Source: Haloglycomyces albus DSM 45210 (GTDB lineage: Bacteria > Actinomycetota > Actinomycetes > Mycobacteriales > Micromonosporaceae). Taken from it: a stretch of DNA of 64,000 nt. The position numbers were made by a program, and so were the translations under genes. Every line of letters begins with the position of its first letter. Position 1 is the first letter of the stretch. The notes beneath the pieces are model-generated. The model made no database searches. It was not told the DNA's origin and saw only the letters and a program-made list of their open reading frames with translations. Location: contig NZ_AZUQ01000001.1 in the NCBI RefSeq assembly GCF_000527155.1, forward strand, positions 3,361,889-3,425,888, written 5' to 3'. Positions 1 to 64,000 of the stretch are shown piece after piece.

Positions 1-692
1 AGCGCGGCAAGTTCCCCCAGATCGCGCATCTGACGACGTGCCCACCAATAATCGGCCGGTTCGCCGTGGCCGGGCACGACGACGTCCGGTTTCCAGCTCA
101 GTAGGTATTCGCTGACTGCGGCCCACCGTTGAGGATAGGCGTCCTCAAAGGCCGGGTCGGCACCGTTCTCGAACAGGTCCCCGGCAAAGAGAACCCGGTC
201 GTCGGGAACCTCAACCACGACGTCATTGTCGGTGTGAGCCTTGCCGACCGGTCGTAGAACCACGGTTCGGCCACCCAGATCGACGGCGGTCGGACCGGTC
301 AGCTCGCAGTTGGGAGGCGTCAACCGTGTGGAACCGATACGACGTGCCTGGTCCGCCTTCCCCTCCAAACGATATTGCGAGGCCATGGTTTCTCGTTGTC
401 TCCGCCCCGCCTCAAGAAAGGCGTCCACACTTCCGGACGCCCAGATCTTCGCCTCCCCAAACGCTTCGGTTCCGAACCAATGGTCGAAATGATCGTGTGT
501 GTACACGATCTGCCAGGGCAGCGAAGTCACCGAACGGATGGCGGAGGCGAAGTCGAACCCTTGCTGAGAATCAATACCGGTGTCGATGACCAAACACGAA
601 CGGGTGCCCTCGATCAAGCCGAGGGACAGATCGAGCGTGTCCGTTCTCCACACCCGAATGCCCGGAGACACTTCCTGCCAGCACGCTGTCAT
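1..692 (-). CDS. MBL-fold metallo-hydrolase (partial, C-terminus off the window)
   Basis: The frame reads from an ATG at 692 to the window edge, giving about 230 residues without a stop. The metallo-beta-lactamase zinc signature THDHFDH lies at about residues 65-71. It is followed by a conserved His in KAHTDND, the bridging Asp in GDLFENG and a distal His in VVPGHGE. These make it a binuclear-metal hydrolase of the glyoxalase II/beta-lactamase-like superfamily; the substrate cannot be told. No signal peptide is seen, so it is probably cytosolic. The start is supported by a TAGAAT box ending 6 nt upstream, with no Shine-Dalgarno. It is upstream of nothing else in its direction within the window. 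Confidence 0.85.
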   Translation of the reverse strand, partial: MTACWQEVSPGIRVWRTDTLDLSLGLIEGTRSCLVIDTGIDSQQGFDFASAIRSVTSLPWQIVYTHDHFDHWFGTEAFGEAKIWASGSVDAFLEAGRRQRETMASQYRLEGKADQARRIGSTRLTPPNCELTGPTAVDLGGRTVVLRPVGKAHTDNDVVVEVPDDRVLFAGDLFENGADPAFEDAYPQRWAAVSEYLLSWKPDVVVPGHGEPADYWWARRQMRDLGELAA

Positions 693-698
693 GAATTT

Positions 699-704
699 AT
701 TCTA
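699..704 (-). promoter_or_regulatory. -10 box of probable leaderless promoter (MBL hydrolase)
   Basis: TAGAAT is followed by 6 nt and then the ATG at 692. This spacing puts the transcription start on or next to the start codon. No Shine-Dalgarno is present. Confidence 0.5.
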
Positions 705-741
705 GTCCAGGCGACACCACTGCCGCCCACCTCAACACCGG

Positions 742-1047
742 TTACGCTCCCAGCTGCCGCAGCACTGCCGTCACGGTGGCGGCGATGAGGATGACGAGCG
801 CGAAGGGCGCCCGGAACCATGCGGCTATGCCACCTGCGATGACGCCGATGGGAAGAGCCCAACCGGCGAAGTCTCCGTCCTTGAACACCACTGACAGCAC
901 CACCAGCGCCGCGATGACGACGGTGGCGGCGACCTTCAGGAGGTTCTCGGTGCGCTCGTTCATCGTCAATCGATCGCGCAGAAGGGACCCGGAGGCTTTC
1001 AGGGCGAGGGTTCCGGCCGCGAATACCGCGATGGCAAGGATGATCAT
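742..1047 (-). CDS. azlD: AzlD-family branched-chain amino acid transport subunit
   Basis: A 101-residue, very hydrophobic protein with about four membrane segments, the usual size of AzlD. AzlD is the small partner of AzlC; the pair exports branched-chain amino acids (BrnFE-type, also reported for methionine). Its ATG overlaps the stop of azlC by 4 nt (ATGA), so translation is probably coupled. The assignment rests on length, hydrophobic profile and linkage to a clear azlC gene. Exact substrates are not deducible. Confidence 0.85.
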   Translation of the reverse strand: MIILAIAVFAAGTLALKASGSLLRDRLTMNERTENLLKVAATVVIAALVVLSVVFKDGDFAGWALPIGVIAGGIAAWFRAPFALVILIAATVTAVLRQLGA

Positions 1048-1733
1048 GAACGTTGCGCCTCTTTCGAACTCGTCGTATCGGCCCGGTTGAGAACCGGCAC
1101 CAACGCGACACCGGACAATGCGAGCAGCACCGGAATACCGTCCGGTAGGAACGGAGTGGCGGCCAGAGCGACACTCACTCCCGCCACAACGGCGAGCAAG
1201 GTCACCTTGTTCTTAAGATTGGGAAGTATCAACGCGAGCAGCGCCGCCGGCATGGCCGCATCCAACCCCAGTACATCGGGATCGGTGACCAGCCGTCCCC
1301 CGAACGCGCCCATGGCCGTGCCTATTACCCAGGAAAAATAGAATGAGATTCCGAGGGTCCAGAAACCGGCCCGGGCACGTTGTGGGTCTTTGGTATTCAG
1401 CGCATAAGCGGTTGACTCGTCAATGAGGAGATGAGTCCCCAGCAGGGTCCGCCAGAGCCCGCGCTTCCAGAATAGGTGTCCAATCGCGAGTCCATAGGGG
1501 AAATGACGGGTGTTGAGAATCAATCCGGTCACGACGGCGACGACGAGACTCCCGCTCGTGGCGATCGAGACCATGGCGAACTGACTGGCTCCAGCGAAGA
1601 CGGTGAGACTCATGAAGACCGCCTCAAACCAGGTGAAGCCGCTTGTGGTGGCGATGGCTCCAAAGGAGACACCAATGATTCCCGCGCCCAAGACGAGTGG
1701 AATGATCTGCTGAAAGATGGAGCGGTTGAACAC
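1044..1733 (-). CDS. azlC: AzlC-family branched-chain amino acid exporter, large subunit
   Basis: 229 residues with several membrane helices and typical AzlC sequence in the first half (GVSFGAIATTSGFTWFEAV, then FAGASQFA and a NTRHFPYG-like motif). Together with AzlD it forms an inner-membrane exporter for excess branched-chain amino acids. The GTG start at 1733 lies 6 nt after a TAGACT box, suggesting a leaderless azlCD transcript. The glnA terminator at 1781-1815 separates it from glnA upstream, so azlCD is its own unit even though both concern amino-nitrogen balance. Confidence 0.88.
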   Translation of the reverse strand: MFNRSIFQQIIPLVLGAGIIGVSFGAIATTSGFTWFEAVFMSLTVFAGASQFAMVSIATSGSLVVAVVTGLILNTRHFPYGLAIGHLFWKRGLWRTLLGTHLLIDESTAYALNTKDPQRARAGFWTLGISFYFSWVIGTAMGAFGGRLVTDPDVLGLDAAMPAALLALILPNLKNKVTLLAVVAGVSVALAATPFLPDGIPVLLALSGVALVPVLNRADTTSSKEAQRS

Positions 1734-1739
1734 CCCTCG

Positions 1740-1745
1740 AGTCTA
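1740..1745 (-). promoter_or_regulatory. -10 box of probable leaderless azlCD promoter
   Basis: TAGACT, then 6 nt, then the GTG start of azlC. It lies between the glnA terminator and azlC, as expected for an independent promoter. Confidence 0.5.
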
Positions 1746-1780
1746 TGCGGCTCGCTGGAGATTGACTACCGAGAACAACG

Positions 1781-1815
1781 CTGCCGGGTAGGACTCACAC
1801 GTTCCTACCCGGCAG
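1781..1815 (-). terminator. Hairpin terminator of glnA
   Basis: A perfect 12-bp inverted repeat (CTGCCGGGTAGG at 1781-1792 and its complement at 1804-1815) with an 11-nt loop, 46 nt past the glnA stop. No strong U-tract follows, as is common in actinobacteria. Confidence 0.7.
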
Positions 1816-1861
1816 GTGAACCATTCAGTTGACAATCGCGAGCGCGACTCAGTCTAGCGTC

Positions 1862-3286
1862 TTAGACCTCGTAGTACAGGTCGAACTCATACGGTGTCGG
1901 ACGCAACCTGAACTGGTCGATTTCGTTTTCGCGTTTGAACGCGATCCACGTTTCGATCAGCTCGTCGGTGAACACGCCGCCTTCGGTCAGGTAATCGTGG
2001 TCCTTCTCCAGCGCGTCGAGTGCCTCTTCCAGACTGGCGGGCACTTGAGCGATTCCGGAGGCCTCTTCAGGGGCGAGTTCGTAGAGGTCCTTGTCGACCG
2101 GTTCCGGCGGTTCGATCTTGTTCTTGATCCCGTCGAGACCGGCCATCATCATCGCGGAGAAGGCCAGGTACGGGTTGGACGAGGGGTCCGGAACGCGGAA
2201 TTCGACTCGTTTGGCCTTGGCATTGGTGCCGGTGACCGGAATACGGGTACAGGCCGAACGGTTACGCTGCGAGTACACGAGGTTGACCGGAGCTTCGAAT
2301 CCGGGAACCAGGCGACGGTAGGAGTTGATGGACGGGTTGGTGAAGGCCAACAGGCTGGGCGCGTGGTACAGCAGCCCCCCGATGTAGTAGCGGGCCGTGT
2401 CGGACAGGCCGCCGTAGCCGGTTTCGTCGTAGAAGAGCGGCTCACCGTCCGACCAGAGGCTCTGGTGAGTGTGCATGCCCGAACCGTTGTCCCCGAAGAG
2501 CGGTTTCGGCATGAAGGTGACGGTCTTGCCCGCTTCGGTGGCGGTGTTCTTGACGACGTATTTAAACTGTTGAACTTGGTCACCGGCGTGCAGCAGGGTG
2601 GAGAATCGGTAGTTGATCTCGGCCTGACCGGCGGTTCCGACCTCGTGGTGGGCGCGTTCGATCTTGAAACCGATGTCGCTGAGGTTGGTCACCATTTCGT
2701 CGCGCAGGTCGGCGAAGTGGTCGACGGGACCCACCGGGAAGTAACCACCCTTGTGGCGCGGCTTGTAACCGAGGTTGCCGCCTTCTTCCTCACGTCCACT
2801 GTTCCATGCTCCCTCTACGGAGTCGATGTGGTAGTAACCTTCGTTGGCCCGGTTGTCGAAGCGGATGGAGTCGAAGATGTAGAACTCGGCTTCGGCGCCG
2901 AAGAACGCCGTGTCGGCTACACCCGTGCTGGCCAGGTACTGTTCGGCCCGCTTGGCGATGTTACGCGGGTCGCGGCTGTAGGGCTCGCGGGTGAACGGGT
3001 CGTGGATGAAGAAGTTCATCGCCAGGGTCTTCTGTTTCCGGAAAGGATCGATGAAGGCGCTCGTGACGTCGGGCAGCAGCAACATGTCCGATTCGTGGAT
3101 CTCCTGGAAGCCACGGATCGAGGAACCGTCGAAGGCGAGCCCTTCTTCCATGGCGTCTGCGTCGAAGTCCGCTGCGGGAATGTTGAAGTGCTGCATAACG
3201 CCGGGAAGATCGCAGAAGCGCACGTCGATGAATTTGACATCGTTCCCCTGCACGTAAGCGATGAGCTCTTCTGGACTGGAAAACAT
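1862..3286 (-). CDS. glnA: Glutamine synthetase type I
   Basis: 474 residues, the normal length of bacterial GSI. It catalyses ATP-dependent condensation of glutamate and ammonium as a cytosolic dodecamer. Visible landmarks: the N-terminal beta-grasp with DVRFCDLPG and [10 protein letters not shown], the metal/nucleotide region [20 protein letters not shown] at about 266-276, and the substrate region [10 protein letters not shown]. Tyr402 in [11 protein letters not shown] matches the adenylylated tyrosine of GSI-beta enzymes, so activity is probably controlled by GlnE. GAGAGG lies upstream of the ATG. A terminator follows at 1781-1815. It is divergent from the RDD gene, with a spacer of about 230 bp that should hold its promoter. 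Confidence 0.97.
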
Positions 3287-3501
3287 GGCCGTCCCTCTCG
3301 GTAGGTTTCAATTGACCGCTTCGTTCGGTGTTGACAGCCAGCCTAGCGGTTATCCGTTTCTCGTGCGTAAAGGTTTGTTTCGGCCTTGTTAAATTTCTGG
3401 GCGACTCAAGCCGGTGGTCGCGGCGATACGACGGTGGCGATCTCAGCGTGTCGCTGACCTCGCCGTCCGATTCCGTTCCGGTGCCCGAGGGGACGGGCAC
3501 G

Positions 3502-3507
3502 TACACT
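3502..3507 (+). promoter_or_regulatory. -10 box of probable leaderless RDD-gene promoter
   Basis: TACACT ends 6 nt before a GTG at 3514, with no Shine-Dalgarno between. This decides the start of the RDD gene against in-frame codons further upstream. Confidence 0.45.
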
Positions 3508-3513
3508 CTAAAC

Positions 3514-3951
3514 GTGGATAATTCGACGTCTACGCCCCTGGCCAGTGTGAGTGCCCGTTTCGTACAGGTGGTCATCGACTGGATCCTGTGTCTGCTTCCG
3601 ATCAAACTGGCTCAGATCGCCGGCCTGCTGTCGGCGCTTCCCACTGTTGACATCGGGGTGGCAACCGCATCGCAGACGGTCTATACCTCGGTCGTATTCA
3701 TCGCCTATACCGCGATCATGCTGGCGGCGTCGACTCAGACCTTGGGGATGCGCTGGATGCGCATCGCTTGTATCTCCACCACCGACGGCGGTCCCATCGG
3801 ACTGGGACGTGGCCTACTCCGCGCCGTGCTGGTCTCCCTGCTACTACCGGTCGTTCCGGTCTTGTTCGATTCCTACGGACGAGGTCTCCACGACCGCGCC
3901 GCCGGGTCGGTCATGGTTGCCGCCGAAACGGACGAAGCGTCGTCCGCTTAA
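3514..3951 (+). CDS. RDD-family membrane protein
   Basis: 145 residues from the GTG at 3514. The RDD signature is visible: an Arg/Asp pair in the first helix (SARFVQVVIDWIL), a long central helix, and TLGMRWMRI followed by a third helix. RDD proteins are small integral membrane proteins; some act in sodium or proton handling, most are uncharacterised. In actinobacteria an RDD gene is often found beside glnA, as here in divergent orientation. An open frame extends upstream to 3328, but that part is not RDD-like and would sit within the glnA promoter region. The leaderless start is therefore preferred. Confidence 0.75.
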   Translation: MDNSTSTPLASVSARFVQVVIDWILCLLPIKLAQIAGLLSALPTVDIGVATASQTVYTSVVFIAYTAIMLAASTQTLGMRWMRIACISTTDGGPIGLGRGLLRAVLVSLLLPVVPVLFDSYGRGLHDRAAGSVMVAAETDEASSA

Positions 3952-4006
3952 CTCTGGACCGCGGTCTACGGACGTCACGGTCGGCTTCCGACGTCGCCGC
4001 GATCTC

Positions 4007-5353
4007 TCAGCCGCGATACCGGTTGATCCTGCGGACCAGTGTCATGGCCGGTACCGCATAGGCTCCCTGACGTTTCGATCGCAGCTGAACTTCCTGGTCG
4101 TTTGATACCACGATGACCGAGCGCCCTCGGGGCTCCACCCGCGCCATATCGATGATCACATCGTCGGCGATCTCCCCCTTGGCGCTGAACAGCACCCGGA
4201 CTCCGCGAGCCGCCGGAGCGGTCCCGAACACCGGATCGGAACCGTCGAAAACCACGGTGACCTCGGCATTCGATTGCGCCGCAAGCACGCCGAGCCCACG
4301 AACAAGACGTTCACGCTGTTCCTCGAGCGTCAGGGAATCCTTCCAGGCGGTCAAGGTCACGTTATAGCCGTCCACGATCAGATGCGGGTACGGGAGGGAC
4401 AGAAGGCTGTCAAGGTGCGCGGGGTCGTCCGGCTCCAAGGCTCGCGCCCTGTCCGCCTGTAGGGTTTCCGGTTCAGCGCAGCGGTCGTAGGCGATGTAAT
4501 CGGCCGGTCGCATATCGGTGGGGTCGATACCCAGCTCGCGTCGAATACCGCTCGCGGTGCCGCTCAATGTTTCCAGCAGCAGCCAGAGCCGGCTGGAATG
4601 CAATTGTTTCGATTCCCGCTCATGCTGTCGCAGAACCTCCAGTTCCGCCCGTAGGTCCTCGATCTCCGACTCCATCCGTCGGCGCTCGTTTTTTCGTTCT
4701 TTTTTGGCCTGTTTCAGTCGCCCTTTTTCAGCGGCGAGATCGCTGCGGAGCTTGTCATGAGTGCCGTTGAGGTCGTACACCGATTGCCGCAGGGCTCGCA
4801 GTTCTCTATGCAGATCCGCCGCCGCTTGACGCTGATCGGCCAGCGCCTGTTTCAATTTGGCGTTTTCCTTCTCGGCCTGCCGTAGCTTGTCCTCCTCGGC
4901 TCGCGGAGGTGCCGGTGGCTGCGGTGGCTGTGGCGGTTCGGGGCGTCGATCGGCTTCCATTGCCGCTACGGCGGCGCGGACGGTGTCGCGCCAGTGTTCG
5001 GGTTGGAGCAGGTAGGCCAGGGCCGCGGCCAGCGCCGGCTCGGTCAAGGGAGGAGGATTGTGCTCCAGAAACCGCTGCACGAGCTCGTCGCCGGACTCGG
5101 AGACGATCCCGGCGACGTCACGGCGAAACTGCGGGTTCGTTTCCAGTTCGCGGATCAGGGCCGCCTGCCCCAGTTTGGCGCGTTTAGCCTGATTGAATTT
5201 CAGGAATTTTCGCAGGGCTTTTGGGGTGTTGGCCATTCCCAAGCCCGGTAGTGCCGACGAGGTGAGGTCGACGATGCGTTTGCGGGCCATGTCCGGTAGG
5301 AACACGGGAATGGTGGAATCTTCAGCGGGCGCTTCGCCCGCTTCGGAGTTCAT
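4007..5353 (-). CDS. NYN-domain (YacP-like) protein with coiled coil
   Basis: 448 residues. Residues about 1-130 are helical and unassigned. A Pro-rich stretch near 140-150 precedes a long charged coiled coil (about 155-255, heptad-rich Lys/Glu/Arg). The C-terminal 120 residues are a NYN/YacP-type RNase domain: IVDGYNV supplies the first acidic residue, then VVFDGSDP, a central Asp in IADDVIIDM and VVSNDQEV. The PIN-like fold suggests a metal-dependent endoribonuclease acting on RNA in the cytosol; the coiled coil would mediate oligomerisation or partner binding. Such proteins are common in actinobacteria but their targets are unknown. The likely promoter is CTAACA-17-TACAAT at 5396-5424. Confidence 0.8.
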   Translation of the reverse strand: MNSEAGEAPAEDSTIPVFLPDMARKRIVDLTSSALPGLGMANTPKALRKFLKFNQAKRAKLGQAALIRELETNPQFRRDVAGIVSESGDELVQRFLEHNPPPLTEPALAAALAYLLQPEHWRDTVRAAVAAMEADRRPEPPQPPQPPAPPRAEEDKLRQAEKENAKLKQALADQRQAAADLHRELRALRQSVYDLNGTHDKLRSDLAAEKGRLKQAKKERKNERRRMESEIEDLRAELEVLRQHERESKQLHSSRLWLLLETLSGTASGIRRELGIDPTDMRPADYIAYDRCAEPETLQADRARALEPDDPAHLDSLLSLPYPHLIVDGYNVTLTAWKDSLTLEEQRERLVRGLGVLAAQSNAEVTVVFDGSDPVFGTAPAARGVRVLFSAKGEIADDVIIDMARVEPRGRSVIVVSNDQEVQLRSKRQGAYAVPAMTLVRRINRYRG

Positions 5354-5395
5354 GATCGACGGCAGTCGTCGCCGGTGTGGACGCTACCGCCAGGA

Positions 5396-5424
5396 ATTGT
5401 AGCGTTATCATCGCGTCGTGTTAG
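5396..5424 (-). promoter_or_regulatory. Candidate promoter of the NYN-protein gene
   Basis: A TACAAT -10 box (5396-5401) and CTAACA -35-like box (5419-5424) spaced by 17 nt on the minus strand. This would give a 5' UTR of about 35 nt. Confidence 0.4.
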
Positions 5425-5439
5425 GAAGACTGCCATGAC

Positions 5440-5456
5440 TATAGTGTGCCACTATA
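5440..5456. promoter_or_regulatory. Operator-like palindrome between NYN gene and pimB
   Basis: A perfect inverted repeat TATAGTG-TGC-CACTATA in the divergent spacer. It sits immediately upstream of the -35 of the NYN-gene promoter, so it could bind a dimeric regulator. The rest of the 304-bp spacer holds no convincing gene. Confidence 0.3.
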
Positions 5457-5657
5457 CCTATGCGAAGGTGGCCTGCCCCCACGACGTGGCATTTTCCACG
5501 ACACATTACCTTAACCTGGTTGCCGCGTTAGGTCACCTGTGGGTTTAGATTGTGATGTCGTAAGGGGTGAGCGCCGCACATGTGGCACCCCGGCGCGGAC
5601 CAAGCCGACCGCAACGTGCTGGGAACGGGAATCACCGATGGTTGGGAGCTGCCCACG

Positions 5658-7235
5658 ATGGGAAGAACGCTACTGGTCACCAACGATTTTCCACCCCGTT
5701 ACGGAGGTATCGAATCGTTCGTCTACGGCCTGGCCCGACGCCTGCCCGCCGACGAATTGATCGTCTACACCTCGAGTGCCCCCGGCGACCTCGACTTCGA
5801 CGCCGATCAACCCTTCCGGGTCGTCAGAGACCGTTCGTCGCTTTTGCTCCCCACCCCGCGAGTCCGCCGAACGGCCGTCGACATCGCCCGGCGTTTCGGC
5901 TGCGATCGAGTCTGGTTCGGTTCGGCCGCCCCGCTCGGACTCATCGCACACCATTTGAAGACCCACTCCCCCGTCGACCGTGCCGTGGCCCTGACACACG
6001 GACACGAGAGCGGCTGGGCCCGACTTCCGGTGTCCCTGCATCTCCTGCGCCGCATGGCACGCGGCTTGGACGTCATGACGTATCTGGGGGAATATACTCA
6101 TCGACGTCTCCAGCCCGCCGTCGGTGACTGCACCACGCTACGGCAATTGACGTTCGGCATCGATCTCGAACGCTTTCATCCGGATGTCGACGGTCGAGAG
6201 GTCCGACGGAAGTGGGGGCTGGGTCGAGCACCGGTCGTCGTCTGCGTTTCGCGCCTGGTACCACGCAAGGGCCACGCTCGCTTGATTCGTGCCGTCGCCT
6301 CGATTCACCGTCATCTACCCGACGTACGCCTGCTCATCGTCGGAGAAGGCCCTGAGGAGGCACGGCTGCGCGCCCTGACACGGCATTTGCGGCTCGACGA
6401 CACGGTGGTCTTCACCGGGGCCGTCGCTGCGGCGGACCTCGCCGAACATTACGCCGCCGCGGACGTATTCGCCATGCCGTGTTTCGATCGGCTGGGCGGA
6501 TTCGACTTCGAAGGCCTGGGAGCGGTGTTCCTCGAGGCCGCCGCAAGCGGGAAACCGGTCATTGCCGGCAATTCCGGAGGCGCTCCCGAAGCAGTTCTCC
6601 CCGGAAAATCAGGCCTTGTCGTCGCGGGAGAGGCCGACCTGGCCCATCAGCTACGTTTCCTACTTCAGCGACCGCATACGGCTGCGGCGATGGGTTCGGC
6701 CGGTCGGCTCTGGGTGGAGCGCACCTGGTCGTGGGAACGCCAGGCCGCCCGTTTCAATGAGCTCTTGACCTCGAACGAACCCGCCGACCTGAGCGGCTTA
6801 GAATTTCGGCTGGTCCGGTGCTTCCAGCAAACCGAGTTTCAGCGCCGTCATCAGAGCCTGCGCGCGATTTCCCGCGCCCAGCTTTTCGTAGAGCTTCGAA
6901 ATGTGGGTCTTAGCGGTCGATTCCGATACGAACAGTTGCTTAGCGATACCGGCCACGCTGAGTCCGTCGGCCAGCAGTTTCAACACCTGGGATTCGCGTG
7001 GGGACAATTGCGGGCCCGAGGGGGTCAAACGACGCTGCATTGCCGCGGCCAAATCGGCGGCGCTGAAGGCGGTGGGATTGGACGAGGCGTGACGTGCCGC
7101 GGCGACCACGTCGGCCGACGGAGCGCTCTTTGGCACGAAGGCACTGGCACCGGCGTCAAGAGCACCGAAAAGTTGGTCGTCACCGGCGTACATGGTCAGC
7201 ACCACGATTCCCATCTGCGGATGGGCCTTACGTAG
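5658..7235 (+). CDS. pimB: GT4 mannosyltransferase, PimB' type, with anomalous C-terminal overrun
   Basis: From the ATG at 5658 (GGGAG upstream) the first ~378 residues match the PimB' family from end to end. These enzymes transfer the second mannose from GDP-mannose to phosphatidylinositol monomannoside at the inner face of the membrane. Visible: LLVTNDFPPRYGGIESF at the N-terminus, THGHESGW, VSRLVPRKGH, and the GT4 donor-site block FEGLGAVFLEAAASGKPV followed by IAGNSGGAPE. Homologs stop just after the motif equivalent to ARFNELL (about 6770). Here the frame stays open for ~146 more residues, antisense through the response-regulator gene to 7235. Stops at 6790 and 6799 lie one frame away, so a lost stop, a small indel or an assembly error is likely. 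The tail is low-complexity and shadow-like. Confidence 0.85.
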   Translation: MGRTLLVTNDFPPRYGGIESFVYGLARRLPADELIVYTSSAPGDLDFDADQPFRVVRDRSSLLLPTPRVRRTAVDIARRFGCDRVWFGSAAPLGLIAHHLKTHSPVDRAVALTHGHESGWARLPVSLHLLRRMARGLDVMTYLGEYTHRRLQPAVGDCTTLRQLTFGIDLERFHPDVDGREVRRKWGLGRAPVVVCVSRLVPRKGHARLIRAVASIHRHLPDVRLLIVGEGPEEARLRALTRHLRLDDTVVFTGAVAAADLAEHYAAADVFAMPCFDRLGGFDFEGLGAVFLEAAASGKPVIAGNSGGAPEAVLPGKSGLVVAGEADLAHQLRFLLQRPHTAAAMGSAGRLWVERTWSWERQAARFNELLTSNEPADLSGLEFRLVRCFQQTEFQRRHQSLRAISRAQLFVELRNVGLSGRFRYEQLLSDTGHAESVGQQFQHLGFAWGQLRARGGQTTLHCRGQIGGAEGGGIGRGVTCRGDHVGRRSALWHEGTGTGVKSTEKLVVTGVHGQHHDSHLRMGLT

Positions 7236-7475
7236 TTTGCGAGTAGCGTCGAGACCGGATCCGTCGGGAAGCCGCAGATCCATGATCACCACGTTGGGTT
7301 GCAGTCGCGTCGCCAAGCGCAGAGCGTCGGTCACGGTGTCGGACTCTCCGATGACGGTAAAGTCGGGATCGCGATCAAAAGCGTGGCGGAGCCCTTTACG
7401 GATCAAATCGTGATCGTCAACAAGGAGAATCGATATCTGATTAGCGGTGTCCTCAACGGCCTCGGCAGCGGTCAT
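6798..7475 (-). CDS. NarL/LuxR-family response regulator
   Basis: 225 residues. The receiver domain covers about 15-130, with the acidic pair VDDHD, phospho-acceptor Asp66 in VIMDLRLPDGSG, a Thr in VVLTMYAG and Lys in VPKSA. A LuxR-type helix-turn-helix occupies about 155-215 (LSPRESQVLKLLADGLSVAG, then SESTAKTHISKLYEKLGAGN). It lies 68 nt downstream of its cognate-looking histidine kinase and is transcribed with it. Phosphorylation by the kinase should alter DNA binding; targets are unknown. Its 3' end is overlapped antisense by the pimB overrun. Confidence 0.92.
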   Translation of the reverse strand: MTAAEAVEDTANQISILLVDDHDLIRKGLRHAFDRDPDFTVIGESDTVTDALRLATRLQPNVVIMDLRLPDGSGLDATRKLRKAHPQMGIVVLTMYAGDDQLFGALDAGASAFVPKSAPSADVVAAARHASSNPTAFSAADLAAAMQRRLTPSGPQLSPRESQVLKLLADGLSVAGIAKQLFVSESTAKTHISKLYEKLGAGNRAQALMTALKLGLLEAPDQPKF

Positions 7476-7543
7476 AGTCCCTTATTCTCCTCATGATCGC
7501 AGTATTGTTATCCGACAAATACTCCCTTATTACTCTAAGGGAT

Positions 7544-9205
7544 TCAAGCTTCCGGTCTCGTATTCGTCGACCCCGGACGGGCAGAGGCGTGCAACACCAC
7601 CGCAACCGTGGTTCCTTGAGGTTCTCTGGGACGAATCTCCAGGGAGCCACGAATACGCTCGGCCCGCTCCGACATGATCGCCAGGCCATAGCGTCCCTCG
7701 TTCGCCTCACCACCGAGCCCTTGACCGTCGTCGGTCACCTCGACGCGCGCATAGGGCGGATCAACTTCGCACGTCACCCACAGATTCTGCGCGCGGGCGT
7801 GCTTTCGAGCGTTCGTAATGGCTTCCTGCGCGATACGCAGGAGCTCCGCTTCGGTACCGGCGGGGAGCCGAGCACCGCCCTCATCCAAGGACAAATGTAC
7901 TCGCAGACCGGCGGAGGAGCCAACCGTGCGGGCGAAATCAGCGATCGCGGAGGCCAGACCGCCTTTGCGGTCCACGTTCGAACGCAACTCGAACAGGGAG
8001 AAGCGCAGCTCTGTCACCAGCCTGGTGACCTCCGCACGCAGATCCTCCAGATAAGAGGCCGCTTCGTCGGCTCCCTCCGGAAGCTCCAGCAAAGCATTGT
8101 CGATCCCGTAACCCAGCATGGCCAATTCCTGCGCAATGCCGTCGTGGATCTCGCGAGCCAGGCGTTGCCGCTCCTCCGTGGTGGCCATTGACCGCACTTC
8201 TTCAAACAGCAAGGCGGTTTCCAACCTGAGCCCGGCTCCTCGGGTCACCTCGTCGACTCTGGGAACCATGACCGGAGTGATGGCGAGTGGATCATCCGAT
8301 TCCAGGGCGACCAGAGCCACCGTCCGCCCCTCTGCCACCAGGGGATAGACCATCGAGGATACGGCGCCTACGGTCGACCGGGAGAGTGACAGATGTCCGG
8401 TCTGAGGTTTCTGTCCCGCCCAAGCGTCGGCCATCATGGTGTTCATCTGCGGAGAGGTCTCCCAATCCGCTCGATCGGGCGACTTCTCCGCCAGCACCAC
8501 CATTCGCCGTCCGCTGGAGGCCGCCAACACCGCTACTCGATCCACCTGCGGCACCGTCGCCGCGGCATCGACGATTTCGGAGGCGATGCCGCCGGGATCC
8601 AGGGTGGAACCGGGCAATTGGCGGGCGACCACCCGCAACTGAGTCAATAGCGCGGCCGCTTCCTCATAGGGGCGCTCGGTCTCCTTGTGTCCAGTGAAAT
8701 GCGCGTGGCCGAGCCACCCGCCCACCATGGCCGCGGCGAATGAGAACGCCACGGCAACGCCCACCACGACCAGATAATCCGGCCGCTCGGCCACCAAAAC
8801 CGACTGATACTGAATTGCCAACCCCACCACCGCCAGCAAAGCCAGACCGACGGACTCCAACGGCCATTTGCGACGCGGTGCGGCGGCGTCGGGGCGGACG
8901 TTGAGCGCGGCGAATACCAGCGGAGCGACCAAATACGGCAGCATCCACGCCGGCTGGGGTCCGGTCGCCCACGTCGCCAGTAGAATCATCGCGACCTCGG
9001 CGAAGCGCCCGAACACCGCCAACCGACGGTTGGGATAGATCAGAGCCCCGGGCCCGGCGGCCAAAACCAACAGTCCGGTCCACGCCAAGACGTCGACCGC
9101 GTCGGTGGTCGCCAAACCCAGTACCAACACCAGAACGATCAGGGGACATCGCAACCAGAGTGCTCGACTTCGCCAGTATGTGGCCGTTTCGCTCTGATCG
9201 TCCAT
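7544..9205 (-). CDS. NarL-type sensor histidine kinase with multi-helix membrane input and GAF-like domain
   Basis: 553 residues. The first ~165 residues carry five or six membrane helices, like the MacS/MadS-type actinobacterial sensors. A GAF-like region follows (about 190-330, with VPQVDRVAVLAA and VYPLVAEGRTVALVALES). The HisKA_3 dimerisation box is ERQRLAREIHDGIAQELAML, with the phospho-acceptor His. The HATPase_c domain ends the protein (RIAQEAITNARKHARA as N box, DDGQGL, GRYGLAIMSERAE). It pairs with the response regulator just downstream. Upstream, the acyl-CoA ligase gene ends 30 nt before it, so all three may form one transcript. The signal is unknown; membrane or lipid state is a reasonable guess from context. 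Confidence 0.92.
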   Translation of the reverse strand: MDDQSETATYWRSRALWLRCPLIVLVLVLGLATTDAVDVLAWTGLLVLAAGPGALIYPNRRLAVFGRFAEVAMILLATWATGPQPAWMLPYLVAPLVFAALNVRPDAAAPRRKWPLESVGLALLAVVGLAIQYQSVLVAERPDYLVVVGVAVAFSFAAAMVGGWLGHAHFTGHKETERPYEEAAALLTQLRVVARQLPGSTLDPGGIASEIVDAAATVPQVDRVAVLAASSGRRMVVLAEKSPDRADWETSPQMNTMMADAWAGQKPQTGHLSLSRSTVGAVSSMVYPLVAEGRTVALVALESDDPLAITPVMVPRVDEVTRGAGLRLETALLFEEVRSMATTEERQRLAREIHDGIAQELAMLGYGIDNALLELPEGADEAASYLEDLRAEVTRLVTELRFSLFELRSNVDRKGGLASAIADFARTVGSSAGLRVHLSLDEGGARLPAGTEAELLRIAQEAITNARKHARAQNLWVTCEVDPPYARVEVTDDGQGLGGEANEGRYGLAIMSERAERIRGSLEIRPREPQGTTVAVVLHASARPGSTNTRPEA

Positions 9206-9235
9206 ACGGTGCCGGTACTTCCTCTCGCTCAGCCT

Positions 9236-11038
9236 CTACTTCTTCTGAGCGTAGAGGTCGTTGATCGTCTCCTCGTATTTTTTCACGACCACATGGCGTT
9301 TGACACTCATCTTCGGGGTGAGTTCGCCCGATTCTTCGCTGAAGAAGTCCGGAAGCACCACGAACCGCTTGATCTGTTCCGCCTTCGACACAGTGGCGTT
9401 GGCTTGGTCAACGGTCTTCTGGATGTCGGCGTTGAGGTCTTCATTCTCGACGACGTCTGCCACCGCCGTGTCCCGAGGCAGGTTGTGCCGTTCCAGCCAA
9501 TCGGGAAGGCTGTCGGCGTCCAGGGTGATGAGGGCGGCTATGTAATGCCGTCCGTCGCCGACGACGGTGGTGCATCCGACCACCGGATTGGTATCGACGA
9601 TCTTTTCCAGCTGCGAGGGGGCGACGTTCTTACCACCGGAGGTGACGATGAGGTCTTTCTTCCGGCCGGTGATGTAGACGAACCCGTCGTCGTCGATTTC
9701 GGCGAGGTCACCGGTGGCGAACCAACCCTCTTCGTCGAGAACCTTGGCGGTGGCCTCCTCGTTGTTCCAGTACCCCTGGAACACCTGGGGCCCCTTGGCC
9801 TCCAGTTCACCGTCGTCGGCCACGCGCAACGTCGTTCCCGGGGTGGGTCGGCCGATCGAACCGACCTTGATCGCGTGCTCCAGGTTGATCGACAGCACCG
9901 GAGACGTCTCGGTCAGTCCGTAACCTTCGTAAATGGTGATTCCAACTCCGCGGAAGAAGTGTCCCAGCTCGGCACCGAGCGGTGCCCCACCGCTGATGGC
10001 CGAGGTGCATTGCCCGCCCACCGCGGCGCGCAGCTTGGAAAAGACCAGTTTGTCCCAGAGCTTGTGCCGCAGCTTCAGTTTCAGTCCTGGGCCGCCCGGT
10101 TGTTCGAGCGCACGCGAGTACTCCTTGGCCGTAGCGGCGGCCTTCAAAAACAGCTTTTCCTTGCCGTCGTCGACGGCCTTCTGGTGGGCACTGTTGTAGA
10201 CCTTTTCGAACACACGGGGAATCGCCAGCAGCGTGCTGGGTTTGAAAACCGGCATGATCTCATTGAGCTTCGTCCGGTCCGGGACGTGCCCGAGACACGT
10301 CCGCGACTCCACTCCGGCCACCTGAACGATTCGGGCCAAGACGTGAGCCAGGGGAAGGAACATCAAAAGACGGGAGTTCTCCATCAGGATGGAGGGCAGG
10401 TCTTCCACCACGTTGCGGATATCGGCCAGAAGGTTGCGGTGAGTGAGAATGCAGCCTTTGGAACGCCCGGTCGTACCCGAGGTATAAATGATCGACGCGA
10501 TGTCGTCGGCCTGACGGGACTGACGCCGCTCATTGATGTCGACGGTGGAGTCTTTTCCGGCATCGGTCAGTTCCCGGACCGCTCCGGGCTCGCCGTCGAT
10601 CGTCCACAGGGTATCGAGCCCGTCGACCAGCCCGGTCAACATCTCGCGCTGTTCGTCCGTTTCGCACACACAGTACTTGGTGTCCGAGTCCGAAAGGATC
10701 CATTTCGCCTGTTCCGATGAGGAGGACTCGTAGACGGGAACGGTGACTCCGCCCGCGGCCCAAATGGAATAGTCGAAGAGTGTCCATTCGTACCTGGTGC
10801 GGGACATGAGGCCAACTCGATCACCCGGCTCTACACCCGCTTCCACCAGGCCTTGAGCGATGGCAATCACCTGATCGCGGAACTCCGCACACGTGACCGG
10901 GGTCCAACTGGCACCATCATCGTACGTACGCTCATAAAGAATATCGTCGGGGTGTTCTTCTGCGTTGCGCCACAAGGTGGTGCAGGTGTTTTCGTGGTCG
11001 GCGACTTCCACCGTTGCGGGGACAGAGAATTCGCGCAT
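9236..11038 (-). CDS. Long-chain fatty acid--CoA ligase (FadD15-like AMP-binding enzyme)
   Basis: 600 residues, the usual length of actinobacterial FadD15-type acyl-CoA synthetases. It activates long-chain fatty acids with ATP and CoA through an acyl-adenylate. Motifs: IIYTSGTTGRSKGCILTHRN (P-loop-like AMP site), YEGYGLTETSPVLSIN (adenylate binding), GWFATGDLAEIDDDGFVYIT, and GRKKDLIVTSGGKNVAPSQL with the hinge and catalytic Lys region. It is probably cytosolic or membrane-associated. CGGAG lies upstream of the ATG. It leads a possible operon with the two-component genes downstream. An unusually AT-rich stretch upstream (about 11160-11340) holds palindromes and probably the promoter. Confidence 0.93.
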   Translation of the reverse strand: MREFSVPATVEVADHENTCTTLWRNAEEHPDDILYERTYDDGASWTPVTCAEFRDQVIAIAQGLVEAGVEPGDRVGLMSRTRYEWTLFDYSIWAAGGVTVPVYESSSSEQAKWILSDSDTKYCVCETDEQREMLTGLVDGLDTLWTIDGEPGAVRELTDAGKDSTVDINERRQSRQADDIASIIYTSGTTGRSKGCILTHRNLLADIRNVVEDLPSILMENSRLLMFLPLAHVLARIVQVAGVESRTCLGHVPDRTKLNEIMPVFKPSTLLAIPRVFEKVYNSAHQKAVDDGKEKLFLKAAATAKEYSRALEQPGGPGLKLKLRHKLWDKLVFSKLRAAVGGQCTSAISGGAPLGAELGHFFRGVGITIYEGYGLTETSPVLSINLEHAIKVGSIGRPTPGTTLRVADDGELEAKGPQVFQGYWNNEEATAKVLDEEGWFATGDLAEIDDDGFVYITGRKKDLIVTSGGKNVAPSQLEKIVDTNPVVGCTTVVGDGRHYIAALITLDADSLPDWLERHNLPRDTAVADVVENEDLNADIQKTVDQANATVSKAEQIKRFVVLPDFFSEESGELTPKMSVKRHVVVKKYEETINDLYAQKK

Positions 11039-11163
11039 TGGCAGGCTCCGTTCATGTGCCGTTTAACGGCGCTGTTATTCAACATTTCGACACGTAGTAT
11101 GAGCCAACTTACCGGTGGAGCAGATCACTCTGCAAGCGCGGTCTGGCTAACACCAGAAAATGA

Positions 11164-11175
11164 AACGAATTCGTT
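11164..11175. promoter_or_regulatory. Palindrome upstream of the acyl-CoA ligase gene
   Basis: AACGAATTCGTT, a 12-bp perfect palindrome about 125 bp upstream of the ligase start. A second, spaced one (TTGTA-3-TACAA, 11244-11256) lies in the same AT-rich spacer. Either could be an operator for a lipid-responsive regulator; none is identified. The rest of 11039-11717 shows no convincing gene. Confidence 0.25.
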
Positions 11176-11717
11176 ATGAATATGACTGATGAGTAACATT
11201 GCACCCACCTCCGGTTTAGCCTTAATTACATTCATTATCATCGTTGTAAAATACAATTTCAGTACCCGGTTTTGATTCCATAATAGATAGTACGGCAGGG
11301 GCGAAAACTGCTAATATACTCGTCGGTAGGTACCGTTTTCCGCATCGACCCGACGATTCACATCACGCCTACGACCGCGCCGAATCACCCACAGAACCCC
11401 TGAACGGTAATGATTCCTTTACCCACGGTCGGGTGGCATTTTCAATAGTTCCGCGCCGTCTCAAAAGTGGCCATTCGCACCACCCCGACACGTACTTGAT
11501 TTTCGCTCCAAGTAAAGTCTGATGACGTGCTCCCAGCGTTGTGGGCTCAAGTGACCGGCATCGGTGTGCGATATCAAGTCCGGTCATCTCTCGCCCGAGG
11601 GTCGACGTTTCACCTACGTCGAGGATCTCGGGAATTATCCGCTTTACACGAACAGCCGGTGACAGTCCGCAACATAATTGGACCGGCACGAACGTACAAG
11701 GGTGTGGAGGAACTCAA

Positions 11718-12665
11718 GTGAGCCTGACTATCGGTGTAGACATTGGGGGAACCAAGGTCGCGGCAGCCGTTGTAGACGAAAAGGGAGAGATTCTACAAAG
11801 CTCCCGCCGCCCCACTCCTTCCCAGAACGCGGACGGCCTCATTCAAGCGGTGGCCGAATGCGTCAACGAACTACGCGCGCAACACGACGTAGAGGCTATC
11901 GGAGTGGGTACGGCGGGCTGGATCTCCTCGGACCGGTCCACGCTCCTGTATTCGCCGAACATGGGGATGCGCGATGTTCCCATGCGTGATTTGATAGCCG
12001 AGCAGTGCAAGCTGCCGGTGTTCATCGAAAACGACGCGAACGTGGCCATGTGGGCGGAGTTTCGATTCGGTGCCGCTCAGGACGCCAACACCGCCGTTCT
12101 CTACACCATCGGCACGGGTGTCGGTGGAGCCATCGTCGTCGACGGCAACATGGTGCGCGGCACTCATGGAACCGCCGGGGAACTGGGGCACGTCCGCGTC
12201 GTACCCGACGGACGCCGCTGCGGCTGCGGACGTTGGGGATGTTTGGAACAGTACGCCTCCGGTGACGCCCTGACGTTGCATGCTCAGGAGGCCGCCAAGT
12301 CCAATCCGCACGAGGCGGAATACCTCCTGTCGCTGGCAGGCGACGATGCCGACCAGATCACGGGGGCCATGGTCACCAAAGCGGCACAGAACGACGACCG
12401 CACGGCACTGCGAGCGTTCAATTTCATCGGCCGTTTCCTAGGAAACGCGGCCGCCGACATGGTTCAGTCACTCGACCCGGGAGTCATTCTCCTCGGCGGC
12501 GGCGTGGTCGACGCGGGAGACTTCCTGCTGGCACCGGTACGTCGCTATCTGAACGACGGCTTGGCCGCACGACGCGAGACGCCGTACGGAATCGTGCGAG
12601 CCGCACGCATGGGGCAGAACGCGGGAGTCGTCGGAGCCGCCGACCTCGCTCGCCAGGACCTTTAG
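11718..12665 (+). CDS. glk: ROK-family glucokinase
   Basis: 315 residues from the GTG at 11718, preceded by GGAGG at a good distance. The ROK kinase layout is complete: phosphate-1 motif IGVDIGGTKVAAAVVD at the N-terminus, VFIENDANVAMWAE with the catalytic Asp, TIGTGVGGAIVVDG (phosphate-2), HVRVVPDG, and the zinc motif CGCGRWGCLEQYASG. The C-terminus holds VILLGGGVVDAGD, the adenosine motif. It resembles the GlkA glucokinase of streptomycetes, which phosphorylates glucose with ATP and takes part in carbon repression there. It could use the glucose released by the trehalase-like GH15 domain encoded at 55.3-57.8 kb. An open frame reaches upstream to 11541 but lacks family sequence. Confidence 0.9.
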   Translation: MSLTIGVDIGGTKVAAAVVDEKGEILQSSRRPTPSQNADGLIQAVAECVNELRAQHDVEAIGVGTAGWISSDRSTLLYSPNMGMRDVPMRDLIAEQCKLPVFIENDANVAMWAEFRFGAAQDANTAVLYTIGTGVGGAIVVDGNMVRGTHGTAGELGHVRVVPDGRRCGCGRWGCLEQYASGDALTLHAQEAAKSNPHEAEYLLSLAGDDADQITGAMVTKAAQNDDRTALRAFNFIGRFLGNAAADMVQSLDPGVILLGGGVVDAGDFLLAPVRRYLNDGLAARRETPYGIVRAARMGQNAGVVGAADLARQDL

Positions 12666-12673
12666 ACGCCGCT

Positions 12674-12699
12674 CCGGGGCCCGATCAACCGGACCCCGG
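12674..12699. terminator. Bidirectional terminator between convergent genes
   Basis: CCGGGG and CCCCGG arms with a 14-nt loop that can pair further, between the glucokinase stop and the stop of the convergent TIGR00300 gene. Confidence 0.5.
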
Positions 12700-12709
12700 C
12701 CTTCTGTCG

Positions 12710-13945
12710 TCAATCGCGTTTGTATCCCACCACCAGCTCAGCGGCCAGCTGTTCACAGAACAGACCGATGTCGGTGATGACCCCGGTCGCCTGGGCCGAA
12801 CCGCGGTCGGCCAGCTTGGTGACGGTAGCCGGGTTGATGTCCACGCTCACCAAGGGGACCGAAGCGGGCAGGATATTGCCGGTGGCGATCGAATGGAGCA
12901 TCGTCGCCACCATGAGGGCGTAGCCGACGTTCGGCAACTTCGAGCGCATGGCCCGTTGACCGTCAATGACGTCGGTGTGGACGTCGGGAAGCGGGCCGTC
13001 GTCGCGCACCGAGCCCACCAGAACGTAGTCCTTGTCCTGCTTCACCATCGAATACATGATTCCTTGGCGCAGTACGTTGTCGGAAACGGCATTGGCGATC
13101 GAGCCGCTCGCGCGAATCTTGTTGATGGCGCGGATGTGGTGTTCGTGCCCGTGCGGTACACCGTGGCCCTTGGAGAGGTCCACTCCCAGGGACGTTCCGT
13201 ACACTGCGGATTCGATGTCGTGCGCGGCAAGTGCGTTACCGGCGAACAGGACGTCGACGTACCCCTCTTCGATCAGCGCCTCCATGGCAGGAGCCGCACC
13301 GGTGTGCACGATGGCGGGACCTCCGACCCAGAGAATCTTCTCGCCGCGTTCCTTCACCGCACGCATCTGTTCGGCTATCTGCTTGACCTGCAGGGCCTGT
13401 GGCTTTTCCGAGGAGGCGATGGAGGTCATGAATTCAAAGTCCCCGCCTTCCCCACGTTCGTTGGGCAGCGGTAGGACCTCGATTCCCTCCGAGCCGCAGA
13501 CGACCAGTTCGCCTTTCTCCACGTCCGAAACCGGGAGAGTGTGGGCGCTGAGATGGTCGTCTCCGACGATGATTCCGCAGTCCATTTCGGAGTTTTTAAC
13601 GTCGACCCATTTCCCGTCGACCCGTACCCGGGTATCGAAGTTGGTCGTCGAGTAGAAGTCCTCGGGGAAGACGCCGTCCGCCGGAGCGGGCCGTAGTCGC
13701 GACTCCCCGATTTCCAGGGGGTTGGCTCCGTGAGTCTGCAAGCGCATGACGATCCGCTGTACTTGAGCTTCGCTCTCCGCGCTGACTTTGAGTTGGGTAT
13801 AGGTTTCATCGTTATGAGTCCGGCCCACATCGAGGCGTTCGATGGAGTAGTCGCCGGAATATTCGATGATGTCGTCCAGAACCCGCGCGAACAGACCCTG
13901 ATCGATCAGGTGTCCGCGTAGTTCGAGCGTACGTGAGTAAGTCAA
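12710..13945 (-). CDS. TIGR00300-family protein (LOR/SDH-like, ornithine cyclodeaminase-related)
   Basis: 411 residues from a TTG at 13945 that has GAGGA 6 nt upstream. A longer frame begins at another TTG (14014) without a good ribosome site and is not preferred. The N-terminal part (YSRTLELRGHLIDQGLFARV) is the LOR/SDH-type N-domain, also present in the cyanobacterial arginine-guanidine-removing enzyme. The C-terminal half has a Rossmann-like segment (ILWVGGPAIVHTGAAPAMEA and VDVLFAGNALAAHDIESA) and the conserved GVPHGHEHHIRAINKI. Members of this family include an archaeal ornithine cyclodeaminase (ornithine to proline). A role in arginine or ornithine breakdown is plausible, but no arginine genes lie nearby. 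Confidence 0.75.
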   Translation of the reverse strand: MTYSRTLELRGHLIDQGLFARVLDDIIEYSGDYSIERLDVGRTHNDETYTQLKVSAESEAQVQRIVMRLQTHGANPLEIGESRLRPAPADGVFPEDFYSTTNFDTRVRVDGKWVDVKNSEMDCGIIVGDDHLSAHTLPVSDVEKGELVVCGSEGIEVLPLPNERGEGGDFEFMTSIASSEKPQALQVKQIAEQMRAVKERGEKILWVGGPAIVHTGAAPAMEALIEEGYVDVLFAGNALAAHDIESAVYGTSLGVDLSKGHGVPHGHEHHIRAINKIRASGSIANAVSDNVLRQGIMYSMVKQDKDYVLVGSVRDDGPLPDVHTDVIDGQRAMRSKLPNVGYALMVATMLHSIATGNILPASVPLVSVDINPATVTKLADRGSAQATGVITDIGLFCEQLAAELVVGYKRD

Positions 13946-14105
13946 TTCTCGTCCTCTATATCTTTTCGTGCCTGCCTCAAGCAGCTTAACGCCGGGAGGT
14001 AACCATAGCGACAATAGGCGGTCGTCTCATGTCGGGCGCGTCGCCATCACTGGTCAGAACGGATTATCTCCCACGCAATCCCCAGCGGCGCGAAGTGTAC
14101 GCCGG

Positions 14106-14111
14106 TAGGCT
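14106..14111 (+). promoter_or_regulatory. -10 box upstream of the copper ATPase
   Basis: TAGGCT ends 8 nt before the ATG at 14120, without a Shine-Dalgarno. This is consistent with a leaderless or near-leaderless transcript. Confidence 0.4.
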
Positions 14112-14119
14112 CGATTTCC

Positions 14120-16204
14120 ATGGACCACCGGCCTACCAGTTCCGCTCATGAGCATGCTTCCACTGCCCCGAGTCATGCCCATGACGACCACTCGCACCAA
14201 GACCCCTCGCACCACGACGAACAATCCCGACACACCGGACACGGCCCTGAGATGTTCCGCGCCAAGTTCTGGTGGAGCCTCCTCCTGGCAATACCGATCA
14301 TCCTCACCAGCGAATCGGTCGCGACATGGCTCGGATACTCGATCGACGTCGCCGGGACACGATTCGTGGCCCCAGTACTGGGGACCGTCCTGTTTCTCTA
14401 CGGTGGACTACCGTTTCTGAAATCGGCTCGCCACGAACTGGCGCAACGCCAACCGGGCATGATGACGCTGATATCTACGGCCATCACCGTCGCGTTTCTC
14501 GCCTCGCTCGCCACCACCTTCGGTTGGCTCGACCTCGACTTCTGGTGGGAACTGGCAGCATTGATCGTCGTCATGCTCCTGGGTCACTGGCAGGAAATGA
14601 AAGCGGTCGGCCAAGCTCAAGGAGCCCTTCAGTCCCTGGCAGCGCTGCTTCCCGACACCGCCGAGATCATCGTAGACGGTGAGGTACACAGCGTCGGCGT
14701 CGATCGTCTGCACGTCGGTGACGAAATATTGGTCCGCCCGGGCGAGCGCGTCGCCGCCGACGGCCGCATCATTTCGGGCGAGGCCGAGCTGGACGAATCC
14801 ACCATCACCGGGGAGTCCAATCCCGTAAGGCGCTCGACCGGCGACCTCGTTACGGCGGGAACGGTGTCCACCGATTCGGCTATCCGCGTGGAGGTACGGG
14901 CCGTCGGTTCGGATACGGCCCTGGCGGGTATCCAACGTCTCGTCGCCGAGGCTCAAGCGTCGTCCAGCCGGTCGCAGCTTCTGGCCGATCGAGTGGCCGC
15001 TTGGCTGTTCTACCTCGCCACGGGTGTCGCACTATTGACGTTTGGAGCGTGGTGGATCATCGCCGGACCGGGAGAAGCGGTGTCGCGGTCCGTCACCGTC
15101 CTTGTCATCGCGTGTCCGCACGCTTTGGGATTGGCGATTCCACTGGTGGTGTCGATTTCAACGACCTTGGCGGCGCGTCACGGCATCCTGGTCAAAGACC
15201 GTATGGCATTGGAACGAATGCGGACGGTCGATGCGGTGCTGTTCGACAAGACGGGCACCCTGACCGAAGGTCGGCATGCGGTACGGGCGATGGAACCGAC
15301 CGGTGAGCACGCCGTTGCCGATCTCGTGGGTATCGCGGCGGCGGTGGAACAGGATTCGGAACATCCCCTGGCACGGGCCTTGGTGGAGTACGGTACCGAA
15401 CATGGAAATCCGACGTCGGCGACGGAGTTTCGATCCCTGCCGGGGCGGGGAGTGAGCGCGCAGGTCGAGGGGCACCGGTTCGCCGTCGGCGGCCCGGCAC
15501 TGCTCACAGAGCTCGAAGTGAACTCCCCACCCGAGGTTGCCGATACGGTGGACCGCTGGGAGTCGGAGGGAAACGCGGTGCTGTATCTGGTGTCGCTGGA
15601 ACAACCACTCGAGGTATGGGCGGTGTTCGCCTTGGCCGACCGGGTCCGCCCCGAGGCCCGCGAAGCCATCACGGAACTGCGCTCATCGGGTGTGGAGAAG
15701 ATAGTCATGGTAACCGGTGATTCGCCGGCGGTGGCGCATTCGGTCGCCCGGGAACTGGGATTTCGGCCGGGGCAGGACGAGGTGTTCGCCGGGATACTTC
15801 CGGAGGGGAAGGGCGAGATCGTCGCCCGCCTGCGAGATCGCGGCCTCTCAGTGGCCATGGTCGGCGATGGGGTCAATGACGCCCCCGCACTGGCGGGGGC
15901 CGATGTCGGTTTGGCCATCGGGGCCGGAACCGATGTGGCCATCGCATCGGCGGGTATCGTCTTGGCGTCGTCTGATCCACGTACGGTTTCGGCGGCGAAA
16001 CGTCTGTCTCGTGCCACCTACCGCAAAATGGAACAGAACCTGATTTGGGCCACCGCTTACAACGTCATCGCCATTCCGCTCGCGGCGGGAGTCCTGGCTC
16101 CCGTGGGAGTGGTTCTGTCTCCGGCCGTCGGAGCGGTGCTCATGTCGCTTTCCACCATTGTGGTCGCTGCGAACGCACAGCTCTTGCGTGGTTTCAGGTT
16201 CTGA
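14120..16204 (+). CDS. P1B-3-type heavy-metal (copper/silver) exporting ATPase
   Basis: 694 residues. The first 45 are His-rich (HDDHSHQDPSHH), a metal-binding tail typical of CopB-type pumps. The membrane ion motif is CPH (about 332-334, in VIACPHALGL) instead of CPC, and the last helices carry NLIWATAYN and MSLSTIVVAANA. Both are P1B-3 signatures, reported for Cu(II)/Cu(I)/Ag(I) export. Catalytic elements are intact: TGES at 230-233, phosphorylated Asp376 in DKTGTLTEG, and GDGVNDAPAL. It sits in the cytoplasmic membrane and should confer copper tolerance. No metal regulator or chaperone gene adjoins it. The downstream metallophosphoesterase is convergent. Confidence 0.93.
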   Translation: MDHRPTSSAHEHASTAPSHAHDDHSHQDPSHHDEQSRHTGHGPEMFRAKFWWSLLLAIPIILTSESVATWLGYSIDVAGTRFVAPVLGTVLFLYGGLPFLKSARHELAQRQPGMMTLISTAITVAFLASLATTFGWLDLDFWWELAALIVVMLLGHWQEMKAVGQAQGALQSLAALLPDTAEIIVDGEVHSVGVDRLHVGDEILVRPGERVAADGRIISGEAELDESTITGESNPVRRSTGDLVTAGTVSTDSAIRVEVRAVGSDTALAGIQRLVAEAQASSSRSQLLADRVAAWLFYLATGVALLTFGAWWIIAGPGEAVSRSVTVLVIACPHALGLAIPLVVSISTTLAARHGILVKDRMALERMRTVDAVLFDKTGTLTEGRHAVRAMEPTGEHAVADLVGIAAAVEQDSEHPLARALVEYGTEHGNPTSATEFRSLPGRGVSAQVEGHRFAVGGPALLTELEVNSPPEVADTVDRWESEGNAVLYLVSLEQPLEVWAVFALADRVRPEAREAITELRSSGVEKIVMVTGDSPAVAHSVARELGFRPGQDEVFAGILPEGKGEIVARLRDRGLSVAMVGDGVNDAPALAGADVGLAIGAGTDVAIASAGIVLASSDPRTVSAAKRLSRATYRKMEQNLIWATAYNVIAIPLAAGVLAPVGVVLSPAVGAVLMSLSTIVVAANAQLLRGFRF

Positions 16205-16213
16205 CGGTCGATA

Positions 16214-17443
16214 TCAGCGGCTACGCAGCGTCAGTACCGTAATGTCACTGGGTGCGCCGATACGGACGCGTGGCCCCCAGGTTCCGGCCCCGCGCGTGAC
16301 ATAGAGACGGGTGTCGCCGTAACGGTCGAGACCGGCCACGGTCGGATTCGGTCCAGCCGCTATCAACGGCCCCGGCCATACTTGACCCCCATGGGTATGG
16401 CCGGACAACTGGAGGTCCACATTCCAGTCCATCGCGTCCTCAATGACGACGGGTTGATGCGCCAAGAGCACGGACGCGCGGTTCGGATCGCGGTCCCCCA
16501 AGGCGGCTTGAAAGTCAGGACCATGTGATTGTCCATTATCGAACTCTTCCGCCTGGACGTCGTCGACCCCCGCAAGATCGAAATGCGTCAGCTCAGTGCG
16601 TGTGTTCTCCAATGGCCGCAGACCCAGATTACGAATCTCATCCAACCACTCCGCCGCACCCGAATAGTATTCGTGGTTACCGGTAACGAAATAGGCGCCC
16701 TGTCGCGCTCGCAGGTGCGCCAGCGGCGCGGCGGCGTCTCCCAGTTCCTCCACCGTACCGTCGACCAGGTCGCCTACCACGGCGATGGCGTCGGCCTGGG
16801 TTCCATTGATGACGTCCACGATCTGTTCGGAGTGCCTCCGCCCCGCCATGGCCGAGAGGTGGATGTCGCTGACCAGAGCAATACGGAAACCGTCGCCCGA
16901 TCGGGACAGTTTGGACAGCGGCACTTCCACACCTTTGACGCGCGGCGGCTTCACCGCCTGATAGGTGCCGTAACCGGTGGTGACCAGTCCAATCGTGCCG
17001 GCCGTCAGTGCCATACCGCCCGCCAACGCACGCCGACGTGACACTCCGGCCGACGTCGACGCGTCATTCGGCTCGTCGCCCGGGGCGGAAACCTCGGTTT
17101 GTTCCTCCGCATCGTCCTGTGACGTCTGCCGAGTGATACGGCGGTTGAGAATCCAGCGGAACGGTTCCATGACGAGTAGAGCGATGGTCGTGAAGAGGAG
17201 AACGACCATCCAGGTGTAGCCGACCCAGCTGACCGTCGCTTCCAACCACATGGGACTCGGCACGCGGGGAACGAAGAACGCCGCGAGAGCGAAAACCAGC
17301 AATATTCCGAGCAATACCGCTCCCCAGCGCCGCCAAACCGATCCGGCCGGGGTTGGGTTACGAATCAGTCGCCACCACAGGTAGAGATGGGCTCCCGAGA
17401 GCAAAAGGACGATAACGGCGAGTACGAGCAGCAATTGCCACAT
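16214..17443 (-). CDS. Membrane-anchored metallophosphoesterase
   Basis: 409 residues. Four N-terminal membrane helices (about 1-100, and a further hydrophobic stretch at 140-160 after a charged loop) precede a calcineurin-like phosphoesterase domain. All metal-ligand blocks are present: SDIHLSA (D-x-H), VGDLVDG (GD), VTGNHEY (GNHE), LLAHQP and SGHTHGGQ (GHxH). The layout matches YaeI/YkuE-type phosphoesterases, some of which act on lipid-linked pyrophosphates. The active domain would follow the last helix, probably outside the membrane. No Shine-Dalgarno is evident before its ATG. Before insertion of the cassette at 17.6-20.2 kb it may have followed the 329-residue membrane-protein gene. Confidence 0.88.
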   Translation of the reverse strand: MWQLLLVLAVIVLLLSGAHLYLWWRLIRNPTPAGSVWRRWGAVLLGILLVFALAAFFVPRVPSPMWLEATVSWVGYTWMVVLLFTTIALLVMEPFRWILNRRITRQTSQDDAEEQTEVSAPGDEPNDASTSAGVSRRRALAGGMALTAGTIGLVTTGYGTYQAVKPPRVKGVEVPLSKLSRSGDGFRIALVSDIHLSAMAGRRHSEQIVDVINGTQADAIAVVGDLVDGTVEELGDAAAPLAHLRARQGAYFVTGNHEYYSGAAEWLDEIRNLGLRPLENTRTELTHFDLAGVDDVQAEEFDNGQSHGPDFQAALGDRDPNRASVLLAHQPVVIEDAMDWNVDLQLSGHTHGGQVWPGPLIAAGPNPTVAGLDRYGDTRLYVTRGAGTWGPRVRIGAPSDITVLTLRSR

Positions 17444-17584
17444 ATTGACACTTTCGACGCGGTGGGGCGGGTGCTTGGCAAGGTGGAGTCAGCACGAACG
17501 CCGACCGCACCGAGTTTCCGGTTCCGTGACAACTCTACTCCGCTGAACGCGGGAGCCGCTGACTTCGAACGTCATACGGTATCG

Positions 17585-17608
17585 CCCCAACGGTGTCCTT
17601 CACCGCAC
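17585..17608. repeat. Left 24-bp direct repeat of a 2.6-kb cassette
   Basis: Identical over 24 bp to 20193-20216 in the same orientation. It contains a small inverted repeat (CGGTG-TCCTT-CACCG). The pair brackets a NUDIX gene, an XRE regulator and two small unknown genes, as an attachment-site or insertion duplication would. Confidence 0.7.
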
Positions 17609-17680
17609 TGAACAACAGAAGGGCGATAGCGCGTGCTCTGTCCCTTTTACCGGGGCTCTTATTGTACTCAACTGCGGCTG

Positions 17681-17686
17681 TACGAT
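17681..17686 (+). promoter_or_regulatory. -10 box of probable leaderless NUDIX-gene promoter
   Basis: TACGAT, then 6 nt, then the GTG at 17693. This supports the short start over the longer open frame from 17633. Confidence 0.5.
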
Positions 17687-17692
17687 GGCGCT

Positions 17693-18223
17693 GTGGCTGA
17701 ATGGACGATTCATAACGAGCGTGTTGTAGACGATTCCCGCCGAGCTCATTGGTCGATCGCCGAAGTCGAACTGCCCGACGGTACCGAATTCGAACAATAC
17801 GTCTACCGAGCTCCGGCGGCAGCGATGATGCTAATGGTTGTCGACGGTGCGGCGTTGATGATTCGTCGGCATCGGTTCGTCATTGATAGATGGGTTTGGG
17901 AACTCCCCGGCGGTTATCGCGAGGACGGCGAATCAATGATGGACTGTGCTATTCGGGAGGCCGAGGAAGAAACCGGCTGGCGTCCTTCGAAAGTGCGCCC
18001 ACTTATTGAATTCCAACCTTGGGTGGCCACCGCCGACGCGGTGAATTCGTTGTACATCGCAGAACACGCTGAAATCGTCCGCGAGCATTCCGACGTCAAC
18101 GAAGCGTCCGAAATGAAGTGGATTCCGTTCGAACGCGTGCCAGAGCTGATTCGCAACGGCGAGGTGATCGGTTCAGCGTCCATTATCGGGTTGCAAGCGG
18201 CTATGCTGGACTTTCGGCAATAG
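17693..18223 (+). CDS. NUDIX hydrolase
   Basis: 176 residues. The Nudix box is complete within GGYREDGESMMDCAIREAEE followed by ETGW, giving the GxxxxxExxxxxxxREUxEE pattern (U hydrophobic). The preceding VWELPGG is typical of ADP-ribose/nucleoside diphosphate pyrophosphatases. It should be a cytosolic Mg-dependent hydrolase of a nucleoside diphosphate linked to another moiety; the substrate is not deducible. Its last 51 nt overlap, tail to tail, the end of the XRE regulator gene. It is the leftmost gene in the cassette bounded by 24-bp repeats. Confidence 0.88.
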   Translation: MAEWTIHNERVVDDSRRAHWSIAEVELPDGTEFEQYVYRAPAAAMMLMVVDGAALMIRRHRFVIDRWVWELPGGYREDGESMMDCAIREAEEETGWRPSKVRPLIEFQPWVATADAVNSLYIAEHAEIVREHSDVNEASEMKWIPFERVPELIRNGEVIGSASIIGLQAAMLDFRQ

Positions 18224-19417
18224 GCAGGCAATACCGTCAATGAGCCCCGAGACTTCGGAATTAGACCGATACGGCACCAGCGCGACTGCAAGCCGACGAA
18301 GATACTCGTGCGAGCGCTGCGACCGCAACTTGTGAGCGAGAGCGAGTGCGTGGGTTCCTGCATCGGTCGCTCTCTCAATGTCGCCGGTGGAGGCGGAGGA
18401 TTCGGCCAGTAGCGATAGGTTGAACATGTGCCCTCGCACGTATGTTTGGTTGTTCATTGTGAGGGAAGCAGTCGCGCATTCGGTGGCGGCGTGGTGCTCA
18501 CCGATGGCGAGTAGGGTATGGCCGGTTCGGGCATGCAGGTAAGCATCGCATAGGTATTTAGCCCATGCAGGGTCGTTGTCGGGAGAAATTTTGCTGAATT
18601 CGTCTTCTGCGAGGCGGAGGGATTGGTAGGTACGCTTGGTGTCGTTCTGGAGCGCGTATCCGTGTGCGCTGCTCATGTAGACCTCGGACACCAGTGATGG
18701 GAGCCCTGATCGCACTGCGAACCGTAGAGCGGATTGGGCTAGTTGTGTTGCGTCGTCGCCGTTTTGCAGGAATGCCGCTTGATGTGCGCGTGCGGCTAGG
18801 ATTTCACATGATAGGGCGTCGTCATGCGCTTCGACGGCAAGTTCCAGGGCTACTTTGAAATGTCGCCTAGCAAGACTGTGCAGTCCTGAGTCGTATGCTG
18901 TCCACCCTGCCAGTTGTGCGAGTTCAGCTGTGGTCTGTTGTAGATCCCGTGCTACAGGACTGTGTCCGTGGCTTTTCAATAGCGGCAGTGCTTCGAAGTT
19001 CAGCGCGTTCGACACCGCGTCTCTGACCGCTGATCCACCATAGGCGTTGTCCATGGACCGGTAGGCTTCCAACCGTTCTTTAAGGATATGCAGGTCGGTT
19101 GAATCCGGGTCCGGGTCATCGGTGGATGGGGTCGAGTAGCCATAAGCAAGGAGAGAAATGCTTTGCAGTATGGTTCTACGTTTCACCTCGTTATCTCCTC
19201 CGTGGCAGAGCTCTTCGAGCAGGCCATCTGCGTCTAGCGCACTGTCGATAGCGGCACATGTTGCCGCGTCAGGTTGTCGGTGCCCGTTTTCAATATTGCG
19301 GAGGTGAGAAACAGACATGCGCACCTTCCGCGCCAGCATTGACCGTGGCATCCCGCGCGCTTGACGTATCGCACGCATCCCCATGCCAAATCTAAGGCGC
19401 GAATCGTGCCCTGTCAC
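18173..19417 (-). CDS. XRE-family regulator with TPR-like C-terminal region
   Basis: About 414 residues from a GTG at 19417; the open frame runs further up to 19750, but that part is antisense to another gene and unlike a regulator. The N-terminus is an XRE helix-turn-helix (MRAIRQARGMPRSMLARKVR, then MSVSHLRNIENGHRQPDAAT). The remaining ~330 residues are helical repeats resembling the TPR-like region of streptomycete regulators of this type. It probably controls the divergent pair of small genes and itself through the TGAATCA repeats in the 43-bp spacer. Its DNA is less GC-rich than its surroundings, in keeping with acquisition. The exact start is uncertain by a few codons. Confidence 0.75.
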   Translation of the reverse strand: MTGHDSRLRFGMGMRAIRQARGMPRSMLARKVRMSVSHLRNIENGHRQPDAATCAAIDSALDADGLLEELCHGGDNEVKRRTILQSISLLAYGYSTPSTDDPDPDSTDLHILKERLEAYRSMDNAYGGSAVRDAVSNALNFEALPLLKSHGHSPVARDLQQTTAELAQLAGWTAYDSGLHSLARRHFKVALELAVEAHDDALSCEILAARAHQAAFLQNGDDATQLAQSALRFAVRSGLPSLVSEVYMSSAHGYALQNDTKRTYQSLRLAEDEFSKISPDNDPAWAKYLCDAYLHARTGHTLLAIGEHHAATECATASLTMNNQTYVRGHMFNLSLLAESSASTGDIERATDAGTHALALAHKLRSQRSHEYLRRLAVALVPYRSNSEVSGLIDGIACLLPKVQHSRLQPDNGR

Positions 19418-19432
19418 CCCTGATACCCCCAA

Positions 19433-19449
19433 TGAATCAGTTTGAATCA
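19433..19449. promoter_or_regulatory. Candidate operator: TGAATCA direct repeats
   Basis: TGAATCA occurs twice (19433-19439 and 19443-19449), start to start 10 bp, about one helical turn, in the 43-bp spacer between the XRE gene and the divergent small gene. The position suits autoregulation. Confidence 0.35.
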
Positions 19450-19460
19450 CTAGCCCTCTG

Positions 19461-19814
19461 GTGCTCGGTGCCACTCTGACCGATAGTACAGATACGGAGT
19501 TCGAGCGATCTGGAGGTGGAACGATCATAGGACCACGCAATGCAGCCGGCCATTTCACAGCCATCGGACAGCGATTTGAATACACGTTTGAACCACAAAA
19601 GGACAGCGCTAACACTCCAGTCTGGGTATATGGCGCAGCGGAGAGCCTCGTGTACTCCGTTCGGGTGTCGCCGTCGGGAGCGGTGGAATCTGAAGAGTGG
19701 TACAGCCACTGGTGGGCTAAAGATCCCGATTGGAAAGCAAGGGTGAACAAGGCGCTATTGGTAGCTCTGGCTGACCGACATAGCGATGTGATCGGTAGAG
19801 GTGGGACAGCATGA
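19461..19814 (+). CDS. Small protein of unknown function, cassette gene 1
   Basis: 117 residues from a GTG at 19461; I do not recognise a family. The composition is ordinary, soluble and aromatic-rich in the middle (EEWYSHWWAKDPDWKARVNKA). No signal peptide or membrane segment is seen. It is divergent from the XRE regulator with only 43 bp between and is followed by a second small gene with a 4-nt ATGA overlap, so the two are translationally coupled. A regulator next to a small coupled pair recalls toxin-antitoxin or defence-type modules, but nothing in the sequences proves this. Confidence 0.6.
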   Translation: MLGATLTDSTDTEFERSGGGTIIGPRNAAGHFTAIGQRFEYTFEPQKDSANTPVWVYGAAESLVYSVRVSPSGAVESEEWYSHWWAKDPDWKARVNKALLVALADRHSDVIGRGGTA

Positions 19815-20032
19815 CAGTGACATCAAAGATGCATGGTTGGCACATCGAACCCGAAACCGAGTGGTGGCATTTCTACAACCGACGCGGACGGTTTCTCTCG
19901 ATCTCACGGCGGTTGGGGATCGAGCCGGAGTGGCAAGGCACGGCTAGCAACATGAAACCTGGGCAGAAAATCAACTTGTATCGGCAGGCCCTTGATATGT
20001 TGCCGGACAACTGGCGTGATGCCGGAGGTTAA
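19811..20032 (+). CDS. Small protein of unknown function, cassette gene 2
   Basis: 73 residues, starting with an ATG that overlaps the previous stop (ATGA). It has a Trp/His-rich N-terminal part (HGWHIEPETEWWHFYNRRGR) and ends in a short basic-acidic helix. No known domain is recognised and there is no membrane segment. It is probably co-expressed with, and a partner of, the preceding 117-residue protein. A good hairpin terminator follows at 20085-20122. Confidence 0.55.
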   Translation: MTVTSKMHGWHIEPETEWWHFYNRRGRFLSISRRLGIEPEWQGTASNMKPGQKINLYRQALDMLPDNWRDAGG

Positions 20033-20084
20033 GGGAGAGCCTGATTGGAAAGTGTGCCCAGAGCCGGGGACGGAGGGCGCACTG

Positions 20085-20122
20085 GCCCGGGGATCTGACC
20101 GACACCGGATTCCCGGGCTTTT
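20085..20122 (+). terminator. Rho-independent terminator of the two-gene cassette operon
   Basis: GCCCGGGGAT (20085-20094) pairs with ATTCCCGGGC (20109-20118) with one mismatch, followed by TTTT. It ends the small-gene operon inside the right repeat. Confidence 0.7.
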
Positions 20123-20192
20123 GTACCTCTAACGTCATTAGATGCTTAACGCCTCAAACATTGGTGCGTGCCGAAACTCGGCAGAGCATCTA

Positions 20193-20216
20193 CCCCAACG
20201 GTGTCCTTCACCGCAC
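20193..20216. repeat. Right 24-bp direct repeat of the 2.6-kb cassette
   Basis: Exact second copy of 17585-17608, same orientation, 30 bp past the stop of the neighbouring membrane-protein gene. It may originally have been that gene's 3' region (a weak hairpin) into which the cassette inserted. Confidence 0.7.
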
Positions 20217-20245
20217 CGGCTCTGACGAACCGTTCGATCCCGCGG

Positions 20246-21235
20246 TCAGTCCTTCCCACCGTCTTTATCGGGGTGATCTTCGGCCTTGGTCTCGCCCTCG
20301 ATCGTGGTGGTCTTCGCCTTCGAACGATCGGTCTGACGTTCCAAGAGCTCATCCACGTCGACCAGCTTGAACTTGGACATGAAGTCCCCCCAGCCGATGG
20401 TGTCGGGAATGGTTTCACGAACCGTCATCACCGTGGTTCCGGGAATTCGCAAGGTCACCGATGCCGGAGAACCAAGATGCTTCTGTTGCAGAACGGCTTC
20501 GGTGGGGACCCCTGTGGGAGACTGGGACAATTCGAAAACCGCTGCCTCGTTCTCCTTGGCCTGCGGCACCCATTCGATGTCTCGCTTCAAAACCACGCCG
20601 ACGGCGTTGTTCTTACCCTCGATGGATCCGCTGAAGTTCAAGGCGAGGGTATTGGCGTCTCCTCGGGCTTGAAGCAGAGTCCACGCGCTGTCCTGCAGAT
20701 CGACCAGCTGTCCTTGAAACCTCCGAACCGCTCCGGCGATTTGAGCGCGTCGGCGCCTCTCTCCCAAGGGTTTCGAGACGGCCCGGAACGAAAGAACCAC
20801 CAGTCCCAGGACCACGATCCCAATGGACACCGCCAACAGCGCCGAGAGCCCCGCTTGAAGGCTCATGAGCATGGCGCTTCCTGTGGCGATACCCGCTACG
20901 ACTCCCATCAGGGGTTTCAGCCAGGCCGGTCCGGTCCCCTTATGCGCCTTCAACGGCGTCAACAGGCCCGTTCCGGTGGCAATGACCAGACTGATTCCGA
21001 GCACGGTCGGTTCCGGGGCCCCCGACCCGTCCAGCCACCGCATCGCCCACCAGGCGATAAAGGCGGAGCCGACCAGGGTCGTCGGAATCAACATCAAGGC
21101 CACGAACGTCAATTGCTGTTGACTGGGTCGATTGTTGGCCAACATGATCGGTCCCAGCATCAACAACGGCAGAACCACCCCGAACAGGCCGACTTGAACT
21201 GCGCTGATGACCACAATTGGCGTTAGGGAAGACAA
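20246..21235 (-). CDS. Uncharacterised multi-pass membrane protein
   Basis: 329 residues from a TTG with GAGG upstream; I recognise no family. Residues 1-150 form about five membrane helices (an AIVLLM-rich N-terminus with WWAMRWLDGSG between helices 2 and 3). They are followed by a basic linker (GERRRRAQIAGAVRRF), a soluble domain of about 120 residues and a Lys/Asp-rich tail (KAEDHPDKDGGKD). The soluble part is predicted cytoplasmic from the positive linker. It lies upstream of the metallophosphoesterase in the same direction if the repeat-bounded cassette is removed, hinting that the two were neighbours. Confidence 0.6.
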   Translation of the reverse strand: MSSLTPIVVISAVQVGLFGVVLPLLMLGPIMLANNRPSQQQLTFVALMLIPTTLVGSAFIAWWAMRWLDGSGAPEPTVLGISLVIATGTGLLTPLKAHKGTGPAWLKPLMGVVAGIATGSAMLMSLQAGLSALLAVSIGIVVLGLVVLSFRAVSKPLGERRRRAQIAGAVRRFQGQLVDLQDSAWTLLQARGDANTLALNFSGSIEGKNNAVGVVLKRDIEWVPQAKENEAAVFELSQSPTGVPTEAVLQQKHLGSPASVTLRIPGTTVMTVRETIPDTIGWGDFMSKFKLVDVDELLERQTDRSKAKTTTIEGETKAEDHPDKDGGKD

Positions 21236-21413
21236 GTTCGCAACCTCGCTGTATCGTGCAGGCTTATCGTGTCAGGAACAAGCTTAACAAGATACGCCGG
21301 TCACCCATTTTCAGGCAAGGCCCGAGCGAACCTCGAACCCTCGCCGGACGCAAAGGGTGAGTCACAATGCACCATCGTGAACCACCCACCGTTCCTTTTC
21401 AGCGCATGGCCGA

Positions 21414-21860
21414 CTAGGACTCGAAGCTCCATTCCCCCATCAAGTGGTCGGCCTCCTCTAGAAACCTCTTCAGGTCGGGGCGGACTCCACCGGCACGGGA
21501 CGCCAGTTTCTGAATCACCAGGACCTGGAGGCTGAGAATATCGCGGTCCGAGATCTCTTCCAGGAAATGTGATTCCCCGGCCATTCCACGGATGACGCCT
21601 TCTGCGAGGAGAGACGGAAAAGACGGCTCCGCCGTCGCGTGGTCATGCCGCATCTCGTTGACGAAACTCGCGATCCCGTCGCGGCTGATGCCGTCACTGA
21701 AGTGGTCTTCCAACATCACCGCGAACAATGCCGCGATATACGCCGCGAAACGTCCGGCCTGTTCAGGGGGTAGCTTTTCGGTCAGTTCCCAGTCATATTC
21801 GTGTTCCAGTCGGGCCAGCGCGGCGGCCAACTCGCGGTATCGCTGCGGATTATCCGTCAT
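21414..21860 (-). CDS. Uncharacterised acidic helical protein
   Basis: 148 residues with AAGGAG a few nucleotides before the ATG, so expression is likely. The sequence is helical and acidic (RYRELAAALARLEHEYDWEL at the start, DHLMGEWSFES at the end), with no signal peptide, no membrane helix and no motif I can name. It stands alone between a membrane-protein gene and pepN, all on the minus strand. Spacers of about 180-200 bp on both sides suggest its own transcript. Confidence 0.6.
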   Translation of the reverse strand: MTDNPQRYRELAAALARLEHEYDWELTEKLPPEQAGRFAAYIAALFAVMLEDHFSDGISRDGIASFVNEMRHDHATAEPSFPSLLAEGVIRGMAGESHFLEEISDRDILSLQVLVIQKLASRAGGVRPDLKRFLEEADHLMGEWSFES

Positions 21861-22058
21861 ATCGCATCTCTCGACTCCTTAACATGTTCGTCACCGCCCA
21901 CGATATACAAACTCGATTGTTTTGCAAAGCTAAGGCCCACTCCGGCAGCCGAACCTCGGTTCACGACAGACAAAGAGGCCGGCGACGGTGGATCACCATG
22001 TTCCACTCATCGCCGACCCCGATAAAAGCGAATGCCCGTTAACGATCGTTGCCGGGAC

Positions 22059-24593
<2,535 letters not shown>

Positions 24594-24686
24594 ATTGCCT
24601 CCTCAGTAGTGATCGAACGATTCGTTCAAAGTGTGTCACATTGTGGTCGTCATGCCGCCGCTCCGGGCCGTGATCATTCCCTGGAT

Positions 24687-24692
24687 TACGCT
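24687..24692 (+). promoter_or_regulatory. -10 box of probable leaderless DUF1015-gene promoter
   Basis: TACGCT, 7 nt, then the ATG at 24700. No ribosome site precedes that ATG, and sequence upstream of it is not family-like. Confidence 0.4.
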
Positions 24693-24699
24693 ACTGGGC

Positions 24700-25881
24700 A
24701 TGAGTGCCGCACATCCGATCAAACACGCCTGGATTTCGACGGGCGGAACCAGCGCCAAAAACTATGACGAATTCCCCGATGAATCGGTGATCACCGACAT
24801 AGTGCGTGAGAATCCAGCCAGCGTTCTTTCCATTGAAATGCCCGATCGCACTCCCGAAGCGAGCGCGGCGGGCCTGGACTTCAGCGCATCGCTGCCCGCG
24901 GCCAAGGAGCGGCTCGACGCTCTGCGCGCGGCGGGGCGATTCGGCGCGCGCGATGAGGTGGCGGTGGTCTACCGCATCAGCGATACCGACGGTCGCCGGT
25001 CTTACGGCCTGTTCGCCATGGTCGACACCTCGGAGATTTCGTCTCACGCCGACGAACCGGGCTCGGTCATCCGTAATGAAGAGGTTTTCCGGTCCAAGGT
25101 GGAGCAGCGGGAACAGTTGAACCGCTACCTGGGCGCACAATTGAGTCCCGTACTGCTTCTGCAGACCGACACCGACCTGCACCGTGCGTTGACGACGGCG
25201 GCGGAACGGGCCGGAGAACCGGATCTGTCAGAGCTCGACGAGGCCGGGCGGCGGCACGAGTTGTGGGTCGTCGACGACCCGGAGCTGACCCAGGTTGCCG
25301 GGGAGGGCCGCCTGGTCGTCGCGGACGGCAATCACCGTTCGTTGGCCGCCCAGGTCGGGGAATTGAATCGTTTCCTTGCGGTGATCACCACACCCGAATC
25401 GGTTCGCATTCTTCCCTATCATCGTTTGGTAACGGGTTTGCCGACCTCGGCCGAGCAACTGATGGTGCAGATCGCGCAGATCGGTGCGGAGGTGGAAGAG
25501 GTCGATGGACCGTCGATCCCGCAGCGCCACGGGGAGGTGATCTTCTACGGATCCGGTCGCACCTGGAAGGTCGCGCTACCGGCTGCGGGCGATGGCGTCG
25601 TCGCCCGGCTGGATCATACGCGGGTGGAGAAGGAGTTGTTCGACGGTCTTTTGGGCTGGGAGGCCAAGGACGACCGCATCACCTATGTCGGCGGGGACTA
25701 TTCCGTGGAATGGCTGACCGAGCAGGTGGATTCAGGTGAGGCGGATTTGGCGATCGTCATCGCCCCCGTTTCCGTCGATGATTTTATCGACATCAATCTG
25801 AACCGGCTGGTCATGCCCCGCAAGTCGACGTGGTTCATCCCCAAGGCCCGTGCCGGTCTGGTTTTGGCTGACCTAGAGTAG
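24700..25881 (+). CDS. DUF1015-family protein
   Basis: 393 residues from the ATG at 24700. DUF1015 features are clear: VVDDPELTQ, VVADGNHRSLAAQV in the middle (about 205-220) and the closing MPRKSTWFIPKARAGLVLADLE. Members are widespread, cytosolic and of unknown biochemical role, often near serine or one-carbon genes. Here the gene precedes rpiB by 4 nt, but a separate -10 box within its last codons may drive rpiB alone. No catalytic residues can be assigned with confidence. Confidence 0.85.
   Translation: MSAAHPIKHAWISTGGTSAKNYDEFPDESVITDIVRENPASVLSIEMPDRTPEASAAGLDFSASLPAAKERLDALRAAGRFGARDEVAVVYRISDTDGRRSYGLFAMVDTSEISSHADEPGSVIRNEEVFRSKVEQREQLNRYLGAQLSPVLLLQTDTDLHRALTTAAERAGEPDLSELDEAGRRHELWVVDDPELTQVAGEGRLVVADGNHRSLAAQVGELNRFLAVITTPESVRILPYHRLVTGLPTSAEQLMVQIAQIGAEVEEVDGPSIPQRHGEVIFYGSGRTWKVALPAAGDGVVARLDHTRVEKELFDGLLGWEAKDDRITYVGGDYSVEWLTEQVDSGEADLAIVIAPVSVDDFIDINLNRLVMPRKSTWFIPKARAGLVLADLE
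25874..25879 (+). promoter_or_regulatory. -10 box of probable leaderless rpiB promoter
   Basis: TAGAGT overlaps the stop codon region of the DUF1015 gene and ends 6 nt before the rpiB GTG. rpiB may therefore be expressed independently. Confidence 0.45.
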
Positions 25882-25885
25882 TGCT

Positions 25886-26356
25886 GTGCGTATATACATA
25901 GGCTCCGACCACGCCGGGTATGAACTGAAAAACCACCTGGCCCAGTATTTGTCTCAGAACGGCTACGACGTTACCGACGTCGGCCCACACGACTTCGATC
26001 CCGAGGACGACTATCCCGCGTTCTGTTTCCATACGGCCGACGCCGTCGTCAATGACGTGGAGGCGTTGGGAATCGTCATCGGCGGTTCCGGAAACGGTGA
26101 GCAGATCGCGGCGAACAAGGTGGCCGGGTGCCGTGCCGCCTTGGCTTGGAGCGAAGAGACCGCTCGTCTCTCGCGCCAGCACAACGACGCGAACGTCGTC
26201 AGCCTGGGTGCCCGGATGCACACCTTGGAGGAGGCCGAGCGCATTGTAGAGGTATTCCTGACCGAGCCGTTTTCCGCGGCGGATCGCCACCAGCGACGCA
26301 TCGATCAGGTGACCGACTATGAAAAGGCGCGGCAACTGCCACCGTTGCCGCATTAG
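25886..26356 (+). CDS. rpiB: Ribose-5-phosphate isomerase B
   Basis: 156 residues, the usual size of RpiB/LacAB isomerases. It interconverts ribose 5-phosphate and ribulose 5-phosphate in the pentose phosphate pathway. Key sites: the N-terminal GSDHAGYELK, the phosphate/anion loop GGSGNGEQIAANK, and NDANVVSLGARM. The acid GSGNGE form, rather than a Cys in this loop, is the actinobacterial type in which Glu replaces the catalytic Cys. A terminator follows at 26363. Confidence 0.93.
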   Translation: MRIYIGSDHAGYELKNHLAQYLSQNGYDVTDVGPHDFDPEDDYPAFCFHTADAVVNDVEALGIVIGGSGNGEQIAANKVAGCRAALAWSEETARLSRQHNDANVVSLGARMHTLEEAERIVEVFLTEPFSAADRHQRRIDQVTDYEKARQLPPLPH

Positions 26357-26362
26357 GACGCA

Positions 26363-26405
26363 CGGGGTGAACCGAGCCGCCGACGGTAGCCGGTTCGCCC
26401 CGTTT
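26363..26405 (+). terminator. Terminator after rpiB
   Basis: CGGGGTGAACCG (26363-26374) pairs with CGGTTCGCCCCG (26391-26402) with one G-U, then TTT. Confidence 0.65.
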
Positions 26406-26413
26406 CGTTATGC

Positions 26414-26442
26414 TTGAGCAGGTGGTAGACGCTTGCTAGGCT
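26414..26442 (+). promoter_or_regulatory. Promoter for small membrane protein (leaderless)
   Basis: TTGAGC (26414-26419), 17-nt spacer, TAGGCT (26437-26442), then 6 nt to the ATG at 26449. This is the best-formed of the leaderless promoters in the window. Confidence 0.6.
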
Positions 26443-26448
26443 GCCAAT

Positions 26449-26832
26449 ATGCCGAAAATATTTCGAGTAGTACTGCAGTTTTTGCAGATCACGTTTCTAC
26501 TGGCCACCATCGGTAGCCTGTTCGTCGCCGCCTATCACTTCTTCGGTGCGTTTAGCGGCGATATCTCCATCTCCGTGTTCACCACCAACTCAGAGGCCGC
26601 CGGGTCCCTGGCGCTGGCAACCGCCTGCGCACTGGTGTCGATCGCCACTTCACCGGCTCTGTGGAGCCTCACCCGCGCCTCACAGACCGGCGACAGCGCT
26701 CCTCCCCCGCCCGCCCCAGAGAGCATGGACCAGGCGGGTCCGCCCATGGGACCCCCTGGAGAACCCATGCCCCCGCAAAGCGCCTATGGTCCACCGACGA
26801 ACAACGCCCCGCCGCAGTGGCCCGCCAACTGA
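26449..26832 (+). CDS. Small membrane protein with Pro-rich tail
   Basis: 127 residues. Two hydrophobic helices (about 8-32 and 48-72) are followed by a Pro/Gly/Met-rich cytoplasmic-looking tail (SAPPPPAPESMDQ and GPPMGPPGEPMPPQ). I recognise no family. Such Pro-rich tails often mediate protein contacts. Its promoter is well formed and a hairpin terminator follows, so it is a single-gene unit. The next gene in the same direction is a membrane-anchored kinase, but no functional link is shown. Confidence 0.6.
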   Translation: MPKIFRVVLQFLQITFLLATIGSLFVAAYHFFGAFSGDISISVFTTNSEAAGSLALATACALVSIATSPALWSLTRASQTGDSAPPPPAPESMDQAGPPMGPPGEPMPPQSAYGPPTNNAPPQWPAN

Positions 26833-26847
26833 CGATTTCCGGTCTCA

Positions 26848-26893
26848 GGAGAGAGGAACAGGATTCACCGGTCTTCCGGGCTTTCCTCTCTCC
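26848..26893 (+). terminator. Terminator after the small membrane protein gene
   Basis: GGAGAGAGGAA (26848-26858) and TTCCTCTCTCC (26883-26893), perfect 11-bp arms with a 24-nt loop. Confidence 0.55.
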
Positions 26894-27025
26894 TTGCCGC
26901 CCAAAGAATTGAGATATACCATACTCATTATGCGGCGCGAGTGACCGCCAATGGGCACAGCACTAACCTTGAGGGCGATCCAGGTACTCTAATGTGAGAG
27001 ACCCACACGCGAGAAGGACAACTCC

Positions 27026-28651
27026 ATGACCATTCAGCCGTCGTCTACGCACCAGTCATCCCACCTCAACTTGGTGTGCGGCCCGGTTGACCCCATGAAC
27101 GGCTCGGAGCAGAGTTACCGACTCACTCGCCTGTTGGGTTCCGGAGGGCAAGCCGATGTGTATCAAGCGGTTCGCCTCTCCGCGGGCATATCGTCCACCC
27201 CCGTCACCGTGAAGATCTTCCGCCTGCAGCCCGACATCGACCCGCAACAGCAGTATCGCTCGTGGGACAAAGGCGACGCCGTTCTCATGGACCTCCACTC
27301 CCGGGGTGCCGAATCCATCTGTCGCCGGATCGACGCCTTCTACGGTCGCCTCCCGCATTTCCCCCACGAGGACCCGAGTGGAGACCAGGTCCCCTACCAG
27401 GTCCTCGAGTACCTACCGGGGTACGACCTGCGGCAATACCTGGGCGATCGCCTGGGACGACTCGACGGCGTCCACACGCTTCGCACCATCGCTCAGGTCC
27501 TACAACAGCTGCACAACCCCCAGGGCGGAACCCATCCGATCCTGCACATGGACATCAAACCCGCCAACGTCATCATCGGCCCGGAAGGCAATGCCAAAAT
27601 CATTGACTTCACCGGAGCGCGCTACCACTCCCCCAACCACATCACCACCATCTCCTATACGCGCGAAACTGCCGGTCCCGAGGCCTACGAGGGTCGCGTC
27701 GGTCCCTCCTACGACGTACACGGTTTCGGTTCCGTGGCCTTCTACCTCATCACCGGGGCTACGGCGCGCACCGACTCGCAGGACAACCTCTTCCCCGGGC
27801 AGTTTCACAGCGACCCCTGGGCTCGCCTGCGGCAGCACCCCTATCTGGAGTCCAACCCGCGCCTGCGCGACCACCTGTACTTTCCTCTCGCCGACACTCC
27901 CGCCGACCGGCCTACGACCGCGCAGCTTCCCCGCTGGATCGACGAGCTCATCGCACACGTGCATCGCTCGCCGCTGCCCGATCTGGGGGTCGACTGGGGT
28001 CCGCCTCCCGCGCCGGCGCAGCCGAGCACCGGCCGGGCACGTCCCACCGTGGCGGCACCGGTCCCCGGCCCCGACGCCACCGCCGTCATGGAACCCGGCG
28101 ATTTCGACCGGATGGTGGGAGGCCGTCAACCGGTCAACGCCGCGTCCACCTTCAACGCACCCCCTATGGAGACCGCCGGTACGAGTCAACCCGCTCCACG
28201 CAACGTCGGTCGCGTGCAGGCCACCGACAATGCCGAGGCGAACCCCACTCCGCCCACCGACGAACCGGCCCCACAACAACGGTCACCACATACACCTCAG
28301 GACGACCGAGACATGCATCCGCTCCTGGGACCACCCGGATCAATGCGGCGGGGATTGGAGTTCTCCTTCATCGGGAGCCTTTTCACCGCGATTATGTGGC
28401 TACTGTGGATACTGCAAGGCGACCGGTCCGTGGAAAGCGGAGCGATGTTTCTGGGACTGACCATTACCGTCGCCGTCAGCGTGTTCTTTCTGCTTCGTCT
28501 CACCGGCGGGGTCTTCTGGGGCCGCATGATGGGGGCCAAACGCCGGAGCGCGCGCCTGTCACACCTCATGACCGGGGGATTCATGGTCGCTGTCGGTATC
28601 GGCTACCTGCTTCAGATCGACTGGGAACTGGACAGCCTCATTCCCTTCTAA
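27026..28651 (+). CDS. Atypical membrane-anchored Ser/Thr protein kinase-like protein
   Basis: 541 residues, with AGAAGGA before the ATG. The kinase-like domain spans about 30-310: glycine loop GSGGQADVYQA, Lys in TVKIF, catalytic loop HMDIKPANVI and metal loop DFTGAR. The canonical HRD is HMD and DFG is DFT, and the APE motif reads GPEAYEG. Lys, catalytic Asp, Asn and metal Asp are kept, so activity is possible but regulation would differ from RD kinases. A Pro-rich linker of about 100 residues (about 330-440) leads to three membrane helices near the C-terminus (about 450-535), an arrangement opposite to a sensor with an external domain. Its role is unknown. Confidence 0.82.
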   Translation: MTIQPSSTHQSSHLNLVCGPVDPMNGSEQSYRLTRLLGSGGQADVYQAVRLSAGISSTPVTVKIFRLQPDIDPQQQYRSWDKGDAVLMDLHSRGAESICRRIDAFYGRLPHFPHEDPSGDQVPYQVLEYLPGYDLRQYLGDRLGRLDGVHTLRTIAQVLQQLHNPQGGTHPILHMDIKPANVIIGPEGNAKIIDFTGARYHSPNHITTISYTRETAGPEAYEGRVGPSYDVHGFGSVAFYLITGATARTDSQDNLFPGQFHSDPWARLRQHPYLESNPRLRDHLYFPLADTPADRPTTAQLPRWIDELIAHVHRSPLPDLGVDWGPPPAPAQPSTGRARPTVAAPVPGPDATAVMEPGDFDRMVGGRQPVNAASTFNAPPMETAGTSQPAPRNVGRVQATDNAEANPTPPTDEPAPQQRSPHTPQDDRDMHPLLGPPGSMRRGLEFSFIGSLFTAIMWLLWILQGDRSVESGAMFLGLTITVAVSVFFLLRLTGGVFWGRMMGAKRRSARLSHLMTGGFMVAVGIGYLLQIDWELDSLIPF

Positions 28652-28708
28652 AACCACAGCTCACAACAACTGCGCTCGTGCCGACGCGCCGGTGATCCCC
28701 ATGCGAAA

Positions 28709-29248
28709 ATGACGGCTATGACAGACCAGAAGCTGGCACGCGATATCTATCAGGCCGCCCATCTCACCGGAGAATTCACACTTCGTTCGGGAGTCACCGC
28801 CACCGAATATTTCGATAAATATCTCTTTGAGTCTGATCCCCGACTCCTCAAGCGCATCGCCGACGCCCTGGCTCCTCAAGTACCGACCGATGGAGTAGAC
28901 GCCTTGGCCGGACTGGAGACCGGAGGGATTCCCTTGGCGGTCGTACTCGCCCAGGTGACGGGCATTCCCGCCTACTTCATCCGTAAGGAAGCCAAATCCT
29001 ATGGGACCTGCCGTCTTGCCGAGGGCGGGGACATCGACGGTAAACGACTGTTCATCGTCGAAGACGTCATCACCTCGGGCGGAGCCGTCCTGGACGCCCT
29101 CCACGAACTGCGGAACCGCGGAGCTCGCATCGACTCGGGAGTCTGCGTCATCGACCGCGAAGCGGGAGGCCTCAAGAACCTCTCCGACAACGGCGTGGAC
29201 ATTCGTGCCCTGTTCACCATGAGTCAGTTGAAAGAAGCCGGCGAATAG
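28709..29248 (+). CDS. pyrE: Orotate phosphoribosyltransferase
   Basis: 179 residues from ATG 28709; a second in-frame ATG at 28718 (7 nt after a GAAAAT box) is equally possible. The PRPP loop is visible as LFIVEDVITSGGAVLDAL, and the flexible loop residues lie in FIRKEAKSYGTCRLAEG. It converts orotate and PRPP to OMP in pyrimidine synthesis in the cytosol. The family length and the EDVITSGG motif make the call firm for a PyrE-type phosphoribosyltransferase. It is monocistronic: a strong hairpin follows the stop. No other pyr gene is nearby. Confidence 0.88.
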   Translation: MTAMTDQKLARDIYQAAHLTGEFTLRSGVTATEYFDKYLFESDPRLLKRIADALAPQVPTDGVDALAGLETGGIPLAVVLAQVTGIPAYFIRKEAKSYGTCRLAEGGDIDGKRLFIVEDVITSGGAVLDALHELRNRGARIDSGVCVIDREAGGLKNLSDNGVDIRALFTMSQLKEAGE

Positions 29249-29265
29249 TCCAGGGAATTCACGGG

Positions 29266-29299
29266 TTCTGTGCCGTCCTCTACTGCGGACGGCACAGAA
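29266..29299 (+). terminator. Terminator after pyrE
   Basis: TTCTGTGCCGTCC (29266-29278) and its exact complement (29287-29299) with an 8-nt loop. It separates pyrE from the convergent lipoprotein gene. Confidence 0.65.
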
Positions 29300-29372
29300 G
29301 TGGTGCATAAAGGCCGGATTGACTCGATCCCCCGGTATTCGTCAGGCGCTAAGGATGGGATCCGGCCGGCGG

Positions 29373-30554
29373 TCATTCTGACAGCTGATCGAGGGTGTCG
29401 TTGAGAATACCGAGATATTCTTGTCCGTCTTCGTAGTTGTCGTAGTAGGTGTCTTCGACTTCCCGTTCGTACCTGGCATTCACTGCGGCGGAATAACCCG
29501 TGGCATCGTCGCACGCGGCAATCGACACGGCCGCGTCGATTTCGGCTTCCTTGGTGTCGAAGTATCGCTGCCGATCGGCTTCGGTGACATCCGAATGCCT
29601 GAACTCGGTACCATTCTCCGTTTCGGTCGCGCTCTCCGGGAAATAGCGCTCCTGCCAATAGGATCCATCGGTCAGATTATCGGTGTCCTCCAGCCGGTCT
29701 CTTTCGTATCCGGCTTCGACCAGGCAGGACCGGAACTCCTTCGCTTCGGTAACGCCAAAATCGTCGTCACTGCCGATCGGTACGTCTGTACTCGCCATTG
29801 ACGACCAACCGTGTCGGATTCCGTCCGCATTCCAAGCGGAATCGGTATAAATGTCATCCAATACCGTGCCATAGCACCCTGCGGGTGGAGTTGTGATGTC
29901 GGCGTTCGAGACCCAGCCGTCGCCGGACAGTCCACTCTCCTCCCATTGCGAAGTGGTGAGCAAACCCGCGGCCTTGGAGGAGGCCGCCCATGTGGGCCCC
30001 TGATACGCGATCTCCCACGCCACTTTCTCTTCCGTCGGGAGTTCAACCCAGCCTTCACCGGCCGTCTCTAGAGCAGATACGTCGATATCCGGCCTGTTCG
30101 ACCCAAAGACGGCCGCCTCGTTGTCATCGTCGGCAGCGCCGGAGTCGAACTCCGCCGCCGCTTCGGCGTCCTCATCGCCGTACACGTCACCGAAGTCAGT
30201 CCACACTCCCAGGCCGACCACCGTCGCCTCCTCCTCAGTCGGCAGGTCGAGATAGGAGGAACCCTGTTCCATCACCACGCTGGGAAGAGGAATAGGACTG
30301 AAAATCCGTCGCGTCATGTGGTCGACATTGTGAGTGGTCAAGCCTTGTTGTTCAAGGCAGTCTACGACCAGCTCCGATTCCCGCAGCCGGAGCTCGGCCT
30401 GGGTATCGGCTATTGCACTCCACAAGGAGTCAAGATCCTGCGGTGTCACGGACGAGGGCGTGGAGGCTTCATTCGACTCCGGGGTATCGCTTGGGCCACT
30501 ACACCCTGCCATCAGGACAAGAGCCGCCAACGGAACCGAGAGGAAACGTTTCAT
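29373..30554 (-). CDS. Uncharacterised secreted lipoprotein
   Basis: 393 residues from ATG 30554. A short lipoprotein signal peptide ends in the lipobox LMAGC, after which a Ser/Thr-rich linker leads to an acidic domain rich in Asp, Glu, Trp and Tyr. The mature protein should be tethered to the outer face of the membrane. Four or more Cys outside the lipobox (VVDCLEQ, GCYGTV, RSCLVEAG, IAACDDA) could form disulphides. No enzyme motif is seen. The longer upstream frame (to 30707) lacks a plausible signal and is rejected. The function is unknown. Confidence 0.7.
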   Translation of the reverse strand: MKRFLSVPLAALVLMAGCSGPSDTPESNEASTPSSVTPQDLDSLWSAIADTQAELRLRESELVVDCLEQQGLTTHNVDHMTRRIFSPIPLPSVVMEQGSSYLDLPTEEEATVVGLGVWTDFGDVYGDEDAEAAAEFDSGAADDDNEAAVFGSNRPDIDVSALETAGEGWVELPTEEKVAWEIAYQGPTWAASSKAAGLLTTSQWEESGLSGDGWVSNADITTPPAGCYGTVLDDIYTDSAWNADGIRHGWSSMASTDVPIGSDDDFGVTEAKEFRSCLVEAGYERDRLEDTDNLTDGSYWQERYFPESATETENGTEFRHSDVTEADRQRYFDTKEAEIDAAVSIAACDDATGYSAAVNARYEREVEDTYYDNYEDGQEYLGILNDTLDQLSE

Positions 30555-30827
30555 GGGAAAGCCGTCTATATCGGGGATATCTATTACACAAGTACGAACA
30601 ACCGTATCAATTCGTTCCGACACGGCTAGGAAAGAGTTGTGTCGGCGAGAAACTGCCCGGTGCTCCATTCCCCTCTGGCGTGGTTTGAGTGGCCCCGGCA
30701 ACGGCAATCCGACTTAAGTCGCTCGAGTAAGTCGCCGTTACCAACTACAGTCATTTGACAGATGTCGGTCGCCCCAAGCAAACCGTAGTGTCGATGACGT
30801 CATCGAATACATCGCAGAGAGGACATC

Positions 30828-31397
30828 ATGAACGACCCGATCAACCTGGCCGTCATCACCGGAAGCACCCGTAAAGGACGCATGGGCGGCCCCCTCGTCT
30901 CGCAGCTGATCGTCGACCATGCCAAACAGGACGATCGCTTCGACGTGAACTGGATCGACCTGGCACACGCCGACCTTCCCCTCGACTTCGACGCCGACGG
31001 ATATCCGGACGTAGAGGAACTGGGCCGCCGCCTGGGCCAGGCGGACGCCTTCGTCGTGGTGACCCCGGAATACAACCACTCCTACCCGGCGGCGTTGAAA
31101 AACGCCATCGACCTGTACGGCCCCGAATGGGGAGGTAAGGCGGTAGGACTCGCCTCCTACGGCGGCAACGCCGGTGGACAGCGTGCCGTTGAGCACCTCC
31201 GTCAGGTCTTCCCCGAGGTCGGAGCCATGACGATTCGCGAAACCCTGACGTTCGTCAACTACTGGGACGCCTTCACCGAAGAAGGAACGCCGGTCAACGT
31301 GGAAGGCACCGCCGGTGCCCTGAACGGATTCCTCGACCAGCTGGAGTGGTGGGCATCGGCGTTGAAGACCGCCCGCGCCCAACGCGCCTATCAGTAG
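30828..31397 (+). CDS. NADPH-dependent FMN reductase family flavoprotein
   Basis: 189 residues. The flavodoxin-like fold shows the FMN phosphate loop ITGSTRKGRMG at the N-terminus, the family motif VVTPEYNHSYPAALKNAIDL at about 79-98, and ASYGGNAGGQRA for the second flavin contact. Members reduce quinones, azo compounds or chromate with NADPH in the cytosol. It is followed 22 nt later by a quinone-oxidoreductase-type gene, so the two redox enzymes may form an operon. GAGAGGA before the ATG supports the start. Confidence 0.9.
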   Translation: MNDPINLAVITGSTRKGRMGGPLVSQLIVDHAKQDDRFDVNWIDLAHADLPLDFDADGYPDVEELGRRLGQADAFVVVTPEYNHSYPAALKNAIDLYGPEWGGKAVGLASYGGNAGGQRAVEHLRQVFPEVGAMTIRETLTFVNYWDAFTEEGTPVNVEGTAGALNGFLDQLEWWASALKTARAQRAYQ

Positions 31398-31419
31398 CCT
31401 CCGGCTTCGGACGTGAAAC

Positions 31420-32403
31420 ATGTTTGCCGTCAAACAATACGAGTTCGGATCTCCGGACACATTGCGCCCGGAGTCGGTCCCCGATCCCGTACCGGGGGCC
31501 GACCAGGTCTTGATCGACGTGGAAGCCGCCGGGGTGCATCTGGTCGACACCTCTATGCGCAGTGGAGACGAGGGGAAGTTGCCCTGGGGCAAACCGACCC
31601 TTCCGCTGATTCCGGGGCGTGAGGTCGCCGGAACGATCGCCGCAGTCGGCCGCGACGTCGATCCCGCTATGGTGGGTTCCCGCGTCGTCACCCACCTGGG
31701 CTTCGCCCACGGGGGCTATGCCTCGCGGGCCGTGCGTGAAGCCGCAGCGCTCCACGAAATCGGTCCCGACCTGGATTCGGTCACGGCGGTGGCCATGATC
31801 GGAACCGGTCGAACGGCCGTCTCGCTGCTGCACAGCGTGCCGCTGAGCGAGCGCGACGGGGTCATCGTCACCGCCGCAGCAGGTGGATTGGGAAACCTCC
31901 TGGTACAAGCGGCCAAACGGTCCGGAGCGTTCGTGATCGGGCTCGCCGGAGGCAAGGAAAAGACCGAATTGGTCGACCAAGCGGGTGCCGACCTCGCCAT
32001 CGATTATCGGCAGGACGACTGGGCACGAACGGTTCGGGACAAAACCCAGGGACGCCAGTTGACGACACTGTTCGACGGCGTGGGCGGAACCATTGCGCGC
32101 GAGGCGTTCCACCTCCTGTCACCGGGTGGTCGAGCCGGAATCTTCGGTTGGTCGTCCGGTACGGTATTGGACCTCCACACGACCGACATCGTCGATAGTG
32201 GAGTCACCCTGATACCCGCCATCGGTCCTCACACCGTCGCTCAAGCCGGGGGCCTACGAGCCTTGGAAACCGAAGCCCTACGGTGCGCTCGCGAGGGGTA
32301 CTGGACACCGTTGGTGACGTCTTTTCCGTTGTCCGACGCCGATAAAGCTCATGAGGCTTTGGAGAACCGTGCCACGACGGGAAAGGTAGTTTTGCGTCCC
32401 TAA
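31420..32403 (+). CDS. Zinc-independent MDR-type quinone oxidoreductase
   Basis: 327 residues. An N-terminal GroES-like domain (VEAAGVHLVDTSMRSG and IPGREVAGTIAAVG) is joined to a Rossmann domain with VTAAAGGLGNLLVQAAKRSG as the NADPH loop. Structural zinc Cys residues are absent, which places it with NADPH:quinone reductases (QOR) rather than alcohol dehydrogenases. The substrate is not deducible. It lies 22 nt behind the FMN reductase gene and 18 nt before a LuxR-type regulator gene that has its own -10 box. Confidence 0.88.
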   Translation: MFAVKQYEFGSPDTLRPESVPDPVPGADQVLIDVEAAGVHLVDTSMRSGDEGKLPWGKPTLPLIPGREVAGTIAAVGRDVDPAMVGSRVVTHLGFAHGGYASRAVREAAALHEIGPDLDSVTAVAMIGTGRTAVSLLHSVPLSERDGVIVTAAAGGLGNLLVQAAKRSGAFVIGLAGGKEKTELVDQAGADLAIDYRQDDWARTVRDKTQGRQLTTLFDGVGGTIAREAFHLLSPGGRAGIFGWSSGTVLDLHTTDIVDSGVTLIPAIGPHTVAQAGGLRALETEALRCAREGYWTPLVTSFPLSDADKAHEALENRATTGKVVLRP

Positions 32404-32409
32404 ACCGGC

Positions 32410-32415
32410 TAATGT
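32410..32415 (+). promoter_or_regulatory. -10 box of probable leaderless promoter of the LuxR-ATPase gene
   Basis: TAATGT, 6 nt, then the ATG at 32422. It lies in the 18-bp gap after the quinone oxidoreductase gene. Confidence 0.45.
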
Positions 32416-32421
32416 TGGGGC

Positions 32422-35133
32422 ATGCTTCATGGCCGCACCGCCGAGATCACCGATTTGACCGCTCGACTGGAACAAGCCCGAAATGGACACAGCAGCGGAT
32501 TGGTGGTTCGGGGTGCGGCCGGTATCGGTAAAACCCGCCTTCTCAACCACATCGGGGATGTCGCCTCTGATTTCCTTGTTCTGCGCACCATGGGCGTAGA
32601 AGCGGAAATGCACTGGTCGTTTGCGGGACTCAACATGCTGCTACGTCCCGTCTCCAATGACATCGACCGGCTCCTTCCCTCACAGCAGGCACAAGGGCTC
32701 CAGGCCTCCTTGAACTTCGAAGCGACCCCGGCCGGTCAACCGATGCACAGTGGACTGGCGACGCTACAACTCCTAGCGGAATTGTCGGAGCGACAACCGG
32801 TTCTCTGTATCGTCGACGACGCCCAGTGGCTCGACCCCGATTCCGCCGACGCTCTTCTTTTCGTCTCCCGGCGTCTCCACGCCGAACGGATCGTCTTCCT
32901 CTGGGGAGTGAGAGACGGAGACGGGCCGTTCTTCGCCACCCCGGGAATACCCGAAACGGCGCTGGACTCCCTGGACGACGAATCCGCCTGCGCTCTGTTG
33001 GACGCCTCCGTTCCTAATCTGCCGCCGGACGCAAAACGAACCGTTGTCCGACTGTCGGGCGGCAACCCCCTGGCACTGTTCGAAATTGCCTTGGCGCATA
33101 AAGAGGGTAGGGCCACCGTTCAGGGATTTGACGCCGCCGCCCAAAACACCGCCCTGCAACTGCGTCATTCCTTTGCCGAACGCATTCGCTCACTCCCCCA
33201 AGCGACCCAGACGGCACTGCTGCTTGCCGCAGCCGAACCCAGCCGTGACACGGCCGTGATCCTGCATGCCGCCGCCGTATCCGGCATTTCGGCCTCCGAC
33301 CTCGCTCCGGCCGAAGCCAAAGGGCTCATTCGACAGGTGGGGGACGAAATTCAGTTCTCCCACCCACTCATGCGTACCGCCGCTTACTACGAGGCACCCC
33401 TCCACCGCCGCAGCGAGGCACACCGGCATCTCGCCATCAAGTCGGAGGGCTTGGAAGGCGGCTGCCGCACCGTGTACCACCTCACCTCGGCGACGTCCGG
33501 CCCCGACGAAGAAATCGCCACACTTCTCACCGATAAGGCCGCCGGTGACGCCGCACGCGGTGGCCACGCTACCGAAGCGGCCACCTACGAACTCGCCGCT
33601 TCATTGAGTACGGATCCGACCGCCCGGCTCGATCGCCTCATGATGGCGGCCGAAGCGGCCCTGGCGGCGGGAACGATCGCCACAGCCGAACAGATGGCCA
33701 AGACAGTCGTCTCCGAAGCAACCGACGATACGCATCGCATGCGCGCCACCGAAGTACTCGCCACCGTCTCCATGTGGCACGGCGACAAGGATCGGGCGGG
33801 ACGATTCTGGTTCGACTCCGCCGCCTATTCCCAACGAGTGAAGCCGTCGCGATCCGGGTTTCCCCTGTTCATGGTGGTGGCAACCGCCATGAATCACGGT
33901 GATTTCCAGCTGGCCGAGGCTGCGGTCGATCAAGCCGAAAGCCTGAAACTCGAACACGCACCCTGGGTTCGGCTACTCTATACCGGAACGGTCGGCCTCA
34001 ACCGCGTGAGCGAGGCGTCGATCGACGAGGCCGTTACCGCACTCCGCTCACTAATCGCTATCCATCAATCCTCTGATGCCAAACCTGACCGCAACGTTCA
34101 AATCTTTCGCGCCTCGTGGATGATCCTGACCGGTGATTACACCGAAGCCTACGGCTACATCAACGACGCCGTCACCGAATGCCGCCAACGCGGTTCCCAC
34201 GGCACCCTCCCCCAAGCGCTCACGGTACGGGCCCTCATCGAACTGCATTGTGGACGCATGTCGGAAGCTCAGGCCGACGCCGAAGAGGCGCTTGCTCTCG
34301 CCGACGAGGTCGGTCATCGCGCCGCGTTCCGCAGAGATCCGGCCCTCGCGCTCGCAATGGTGCACTCCATACAGGGGAGAGCCGACGCCGCGGCCGAACT
34401 CGTGAATCGGCTCGACGACCAGGACAGCACCAGCGAACTCATTATGAGAGGCCTGATCGACCTGGCCGAACACCGCTGGACGTCGGCATGGGCACGCCTC
34501 AGCTCGGTGTTCGACGGCCCCCGTCCCATGCGGGTCCTGACGTTCATTCCCGACATGATCGAGGCAGCGGCCCGCTCGGGACACCTCGACCAAGCCAAAG
34601 AAGCGATCGAATACTACGCCACCTATGCCGACGCCACCGCGCAAGCGGGCCTGCAAGCGGTGTCGGCCCGCAATCGAGCCCTCTTGGAACACGACAGTGC
34701 CGAACCGCTCTACCGCACGGCGGTAGATCTACACCAACACTCGGGAGGTTCCGCGTTGGCCCACGCCAACACCCGGATACTGTTCGGCGAGTGGTTGCGA
34801 CGGCAACGGCGCAATTCCGAAGCCCGGTCGCAGTTCGAGGTGGCCCGCGATATCGTCGAACGTCTGGGGGCGCAGCCGTGGTTGGACCGAATCGACGCGG
34901 AACTGCGCGCACTCGGCGCTTCGATCGCCGCCCCGCCGCGTCGAGGCAATAGACAACTCACCCCGCAGGAGCACCAAGTCGCCAAACTCGCCTCTACCGG
35001 ACTCACCAATCGCGAAATCGGAAACATGCTCTTCCTCAGCCCACGGACGGTCGGCTATCACCTCTACAAGGCGTATCCCAAGCTCGGCATCAAAACCCGG
35101 ACCGAACTGGCCAACATCGACCTCGACGCCTAA
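32422..35133 (+). CDS. LAL-type LuxR-family regulator with AAA ATPase domain
   Basis: 903 residues, the size of large ATP-binding LuxR (LAL) regulators. Walker A is GAAGIGKTRLL near residues 30-42 and Walker B is VLCIVDDAQWLD near 125-136. The middle (about 330-830) is a long helical TPR-like region. The C-terminal helix-turn-helix is LTPQEHQVAKLASTGLTNRE with PRTVGYHLYKAYPKLGIKTR. LAL proteins are usually pathway activators responding to a small ligand. The gene follows two redox genes and precedes sigJ, so it may regulate either; no direct evidence exists. Confidence 0.92.
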   Translation: MLHGRTAEITDLTARLEQARNGHSSGLVVRGAAGIGKTRLLNHIGDVASDFLVLRTMGVEAEMHWSFAGLNMLLRPVSNDIDRLLPSQQAQGLQASLNFEATPAGQPMHSGLATLQLLAELSERQPVLCIVDDAQWLDPDSADALLFVSRRLHAERIVFLWGVRDGDGPFFATPGIPETALDSLDDESACALLDASVPNLPPDAKRTVVRLSGGNPLALFEIALAHKEGRATVQGFDAAAQNTALQLRHSFAERIRSLPQATQTALLLAAAEPSRDTAVILHAAAVSGISASDLAPAEAKGLIRQVGDEIQFSHPLMRTAAYYEAPLHRRSEAHRHLAIKSEGLEGGCRTVYHLTSATSGPDEEIATLLTDKAAGDAARGGHATEAATYELAASLSTDPTARLDRLMMAAEAALAAGTIATAEQMAKTVVSEATDDTHRMRATEVLATVSMWHGDKDRAGRFWFDSAAYSQRVKPSRSGFPLFMVVATAMNHGDFQLAEAAVDQAESLKLEHAPWVRLLYTGTVGLNRVSEASIDEAVTALRSLIAIHQSSDAKPDRNVQIFRASWMILTGDYTEAYGYINDAVTECRQRGSHGTLPQALTVRALIELHCGRMSEAQADAEEALALADEVGHRAAFRRDPALALAMVHSIQGRADAAAELVNRLDDQDSTSELIMRGLIDLAEHRWTSAWARLSSVFDGPRPMRVLTFIPDMIEAAARSGHLDQAKEAIEYYATYADATAQAGLQAVSARNRALLEHDSAEPLYRTAVDLHQHSGGSALAHANTRILFGEWLRRQRRNSEARSQFEVARDIVERLGAQPWLDRIDAELRALGASIAAPPRRGNRQLTPQEHQVAKLASTGLTNREIGNMLFLSPRTVGYHLYKAYPKLGIKTRTELANIDLDA

Positions 35134-35147
35134 CCGCGGACCCGCCG

Positions 35148-35177
35148 TTGCGCTTTCGTCCCAGGGTTGATTAGCAT
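35148..35177 (+). promoter_or_regulatory. Promoter of sigJ (leaderless)
   Basis: TTGCGC (35148-35153), 18-nt spacer, TAGCAT (35172-35177), then 6 nt to the ATG at 35184. It looks like a housekeeping-sigma promoter rather than an ECF autoregulated one. Confidence 0.45.
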
Positions 35178-35183
35178 AAGCCC

Positions 35184-36131
35184 ATGCCTCCTCACGATGC
35201 GAACGTCACCGAATTCGAGACATACCGGCCCCGGCTCGGTTCCCTTGCCTATCGGATGCTGGGTTCGGCAAGCGATGCCGAGGACATCGTGCAAGAGGCC
35301 TATATTCGTTGGAGCAAAACCGATCGCGGCAACGTGCGCGAACCGGGTGCCTGGCTGACCACAGTGGTGACCAACCTCTGTATCAACGAACTCAACTCGG
35401 CCCGCCACCGCAGAGAACAATACGTGGGAACCTGGTTGCCGGAACCGGTTCTCGACGGGCACCCGATGCTGGGCCCGGAAGAGGACGTCGCACAACGCGA
35501 ATCCGTTACCTTCGCCGTTCTGGTCCTGTTGGAACAGCTCTCCCCCAAAGAACGCGCCGCATTCGTCCTCTACGAAGCGTTTTCCTACCCGCATAAGGAA
35601 ATAGCCGAAATTCTGTACACCAGTGAGGCGGCCAGTCAGCAGCTCGTGCGGCGCGCTCGTGGACATGTCGGCCAGTCGGTCACCCTCGACGACCATGTCC
35701 GCTCGGCGCAGGCCCAACGGTTGCTGGAGGAATTTCTCGACGCCGCCACCACAGGTAACCTCGATCAGTTGATCTCCCTCATGACGTCCGACGTGACAAC
35801 CTCCGGCGACGGCGGCGGACAGGTTCCCGCCACACCGTACCCGGTCCACGGTGCCACTGCGGTCGCCAAACTGCTACGGGGCCTGTTCCGCCCGAGCGAA
35901 GCGAAACGCCGTTTGGCGGGCGGTTCACCGCGACTGCATTTCAGCCGCGCCAATCGGACCCCTACCTTGATTGCCGAGGTCGACGGATCGATCGTGGCCA
36001 CGATGCAGGTGACGATCGTCGACGGCAAGATCGCGGCACTGCGCACGGTCGCCAACCCCGACAAGCTGCGGTTCATCACCGCTCAGTGGAGTCGTGCACC
36101 GCACCCCGACCCCGGATACCCGATGTGGTAA
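35184..36131 (+). CDS. sigJ: ECF41-group RNA polymerase sigma factor (SigJ-like)
   Basis: 315 residues. Sigma region 2 is at about 10-75 (LAYRMLGSASDAEDIVQEAY) and region 4 at about 115-165 (LSPKERAAFVLYEAFSYPHK). The last ~110 residues form the SnoaL/NTF2-like extension typical of ECF41, with its DGGG motif (TSGDGGGQVPA) and the NPDKL motif near the end (VANPDKLRF). This extension regulates core binding and replaces a separate anti-sigma factor. ECF41 genes usually sit beside the oxidoreductase-type gene they control; here an FAD-dependent oxidoreductase follows at 36255. Confidence 0.9.
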   Translation: MPPHDANVTEFETYRPRLGSLAYRMLGSASDAEDIVQEAYIRWSKTDRGNVREPGAWLTTVVTNLCINELNSARHRREQYVGTWLPEPVLDGHPMLGPEEDVAQRESVTFAVLVLLEQLSPKERAAFVLYEAFSYPHKEIAEILYTSEAASQQLVRRARGHVGQSVTLDDHVRSAQAQRLLEEFLDAATTGNLDQLISLMTSDVTTSGDGGGQVPATPYPVHGATAVAKLLRGLFRPSEAKRRLAGGSPRLHFSRANRTPTLIAEVDGSIVATMQVTIVDGKIAALRTVANPDKLRFITAQWSRAPHPDPGYPMW

Positions 36132-36254
36132 ACCACGATCCTGCGCCCCACCTGCATTTACGCCGATTCAGACGACGCAGTGCAATAGAGCGTGTCAGGT
36201 TTTGCTCGGTCGCGTGGTTCAAGTAGTGACCACGAATCACGCAGAGGAGTTCAT

Positions 36255-37448
36255 ATGACAACGCGCATCATTATTCTGGGTGCCGGCTACGCGGGACTAC
36301 TGGCGGCAAACGGCCTGGCGGCACGATTGCGACCGGAGGCCGCGCAGATCCACCTCGTTGACGCGGAGGAAACGTTCTGCGAGCGCATCCGTATGCACCA
36401 ATTGGCGGCCGGTCAGGCCGTGAAGTCCGTACCTATCGATCGACTGGTTCCCAAAAAGCGGGTTCGATGCCATACCGCCTGGGTGTCGTCCGTCGACCCG
36501 GAGCAGAAGCAGGTGGTGGTACGGAAAGGAAATCGCACCGAGCATCTTGACTACGACATTCTGATTGTGGCGCTGGGGTCGGGGTCGGCGGGGTCGCTTG
36601 TGCCGGGCGTCGATGAATACGCCTACCACCTGTCCCATACCGCGGAGGCGAGTGCACTGGATCGACGTCTGCGTCAGCTCGGCTCGTCGGACCGTGTCAC
36701 CGTTGTCGGCGGAGGCATGACCGGAATTGAAATGGCGTCCGAACTTGCCGAGTCCTACCCGCGCCTTCCGGTGACTCTCATGTCTGCCGGTCAGGTGGGA
36801 CAGTGGTTGCCGGATCGGTCGCGGCGGTACATCGTACGCTCGCTGTCTGATCTGGGCGTCGTCGTACGGGAAGATACCGAGGTCAAGAAGGTCGACGCGA
36901 ACGGTCTGCACGTGTCCGACGCCGACTATGTGGATTCCGACGTCACGGTGTGGACGGGTGGTTTTCAACCCGCGTGCCTGACCGGTACCGAGGCGCTGGA
37001 GTCGAACGACTGTGGCCAAATCATCGTCGACGAGGGGATGCGTTCGGTCTCGCACTCCGATGTCTATGCCATCGGGGACATCGCTTCCGTCCCCGGTCCG
37101 AACGGGACGGCCATGCGTATGTCCTGTGCGGTTGGGGTTCTATCGGGTTGGCGTTCCGCTCAAGCGATCGCGGCACGACTCTCGGGGAGGCCGATGCGAA
37201 AGACGCCGTTGAAGTTTGTTGGGCAGAACATCAGTCTCGGGCGTAAGAACGGACTGGTTCAGTTCGTCACTCCTGACGACGAGCCGAAGAAAGCGCATTT
37301 GACGGGCCGAAAAGCGGCTTGGGTCAAAGAGTTCGTCAGTCGTGGGGCGATGTTGACTCCGCATTTGATTCGGAGATTCCAGCGGCGCAGACCTACGGAT
37401 TTGTCCGTGGGGTTAGCCGCTCACAACGGTGCGCGGTGGAATACTTGA
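36255..37448 (+). CDS. NDH-2-like FAD-dependent NAD(P) oxidoreductase
   Basis: 397 residues from ATG 36255 with GAGGAG upstream. The FAD-binding fold starts at once (IIILGAGYAGLLAANGLAARL), the NAD(P) fold is VTVVGGGMTGIEMASELAE (about 157-175), and the FAD-closing motif is VYAIGDIASVPGP. The order matches type II NADH dehydrogenases and related pyridine nucleotide-disulphide oxidoreductases; no redox-active CxxC is present. It is the probable target of the adjacent ECF41 sigma factor: TGTCAGG at 36193 resembles part of an ECF41 -35 element, but I do not see a clean -10. A decayed TnpB end starts about 50 bp after the stop. Confidence 0.88.
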   Translation: MTTRIIILGAGYAGLLAANGLAARLRPEAAQIHLVDAEETFCERIRMHQLAAGQAVKSVPIDRLVPKKRVRCHTAWVSSVDPEQKQVVVRKGNRTEHLDYDILIVALGSGSAGSLVPGVDEYAYHLSHTAEASALDRRLRQLGSSDRVTVVGGGMTGIEMASELAESYPRLPVTLMSAGQVGQWLPDRSRRYIVRSLSDLGVVVREDTEVKKVDANGLHVSDADYVDSDVTVWTGGFQPACLTGTEALESNDCGQIIVDEGMRSVSHSDVYAIGDIASVPGPNGTAMRMSCAVGVLSGWRSAQAIAARLSGRPMRKTPLKFVGQNISLGRKNGLVQFVTPDDEPKKAHLTGRKAAWVKEFVSRGAMLTPHLIRRFQRRRPTDLSVGLAAHNGARWNT

Positions 37449-37499
37449 GTCTGATGCAAGCCGGCCGCGCAATATCAGTAAACTGTATCCGGGCAACTG

Positions 37500-37659
37500 C
37501 GATAGCCAAGCAACCGCCTACGCCGCAGGGCTTGCGGTGTCAGCCTGTGGAGACCTCGCCGCCGGGCGGTCGACGAATCAGGAACCAGTGGCCCCGCGAG
37601 GGGACCATGCCAACCTTCGGGTTGGAATCCCCCGGATTTATCCGTGGGGAGGAGGTCAA
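37500..37659 (+). mobile_element. Decayed TnpB 3' end with right-end (omega-RNA-like) hairpin
   Basis: In one frame the DNA encodes TAYAAGLAVSACGDLAAGRS and then STNQEPVAPRGDH and GIPR, a sequence order typical of the extreme C-terminus of actinobacterial TnpB proteins. It runs straight into a hairpin (37629-37649, CCCCC-GGATTTATCC-GTGGGG) and ends in GGAGGTCAA (37651-37659). That is the right-end form of IS605/IS607-type elements, where the 3' part of the guide-carrying omega RNA lies. Everything upstream of this tail, including the RuvC core, is missing, as is any TnpA. It is therefore a remnant, not an active element. The call rests on remembered family patterns, not an alignment. Confidence 0.6.
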
Positions 37660-37705
37660 TCGGTACACGCCTTTGCGCAAGTATCGGGTCGGGGCCTAAA
37701 CGATT

Positions 37706-37735
37706 GGTCGTGGACCCGAATTCGGGTCCACGACC
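37706..37735. terminator. Perfect 30-bp palindrome, probable terminator
   Basis: GGTCGTGGACCCGAA is followed at once by its exact complement. It lies between the TnpB remnant and the MFS gene and could end transcription from the oxidoreductase gene; no U-tract follows. Confidence 0.45.
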
Positions 37736-38020
37736 CCGCTCTGGCTAGGCCGGGTGACACCTCGGTGCCGCCCTCCTCATCCGATTTTCCCACCTTCCTG
37801 CGATGGGAATCACGACTGGTTCTCAGATTTTTTCTTTCCGTATACAGGTCGGACCTTTAGGCTGGAACAGAGTCGTCATTTCTCGGGATCCGGATCGCAA
37901 TGACGCTACCCGTGATTTCAGTGAGGTCGTACGCCGTCTACCTTGACAACGCACGGTGACCTCATTGCCTTGAATCTTCTCTGTCCCAGCCCACCAGCAA
38001 ATACGGATGCGGAGCTCGGC

Positions 38021-39250
38021 ATGCGTCTTTCGCTCTTGTCCATGTCCATCGGTGCGTTCGCCATTGGAACCACCGAATTCATCGTCATGGGAATTCTCCC
38101 GGTCATCGCCGATTCCGAAGGCGTTTCGCTCGCGACCGCCGGTCTCTTGGTTTCGGCGTACGCCCTCGGCGTCGTCATCGGGGCTCCCCTGCTCACGGTG
38201 ACCACGACACGTATCCCCCGGAAAGCACTCCTCATCGTCCTGATGGTCGCGTTTGCCACCGCCAACCTGGTCACCGCACTCGCACCCGATTTCACCACTC
38301 TCCTGCTCTCCCGCCTGGTGGCGGGACTTCCCCACGGCGCCTTCTTCGGGGCCGCCGCCGTCGTGGGTGCCAACCTGGTGCCCTATGAGCGCCGTGCGCG
38401 GGCCATAGCGGTCATCATGTCAGGTTTGACCGTCTCCACCATCGCAGGTGTTCCCTTGGGCGCGGTGGTCGTCAACCATGTCGACTGGCGTTGGGTCTTC
38501 GTCGGCGTCGCGGTCCTCGCGCTCGTCTGCGCGCTGGCCGTCGCGATGACCGTGCCGAATATGAACGGACGTGTTCCCACCACGAAACCGTGGGACGAAA
38601 TCAAGGCTCTGGGTAATCGTCGTGTCATCTTGACCCTGGTCAACGGTGCCGTCGGTTTCGGAGCCATGTTCGCCTGCTACACCTACCTGTCCCCCATTCT
38701 GAGCGAAGTGACCGGGTTCGATTCGCTGGGCATAGCCGCGACGCTCGCGGTATTCGGCATCGGCATGACCGTGGGAAATCTGGTCGGCGGTACCATCGCC
38801 GATCAACGTCCCTTGACCGGATTGTATTGGGCTTTCGGCCTCGCTGCTCTGATCTTGACGTTCATGTACGCCACGGTCGCGCACCCGGTTATGGCGGTAA
38901 GCGCGGTTTTCGCTCTGGCTCTGTGCGTATCGACCATCAGCCCGATCCTGCAGCGTCTGCTGTTGGACGGAGCTCACGACGCCCCTTCCCTCGCGTCGGC
39001 CCTGCACCATTCGGCGTTCAATCTGGCCAACGCGAACGGTGCGTGGGTGGGCGGACTGGTGCTGAGCGCCGGATTCGGGCCAACGTCACCTCTCCTGGCC
39101 GGGGTGGGCTTGGCCCTCGCCGGTCTAGCGATCGCCGCCGTACTCGATCGAGCCCATCGGCTACCGTCCAATACGGTTCCCACAGGCCAACGCAGTCCAC
39201 GAGAGTCTGTGGAGGACGACCGTACGGACGGCGATCTCACGTCAGCGTGA
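38021..39250 (+). CDS. MFS drug/sugar efflux permease (AraJ/Cml type)
   Basis: 409 residues from ATG 38021, which has GGAG 6 nt upstream. An open frame from a TTG at 37943 adds a non-membrane stretch and is not preferred. Twelve membrane helices are evident. Helix 1 carries SIGAFAIGTTEFIVMGILP, a hallmark of the AraJ/chloramphenicol-resistance-like DHA1 group. GNLVGGTIADQRP lies in the second half. These proton-driven exporters remove sugars or drugs; the substrate cannot be told. Its last 9 nt overlap the end of the convergent PASTA kinase gene. Confidence 0.88.
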   Translation: MRLSLLSMSIGAFAIGTTEFIVMGILPVIADSEGVSLATAGLLVSAYALGVVIGAPLLTVTTTRIPRKALLIVLMVAFATANLVTALAPDFTTLLLSRLVAGLPHGAFFGAAAVVGANLVPYERRARAIAVIMSGLTVSTIAGVPLGAVVVNHVDWRWVFVGVAVLALVCALAVAMTVPNMNGRVPTTKPWDEIKALGNRRVILTLVNGAVGFGAMFACYTYLSPILSEVTGFDSLGIAATLAVFGIGMTVGNLVGGTIADQRPLTGLYWAFGLAALILTFMYATVAHPVMAVSAVFALALCVSTISPILQRLLLDGAHDAPSLASALHHSAFNLANANGAWVGGLVLSAGFGPTSPLLAGVGLALAGLAIAAVLDRAHRLPSNTVPTGQRSPRESVEDDRTDGDLTSA

Positions 39251-41005
39251 CCACAGCCAGATTTCGGTACCGCGCGGTCGCTCTTCACCGGCTTCGACGG
39301 ATTGTTTGAAGACGTATCCGCCGGTTACCAAGGTGACCTGTTTGACCTCGAACCCTTCGTCCCGCATGATCCGGGTGGCCTCGTCCATCGTCTTTCCCTC
39401 GACATCGGGAACCTCGACCGGTTCGGGGCCTTCACTGATGACCACATCGATCTCCGCGTCCTCGGAGACGCCCTGTCCGGCGGCGGGACTCGTGGAAATA
39501 ATGTGTCCTTCAGGGATGGTATCGCTGTACGATTCCTCTTCATCGCCCATTTCCAATCCCATGGACTCCAGCCGCTCTTCGGCTTCGTCTTCGCTCATGT
39601 TGACGAGGTCGGGTACCTGCAAAGGCGAGCGCCCGTCGGATAGATATACCGTCACGTCGCTACCGGACCGTATCTCCTCACCACGGCTCGGATCGGTACG
39701 GATGACCTTTCCTTCCGGCACCGTATCGGAATACTCGGAGTCGAACGTGGTATTGACACCGATCCTGTCCAACTCTTCCGCGGCCGCTTGCCGTGACTTT
39801 CCGCTGAGATCGGGAACGGTGAACCGTTCGGGGCCCAGCGACGGGGTCACGGTGATCGTACCGCCTTGCTTCACACGATCTCCCACGTCGGGCGATTGCG
39901 ACAAAAGTTCACCGGACGGGACGCTCTCCGAATACTGCCCGTCGCCGATCTCGACTTCGAAACCTTGCTCAGCGGCGTAATTCGCGACGGTGTCGACGTT
40001 CTGGTCCAACAGCGATGGGGCGGATACATAACGTCCGAAGCCGACCCACCATACCGCGACGATGGCCAACAGCGCGATCGCCGTCAGTGCCGCCAGCCGC
40101 GACCGGGCCTTCCATCGTTGCCGTTTCGACGGGGCGGCTCGAGCGGGGAGCGGATCGGTCGGCATCACCTGTGTGACGTTTCCCGTCGCGCGATTGATTT
40201 CTCGTGCGAACGCGTGAGCATCCGCCGGTCGTTCCGGGGGCGGAGCGACAACGGCGGCCAGCACGGCCTGCGCCAGATGTGCGGGAACGTCGGGGTTGAA
40301 TTCCCGTGGCGACGGAGCCTGTTCGGGCGACGTCCGCATGACTGATTCGAAGTCCGTGGCCGCGAAGGGAGTACGCCCGCACAGCATTTCGTACAACACG
40401 ACCGCTACCGAATACACGTCGCCGGCGGTGGTGACCTTACCGCCCCGCAGGACTTCCGGGGCCACATAGGCGGGTGTCGCCATGAGGGGACCGCTGTCGT
40501 CTCCCGATCGGGCGAGTCCGAAATCGACGATCTTGACCCGATCGGCCTGTGCGTTTTCCTTCAGCAGGATGTTTTCCGGTTTAATGTCGCGATGCACGAT
40601 TCCCTTGGAATGGGCCGCCTGCAGCCCTTCCAACACCTGCCGAATGATGGTCACGGCCTCACCCGGCGGTACGGGACCCCGGTTCAAGCGGTCACGCAGT
40701 GAACCGCCGTCCGCGTGTTCCATGACGATGTAAGGAGCATTGCCGAGTCTTCCCGAGTCAAAGACCGCTACCACGTTCGGATGTGACAGCGCGGCAATGG
40801 TTTTCGCCTCATGATCGAATGCGTCCAGACTGAAGGTACGCGCCGCGTCGGAGTCGGGTGAAATCAGTTTGACCGCAACGGTTCGATCCAATCGGGTGTC
40901 AACGGCCTCAAAAACGTCCGCCATGCCTCCGGACGCGATGAGTCGGCGTAGACGGTATCGGCCGTCCACGACCGTCCCGAGTTCGATCCCCGTCGTCGGT
41001 TCCAC
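39242..41005 (-). CDS. PASTA-domain Ser/Thr protein kinase (PknB family)
   Basis: 587 residues, starting at a GTG with GGAAGGAAA-like sequence upstream. The kinase domain covers about 15-270: IASGGMADVFEA, AVKLIS with the ATP Lys, HRDIKPENIL, VDFGLARS and YVAPEVL, all canonical and of the RD type. One membrane helix lies at about 305-325 (AALTAIALLAIVAVWWVG). The outside part consists of four PASTA repeats of about 65 residues, each with a VPDL- or VPDV-like opening. PASTA domains bind peptidoglycan fragments, so this is a cell-wall-sensing kinase. It is not in the usual rodA-pbpA-pknAB cluster, so it may be a paralog. Confidence 0.95.
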   Translation of the reverse strand: MEPTTGIELGTVVDGRYRLRRLIASGGMADVFEAVDTRLDRTVAVKLISPDSDAARTFSLDAFDHEAKTIAALSHPNVVAVFDSGRLGNAPYIVMEHADGGSLRDRLNRGPVPPGEAVTIIRQVLEGLQAAHSKGIVHRDIKPENILLKENAQADRVKIVDFGLARSGDDSGPLMATPAYVAPEVLRGGKVTTAGDVYSVAVVLYEMLCGRTPFAATDFESVMRTSPEQAPSPREFNPDVPAHLAQAVLAAVVAPPPERPADAHAFAREINRATGNVTQVMPTDPLPARAAPSKRQRWKARSRLAALTAIALLAIVAVWWVGFGRYVSAPSLLDQNVDTVANYAAEQGFEVEIGDGQYSESVPSGELLSQSPDVGDRVKQGGTITVTPSLGPERFTVPDLSGKSRQAAAEELDRIGVNTTFDSEYSDTVPEGKVIRTDPSRGEEIRSGSDVTVYLSDGRSPLQVPDLVNMSEDEAEERLESMGLEMGDEEESYSDTIPEGHIISTSPAAGQGVSEDAEIDVVISEGPEPVEVPDVEGKTMDEATRIMRDEGFEVKQVTLVTGGYVFKQSVEAGEERPRGTEIWLWSR

Positions 41006-41101
41006 AGATTTCCTTCCCTCTTAGGGTCGTTCACAGCAGGACGCTGCGTTTCCACCACTATTACAGTCTATTCGGTCCCTACGACCGACGGTTCGGCACT
41101 G

Positions 41102-43300
41102 TCATCGAGTAACCAGGTATTCGGCTCCGGGGAACAACGGCAAGGAAGTAGACACTACTCCCAGTTGACGAGTCGCTCGGGTGAGTGCGACGTACAGATC
41201 CCGCAGTCCCTGCGGGTCGGTCGCTATTCGGTCCGGTTCCACGACGATGACCGTGTCGTACTCCAGGCCCTTGGCTTGACGAGGGGTAACGGAGGTGAAT
41301 TCCTGGCAATGCAGTTCGTCGACGGAGATGACCGCTACCGACCCGAGGGATTGAGCCTCCGCATACAGTCCGCGCACGGCTTCCTCGATGTCGCCCTTGG
41401 CGATATGCAGCCAGGGATCGATGCCGGAGCGACGTACCGCTTCAGTACGAGCCGCCGTCGGATCTATTTCGGACAGCACCCGGTCGGCTACCTCGAGAAC
41501 CTCGGCAGGCGTCCGGTACGACACCGTCAGTCGGCAATGACGCCACGGCGAGTTGAGTTCTCCGAAGACCTCGTCCCAGTTGCCGGGAGCGGCCGGAGTA
41601 CCGGACTGCGCGAGATCCCCGGCGACGGTGAAGGACTTCGTCACACAACGACGGAGGAGGGCCCGCCACATCATGGGAGACAACTCCTGCGCTTCGTCTA
41701 CAATGACGTGACCGAAGATCCATTCCCGATCGGCGGCGGCCCGTTCCGCCACAGAGATGTAAAGGTCTTGGCCTTGCCGATTGCCGAGTTCGCCGGCGTC
41801 GATCAGATCGCGGGCGGACAGAATTTCCGAGTCTTCCTCATCTTCGAATTCAAACGACGCCGACCCGCTCGCAATCGAGAACACACCTTCGGCATAGTCC
41901 AAGGTGGGATCGAAACCGTCGTCCAATCGCCGCCGCTCTCGGCTGCCCAATTGCTCGGCGGCTTCATCGAGGAGAGCCACGTCGGCTTCACTCCAGCCTC
42001 CGCCCGGAACGCGATACAGCGACTCCTGCTGGCGGCGGGTCAAGGTGGCGGCCGCATTGGCCAACCTGGAGCGAGAGGCGAACAGGTCCTCAAGCAGATC
42101 GAAAGCGGACAGTTCCGGCCATAGGCGTGAAATCTCCGCCCGAATCGCAAAATCGCGTGCGATTTCCTCCGCCAGACGCGCCCGATCATTGAGGTCGAGG
42201 AAATTCTCCCCTCCCAGCGGGTCGGCACCGATGACTTCGGCGTACTGGTTGGCCAGATCCGCGATAACGCGTTTGTGAAAGACCTCGATGGAGTTATTGT
42301 GTCGATGACCGCTGTCGCGAGCCGCGTCCCGAGCCGCGGTCACCTTTTCAGGACGCAAATACAGTTCGACACCGTGATAATCGATCCTGATCGCTTCGTT
42401 CGGTACTTCCTCCCGATCGGCAATGGCCGCCGCGATGATCCCGGCCATGCGCCGCGAACCTTTCAATTGCGCGACTTCATCGGGTTCGGTGCGGTGTGGA
42501 CTCACCCCGGGAAAGATCTGTCCCGGGGTCCGCAGCAGGACGTCGTTTTCCGCCAAGCCGGGCAGAACCTCTGAAATATAATGCAGAAAGTCCGTACCCG
42601 GGCCGATGACCAGTACACCGCGCCGCGCCAACTGCCGACGGTGCTGATAAAGCAGATAAGCCGCCCGGTGCAGCGCAACCGCCGTCTTCCCGGTCCCCGG
42701 AGCTCCGTCTATAACCGTAATGCCTTCCAGTGGAGAGCGGATAATATCGTCCTGCTCCGTCTGGATCGTGGCCACGATGTCGCGCATGTATTCGCCGCGG
42801 GGATCATTGAGAGCGGCGATCAGAGCCGACTCGGCGGCTATGTTGTTATCGGATGCGGCGACTTCGCCGGTGAAGTCCTCATCCGTGATCCCGGTTATCC
42901 GTCGTTCGCGCACCTTCAGATGGCGACGTCGTTTCACCTCTCCAGGATTGGCGGCCGTCGCCAGATAGAACTCCCGGCCCGCCTCGGACCGCCAATCGAT
43001 CAACTGCTGATGGCCGGATGCGGATCTAATGCCAATTTTGCCGAGGTAATGCTGCTCGCGCGGAAAATCCAAACGCCCGAACACCAAACCGTCCTCCACG
43101 GAATTGAGAACCGCCAGGCGACGATTCCACATATGTGTTTCAATATCACGTTGCGACAATTCCTGGTCGGTTTCGACATGTTTCAACCGAGACGCGCGAA
43201 TACCCGAATCGGCTTCCGTACGCATGTGATCGAGGCGCTCGTAGAGTGCGTCGAGATTTGCCTGTTCCTCCCGCATGGCGGAAGCACGATCGCTGGACAT
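41102..43300 (-). CDS. helR: HelD/HelR-like superfamily 1 ATPase (RNA polymerase-associated)
   Basis: 732 residues from ATG 43300, preceded by AAAAGGAG; the open frame runs on to 43399 without family sequence. The N-terminus is a coiled coil (about 5-60) as in HelD, which inserts into the RNA polymerase secondary channel. Walker A is DGAPGTGKTAVALHRAAYLL. Motif II is VIVDEAQELSPMMW, SYRTPAEV is motif IV-like, and LYVALTRATRQL is motif VI. The family frees stalled RNA polymerase from DNA; the actinobacterial HelR branch also gives rifamycin tolerance. HelR versus HelD subtype is inferred from the lineage. An inverted repeat upstream is noted among the findings. Confidence 0.82.
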   Translation of the reverse strand: MSSDRASAMREEQANLDALYERLDHMRTEADSGIRASRLKHVETDQELSQRDIETHMWNRRLAVLNSVEDGLVFGRLDFPREQHYLGKIGIRSASGHQQLIDWRSEAGREFYLATAANPGEVKRRRHLKVRERRITGITDEDFTGEVAASDNNIAAESALIAALNDPRGEYMRDIVATIQTEQDDIIRSPLEGITVIDGAPGTGKTAVALHRAAYLLYQHRRQLARRGVLVIGPGTDFLHYISEVLPGLAENDVLLRTPGQIFPGVSPHRTEPDEVAQLKGSRRMAGIIAAAIADREEVPNEAIRIDYHGVELYLRPEKVTAARDAARDSGHRHNNSIEVFHKRVIADLANQYAEVIGADPLGGENFLDLNDRARLAEEIARDFAIRAEISRLWPELSAFDLLEDLFASRSRLANAAATLTRRQQESLYRVPGGGWSEADVALLDEAAEQLGSRERRRLDDGFDPTLDYAEGVFSIASGSASFEFEDEEDSEILSARDLIDAGELGNRQGQDLYISVAERAAADREWIFGHVIVDEAQELSPMMWRALLRRCVTKSFTVAGDLAQSGTPAAPGNWDEVFGELNSPWRHCRLTVSYRTPAEVLEVADRVLSEIDPTAARTEAVRRSGIDPWLHIAKGDIEEAVRGLYAEAQSLGSVAVISVDELHCQEFTSVTPRQAKGLEYDTVIVVEPDRIATDPQGLRDLYVALTRATRQLGVVSTSLPLFPGAEYLVTR

Positions 43301-43537
43301 GAATCTCCTTTTAATGGCAGCTGACCCGACTATCCATGTTAACGTCCAGCATGACGACCACCTGTCCCAGGATGTGAAACCTGGAGGCACGGTCACCATC
43401 TAGAGCAACCCCGAGCGCTAGCCTGGGGTGCGCTTTTGACGAAACCGTACGATTGCCCAAGTAATTCACGATCGTATTCAAGGATGCGACCGGTGGACCT
43501 ACCCAAGATTATTAGAGATATGTCCACGATATGGATA

Positions 43538-43634
43538 CGATAACGCATCGATAACGAATACTTGTGCCATAAAGGTGGCCCCAGTACGGTATTACTACTT
43601 GTGAGTGCCCTCACTGTATGTGACTGGAGTAATT
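43538..43634 (+). promoter_or_regulatory. Conserved leader of NSS transporter 1
   Basis: About 97 bp that closely match 61133-61231 (minus strand), upstream of the second NSS transporter. Shared parts: two CGATAAC repeats at the 5' end (43538-43555), TACTTGTGC, CCAGTAC, the hairpin GTGAG-TGCC-CTCAC (43601-43614), an alternative hairpin TCAC-5-GTGA that reuses the CTCAC strand, and TGACTGGAGTAATTC with the ribosome site. It may act as a DNA operator region, an RNA leader, or both. Confidence 0.65.
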
Positions 43635-43637
43635 CGA

Positions 43638-45263
43638 ATGACTAGAGAAAACTGGGGGACCCGCCTCGGATTCATCCTAGCCGCCGTCGGTTCGGCGGTC
43701 GGGCTTGGAAACATCTGGCGGTTCCCGGCCGTATCGTACGAAAACGGTGGCGGCGCGTTTCTGCTGCCCTACCTGATTGCCCTATTGACCGCCGGAATTC
43801 CATTGCTGATCATGGAATTCAGCATTGGACGCAAGTATCGGGCTTCCGCCCCGCTGGCGTGGCGCAAGCTCAACAAGAACACGGAGTTCATCGGCTGGTG
43901 GCAGGTAGCCATCGCCTCGGTCATCGCCGTGTACTACGCCGCGATCATCGGCTGGGCCGCTTGGTACACCTGGTACTCCTTTGACCAAACCTGGGGGTCA
44001 GAGCCCGACGCGTTCTTGTTCACCGACTTCTTGGGCGGCGGTGAAGGTCCGGTCACCGAAGTGGGACTATTTGATCACTTTGGCGACTTTGTCCCGGGCA
44101 TCGCTCTGGCGATGGGGGTTATCTGGCTAATCGTCGGAATCGTCATCGTCGCGGGTGTCCGTAAAGGTATCGAGCTGTCGAACCGCATCTTCATGCCCTT
44201 GCTGATCGCCATGTTCGGAGTTCTGGTCGTTCAGGCGCTGACACTCGACGGAGCAACCGACGGTCTGGACGCGTTCTTCACACCGGACTGGGAAGCCCTC
44301 AGCGGTTCCGGGGTATGGGTCGCCGCCTACGGACAGATCTTCTTCTCCCTGTCCATCGGTTTCGGTATCATGATCACCTACGCCTCATACCTGAGGAAGA
44401 AGGCCGATCTGACGACCTCGGCACTGACGGTCGGCTTCGCCAACTCGTCGTTCGAACTCCTGGCCGGTATCGGAGTGTTCTCCGTTCTCGGTTTCATGGC
44501 CGCTCAATCGGGTACCGGTATCGATCAACAGGTCACCGATGGTGTCGGCCTGGCCTTTGTGGCCTTCCCGAACATCATCAACACCCTGCCCGTCGCCGCC
44601 GGCCTGTTCGGCGTACTCTTCTTCCTCTCGCTCACGGTCGCCGGGCTATCCTCGTTGATCAGTATCGTTCAGGTGCCCGTGGCCGCGTTCAAGGACCGTT
44701 TCAACCTCAACCACAAGGCGACCGCCATCATCGTATGGCTGGTGCTGGCCGTGGTTTCCGTGGGATTCTTCCCCACGGTGAACGGTCTGCTCCTGCTGGA
44801 CGTCGCGGACGGCTACATCAACTCCTTCGGCATCGCCGGTGCCGGATTCATCTCCATCGTCTCGGTCGTCTGGTTCACCCGCAAGTGGAGAGACCTCATC
44901 GACGAGGCCAACCGGACCTCGGTATTCCAGGTCGTCAAGCGGCGCAAGGACCTCTGGTTCGGCGCTCTCGGGGTTCTCACCCCGCTGATCCTGGGTATCA
45001 CCTTGTACTCGGACGCTCGCGAGCGCTTCGATCCGAACGTGGTGGACAGCTCGGTTCTGAACTACGGAATTGCGGTGGCCGGTGGCGCCTTGGCATTCGG
45101 AATCATCATGAACCTGGTCCTGCGTGCCTACAAGACGCCAGGTGAGGACGACAGAGACCCAGAGGACGAACCGACCACCGATCCCAGCGACGACTCCTCT
45201 TCCACCGAAGTCGAGGAATCGCAGGACGATGACTCTGCGGAGCGAAAGGAGGCACAGCAATAA
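43638..45263 (+). CDS. NSS-family sodium-dependent amino acid transporter (MetP-like)
   Basis: 541 residues from ATG 43638 (GGAG 8 nt upstream). About 12 membrane helices with the neurotransmitter:sodium symporter opening (NWGTRLGFILAAVGSAVGLG, NIWRFPAVSYENGGGAFLLP). Unwound helix 1 residues for Na+ and amino-acid binding are in place. It takes up amino acids with Na+ across the cytoplasmic membrane. The next gene, overlapping by 1 nt (TAATG), encodes a 35-residue MetS-type peptide. In Corynebacterium MetP needs MetS to import methionine and alanine, so those substrates are likely. The C-terminal tail is acidic (about 505-541). Confidence 0.92.
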   Translation: MTRENWGTRLGFILAAVGSAVGLGNIWRFPAVSYENGGGAFLLPYLIALLTAGIPLLIMEFSIGRKYRASAPLAWRKLNKNTEFIGWWQVAIASVIAVYYAAIIGWAAWYTWYSFDQTWGSEPDAFLFTDFLGGGEGPVTEVGLFDHFGDFVPGIALAMGVIWLIVGIVIVAGVRKGIELSNRIFMPLLIAMFGVLVVQALTLDGATDGLDAFFTPDWEALSGSGVWVAAYGQIFFSLSIGFGIMITYASYLRKKADLTTSALTVGFANSSFELLAGIGVFSVLGFMAAQSGTGIDQQVTDGVGLAFVAFPNIINTLPVAAGLFGVLFFLSLTVAGLSSLISIVQVPVAAFKDRFNLNHKATAIIVWLVLAVVSVGFFPTVNGLLLLDVADGYINSFGIAGAGFISIVSVVWFTRKWRDLIDEANRTSVFQVVKRRKDLWFGALGVLTPLILGITLYSDARERFDPNVVDSSVLNYGIAVAGGALAFGIIMNLVLRAYKTPGEDDRDPEDEPTTDPSDDSSSTEVEESQDDDSAERKEAQQ

Positions 45264-45370
45264 TGAGTATCTCGGCAATCGTCATGATGATCGTGGCCAT
45301 GGTCGTCATTTTCGGCGGGCTGATCGTTTCAGCTACCACGCTCCTTACGCACCCGGAAAAGGACGATTAG
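45263..45370 (+). CDS. metS: MetS-like small NSS transporter subunit
   Basis: 35 residues: one membrane helix (SAIVMMIVAMVVIFGGLIVS) and a short tail ending in HPEKDD. Size, single helix and direct coupling to an NSS transporter (start overlapping the stop, TAATG) match MetS/NssS small subunits, which are required for methionine and alanine transport by MetP in Corynebacterium glutamicum. GGAGGC stands before its start within the transporter gene. It is short enough to be missed by automatic gene calling. Confidence 0.8.
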   Translation: MSISAIVMMIVAMVVIFGGLIVSATTLLTHPEKDD

Positions 45371-45434
45371 AAACCACAACTCGACTGCGTTTATTCGATG
45401 AGTATTCGAATCAACGCGACAATCAAACATTACG

Positions 45435-45481
45435 CGCGGTGGAAGGCGCGGGCCATCATACGGCCCGCGCCTTCCACCGCG
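45435..45481 (+). terminator. Strong hairpin terminator after metS
   Basis: Perfect 20-bp arms (45435-45454 and 45462-45481) with a 7-nt loop, about 65 nt after the metS stop. Confidence 0.7.
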
Positions 45482-45599
45482 TCTATCCGCAACACGCCGT
45501 GTTTTCCCATGTCTCAAGGCCAGACGCTCTTAGGCTCTGTATCAGCGCATCACGCCCCAATCGGGCTGGCTCCCTGAGCCGTAAGAGAAGAGGTGAAAG

Positions 45600-46085
45600 G
45601 TGTTTCCTCGGCTGTGGATCCCCTTGTTCGGTTCGATCATGATAACCGGAGGCTGTGCCGACGACCCGGAGGTCAGTAGACATGTCGACCTCCAGCCGAT
45701 CGAGGCCGCAGGAGAATCCCATGCGGACGCCCGAGGCTCCGCCGTCGTCCGGTCCTTCGCACGGGGAACCGACGTGGAGTTGGAGGTCGAGGGTCTCCTG
45801 GAGTCGGAAGCGTACGTCGCTCATATTCACAACCAACCCTGCCAACACGATCCACCGGGCGGCGACCACTGGAAACGCGACCCCGACGCCGGAGAAGGGG
45901 CCGACAACGAAATTCACCTGAACTTCCACACCTTCGCCGACGGCACCGCCCAAAGTTCTACGCACAGCGGTTTGGAAGCCCACGAAGACATGAAATCCAT
46001 CGTCGTTCACCTGGCAACAGTCCCCGATGACCTCGACATGAAAACAGACCGCGCCCTCTGCGGCGACGTAGGAGGTGACCGCTGA
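45600..46085 (+). CDS. Cu/Zn superoxide dismutase-like lipoprotein
   Basis: 161 residues from a GTG with AGGTGAAAG upstream. The lipobox ITGGC (about 15-19) predicts a surface lipoprotein. The rest resembles the SodC fold: paired metal histidines in VAHIHNQPC, further His/Asp in GGDHW, EIHLNFHTF and SIVVHLAT, and two Cys (HNQPC near the first histidines and ALCGD at the end) that would form the usual disulphide. It is shorter than most SodC proteins, so activity is uncertain. It might instead bind copper; it precedes two copper-dependent LPMOs. Its stop codon lies inside the left arm of the stem-loop repeat. Confidence 0.65.
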   Translation: MFPRLWIPLFGSIMITGGCADDPEVSRHVDLQPIEAAGESHADARGSAVVRSFARGTDVELEVEGLLESEAYVAHIHNQPCQHDPPGGDHWKRDPDAGEGADNEIHLNFHTFADGTAQSSTHSGLEAHEDMKSIVVHLATVPDDLDMKTDRALCGDVGGDR

Positions 46086-46189
46086 GGTTGTTCCAGGTGC
46101 TGCAGATTTGCGCGAGGAGGACTCGCAGCGGCCTCATGGCCGCAAGAGGCCCCCACAGCGTAAATCTGCAGCACCTGGAACAACCTCAG
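46082..46189. repeat. Stem-loop repeat element, copy 1
   Basis: Perfect 28-bp inverted arms at 46082-46109 and 46162-46189. The interior carries a second hairpin, GCGGCC-TCAT-GGCCGC. A related copy with compensating changes is at 48208-48315. It overlaps the stop of the SOD-like gene, so one job may be transcription termination. The element is too long and too structured for a plain terminator. Confidence 0.75.
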
Positions 46190-46450
46190 CTCCTCTCCAG
46201 CTCTACCGCTTCTACGCTTCGCTCGAAGCTCGCCAGTGACGTAAAGGACTGGTGGGATAGTCGAGTGTCTCCTGAAGGAGCAGCCAATCCCACCGCCGCA
46301 CACACGCCCTTCGCGTTGCCAGCGGCTCGCCGGTTGGCTCGTCTGTGGGGATGGTTGAGTGATTGAGCTCGTTAGGGAACACAGCCGGCTCTACCGCTTC
46401 CACGCATCGCTGGAAGCTCGCCGACTGATTACTCCATGGAGCCAAGGTGG
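46190..46450. repeat. Repeat-rich non-coding DNA left of LPMO 1
   Basis: Contains units beginning AGCTCTACCGC or GGCTCTACCGC (46199 and 46387) and ending GCTCGCC, plus GCGGCTCGCCGGTTGGC near 46320. Related units occur in inverted orientation at 48049-48207, with 20 bp identical next to each stem-loop element. The stretch from here to 46672 has no gene and becomes AT-rich just before the LPMO, probably its promoter. Confidence 0.55.
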
Positions 46451-46672
46451 TGATTGGGTTCGTTCCAAGAAAAGCCACCGCCATCACCGGATCACAGCAA
46501 CTGCAGTGTCCTGCAGGGCATCTTAATCTGCTGCCATGCCGTACGTATCGGCATCGAGTTTCACGGTATTCTCTTCAAATTGATCTAACAGTTAAGTTTC
46601 ATAAGTTTGACATTATTACTTTAGTTCACTATATTAATAGATCCATACCCATCCATTACAAATGGAGGAACA

Positions 46673-47479
46673 ATGCGACATACGAAACGCCTACTTATGT
46701 CCCTTCTCAGTGCGGGGGCGCTTGTCGTCAGTCTTGGGCTCCTTGGTGCGCCCGCATCCGCCCATGCCTGGGTTACCGATCTCCCCAGCCGACAGCATTA
46801 CTGCTCTGACGGGACACTCGATGACTGTGGAGCCATCCAATGGGAGCCACAGAGCGTGGAGGGCCCCAAGGGATTCCCTGAATCCGGAGTCGTAGACGGG
46901 CAGATTTGCTCCGCGGAAAACGGATCGTTCGCTCAGCTGGACAATCCTCGCGGCGGAAACTGGCCCGCCACGAACGTCAGCGGAGGTGAATACAGCTTCA
47001 CTTGGGAACATACCGCGCGACACTCCACAACCAAGTACTCCTACTGGATAACCAACGGATCGTACACCGCGCTCGATCCACTGAGCCGTTCCGATCTCAA
47101 CCTGGAACCGCTCTACGAGGAATACCTCAATGGACGCCAGCCCAATACCTATGAGACGCACACCTTCAATATCCCGCAGCTCTCAGGTCGCCAACTCATC
47201 CTCGCCTACTGGGAGGTGGCCGATACCGGTAACGCCTTCTACGCGTGCATTGACGTCGACTTTGACGGCAACGGCGACCCGGGAGACCCCGGCGATCCGG
47301 GTGACCCCGGAGACCCCGGTTGTGGCGGCCTCAGTGAATGGGCCTCTGCCGATGTGTACACCTCCGGTGATGAAGTACAGCATGGTGGAAACCAGTACCG
47401 CGCCAAATGGTGGACTCAAGGAGAAGAGCCCGGCACCACCGGTGAATGGGGCGTCTGGGAGAACCTCGGTAGTTGTTGA
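46673..47479 (+). CDS. AA10 lytic polysaccharide monooxygenase with CBM5/12, LPMO 1
   Basis: 268 residues, GGAGGA before the ATG. The signal peptide is cleaved after ASA, exposing His31 (HAWVTD) as the N-terminal copper ligand; the second histidine-brace residue is His117 in TARHSTTKYSYW. EPQSVEGPKGFPE is typical of actinobacterial AA10 enzymes active on chitin. The catalytic domain ends near 210. It is followed by a GDP-repeat linker (about five units) and a C-terminal CBM5/12 chitin-binding module (GGLSEWASADVYTSGDEVQH and AKWWTQGEEPG). It is secreted and oxidatively cleaves crystalline chitin. It shares its layout with LPMO 2 (48430). Confidence 0.93.
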   Translation: MRHTKRLLMSLLSAGALVVSLGLLGAPASAHAWVTDLPSRQHYCSDGTLDDCGAIQWEPQSVEGPKGFPESGVVDGQICSAENGSFAQLDNPRGGNWPATNVSGGEYSFTWEHTARHSTTKYSYWITNGSYTALDPLSRSDLNLEPLYEEYLNGRQPNTYETHTFNIPQLSGRQLILAYWEVADTGNAFYACIDVDFDGNGDPGDPGDPGDPGDPGCGGLSEWASADVYTSGDEVQHGGNQYRAKWWTQGEEPGTTGEWGVWENLGSC

Positions 47480-48207
47480 CCACCAATGCGGTACAGCGCT
47501 TCCCCTCACTTAGCTGAAGTGCGTTAGCGCAAAACCCCTCCATTACGACCACCTCATCAACGTGTCGGCTCTCAGCGACACCTAAGCAAATCAATGCCGG
47601 AGTCCAATAAGGCCTCTGGCCGAAATCTCTAAAAGAAAATCCCCAAAACGGTTTGGTACGCAACCAAATCACAGAGCCGGAATCGAGACCGGATATCGCC
47701 TTCGTCGGCAAACTCAACGATCATGCCGCCAGCGCATAATTCCGTGCCCCCATAGGGCCTTCCACATCCTCAAGATAAGCCCGTACAGCATGCGCCCATA
47801 CTTCTACCCAACAAGCCGTCTGTGGCGCTCAGAAGTAGCCACAGCGCTCGCCGGTGCTCCAGGATTCCTACGTTTCCATCACGACCGCACAGCAATACAA
47901 CATACAGTGCCCCTGAAGCAGGGATCGGCCACGACGCTGCCCCACCCCATGAATCACCACCAACCGATCTGCAAGCACGAAGCGCACCATACATTCGTCT
48001 GCATTTCCGAATTGACCCTAACAACCGCACCTCCCCGGAGGTGCTAACCGGCGAGCCGCTAACGAAGCGCCACAGGCGCAAGTGCAGCGGCGGTAGAGCT
48101 GCCTGTGCTTTCCAAAAGAGCTCTACCACCACACCCTCCCCACGGATACGCCAACTGGCGAGCCGCTAGCACTGAAAGTGCGACGCGGCGGTAGAGCTGG
48201 AGAGGAG
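47480..48207. other. Non-coding, repeat-containing region between the two LPMO genes
   Basis: No convincing gene. The left part (47520-47600) carries an inverted GTGTCG/CGACAC hairpin. The right part (about 47960-48207) contains units related to 46190-46450 in inverted orientation (gcggtagagct at 48090 and 48188). It may be decayed mobile DNA, but no transposase can be recognised. Confidence 0.4.
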
Positions 48208-48315
48208 CTGAGGTTGTTCCAGGTGCTTCAGATTTGCGCGAGGAGGATTCGTAGCGACCTTCAGGTCGTGAGAATCCCCCACAGCGCAAATATGGAGTGC
48301 CTGGGGCAAGCTCAG
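48208..48315. repeat. Stem-loop repeat element, copy 2
   Basis: Outer arms at 48208-48239 and 48284-48315 pair with about six mismatches in 32. The inner hairpin is GCGACC-TTCA-GGTCGT. Compared with copy 1 (GCGGCC/GGCCGC) both sides of the stem changed together, and GGATTC/GAATCC also pairs. It ends 114 bp before the LPMO 2 start. Confidence 0.7.
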
Positions 48316-48429
48316 CGGTCACCTACCAACCCCAAAAAAGGGATGTGCATACCCCCGATGAATTACGTGAGAAATTATTTAGTATTCTCTCCTAAAAACA
48401 AGCCACAAACGTCATGGTTAGGAGACGAG

Positions 48430-49257
48430 ATGGGCTTTAAGAAAATGTTGGCGGGAGGTGCGGTCGGTGCTGGAGCGGTGGCCGCTTCCTTCGCGATCGC
48501 CAGTCCGGCACTCGGACACGGTTGGGTTACCGACGACGTCGGCGACCTGACCTCTCGCTCAGGTTTCTGCGCCGAGGGCGTTGCGACCGACTGCGGTTCC
48601 ATTGAATACGAACCGCAAAGCGTCGAGGGCCCCAAGGGATTCCCCGAAGCGGGACCGGAAGACGGCAGCATCTGCGGCGTGGGAGCCTATCCCGAGCTGG
48701 ACGACCCGCGTGGTGGTAACTGGCCGAAGAACGAGGTCTCAGCCGGGTCGGTGGACATCGGCTGGAACTTCACCGCCAACCACTCCACCACGAAGTGGGA
48801 ATACTACATCACCCAGGACAATTGGGACCCCACGGAACCGATTACCCGCGCTCAGCTCGAAAGCGAGCCCTTCGCGGTCGTTGACTGGGACGGCAGCCAG
48901 CCTCCGAAGCAGTACATCGACACCGTCGACCTGCCTGCCAAGGACGGCCACCACGTCATCCTCGCGGTTTGGGAGATCGACGACACCGCGAACTCCTTCT
49001 ACAACTGCATCGACGTTGACTACAACGGAAACAACGGCGGCGACGACGGGGATGACGGCTCCGACGGTGGTGACGACGGCGGCGACCAGCCCGGCACCTG
49101 TGAAGGTGTGAGCGACTGGAGCGAAGGCGCCACCTACACCTCGGGCGATGAAGTGGCCCATGACGGCCGCCTCTACAGCGCACAGTGGTGGACCAGGGGC
49201 GACGAGCCTGGCACCACCGGCGAATGGGGCGTCTGGACCGACGAGGGCGCTTGTTAG
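48430..49257 (+). CDS. AA10 lytic polysaccharide monooxygenase with CBM5/12, LPMO 2
   Basis: 275 residues from ATG 48430, with GGAG 5 nt upstream; an open frame reaching up to 48178 crosses the repeat element and is not coding. The signal peptide ends before His30 (GHGWVTDD), the mature N-terminal copper ligand; His118 (TANHSTTKWEYY) is the second. SVEGPKGFPEAGPEDG is shared with LPMO 1. A Gly/Asp-rich linker (about 205-225) connects to a CBM5/12 module (VSDWSEGATYTSGDEVAHDG and AQWWTRGDEPG). It is secreted and chitin-directed. It is a paralog of LPMO 1, diverged in linker and surface regions. Confidence 0.93.
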   Translation: MGFKKMLAGGAVGAGAVAASFAIASPALGHGWVTDDVGDLTSRSGFCAEGVATDCGSIEYEPQSVEGPKGFPEAGPEDGSICGVGAYPELDDPRGGNWPKNEVSAGSVDIGWNFTANHSTTKWEYYITQDNWDPTEPITRAQLESEPFAVVDWDGSQPPKQYIDTVDLPAKDGHHVILAVWEIDDTANSFYNCIDVDYNGNNGGDDGDDGSDGGDDGGDQPGTCEGVSDWSEGATYTSGDEVAHDGRLYSAQWWTRGDEPGTTGEWGVWTDEGAC

Positions 49258-49304
49258 TCGTGCGTTAGAGGAGCTTATGTTCCTCCCCTAAGCGCATACG
49301 ATGT

Positions 49305-49346
49305 CATTGCGGGCTCCCGCTGCTGCGACAGCGGGAGCCCGCAATG
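49305..49346 (+). terminator. Rho-independent terminator after LPMO 2
   Basis: Perfect 18-bp arms (49305-49322 and 49329-49346), 6-nt loop, then TTT. Confidence 0.8.
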
Positions 49347-49444
49347 TTTGAAACGGTCGTGACGATGGCTAGGAGACAATCGGTGACCGTCACACGACTA
49401 TGGTAATCACTCGGTTCGAGCCCTTTCGACCGAGTTCATCTAAT

Positions 49445-50173
49445 TTAAAGTACTTCACCTTCGAGCCATTCGACGTAGGCCCCGGAAACGGCGGTCGCGC
49501 AGTCTATGAGTTCTTCCAGAAGGGCGATCGAGATCCCCGGACGAACCGGTACCTGCATCTCGCCGAAGACCGGCAAAGCGCCCGAATCGGTCGGTTCTCC
49601 CACATAGGCCTTCAAAAATCGCCGGGTACGGTTCCATTCGTTGACCGCCGCGTAGGCGCGCAGATTGAATTCCTTCGGGACGGTTTGATAGGCGCGGCAG
49701 CGCAGCACCAGAATGTCTTCGTCGGGTCCTTCCGAACGCAGCTGAACCACGTGGCGTTCCCAGAGGGCCACCAGGCTACCGCGGTCGTCCACTAGGTAGC
49801 GGATACCGAGATTCTGCAGCGCTTCGATGATTCGTTCCGAGGTAAGGTGCCTTACTTCGTGGCAGGAATCGGAAGCGATCTGACGCAGATCGTCCATGAA
49901 GGTGGGATCGATGTCTTCCAGATCCTGTTTAATCAGCTGCCAGCGATCGGCGTCCTCATTCTTGGACTCCGCCGGATCGTGCAACTGGGGAAAATCAATG
50001 TGGTCGCGCTCGTACGAGACGAGATCCTCGAACGTGGCCTGCTCCGGAATCGCTTCCGGCTGCGAACCGCGCGCCTCACTACGTTCATCGATGAACTCTT
50101 CGGTCATCGATTCCGGAATCGCACCGGAGGACTTTTCAGAGTCGCGCTTTTTACCGTTGCGCCACCATGCCAT
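49445..50173 (-). CDS. YbjN-domain protein
   Basis: 242 residues from ATG 50173 (GGAAGAG upstream); the open frame reaches 50230. The N-terminus is basic and Trp-rich (MAWWRNGKKRD), followed by an acidic unstructured stretch. The second half, from about 110, has YbjN-type features (ERIIEALQNLGIRYLVDDRG, then LRCRAYQTVP and FLKAYVGEPTDSG). YbjN proteins resemble type III secretion chaperones and affect stress and motility phenotypes; in actinobacteria they are common and uncharacterised. It stands alone, with about 360 bp of empty sequence upstream. Confidence 0.75.
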   Translation of the reverse strand: MAWWRNGKKRDSEKSSGAIPESMTEEFIDERSEARGSQPEAIPEQATFEDLVSYERDHIDFPQLHDPAESKNEDADRWQLIKQDLEDIDPTFMDDLRQIASDSCHEVRHLTSERIIEALQNLGIRYLVDDRGSLVALWERHVVQLRSEGPDEDILVLRCRAYQTVPKEFNLRAYAAVNEWNRTRRFLKAYVGEPTDSGALPVFGEMQVPVRPGISIALLEELIDCATAVSGAYVEWLEGEVL

Positions 50174-50534
50174 GTCTCTTCCGCCTCCCACCCGAAATAC
50201 GCGTGTCAATGGCTTATGCGGGCTCCGCAAGAGTGGAACGTTCGCTCCACAAACGAACCTTGCCGGTGCGCCCGTATCTCAATCCCAGGCGAGTCCCACG
50301 TGCCCTACCACAAAACGGCAGAACATCACGCGAACGCCTCGTACCTGCAACGCTACGTGGAATCGATCTAGGCAGCCTAGAGCTTCGGACCAACATTGCA
50401 CAACCGTCAGTGAGAAATGACCGAAAGTACGAGTCGCACATCACGCTTAACGTCGAATGCGTGTTCTACCTCACTGAATAACTTCACCCGTTGGAGCGAT
50501 ACACGACGGAAGCCCCCATTGCGACCATTGTTCA

Positions 50535-51131
50535 TCATCGGGGAGTCAAGCTCAACGTTCGATCCAACTCCCATACTTCTCCGTTGCGCGCCCGTAGCCC
50601 GACCCGGTCGCTGCGATCGCACAGCACTTGAACGTGTCCATCGAGGTCGCCACCGAGGAAGGCCATCCGCATGAGCCCACTGACCAGGCGTTGACGCACG
50701 TCCAGCCGCCTCCCTGCCGATTCCACCTGAATAACGACGTGATCCAGCAACACGTCACGGAGACGTCGGTCACCTATGCCATGACCACGTCGTTCACGCA
50801 GCGCGGCCGCTGCCGCCTGGTCGATCCGGTATATCTCCGTTTCCGGAATCGATTCCACCACCGTCAAGGGTGATTTGGGAAGACGCTGCCGCCAGCGCGA
50901 TTGACTCGCGGCAGGCACGGACTCGAGTAGTGCCTCGGCATGATATCGGCCGGGAGCAACGTGAGAGTCCGCGATTCGGTGCACCACGACGTCGATGGGC
51001 AGTACCGCCCACAACGCTCGCGTGTCGCCCTCCGCCGGGTCTATGCGAACCACGGTCGTCGTGTCGAATCGCGCGACCCGACGCGCGAAGGTCTCCACAT
51101 CCGTGCTGTCGTGCGAGTCTACTCGGTCCAT
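50535..51131 (-). CDS. Uncharacterised protein coupled to a thioesterase
   Basis: 198 residues, starting 13 nt inside the 3' end of the thioesterase gene, so the two are co-translated. It is Arg/Asp-rich with alternating strands and helices (VHRIADSHVAPGRYHAEALL, ESIPETEIYRIDQAAAAALR). No signal peptide, membrane segment or known motif is seen. Conservation of the coupling in other actinobacteria would suggest a shared pathway, but this cannot be checked here. Confidence 0.6.
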   Translation of the reverse strand: MDRVDSHDSTDVETFARRVARFDTTTVVRIDPAEGDTRALWAVLPIDVVVHRIADSHVAPGRYHAEALLESVPAASQSRWRQRLPKSPLTVVESIPETEIYRIDQAAAAALRERRGHGIGDRRLRDVLLDHVVIQVESAGRRLDVRQRLVSGLMRMAFLGGDLDGHVQVLCDRSDRVGLRARNGEVWELDRTLSLTPR

Positions 51132-51520
51132 CTACTCAGGAATTCCTTCTCCACGTCCGTGACACGTCGCGGGCGTTCGGCTTCGGGGTCCAAGAGCACC
51201 ATCGTAGTCTTGGCGCGGGCGGCGACCTTACCGTCCGCCAAGAGGTCGTAGGCAAAGGTGAAGGACGAATTTCCGATGCGGTCGATCCACGTCTCCATCC
51301 GTGTCCGCTGACCGTACACGACCGGGAGAAGGAAATCCGTCTCGTGACGTGCGACGACGATTCCCTCCTCAAAGGAGGTGATGCCTTCCTTGGCGGCGGC
51401 GGTGAACATCGCCGCTACTCGGGCCTCTTCGAACAGAGTCGAGTAGACCGAGTTGTTGACGTGACCAAACTTGTCCATATCGGACCAACGCAGGGTGATG
51501 TCGGTTGTGAAGCGCGCCAT
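51119..51520 (-). CDS. Acyl-CoA thioesterase (4HBT hot-dog family)
   Basis: 133 residues. The hot-dog motif with its catalytic Asp is visible as SDMDKFGHVNNSVYSTLFEE, followed by the typical HETDFLLPVVYGQRT and a long beta-strand region. The family hydrolyses acyl-CoA thioesters in the cytosol (4-hydroxybenzoyl-CoA/YbgC type). GAGGAG precedes the ATG. It leads a two-gene unit with the 198-residue unknown protein; ettA lies upstream in the opposite position behind its own terminator. Confidence 0.88.
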   Translation of the reverse strand: MARFTTDITLRWSDMDKFGHVNNSVYSTLFEEARVAAMFTAAAKEGITSFEEGIVVARHETDFLLPVVYGQRTRMETWIDRIGNSSFTFAYDLLADGKVAARAKTTMVLLDPEAERPRRVTDVEKEFLSRWTE

Positions 51521-51628
51521 GCTTAGGAGTCTCCTCGTTCCACGGGGTCAATACGATCGGCCCGACTGGGCACTGCCGTCAATCATGAACGGCTTCATTG
51601 CCGATACTCCTCGGTAGGGGCGAAATCT

Positions 51629-51656
51629 GGGGTGGACCGCACATGCGGACCACCCC
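51629..51656 (-). terminator. Terminator after ettA
   Basis: GGGGTGG (51629-51635) and CCACCCC (51650-51656), with inner CCGCA/TGCGG pairing and a single A-A mismatch, about 40 nt past the ettA stop. Confidence 0.6.
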
Positions 51657-51693
51657 GTGTCATAACCGTTGGATCGACGTCGTCGCCGTCGTC

Positions 51694-53373
<1,680 letters not shown>

Positions 53374-53746
53374 AATAATCCTTCGTCTCGCTTTGCTCTG
53401 ATAACTGCCCATGGCCATCGACGTCGCCCCGGAAGGCGGGAACGTTGACCGTTACTCCGCCGTATTTTCCTGATTTCGACCGTGGAGGAAACAAGGATGG
53501 CCTCTACCAATGATGCCAAGTCATCCAACCTTGACTCAGGCGGGGCAGGTGTCTCATCCCACCACAACAAGCACTGAGATACCTACATTCGACGGTTCGT
53601 TCGCCGTTGTTGTCAGACACTGTACATCCAACTGTTTCATACTGGATTTCTACAGGTGGTACGACGAGGGCCATGCTGATAAGGAGTAAATCGCCGGATA
53701 TTGACTAAAAGCTACATTTCAGTCACACGGTTTATTTCCGTCTCGC

Positions 53747-53762
53747 GACACGATATCGTGTC
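53747..53762. promoter_or_regulatory. Palindrome 19 bp upstream of otsA start
   Basis: GACACGATATCGTGTC is a perfect 16-bp palindrome just before the otsA ribosome site (AGAAGGGA). It could be an operator for osmotic or sugar control, or a hairpin that hinders initiation. The rest of 53374-53746 shows no gene. Confidence 0.35.
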
Positions 53763-53781
53763 CCCAAAGAAGGGAATCCTC

Positions 53782-55431
53782 ATGCAAAACAATGCTGCCT
53801 TTATTGTCGTGGCAAATCGCCTTCCCATCGACGCCTCGATAGACGAAGAAAGCGGCGAAGTGCGCTGGGAACGCTCGCCAGGTGGATTGGTCACCGCCCT
53901 CGAACCGGTCCTGCGGGAACATAACGGAACCTGGATCGGCTGGGCCGGCGGAAAGGGCCCGACGCCCAGTCCTTTCGAGTCCGACGGCGTGCGACTACTA
54001 CCCGTGGAGCTGTCGGGTGAGGAAATCAAATCCTATTACGAAGGATACTCCAACGCCTCTTTGTGGCCTCTTTATCACGATGCCGTCGAACCGAGTGTTT
54101 TCCGCCGTTCTTGGTGGAAAACGTATTGCGAAGTAAATGAACGTTTCGCCGAAGTATGCGCCAATGAGGCCGCCGAAGGTGCCACCGTCTGGGTCCAGGA
54201 CTACCAACTTCAGCTGGTACCCGCACTGCTGCGGAAACGCCGCCCCGACCTGCGTATCGGCTTCTTCCTCCACATCCCCTTTCCACCAGTGGAACTGTTC
54301 ATGCAACTCCCACAACGCCAAGAGATCCTCGACGGCCTGCTGGGTTCCGATCTCATCGGTTTTCAGCGCCCACTGGCGGCCAGAAACTTCCTAGACGCCA
54401 TCGACATGCTGACCGATCTTCACCCCAAGGGCCACCTCATCAACGTCGATGGGCGGCACGTCAATGCCGACGCCTTCCCCATTTCCATCGACAGTGACCG
54501 CAATGAGGACATCGCCTCCTCCGCCAAGGTCTGGCATCGCGCCAAGGAAATACGCACCGAACTGGGAGACCCCAAGACCCTGATTCTCGGGGTGGACCGC
54601 CTGGACTACACCAAGGGAATCGAACAGCGCCTCAAGGCCTATCGTGAACTGCTGGAAGACGGCTCACTGCAAGTCCCCGACACCGTTATGGTGCAAGTGG
54701 CCACCCCCAGCCGGGAGCGCGTTGAGCAGTACCGGGTACTACGCCACCGCGTGGAACGTGAAGTCGGTCGTATCAACGGGGATTTCGGGCGAGTGGGTTT
54801 GCCGGCGATTCACTATCTCCATCAGTCCTACGACCGTCTGGAGTTGGCCGCCTTGTATCGGGCCGCCGACGTCATGACGGTGACACCCTTGCGAGACGGA
54901 ATGAATTTGGTGGCCAAGGAGTATTGTGCGGCGCGGGTCGACGACACCGGTGCCCTGCTGCTGAGCGAGTTCGCCGGGGCCGCCGGCGAACTTACGGAGG
55001 CGTTCTTGGTCAATCCCTACGACATCACTCAACTCAAGCGTCAACTGATGGCGGCGGTGGAAGTACCTGTGGGAGAACAGCAGGACCGCATGAGTCGAAT
55101 GCGGAGGTTCCTGAAGGACCACACCGTCGATCGTTGGGCGCGCAGTTTCCTTACGGCGCTCGGCGTCCCAGATTCTGCGACGACCTACAATCCGGGTAAC
55201 ACCTTTAACGAGGGTGAAGTTACAAATCAGTTACACAATCGCAAGACTTGGTGTTGGAGATATGTATGTCCGAATCGCAGCAGTCGGCTTCGACGGCTCC
55301 TGACTCGCTTCAGGATGCACTTAAACACATCGGGCGGGTTCCCACCCTGCTTATCGCCTGTGATTACGATGGGACACTCGCGCCCATCGTCACGGACCCG
55401 AGCAAGGCCAAACCCGTCTTGGAATCGGTGA
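53782..55431 (+). CDS. otsA: Trehalose-6-phosphate synthase, with C-terminal overrun
   Basis: From ATG 53782 the first ~470 residues are a full OtsA (GT20). It joins UDP- or GDP-glucose with glucose 6-phosphate to give trehalose 6-phosphate. Visible: [46 protein letters not shown] and [14 protein letters not shown]. Family homology ends around [10 protein letters not shown] (about 55165). The frame then stays open for some 88 residues, ending at 55431 and overlapping the otsB start by 166 nt in another frame. In-frame stops at 55197 and 55206 lie in the +2 frame, so a late indel or stop loss is likely. It acts in the cytosol and feeds the next gene. Confidence 0.9.
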
Positions 55432-57827
55432 CTGCTCTGCGGACACTGGCAACACTGCCTAACACTCAGGTGGCGGTGATATCCGGTCGAGCGCTTCGGG
55501 ATTTGGCGGCGTTGTCGCGTCTGCCGTCCGAGGTCCATTTGATCGGTTCACACGGCTCTGAGTTTGATGTGGACTTTCCGAAACAACTCAGCGACGACGA
55601 CCAACGACGCCGGGAAAAACTGCTTGGAGAACTGCAGTCGGTCGCCGCTCGGTTCGACGGGGTGAGCCTTGAGGCGAAACCGGCGGGGGCGGCTCTGCAC
55701 ACGCGCGAGGCGAACGACTCCGACGCCGAGGATGCCACGTCAGCGGTACTTGAGGGACCCGCGTCCTGGCCGGGAGTCCAGACGACGACGGGAAAAGCAG
55801 TGGTTGACCTGTCGGTGGTGGCCACCCATAAAGGTGACGCGTTGGAACAGTTGCGCCACCAGTTCGGTGCTTCCGCGGTACTGTACATCGGCGATGACGT
55901 TACCGACGAGAACGCCTTCGGTGCCCTTCACGGTCCGGACGTCGGCGTCAAGGTCGGTGAGGGCGATACCAAGGCGAGCTGGCGGGTGTCCGACCCTACT
56001 GCGGTCTCGGAGCTGCTGGCGGAAATGACCGACGTGCGGGCCCGCTGGCTCCGTGGAGAATCGTCTACTCAGATCGAGCGCCATTCCATGCTGGCGGACG
56101 GTGCCAATCACGCGCTGGTCACCCCGGACGCTCGCATCACGTGGCTGTGCCACCCACGTCCGGATTCGGGTGCATTGTTCGCGTACCTCTTGGGAGGTGA
56201 GCCCGCCGGTCACTTTACTGTGCAACCGGTGGAAAAGGGTCTGCCTCTGGGACAGCGTTATCGGGCCGGAACCATGAGCGTGGAAACCCGATGGCCTGGG
56301 GTGACGGTCACCGATTGGATGGATTCCACCCCACGGCGGCGGGGTGATTTCAACGCCACCGTTCTCATCCGTGAAGTCACCGGTTCGGCTCCGGTGGAAC
56401 TGGTTTTTTCTCCGCGTCCGGAGTTCGGGCAAATCGCCGTGCAGCTGCAGCCGGTCGGTGACGGGCTCATGGTTTTGGGCGGTAATGAACCTCTGGTCTT
56501 GCGTTCCCCCGATGTGGACTGGACGATCGAGCGGGACGGCGCACACTGTGTGGCCACCGCGGAGGTGGACCTCTCCCGGATCAACGGCCCCTTGGTTCTC
56601 GAATTGCGCTGCGGGGTCGACGACCTCACCGAGTGGCCGACTCCGGTGAAGGTACGACGGCGTACTACCGAGGCGGCGTGGCGCAATTGGTCGGATTCGC
56701 TCAAGCTGGGCCACGTGGAGACCGACATGGTACGCCGTTCGGCACTGACTCTCCGGGCACTGTGCCACCAACCGACCGGCGCGATCTTGGCGGCGGCGAC
56801 GACGTCGTTGCCCGAAGATCTGGGTGGAGTTCGCAATTGGGATTATCGCTTCTGTTGGATTCGCGATGCGGCCCTGTCGGCACAGGCCTTGGTCGATTTG
56901 GGCAGTCTGCAGGAGGCTGAACAGTTTTTTGACTGGATAGCCGGGGTGCTGGATCGAACCGACGGAAAGCCGGAACGGCTTGCGCCGCTGTACGATGTGG
57001 AGGGAATCGCTCCGGGGCCCGAGGCGGTCATTCCCACGTTGCCCGGTTACGCGGGTTCCCGACCGGTGCGGGTTTCCAACGCTGCCAACCGGCAGGTCCA
57101 GTTGGACGTGTTCGGTCCGGTCGCCGCACTCATCGAGTCCGTCGCGCATCGTCGCGGCCACCTGTCGGAGTTCGAACAGAAGATCATTTGGCAGATGGTC
57201 GGAGCGGTTGAAAAACGCTGGCACGAACCCGACCACGGGATTTGGGAGGAGCGGCAGGCTCCCCGTCATCACGTCTACTCCAAGGTGATGTGTTGGCAGA
57301 CCATCGATCGGGCGATCAAGCTCTCCGAACAGTTCGGCATGGAGGCCGGTGACGATTGGCGTGAACTCCGCAAGACCATCGCCGACAACGTTCTTGATCT
57401 CGGCTGGAACGATCGCATCGGTGCCTATACGGCGGCGTACGGTTCCGACGACCTGGACGCCGCTTCGCTGTGGATCGGCCTGTCGGGTCTCCTTCCGGCA
57501 GATGATGAGCGCTATTTGAAAACGGTGCTCGCCATTGAAGCGGCATTGCGGCAGGGACCGACGGTATATCGCTATGTCAAGGACGACGGCCTTCCCGGTG
57601 AGGAGGGGGGTTTCACCCTGTGCGCGTCGTGGCTGGCGGAGGCGTTCGTACAGCTGGGTCGTCGGGTCGACGCTGAAGAGCTCTTCGATCAGATCATCGC
57701 TTCGGCGGGGCCGACCGGTCTGTTGTCGGAGGAGTGGGATCCCATTGCCGAACACGGCTTGGGTAACCACCCTCAAGCGTATTCACATCTTGGCCTGATT
57801 CGCGTCGCACAATTGTTGGAAAAATGA
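55266..57827 (+). CDS. otsB: Trehalose-6-phosphate phosphatase fused to a GH15 trehalase-like domain
   Basis: 853 residues from ATG 55266 (TTGGAG upstream). Residues about 1-255 are a HAD-type trehalose-phosphatase: nucleophile Asp33 and Asp35 in [18 protein letters not shown], and GDDVTDENAF as the last motif. From about 265 a GH15 glucoamylase/trehalase-like domain follows: RHSMLADGANHALVTPDARI, a beta-sandwich, then an (alpha/alpha)6 barrel with NWDYRFCWIRDAALSAQAL and the end block EEWDPIAEHGLGNHPQAYSH. The same polypeptide could therefore make trehalose and, if active, cut it to glucose. Actinobacterial GH15 proteins include known trehalases, but other alpha-glucosides cannot be excluded. 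Confidence 0.9.
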   Translation: MSESQQSASTAPDSLQDALKHIGRVPTLLIACDYDGTLAPIVTDPSKAKPVLESVTALRTLATLPNTQVAVISGRALRDLAALSRLPSEVHLIGSHGSEFDVDFPKQLSDDDQRRREKLLGELQSVAARFDGVSLEAKPAGAALHTREANDSDAEDATSAVLEGPASWPGVQTTTGKAVVDLSVVATHKGDALEQLRHQFGASAVLYIGDDVTDENAFGALHGPDVGVKVGEGDTKASWRVSDPTAVSELLAEMTDVRARWLRGESSTQIERHSMLADGANHALVTPDARITWLCHPRPDSGALFAYLLGGEPAGHFTVQPVEKGLPLGQRYRAGTMSVETRWPGVTVTDWMDSTPRRRGDFNATVLIREVTGSAPVELVFSPRPEFGQIAVQLQPVGDGLMVLGGNEPLVLRSPDVDWTIERDGAHCVATAEVDLSRINGPLVLELRCGVDDLTEWPTPVKVRRRTTEAAWRNWSDSLKLGHVETDMVRRSALTLRALCHQPTGAILAAATTSLPEDLGGVRNWDYRFCWIRDAALSAQALVDLGSLQEAEQFFDWIAGVLDRTDGKPERLAPLYDVEGIAPGPEAVIPTLPGYAGSRPVRVSNAANRQVQLDVFGPVAALIESVAHRRGHLSEFEQKIIWQMVGAVEKRWHEPDHGIWEERQAPRHHVYSKVMCWQTIDRAIKLSEQFGMEAGDDWRELRKTIADNVLDLGWNDRIGAYTAAYGSDDLDAASLWIGLSGLLPADDERYLKTVLAIEAALRQGPTVYRYVKDDGLPGEEGGFTLCASWLAEAFVQLGRRVDAEELFDQIIASAGPTGLLSEEWDPIAEHGLGNHPQAYSHLGLIRVAQLLEK

Positions 57828-57848
57828 ATTAACCGTCCGCATGAGACA

Positions 57849-57892
57849 CAGCACAGGGGTGTTCGTACAATTGTACGAACACCCCTGTGCTG
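57849..57892 (+). terminator. 44-bp perfect palindrome after otsB
   Basis: 22-bp arms (57849-57870 and 57871-57892) without a spacer, 22 nt after the otsB stop. A second small hairpin (GCGAGG/CCTCGC) follows at 57895-57914. It probably ends the otsAB transcript, though no U-tract follows. Confidence 0.55.
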
Positions 57893-58004
57893 AAGCGAGG
57901 CTTCGCCGCCTCGCACGGCTCACCGTCGGGAGGTGAGACGAAGTCTTATGTCACTCCGGTCTGAGGAACGTGGCTATGCGCGTTCGACGCCCGCCTCAAC
58001 CGTG

Positions 58005-58352
58005 TTACGCGGCAGCGGCCTCCTCGGCCTCACCGAATACGCCGGCCTCTTCCAAACCCTTGAGCGCGCCGTCCCAGTCGTGATCCGGGAATTCGGCGGA
58101 AAACGCCTTCAGCTCGGCTTTGATCTTGTCACCGTGCCCGGCCTCGACCTGGGTCTTAACGGCTTCATGGAAAGCGTCGCTGCCGACTTCCAGGTGCAAG
58201 GTCTGTCCGTCGGTCATCTTACGGAGGTAGACGTGCTTACCCTGGTTCAATGGGATGAGGTACTTAAATTCACCAAGTACGCTCAGTCCACCACCTTTTG
58301 CTTGACCCGCCTTAACAGATGCACGCGCAGTCTTGGACGTGTTTGCGGCCAC
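58005..58352 (-). CDS. Uncharacterised small soluble protein
   Basis: 115 residues from a GTG at 58352, chosen because GGGGTGA lies 5 nt upstream; a TTG at 58370 and a GTG at 58361 are also in frame. The N-terminus is basic (TSKTARASVKAGQAKGGG). The middle is a small beta domain (FKYLIPLNQGKHVYLRKM) and the C-terminus an acidic helix ending in an Ala/Glu tail. I recognise no family. The basic tail could bind nucleic acid, but this is only a guess. It stands alone between otsB and DUF3145. Confidence 0.6.
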   Translation of the reverse strand: MAANTSKTARASVKAGQAKGGGLSVLGEFKYLIPLNQGKHVYLRKMTDGQTLHLEVGSDAFHEAVKTQVEAGHGDKIKAELKAFSAEFPDHDWDGALKGLEEAGVFGEAEEAAAA

Positions 58353-58862
58353 GTCTGTCACCCCAATCAAAAAATCAGTGAATCAATGTATCGCCGGAAG
58401 ATTGTTTGAACTCTTCACACACGGAAGCATATTGTGGCAAGCTACCTGCCAACCATCACCCACTCACGAGGAGCCGGCGCTCAGCAATTGTATCTCAAGC
58501 CCACATCACACAACGAGAGAGCCTTTCCGGAATATTCCCATCGCCACCAGCACATGAGGTCAATGCCACCCTGAAATACACATCTTGATGTCAATCAATG
58601 AAAAAAATCGGACTTTAAAGCAGTTTTGCTCTGGCGCTGCCGACGATAAACTGTCAAGATGTAGTGGGATGGATTATCAACCCATGTTCCGTACTCCCCG
58701 GAAAATGCTCACGAGTTCCGGCCGGCGCCAATTAATGACGCAAACCGGCGCGCCACAACAGGCACGGTTATCGGGTACGCTCGCGTTGATGCCAACCACG
58801 ACCCTACCTATAGTGATAATGAGAGCTTTAACACTCTACGGGCAGTCCTGAGGAGGTGCGTC

Positions 58863-59357
58863 ATGTCAACTCGCGGAGTCATCTACATTCACTCCAGCCC
58901 AGCAGCCGTGTGTCCACACGTCGAGTGGGCGATCGGACGTGTCCTCGGAGTGTCCAGCGTCAAGCTGGGTTGGAGTCGCCAGCCCGTCGATCCCGATACC
59001 ATGCGTGCCGAAAGGTCCTGGATGGCCGCGCCCGGCGTCGGAGTGGAGTTGGCCTCCGCCCTGGCACAATGGCCCATGCTGCGATTCGAAATCACCGAAC
59101 AGCCCAGCACCGGACGCGACGGCGAGCGCATCATGCACCTCCCCGACCGAGGAATCTACCGTGCGGCCATGAGTGCCGACGGATCGATCATGATCGCCGA
59201 GGATCGCATTCGTGCCCTCATGGCTACGACGACGAATGGGGAGTCCTTGCGCAGCGGATTGGACCAGCTCCTCGGCATGGAATGGGAGCAGGAACTCGCG
59301 CCCTACCGCAATTCCGGTCGCTCCCAAGAGCAGTCGTGGCTCGCTCAGGTGAGCTGA
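58863..59357 (+). CDS. DUF3145 protein
   Basis: 164 residues, with GAGGAGG before the ATG. The sequence matches the actinobacterial DUF3145 family throughout (RGVIYIHSSPAAVCPHVEWA at the start, MLRFEITEQPS, GLDQLLGMEWEQELAPYRN near the end). Members are cytosolic and highly conserved in the phylum, but have no assigned activity. A bidirectional terminator separates it from the convergent NSS transporter. About 510 bp upstream show no gene. Confidence 0.85.
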   Translation: MSTRGVIYIHSSPAAVCPHVEWAIGRVLGVSSVKLGWSRQPVDPDTMRAERSWMAAPGVGVELASALAQWPMLRFEITEQPSTGRDGERIMHLPDRGIYRAAMSADGSIMIAEDRIRALMATTTNGESLRSGLDQLLGMEWEQELAPYRNSGRSQEQSWLAQVS

Positions 59358-59384
59358 ACCGACACGCCTCCAGTAGCTTTCAAC

Positions 59385-59418
59385 GTTTTGGGACGCCCGT
59401 AGAAGGACGTCCCAAAAC
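59385..59418. terminator. Bidirectional terminator between DUF3145 and NSS transporter 2
   Basis: Perfect 11-bp arms GTTTTGGGACG (59385-59395) and its complement (59408-59418), 12-nt loop. The T/A-rich outer ends serve both directions. Confidence 0.8.
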
Positions 59419-59423
59419 CGCGT

Positions 59424-60968
59424 CTATCGGCTCGGTGTGTTTTCTTCGCTTTCCTCGTCCATCCGATGTGGGGTGGCGCGGTGGCGCATGACCATACCCA
59501 TGACGACCCCGAACAGGATGCTGCAGCCGCCGATCACCCAGGTAACCACAACCTGGGTGGGACTCAGGTTAGCGTCTTCGGCTACGCCGCGGAACGTGTC
59601 CACCTGCTGCGGGATGTGTTGGAACAGCAGGATGTAGCTGAGAAGCACCGCGGTCAATCCCAAACAGGCGTACCAGAACCATCCGATGCGGAAAACCGAG
59701 GTGCGGTTGGCGTTGTCGGCCAAGGCCTTGATCTTGCCGCTAACAAACGCGGTAATGATCGTGGCCAGCCCGGCGGCCGTGAGCCCGTAGGTGGTGACCG
59801 CTCCATCGACCGCGTCCAAAATGATGGGCCCGTTGGAGGTGGGGTAGATGGCGATCGAAACCAGTGCCATCGGGATACCAATGAACAGTACCGATTTGCT
59901 CCGACTCCAGTTGAAGCGGTCCTGGAAGGCCGCCAGGGGCACGATGAGCATGGAGATCAGCGAGGATATTCCCGCGACGACCAGGGACCCGAAGAACAGC
60001 AGCCCCATGACCTCGGTGGCCGGCATTTCGTTCAGGATGGCGGGGAAGGTCACGAAGGCTAGTGCCCCACCGTCGATGGGTGCTTCGTCGCTGATGACGT
60101 TGCCACCGGACTCGGCGGCCATGAATCCCAGTACCGAAAACACCCCGATACCGGCGAGCAGTTCGAAGGAAGCGTTGGCGAACCCGGCGGTGACGGCGGT
60201 GGTGGTGATTTCGGCGTTCCGACGGAGGTAGGAGGCATAGGCGATCATGGTGCCCATACCGATGGACAGAGAGAAGAAGACTTGTCCGTATGCGGATACC
60301 CAGATGCTCGCGTCGGTGAGCTTGTCCCACTGCGGAGTGAAAAACGTGGCCAATCCGTCGGTCGCTCCGTCGAGGGTAACGGACCGAACAACCAGAGCGC
60401 CGAACAGCAACAAAAGAATCGGGATACAGATTCTGTTGGCCAGTTCGACGCCTTTGCGAATTCCGCGCCACATAATAAACAATGCGACGGCCCATACGCC
60501 GATCAACGCAACCAGAATTGTTCCGTTGTATTGTCCGAATTGGGCGATATCATCTCCTGCTTGGAGAAATTCCTCCCCAAAGAAAACACCGGGTTCGTCC
60601 GCCCATTGGCTAGTGGTGGAAAATCCGACATAACTCACTGCCCAGGACAAAATCAATGCATAGAAAGTGGCCAGAAGAATCGCCACGGCCACCTGCCACC
60701 ATGCGATCCCTTCGGCTTTGGGGTTCAGCGCGCGAAAGGCAACCGGGCCGGCCCCCTGGGCTCGCCGCCCGATGGTGTATTCCAAAATCAGCAGCGGAAT
60801 ACCCGCTGTCAAGAGGGCTATCAGCCACGGCAAGAGGAAGGCGCCACCTCCGCCTTCATAGGCCTCCCCGGGGAAACGCCAGATGTTCCCCAGCCCGATG
60901 GCAGACCCGACGGCGGCCAAGAGGAACCCCATTCGGGTTCCCCAGTTTTCGCGTGAGGTTTCGGTCAT
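59424..60968 (-). CDS. NSS-family sodium-dependent transporter, paralog 2
   Basis: 514 residues from ATG 60968, with GGAG upstream. The N-terminus (SRENWGTRMGFLLAAVGSAI, NIWRFPGEAYEGGGGAFLLP) and the helix layout match transporter 1 at 43638. Compared with it there is no MetS-type small gene downstream; the next element is the terminator at 59385-59418. Instead a 54-codon ORF is coupled upstream (ATGA overlap). Substrates are probably amino acids, possibly differing from those of transporter 1. Both genes share the leader at 43538/61133, so they are likely controlled together. Confidence 0.9.
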   Translation of the reverse strand: MTETSRENWGTRMGFLLAAVGSAIGLGNIWRFPGEAYEGGGGAFLLPWLIALLTAGIPLLILEYTIGRRAQGAGPVAFRALNPKAEGIAWWQVAVAILLATFYALILSWAVSYVGFSTTSQWADEPGVFFGEEFLQAGDDIAQFGQYNGTILVALIGVWAVALFIMWRGIRKGVELANRICIPILLLLFGALVVRSVTLDGATDGLATFFTPQWDKLTDASIWVSAYGQVFFSLSIGMGTMIAYASYLRRNAEITTTAVTAGFANASFELLAGIGVFSVLGFMAAESGGNVISDEAPIDGGALAFVTFPAILNEMPATEVMGLLFFGSLVVAGISSLISMLIVPLAAFQDRFNWSRSKSVLFIGIPMALVSIAIYPTSNGPIILDAVDGAVTTYGLTAAGLATIITAFVSGKIKALADNANRTSVFRIGWFWYACLGLTAVLLSYILLFQHIPQQVDTFRGVAEDANLSPTQVVVTWVIGGCSILFGVVMGMVMRHRATPHRMDEESEENTPSR

Positions 60969-61129
60969 GTTGTCGTCTCCGTTTCGGGGAAGCATGGTCG
61001 GTTCGGGTCGAACGGTTCTTCGTACGCCCACCTGTATCGACTAGCGATCCTATGTCCGTCGTCGTTTGGGGACGCCAAACGACGTACTTCGGCCGATAGG
61101 GTTTCATACGACCGACGGTGATAGTTCAT
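60965..61129 (-). CDS. 54-codon ORF coupled to NSS transporter 2
   Basis: Starts at the ATG that stands where transporter 1 starts relative to the shared leader (GGAG 9 nt upstream) and stops at TGA overlapping the transporter ATG (ATGA). The peptide is hydrophilic, Arg- and Pro-rich (NYHRRSYETLSAEVRRLASP at the start), with no membrane helix. It could be a regulatory upstream ORF or a real small protein. Its start context and the 4-nt coupling are the only support; composition may also arise from non-coding DNA. Confidence 0.45.
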   Translation of the reverse strand: MNYHRRSYETLSAEVRRLASPNDDGHRIASRYRWAYEEPFDPNRPCFPETETTT

Positions 61130-61132
61130 ATT

Positions 61133-61231
61133 GAATTACTCCAGTCACGTACTGTGAGGGCACTCACAATTATTTTTACGGTACTGGAGCCTCATCGCAC
61201 CGCACAAGTAGTTGTTATCGATGCGTTATCG
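61133..61231 (-). promoter_or_regulatory. Conserved leader of NSS transporter 2
   Basis: Counterpart of 43538-43634: shares the CGATAAC repeats (61214-61231), TACTTGTGC, CCAGTAC, GTGAG-TGCC-CTCAC (61154-61167) and the TGACTGGAGTAATTC ribosome site. The alternative-hairpin loop differs (AGTAC here, TGTAT in copy 1) while its stem is kept. Confidence 0.65.
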
Positions 61232-61401
61232 ATGATCGATAATACGAGATTCAACACGCCACGAGTCGTCCTTGACCCGGGAGCGCAGCGAACAGGAAGC
61301 GTCGACCCCTCAGGATAACCGCCGACATGGTGCATATCCGCTGTGCTTGCCCGTATTTCCCAGTAGTTGAGACAGATGTCGACGCTACATAACGTCCAGA
61401 C

Positions 61402-61447
61402 GCGTTGTGGGGCGAGGCGCCCCTCCGGCAACCTCGCCCCACAACGC
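61402..61447 (-). terminator. Hairpin terminator after the DsbA-like gene
   Basis: Perfect 16-bp arms (61402-61417 and 61432-61447), 14-nt loop, 33 nt past the stop at 61480. Confidence 0.7.
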
Positions 61448-61479
61448 TGAAAGCAGGAGTTATAGATTCCCCTGAGTAT

Positions 61480-62109
61480 CTACGAATCGGCTACGTTCGG
61501 GGGCACGTCCCGAGTCCGCTTCAATTCGAAGAACTCCGGCATCGTTCCGGCCACACTGACCCCGTCCCAGAGCTCACCGGCACGCTCACCTCGTACGACC
61601 TCGGAAAGGACCGGCCCGAAGAAACCGCGCTCCACTCCGTCGGTGTTGACCATGGCGATGACCGGCGTTCCTACGTCGTTCCCGACCAGACGCATCGCAC
61701 CGTCATGCGACTCCTGCAATCGCTCGTCATGATCCTCGACGTAGGCCTCCTGCGCCAGATCTGCGGGAAGCTCCGCGTCGCGCAGGGCAGCCGGAATATA
61801 CGTCTCCGCATCCTTCTCACCTTGACGATGAATGTATTCGCCCATCGCCCCGTACAGACGCCCCACGGCGGCATTGTCGTATTTCTGTGCCACGGCGGTA
61901 GCGAGCCGAACGCCGGGGCGCGTCTTCGGCAGCATGTCCCGATATTCCTCGGGCAGTTCGTCCAGCCGGTCCTTGTTCAACAGGTACAGGCTCATGACGC
62001 GCCATTCGATGTCGATGTCGCGGACGGCGGCGGCCTCCAACAGCCAACGTGAAGTGATCCAGGCGAACGGGCAGGCGGGATCAAAGTAGAAACGTACTTT
62101 TTGTGTCAT
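61480..62109 (-). CDS. DsbA-family oxidoreductase, mycothiol-dependent nitroreductase-like
   Basis: 209 residues with the thioredoxin/DsbA layout and strong resemblance to mycobacterial Rv2466c (ITSRWLLEAAAVRDI, HDGAMRLVGNDVGTPVIAM, FFGPVLSEVVRGERAGELWD, FFELKRTRDVPP). Rv2466c is a mycothiol-linked reductase with a CPWC site. Here the site reads CPFA (Cys13, Ala16), so the resolving Cys is missing and it would work as a monothiol enzyme, resolved by mycothiol if it is active. It is cytosolic: no signal peptide. Confidence 0.88.
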   Translation of the reverse strand: MTQKVRFYFDPACPFAWITSRWLLEAAAVRDIDIEWRVMSLYLLNKDRLDELPEEYRDMLPKTRPGVRLATAVAQKYDNAAVGRLYGAMGEYIHRQGEKDAETYIPAALRDAELPADLAQEAYVEDHDERLQESHDGAMRLVGNDVGTPVIAMVNTDGVERGFFGPVLSEVVRGERAGELWDGVSVAGTMPEFFELKRTRDVPPNVADS

Positions 62110-62191
62110 GATCCGAGATTAGGCTACTCGTCGGACATTGCCCACTGCGCGCTCGGTAACCAGATACTCCACGATGCCTGCAGCTAAGCGG

Positions 62192-63067
62192 TCACTGCGG
62201 GACGACGAAGTCCGTCTTAAGGCGATTCCCCTGATCACGACCCACCGCTAGCAGAGCCTTATGTGAATCGAGTACCGCATACGGCCCCGCCACCCCTCGC
62301 GGGGCGACGGCCTGGCCGTATCCGATTTTGCGGCGCTCGGCATCGTCGACCGTCACCGTCGGCAGTAGCTCCGCCGCACTGTCGGACATCGACAGCACGG
62401 GCAGGGAGTCGAATTCCTTCAATTCCTCCAAGGTATGCGCGTCGCCCAGTTCGAACGGGCCTATCGACCGGCGACGTAGCGCGGTGAGATGCCCGCCGAC
62501 GCCCAACTCCTCCCCCACGTCACGGGCGATCGCCCGAACGTAGGTTCCCGAGGAACAGGTGACGGTAAGGTCCGCCTCGAGAAACTCGCCGCGACGAATA
62601 CGATGCACTTCCAGGGAGTGGATCGTGACGCGGCGCGATTTCAACCGCACCTCTTCGCCGTCTCTCACCCTCTGATAAGCACGTTTACCGTCGACCTTCA
62701 CGGCACTCACGGCTGAGGGAACCTGGTCGACCTCACCCACCAAACGTTCCAGTGCAGACCGGAGTCGAGTTTCAGTGACGTCGGAGACCGGCGCGGTCGA
62801 AACGACGTCTCCCTCCGCGTCGTCGGTGGTGGTCGCCTGTCCGAGCCGGACGGTTGCCACATAGGTCTTCGACGAACCCGACACATAGGTCAGCAACTTG
62901 GTGGCCTTACCTATGGCGATGACCAACAATCCTGTCGCCATGGGGTCGAGGGTGCCGCCATGTCCCACCTTCTTGGTGCCCGCGATGCGTCTCATGGCGG
63001 CCACCACTCCGTGCGAGGTCGTGCCCTGAGGTTTGTCAATTAGTACGAAACCGGCTTGATCTGTCAC
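62192..63067 (-). CDS. truB: tRNA pseudouridine(55) synthase
   Basis: About 291 residues. The TruB catalytic block GGTLDPMATGLLVIA carries the nucleophilic Asp at about residue 41, with KPQGTTSHGVV near the start, KTYVATVRLG, and SSGTYVRAIARD. It forms Psi55 in the T loop of most tRNAs. In-frame starts TTG 63076, GTG 63073 and GTG 63067 are all possible; 63067 is preferred because it lies 8 nt after a TAAGCT box and leaves the family sequence intact. A 39-codon ORF lies just upstream in the same direction. Confidence 0.92.
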   Translation of the reverse strand: MTDQAGFVLIDKPQGTTSHGVVAAMRRIAGTKKVGHGGTLDPMATGLLVIAIGKATKLLTYVSGSSKTYVATVRLGQATTTDDAEGDVVSTAPVSDVTETRLRSALERLVGEVDQVPSAVSAVKVDGKRAYQRVRDGEEVRLKSRRVTIHSLEVHRIRRGEFLEADLTVTCSSGTYVRAIARDVGEELGVGGHLTALRRRSIGPFELGDAHTLEELKEFDSLPVLSMSDSAAELLPTVTVDDAERRKIGYGQAVAPRGVAGPYAVLDSHKALLAVGRDQGNRLKTDFVVPQ

Positions 63068-63075
63068 GGACACCA

Positions 63076-63081
63076 AGCTTA
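63076..63081 (-). promoter_or_regulatory. -10-like box before truB
   Basis: TAAGCT, 8 nt, then GTG 63067. It suggests a near-leaderless transcript, but the upstream 39-codon ORF could instead provide the transcript. Confidence 0.3.
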
Positions 63082-63108
63082 CAGGTGCCGTGACAGAGCC
63101 TTATACCA

Positions 63109-63228
63109 CTATTGATGCCGTTCCAGTGACTCTTGCAGCGCTCGCCGCAACTCGTCGGCGGAATCGCCGCGCGAGTCGGTCGTCGTGCTGTGTGAACGAG
63201 ATTTCTGGGACGTGTCTTCGTAACGCAT
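63109..63228 (-). CDS. Possible 39-residue small protein upstream of truB
   Basis: ATG 63228 preceded by AAGGA at 8 nt, stop at 63109, ending about 40 nt before truB. The peptide is hydrophilic with a polar N-terminus (MRYEDTSQKSRSHSTTTDSR) and a probable amphipathic helix at the C-terminus (ADELRRALQESLERHQ). No known family is recognised. The ribosome site, tight spacing and ordered C-terminal helix make it plausible, but shortness leaves doubt. Confidence 0.4.
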   Translation of the reverse strand: MRYEDTSQKSRSHSTTTDSRGDSADELRRALQESLERHQ

Positions 63229-63325
63229 TTCGGTTCCTTCGATCGGTTCGATCGCTGCTCATGCCGAAAAACAGGGCAGGCAGCGCAGATGTGCACAATG
63301 AAATAGAATTCCCAAAACGGACTCG

Positions 63326-63341
63326 GAAGACGATCGTCTTC
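63326..63341. promoter_or_regulatory. Palindrome upstream of the small ORF and truB
   Basis: GAAGACGATCGTCTTC, perfect 16 bp, about 100 bp before the 39-codon ORF. It is operator-like; not the usual actinobacterial LexA box. The remainder of 63229-63639 shows no gene. Confidence 0.3.
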
Positions 63342-63639
63342 TGATATTGAGCTGAATGAGGTGGGAAGCCGCGTCGTCCATGTATACGACCGACAACGGC
63401 GGGCCTGGTTATGGCCTAAATACCTCAGCGCACGCGAACTGATCGAAGTCACGCACGTCGCAAAGCCAATTGGGATCAACCGGCCAATCGGTGATTACTC
63501 CGCGACGAGGTGCCGGTAGGGTGGAAACCCGTCGCGGCAAGCAAGAATTTTGTCGTTCCGCATGGCTCAAATCCTAACGGTCGTTAAGCCACTCTGAGAC
63601 AAGTTTCCCGAAAAGTGAGAAGAAAAAGTTGAACGAACG

Positions 63640-64000
63640 TTAAGCCGGTTCTCTCTCAATCCCTACGACGCTCCAAGTTCCCTGGTACATGCGCCATAGG
63701 ATGAACACCAGACGCACGCACATGAAGCAACTGAGGCCTGCCCATATTCCGGACAGCCCCCATCCGAACGTCAAAGTCAGCCAGGTGAACGGAAGCCACG
63801 ACACCGCAGCCGTGACATTCATATTCCGCATGAACCGCAGATCACCGGCCCCGATCAACACGCCGTCCAAGGCATAGACCACCCCGGCGACCGGCATGAG
63901 GAGAACCATCCACCACCAGACGTGGTTCAACTGCTCACGTACCTGCTCATCGGAGGTGAACACCGAACCGAGGAACGATACCGCCACCAGCAGAGCGAAC
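63640..64000 (-). CDS. MATE-family efflux transporter (C-terminal part)
   Basis: The frame is open to the window edge (120 residues visible; a GTG at 63987 is internal, not the start). It resembles the last helices of DinF-type MATE exporters (MPVAGVVYALDGVLIGAGDL, RFMRNMNVTAAVSWLPFTWL, then GLSGIWAGL). MATE proteins export cationic drugs or peptides using Na+ or H+ gradients. The visible part contains the conserved DGVLIGAGD-like helix of the C-lobe. The N-terminal part lies outside. Confidence 0.8.
   Translation of the reverse strand, partial: FALLVAVSFLGSVFTSDEQVREQLNHVWWWMVLLMPVAGVVYALDGVLIGAGDLRFMRNMNVTAAVSWLPFTWLTLTFGWGLSGIWAGLSCFMCVRLVFILWRMYQGTWSVVGIEREPA

Follow-up and report, generated by a model that had tools for sequence, protein, structure and literature searches.

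Actinomycete integrative and conjugative elements (AICEs) frequently carry genes for a NUDIX hydrolase and a large NsdA-like XRE regulator, and passages of PMC3218068 describe a shared mdp-nud-xre cluster. The same passages describe Pif immunity and call the mechanism of NUDIX-based conjugal immunity unknown, and a portion of PMC11706625 lists XRE and NUDIX as AICE parts. Decayed AICEs (DAICEs) lying between direct repeats, with empty sites in relatives, are reported in sections of PMC9513070, which suggest mobilization in cis as a possibility. Extracts of PMC8369830 apply the term CIME (cis-mobilizable element) to a region of a Streptomyces island that has an att site as its boundary and is mobilized together with a neighbouring ICE. 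Excerpts of PMC6262351 and PMC10364602, the latter continuing with 'However', give pairs of XRE and DUF397 genes as proposed type II toxin-antitoxin systems. The presence of nud-xre genes in AICEs and of decayed AICEs between repeats is already published, and what seems to be new, within the searches made, is the minimal form of the cassette described here.

The cassette is a block of about 2.6 kb within the 64-kb stretch of DNA that was analysed (the window), and comprises genes for a NUDIX hydrolase, an NsdA-type regulator and two small, coupled proteins, bracketed by a 24-bp direct repeat (Table 1). The first-pass annotation had reported identical repeats in the same orientation around these genes, with a minus-strand gene on either side, and all of these features are present. 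Both copies of the repeat read CCCCAACGGTGTCCTTCACCGCAC, are 100% identical and lie on the plus strand. The data support an accessory cassette without an integrase of its own, inserted between two genes, because the repeat is unique, homologues of the flanking genes are adjacent in another genome (G013), the GC content is low and the module is bracketed by repeats in other genomes.

Table 1. Positions in the window of the cassette features and the flanking host genes
Feature	Position	Strand	Remarks
Left flank, metallophosphoesterase (host)	16214-17443	-	PF00149, 1.6e-14
Left 24-bp direct repeat, candidate att site	17585-17608	+	CGGTG-TCCTT-CACCG inverted arms inside
NUDIX hydrolase, ADP-ribose-pyrophosphatase-like	17693-18223	+	PF00293, 1.4e-16; intact Nudix box GYREDGESMMDCAIREAEEETG
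XRE-TPR regulator, NsdA family	18173-19417	-	Convergent with NUDIX and overlapping its 3' end; probably 414 aa
Candidate operator, two TGAATCA direct repeats 10 bp apart	19433-19449	.	Between XRE and gene A; putative
Gene A, 117-aa ORF, W-rich small protein	19461-19814	+	Undescribed family; paralogue in own genome
Gene B, 73-aa small protein	19811-20032	+	4-bp ATGA overlap with gene A; paralogue beside the gene A paralogue
Terminator-like hairpin	20084-20119	+	After gene B; short T-run; z -3.6 for 20030-20130
Right 24-bp direct repeat, candidate att site	20193-20216	+	29 bp past the stop of the 329-aa gene
Right flank, 329-aa membrane protein (host)	20246-21235	-	ORF list

All other exact direct repeats in the window are shorter than the 24-bp one, and in 30 windows simulated with a first-order Markov model the longest such repeat measured 15 to 20 bp. 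With up to three mismatches allowed, it was found twice in the forward and never in the reverse orientation in the 3.54-Mb genome (0 and 0 in a backwards-sequence control). At the same threshold no further copy was found in the window (0 in 100 shuffles), and there was no third copy in the genome that could point to a recombinase or helper element. A common genomic hairpin, which the earlier annotation had named as a finding that would speak against its reading, or a REP repeat was ruled out by the count of only two copies genome-wide. A tRNA attachment site was also ruled out, as the window contains no tRNA gene. Outer inverted arms flank each 24-bp copy; they were judged to be possibly due to chance and left out of the argument.

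The cassette has a GC content of 56.5% and its 3-kb flanks have 63.7% and 61.1%, in agreement with the lower GC content first noticed. Of 615 equally long stretches taken from the window none was as GC-poor, the minimum being close at 56.6%. Neither PF00589 nor PF00239 matched in the cassette, as expected from the earlier report that it has no integrase, and the matches in the genome lie elsewhere. No RepSA or TraB/FtsK was detected among the cassette genes using Pfam; the genome's RepSA matches are found only at 1.07 and 1.70 Mb. A search of plasmids with the cassette segment gave no match. The claim that the cassette has its own terminator stands in part, in that gene B, the last gene, precedes a strong hairpin that has a short T-run, but a consensus terminator scan did not list this hairpin.

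The repeat could also be read as a duplicated terminator-like hairpin, the block having entered by chance through illegitimate or homologous recombination with no site-specific recombinase. A small hairpin is indeed predicted within the repeat, just downstream of the 329-aa gene, and identity between the copies stops sharply at 24 bp. The site is not a tRNA gene, no recombinase gene adjoins it, and a search of the cassette for remnants of an integrase, xis or RepSA was negative (best match, E 0.32), so that descent of the cassette from a larger element is argued by analogy. Chance entry is nevertheless improbable, as in several relatives the module lies between tRNA-end repeats of a kind typical for the att sites of integrases and a second integrase-free island in the same genome also has a 24-bp tRNA-end repeat.

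That island, of 6.4 kb, lies between 24-bp tRNA-Ser-end repeats and carries paralogues of genes A and B together with an NsdA-family regulator; it has no PF00589 or PF00239 match. In the same genome, integrase and RepSA genes also occur at two loci that are each flanked by tRNA-end repeats no shorter than 45 bp.

The first-pass annotation had proposed looking in relatives for an empty site. Homologues of both flanking genes were found adjacent in G013, with the alignment ends about 70 bp apart, but this is the only empty arrangement and the protein identities are 38% and 50%; G013 also has a second, tandem homologue of the 329-aa gene. The flank examined beside the 329-aa homologue showed no phosphoesterase in 22 genomes of genus g12. 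Cassette genes were likewise absent from that flank in all 23 other genomes with a clear homologue, and a gene order ancestral to all relatives, the other finding that would have counted against insertion, was not observed. Among genome contigs, none of the 42 pattern matches to the 329-aa protein was confirmed.

Two of the four proteins, which had all been called unrecognised, belong to recognisable families, whereas the description holds for the two small ones. The NUDIX reading frame is open from GTG 17633, and a start near GTG 17693 is favoured, as the alignments of most relatives begin at about that point. The Nudix box consensus is GX5EX7REUXEEXGU; the box of the window gene fits it with Ala at the first U, and the PF00293 match is over the cut-off. 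Matches to PDB chains reach 1.8e-13, and several of these are named ADP-ribose pyrophosphatase. The regulator, which probably starts at GTG 19417 to give 414 aa, matches NCBIfam NF053720 (NsdA_fam_reg) at 2.4e-78 (264.6 bits, cut-off 75). It passes this subfamily cut-off but falls below the equivalog cut-offs for NsdA (116.6 of 830 bits) and NsdB (86.6 of 700 bits). The TGAATCA 7-mer of the candidate operator occurs six times on the plus strand of the window.

The nearest NUDIX relatives found, in G171 (69%), G004 (66%) and G371 (66%), belong to the same family but to other genera, as could be expected of a vertically inherited regulatory locus of the family that has moved position and has a repeat by coincidence. 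This is very unlikely, given that the module is patchy (at 1e-20 the NUDIX protein matched in five g12 genomes, with identity above 60% only in G171, at 69%, and G161, at 61%), that its position differs among G000, G171 and G004, and that repeats bracket it in several genomes.

The true start of gene A is perhaps downstream of 19461, near 19524. Profile searches with the 117- and 73-residue proteins, which had been recommended, gave no hit for gene A and no family over cut-off for gene B in Pfam, NCBIfam, PADLOC or PHROGs. Gene A had no match among PDB sequences, phages or plasmids, gene B had none in plasmids, and none of 95 pattern matches to gene A in genome contigs was confirmed. A gene A profile (A1) matched in 3 of 354 family genomes, including its own, and gene A-like ORFs stand opposite XRE-DUF5753 genes in G371 and G171. 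The relatives of genes A and B are weak, and the wider alignments have two invariant Trp residues. The small-protein family seems to be new, within the searches made.

Genes A and B might encode a toxin pair or effector under control of the XRE protein, with the NUDIX enzyme removing or making a nucleotide signal, a toxin-antitoxin or anti-phage function that would be compatible with a mobile cassette. The divergent regulator, the two coupled small genes and the ADP-ribose-type NUDIX are consistent with this, as are the proposed XRE-DUF397 systems mentioned above. Other module-bearing islands carry a Fic protein or Dcm- and Vsr-like genes, the latter two recognised by eye. Against it, the only PADLOC matches were to a generic NUDIX candidate, PDC-S07, and to HTH models, with no specific model and nothing for the two small proteins, and neither A nor B matched a toxin family. 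For A and B, structure prediction from single sequences yielded low-quality models (mean pLDDT 39.5 and 63.5), allowing no claim about the fold, and a Foldseek search with B returned nothing significant. The resemblance to defence or toxin-antitoxin islands that had first been suggested found no specific match in these searches; such a function is unproven and we regard it as unlikely.

A convergent regulator of the XRE type was found behind the NUDIX gene in 49 of 60 loci from relatives, and all nine regulators scanned belong to the NsdA family by NCBIfam (the window; L011, in the second island of the same genome; L013, L014, L016, L027, L091, L110 and L121). Repeats of at least 20 bp straddle the NUDIX gene in six of the 60 loci when 7-kb arms are used, in islands ranging from complete to decayed. 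With 4.5-kb arms the count was 5/60, versus 1/59 and 0/59 for axes shifted by 5.3 kb. An earlier set of 20 loci and L027, searched with 4-kb arms and mostly also within the set of 60, had shown 41-64-bp repeats in L088, L091 and L095 and a 20-bp tRNA-arm repeat in L089; the remainder had no repeat of at least 20 bp. Most copies of the module were not placed in islands, because in 54 of the 60 loci no repeat of this kind straddles the module within 7 kb, and in 43 of the 60 the upstream stretch has no match to the L110 integrase.

In some relatives the islands have an AICE-type order of tRNA, integrase, xis, RepSA, cargo, NUDIX, regulator, two small genes and att repeat. In L110 this is seen as tRNA-Pro, an integrase (PF00589, 1e-15), a small HTH_17 protein just under the cut-off, RepSA (PF20199, 2.7e-139), the module and the repeat. 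By eye, s124 and s90 are unlike A and B and they have no Pfam match; s90 of L110 has a shifted frame and runs on instead of stopping before the repeat. Integrase, xis and RepSA are all full in L110, L113 and L149. L142 and L148 retain only the C-terminus of RepSA and a piece of xis, with the integrase near-whole in L142 and in pieces in L148, while a scrap of RepSA alone is left in L121 and L146 has none of the three. L146 (genome G185) is an integrase-less cassette of 2.5 kb, with a 41-bp repeat 2,495 bp apart around the NUDIX and XRE genes. At the right repeat there is also a 77-bp copy (87%) of the end of the neighbouring gene, and a search for the empty site in one congener found no orthologous junction.

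The window cassette, the G185 cassette and the larger tRNA-Ser island would be members of a recurrent class if there were minimal integrase-less units of 2.5-2.6 kb that insert at hairpins behind host genes using the recombinases of co-resident AICEs in trans, and that combine a self-regulated exclusion module with W-rich small proteins. We find such a class doubtful, plain decay being likelier because of the decay series in the relatives' islands.

NUDIX matches were also found in plasmids, and the neighbourhoods were read in 10 of 40 records. An annotated convergent pair of NUDIX and helix-turn-helix or XRE genes is present in an S. formicae plasmid, with an integrase and a replication initiator nearby, and in Streptomyces sp. 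NBC_01304; in NBC_01546 the gene convergent with NUDIX is annotated as hypothetical. All three regulators belong to the NsdA family, and those of the S. formicae plasmid and NBC_01304 had no tblastn match to the window XRE. Two records have no annotation, one of which (L021) has an XRE match behind NUDIX, and the L015 plasmid record has a partial, unannotated XRE match. No convergent regulator adjoined NUDIX in four of the 10.

Taken as a whole, the block is likely to be an AICE-derived remnant or passenger cassette bracketed by putative att sites, with the mechanism and function proposed here, and the mobile-cassette part of this reading is much firmer than the part concerning function. The integrase-less accessory cassette first suggested is retained, and an AICE-type nud-xre end module is a stronger reading than a defence or toxin-antitoxin element, for which no specific model was found. 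The cassette would have originated in an AICE that inserted site-specifically between the two host genes, directly behind the 329-aa gene, leaving the 24-bp repeats as attL and attR. The integrase and replication genes were most likely lost from the element, and the cassette may still move in cis by the recombinase of another element. The NsdA-type protein would bind the promoter region of XRE and gene A, controlling itself and the A-B operon, and the NUDIX enzyme would hydrolyse an ADP-ribose-like nucleotide. By analogy with Pif of pSAM2, the latter may limit entry of related elements, and A and B may be small element-encoded effectors. If this is correct, the nud-xre end module of AICEs persists between att-like repeats after the other parts of the element are gone, and may perhaps move independently. 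It would offer a small system for testing conjugal immunity by NUDIX proteins such as Pif, and would point to a small-protein family kept near the att site by such islands.

Among known systems, the whiJ-iosA and abaA-bldB loci of Streptomyces also have an XRE gene beside a small-protein gene, but the window cassette has no DUF397 or DUF5753 and includes a NUDIX gene in the module instead. In DAICEs, too, cargo genes are left between two direct repeats. A CIME is bracketed by attL and attR and has no recombination or transfer genes; the cassette likewise has no such genes, and its perfect repeats are putative att sites. The cassette differs from DAICEs in having no truncated integrase, and those in the sections of PMC9513070 cited have traB; it differs from CIMEs in that its own genome showed no helper element sharing the repeat. 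In comparison with AICEs of the pSAM2 type it lacks integrase, xis, RepSA and TraB and does not adjoin a tRNA gene. However, it has both nud and an NsdA-like xre, which are frequent but not obligatory in AICEs, its 24-bp exact direct repeat would correspond to AICE att repeats, and in relatives the same NUDIX/regulator pair ends tRNA-integrated islands with integrase and RepSA.

The first-pass annotation had described an identical 24-bp sequence, in the same orientation, at either end of the cassette. Both copies are exact, and a search allowing up to three mismatches found no further copy in either the window or the 3,535,419-base genome. The window has no longer exact direct repeat, whilst the maximum in each of 30 windows simulated with a first-order Markov model was 15 to 20 bp. 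The lower GC content that had been claimed was also borne out, with 56.5% over the 2,584 intervening bases compared with 60.6% for the window, and this value is below those of all 615 window stretches of the same size (minimum 56.6%). Around each copy is a separate pair of outer inverted arms; the pairs differ in sequence, extend across the cassette edge and may be due to chance. Elsewhere, the window includes perfect palindromes of 44 and 30 bp and a cluster of exact direct and inverted repeats of about 19–40 bp.

The proteins had been described as unrecognised. This holds for gene A (117 aa) and gene B (73 aa), which matched no family over the cut-off in Pfam or NCBIfam and nothing at E 0.1 in PADLOC or PHROGs, but not for the other two. 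The NUDIX protein belongs to PF00293 (Pfam, 1.4e-16), has a complete Nudix box and is related to solved structures that include several ADP-ribose pyrophosphatases, and the XRE protein was assigned to the NsdA family (NCBIfam). The NUDIX and XRE genes are convergent and overlap by ~50 bp, while genes A and B overlap at ATGA and a strong hairpin lies 3′ of gene B. Two TGAATCA repeats spaced by 10 bp, between the XRE start and gene A, are a candidate operator. A search of the cassette for an integrase, xis or the pSAM2-type replication initiator RepSA gave a best match of only E 0.32.

Homologues of the genes that flank the cassette, encoding a 329-aa membrane protein and a metallophosphoesterase, are side by side in one relative (G013), with ~70 bp between the alignment ends. 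This pair is near pepN, as in the window, with a second homologue of the 329-aa protein between the pair and pepN. A 329-aa homologue was also found near pepN in 22 genomes of the genus labelled g12, with no phosphoesterase beside it (within 1.5 kb in 21, and a longer flank in G011). No cassette genes adjoined the homologue in any of the 23 genomes over the same flanks. Over the flanks covered, only G013 has both flanking homologues together, and the empty arrangement is therefore supported by one genome.

At 1e-20 the cassette NUDIX protein matched 147 of 354 family genomes, among them that of H. albus. Sixty loci, mostly high-scoring places among those matches, were fetched (57 of 20 kb and three shorter). 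A convergent XRE gene of the cassette type was directly behind the NUDIX gene in 49, and in 15 of these 49 it was followed by both small genes, of types s124 and s90. Upstream matches, some of them fragments, to the integrase, RepSA and xis of locus L110 were found in 17, 12 and 11 of the 60, respectively, with RepSA and integrase both matched in 11. Exact repeats of at least 20 bp straddled the NUDIX gene in six loci using 7-kb arms, and using 4.5-kb arms in 5/60, compared with 1/59 and 0/59 at shifted axes. ARAGORN called a tRNA at the left copy in L110, L121, L142 and L151. L148 carries a tRNA-Pro-like sequence nearly the same as in L110, with no ARAGORN call, and no tRNA was detected in L146.

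L110 is a full island, in the order tRNA-Pro with repeat, integrase, xis-like HTH_17 gene (24.2 bits, below the cut-off of 27), RepSA (2.7e-139), other genes, NUDIX, XRE, s124, s90, repeat. Others form a decay series. In L142 (also L091) and L148 (also L088), RepSA is reduced to its final 143 to 152 residues and xis to a fragment, and the L148 integrase is in pieces. L121 retains a RepSA scrap of <50 residues; neither an integrase nor xis was matched, and another three ORFs of this locus had no Pfam match. In L146 (also L095; genome G185), no integrase, xis or RepSA was matched and no small-gene pair was evident on the + strand. Its NUDIX and XRE genes lie between terminator-like repeats, and 77 bp at the right repeat match, with 87% identity, the end region of the gene preceding the left copy. 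Structurally, this locus comes closest to the window cassette.

Small genes of about 124 and 90 aa, with no Pfam match, lie beside the att repeat in L110, L121, L142, L148 and others. They occupy the same position as genes A and B but are unlike them by eye. The s90 frame stops ~26 bp ahead of the second repeat in L121 and L148; in L110 and L142 the s90 similarity ends 30 and 53 bp ahead of it, respectively, and the open frame continues through the repeat. The cargo of the module-bearing island L113 (genome G314) reads by eye like a cytosine methyltransferase, a Vsr-like endonuclease and a large ATPase.

Gene A-like ORFs opposite XRE genes were found in G004 (L027, three ORFs), G171 (L026, L081) and G371 (L082). 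Profile A1 gave matches in G171 (8.7e-4) and G004 (0.007), and the other ORFs were assigned by eye. Two Trp are invariant in eight aligned members, and the weak sequence similarity suggests that these may be one family. In L027 the NUDIX and XRE proteins are 63% and 35% identical to those of the cassette, and in L081 the order NUDIX, XRE and two ATGA-coupled small genes recurs at another place.

The H. albus genome itself contains paralogues of gene A (28 to 32% identity) and gene B (26 to 29%), in a 6.4-kb island that extends from a tRNA-Ser gene to a 24-bp repeat of its 3′ end. This island encodes an NsdA-family regulator (2.3e-44) and is 55.3% GC compared with 59.3 and 60.9% outside, and no PF00589 or PF00239 match of the genome fell inside it. 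Two further loci, with integrase and RepSA genes, are bounded by repeats of a tRNA end (tRNA-Ala and tRNA-Ser) that are at least 45 bp long and lie 5.1 and 11.6 kb apart; these AICE-like elements are possible helpers. A third gene B-like ORF (101 aa) lies outside the AICE-like element.

Locations of the repeats, islands and related features
Feature	Location	Detail
Window	C1:3361889-3425888	
24-bp repeat copies	window 17585-17608; 20193-20216	
Outer inverted arms	window 17577-17629; 20183-20223	
Palindromes	window 57849-57892; 37706-37735	44 bp; 30 bp
Repeat cluster	window 46081-48644	
Gene A and B paralogues	genome, about 1.3534-1.3539 Mb	
tRNA-Ser island	C1:1352950-1359390; L011 3951-10001 and on	repeat at 1352950, 1359367
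AICE-like loci	C1:1071016-1076162; C1:1698006-1709613	L175-L178
Third gene B-like ORF	C1:1681692-1681997	L177
L146 repeats	oriented 9634-9674; 12129-12169	2,495 bp apart
L113 island	oriented 5174-8896	
Straddling repeats	L110; L121; L142; L146; L148; L151	45; 44; 50; 41; 64; 20 bp

The window cassette fits an AICE-derived end module, either left or carried between att-like repeats. Given the decay series among the islands of relatives, a remnant is likelier than a carried module. No report of an integrase-less nud-xre cassette or of the gene A/B family, which has no name to query, was found in the open literature searched. Remnants of AICEs that keep cargo between direct repeats have already been described, as has the possibility that they are mobilized in cis (PMC9513070). 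PMC3218068 describes AICEs with NUDIX and NsdA-like genes and a shared mdp-nud-xre cluster, and by likeness to Pif of pSAM2, as presented there, we propose that the cassette NUDIX protein may have a role in immunity.
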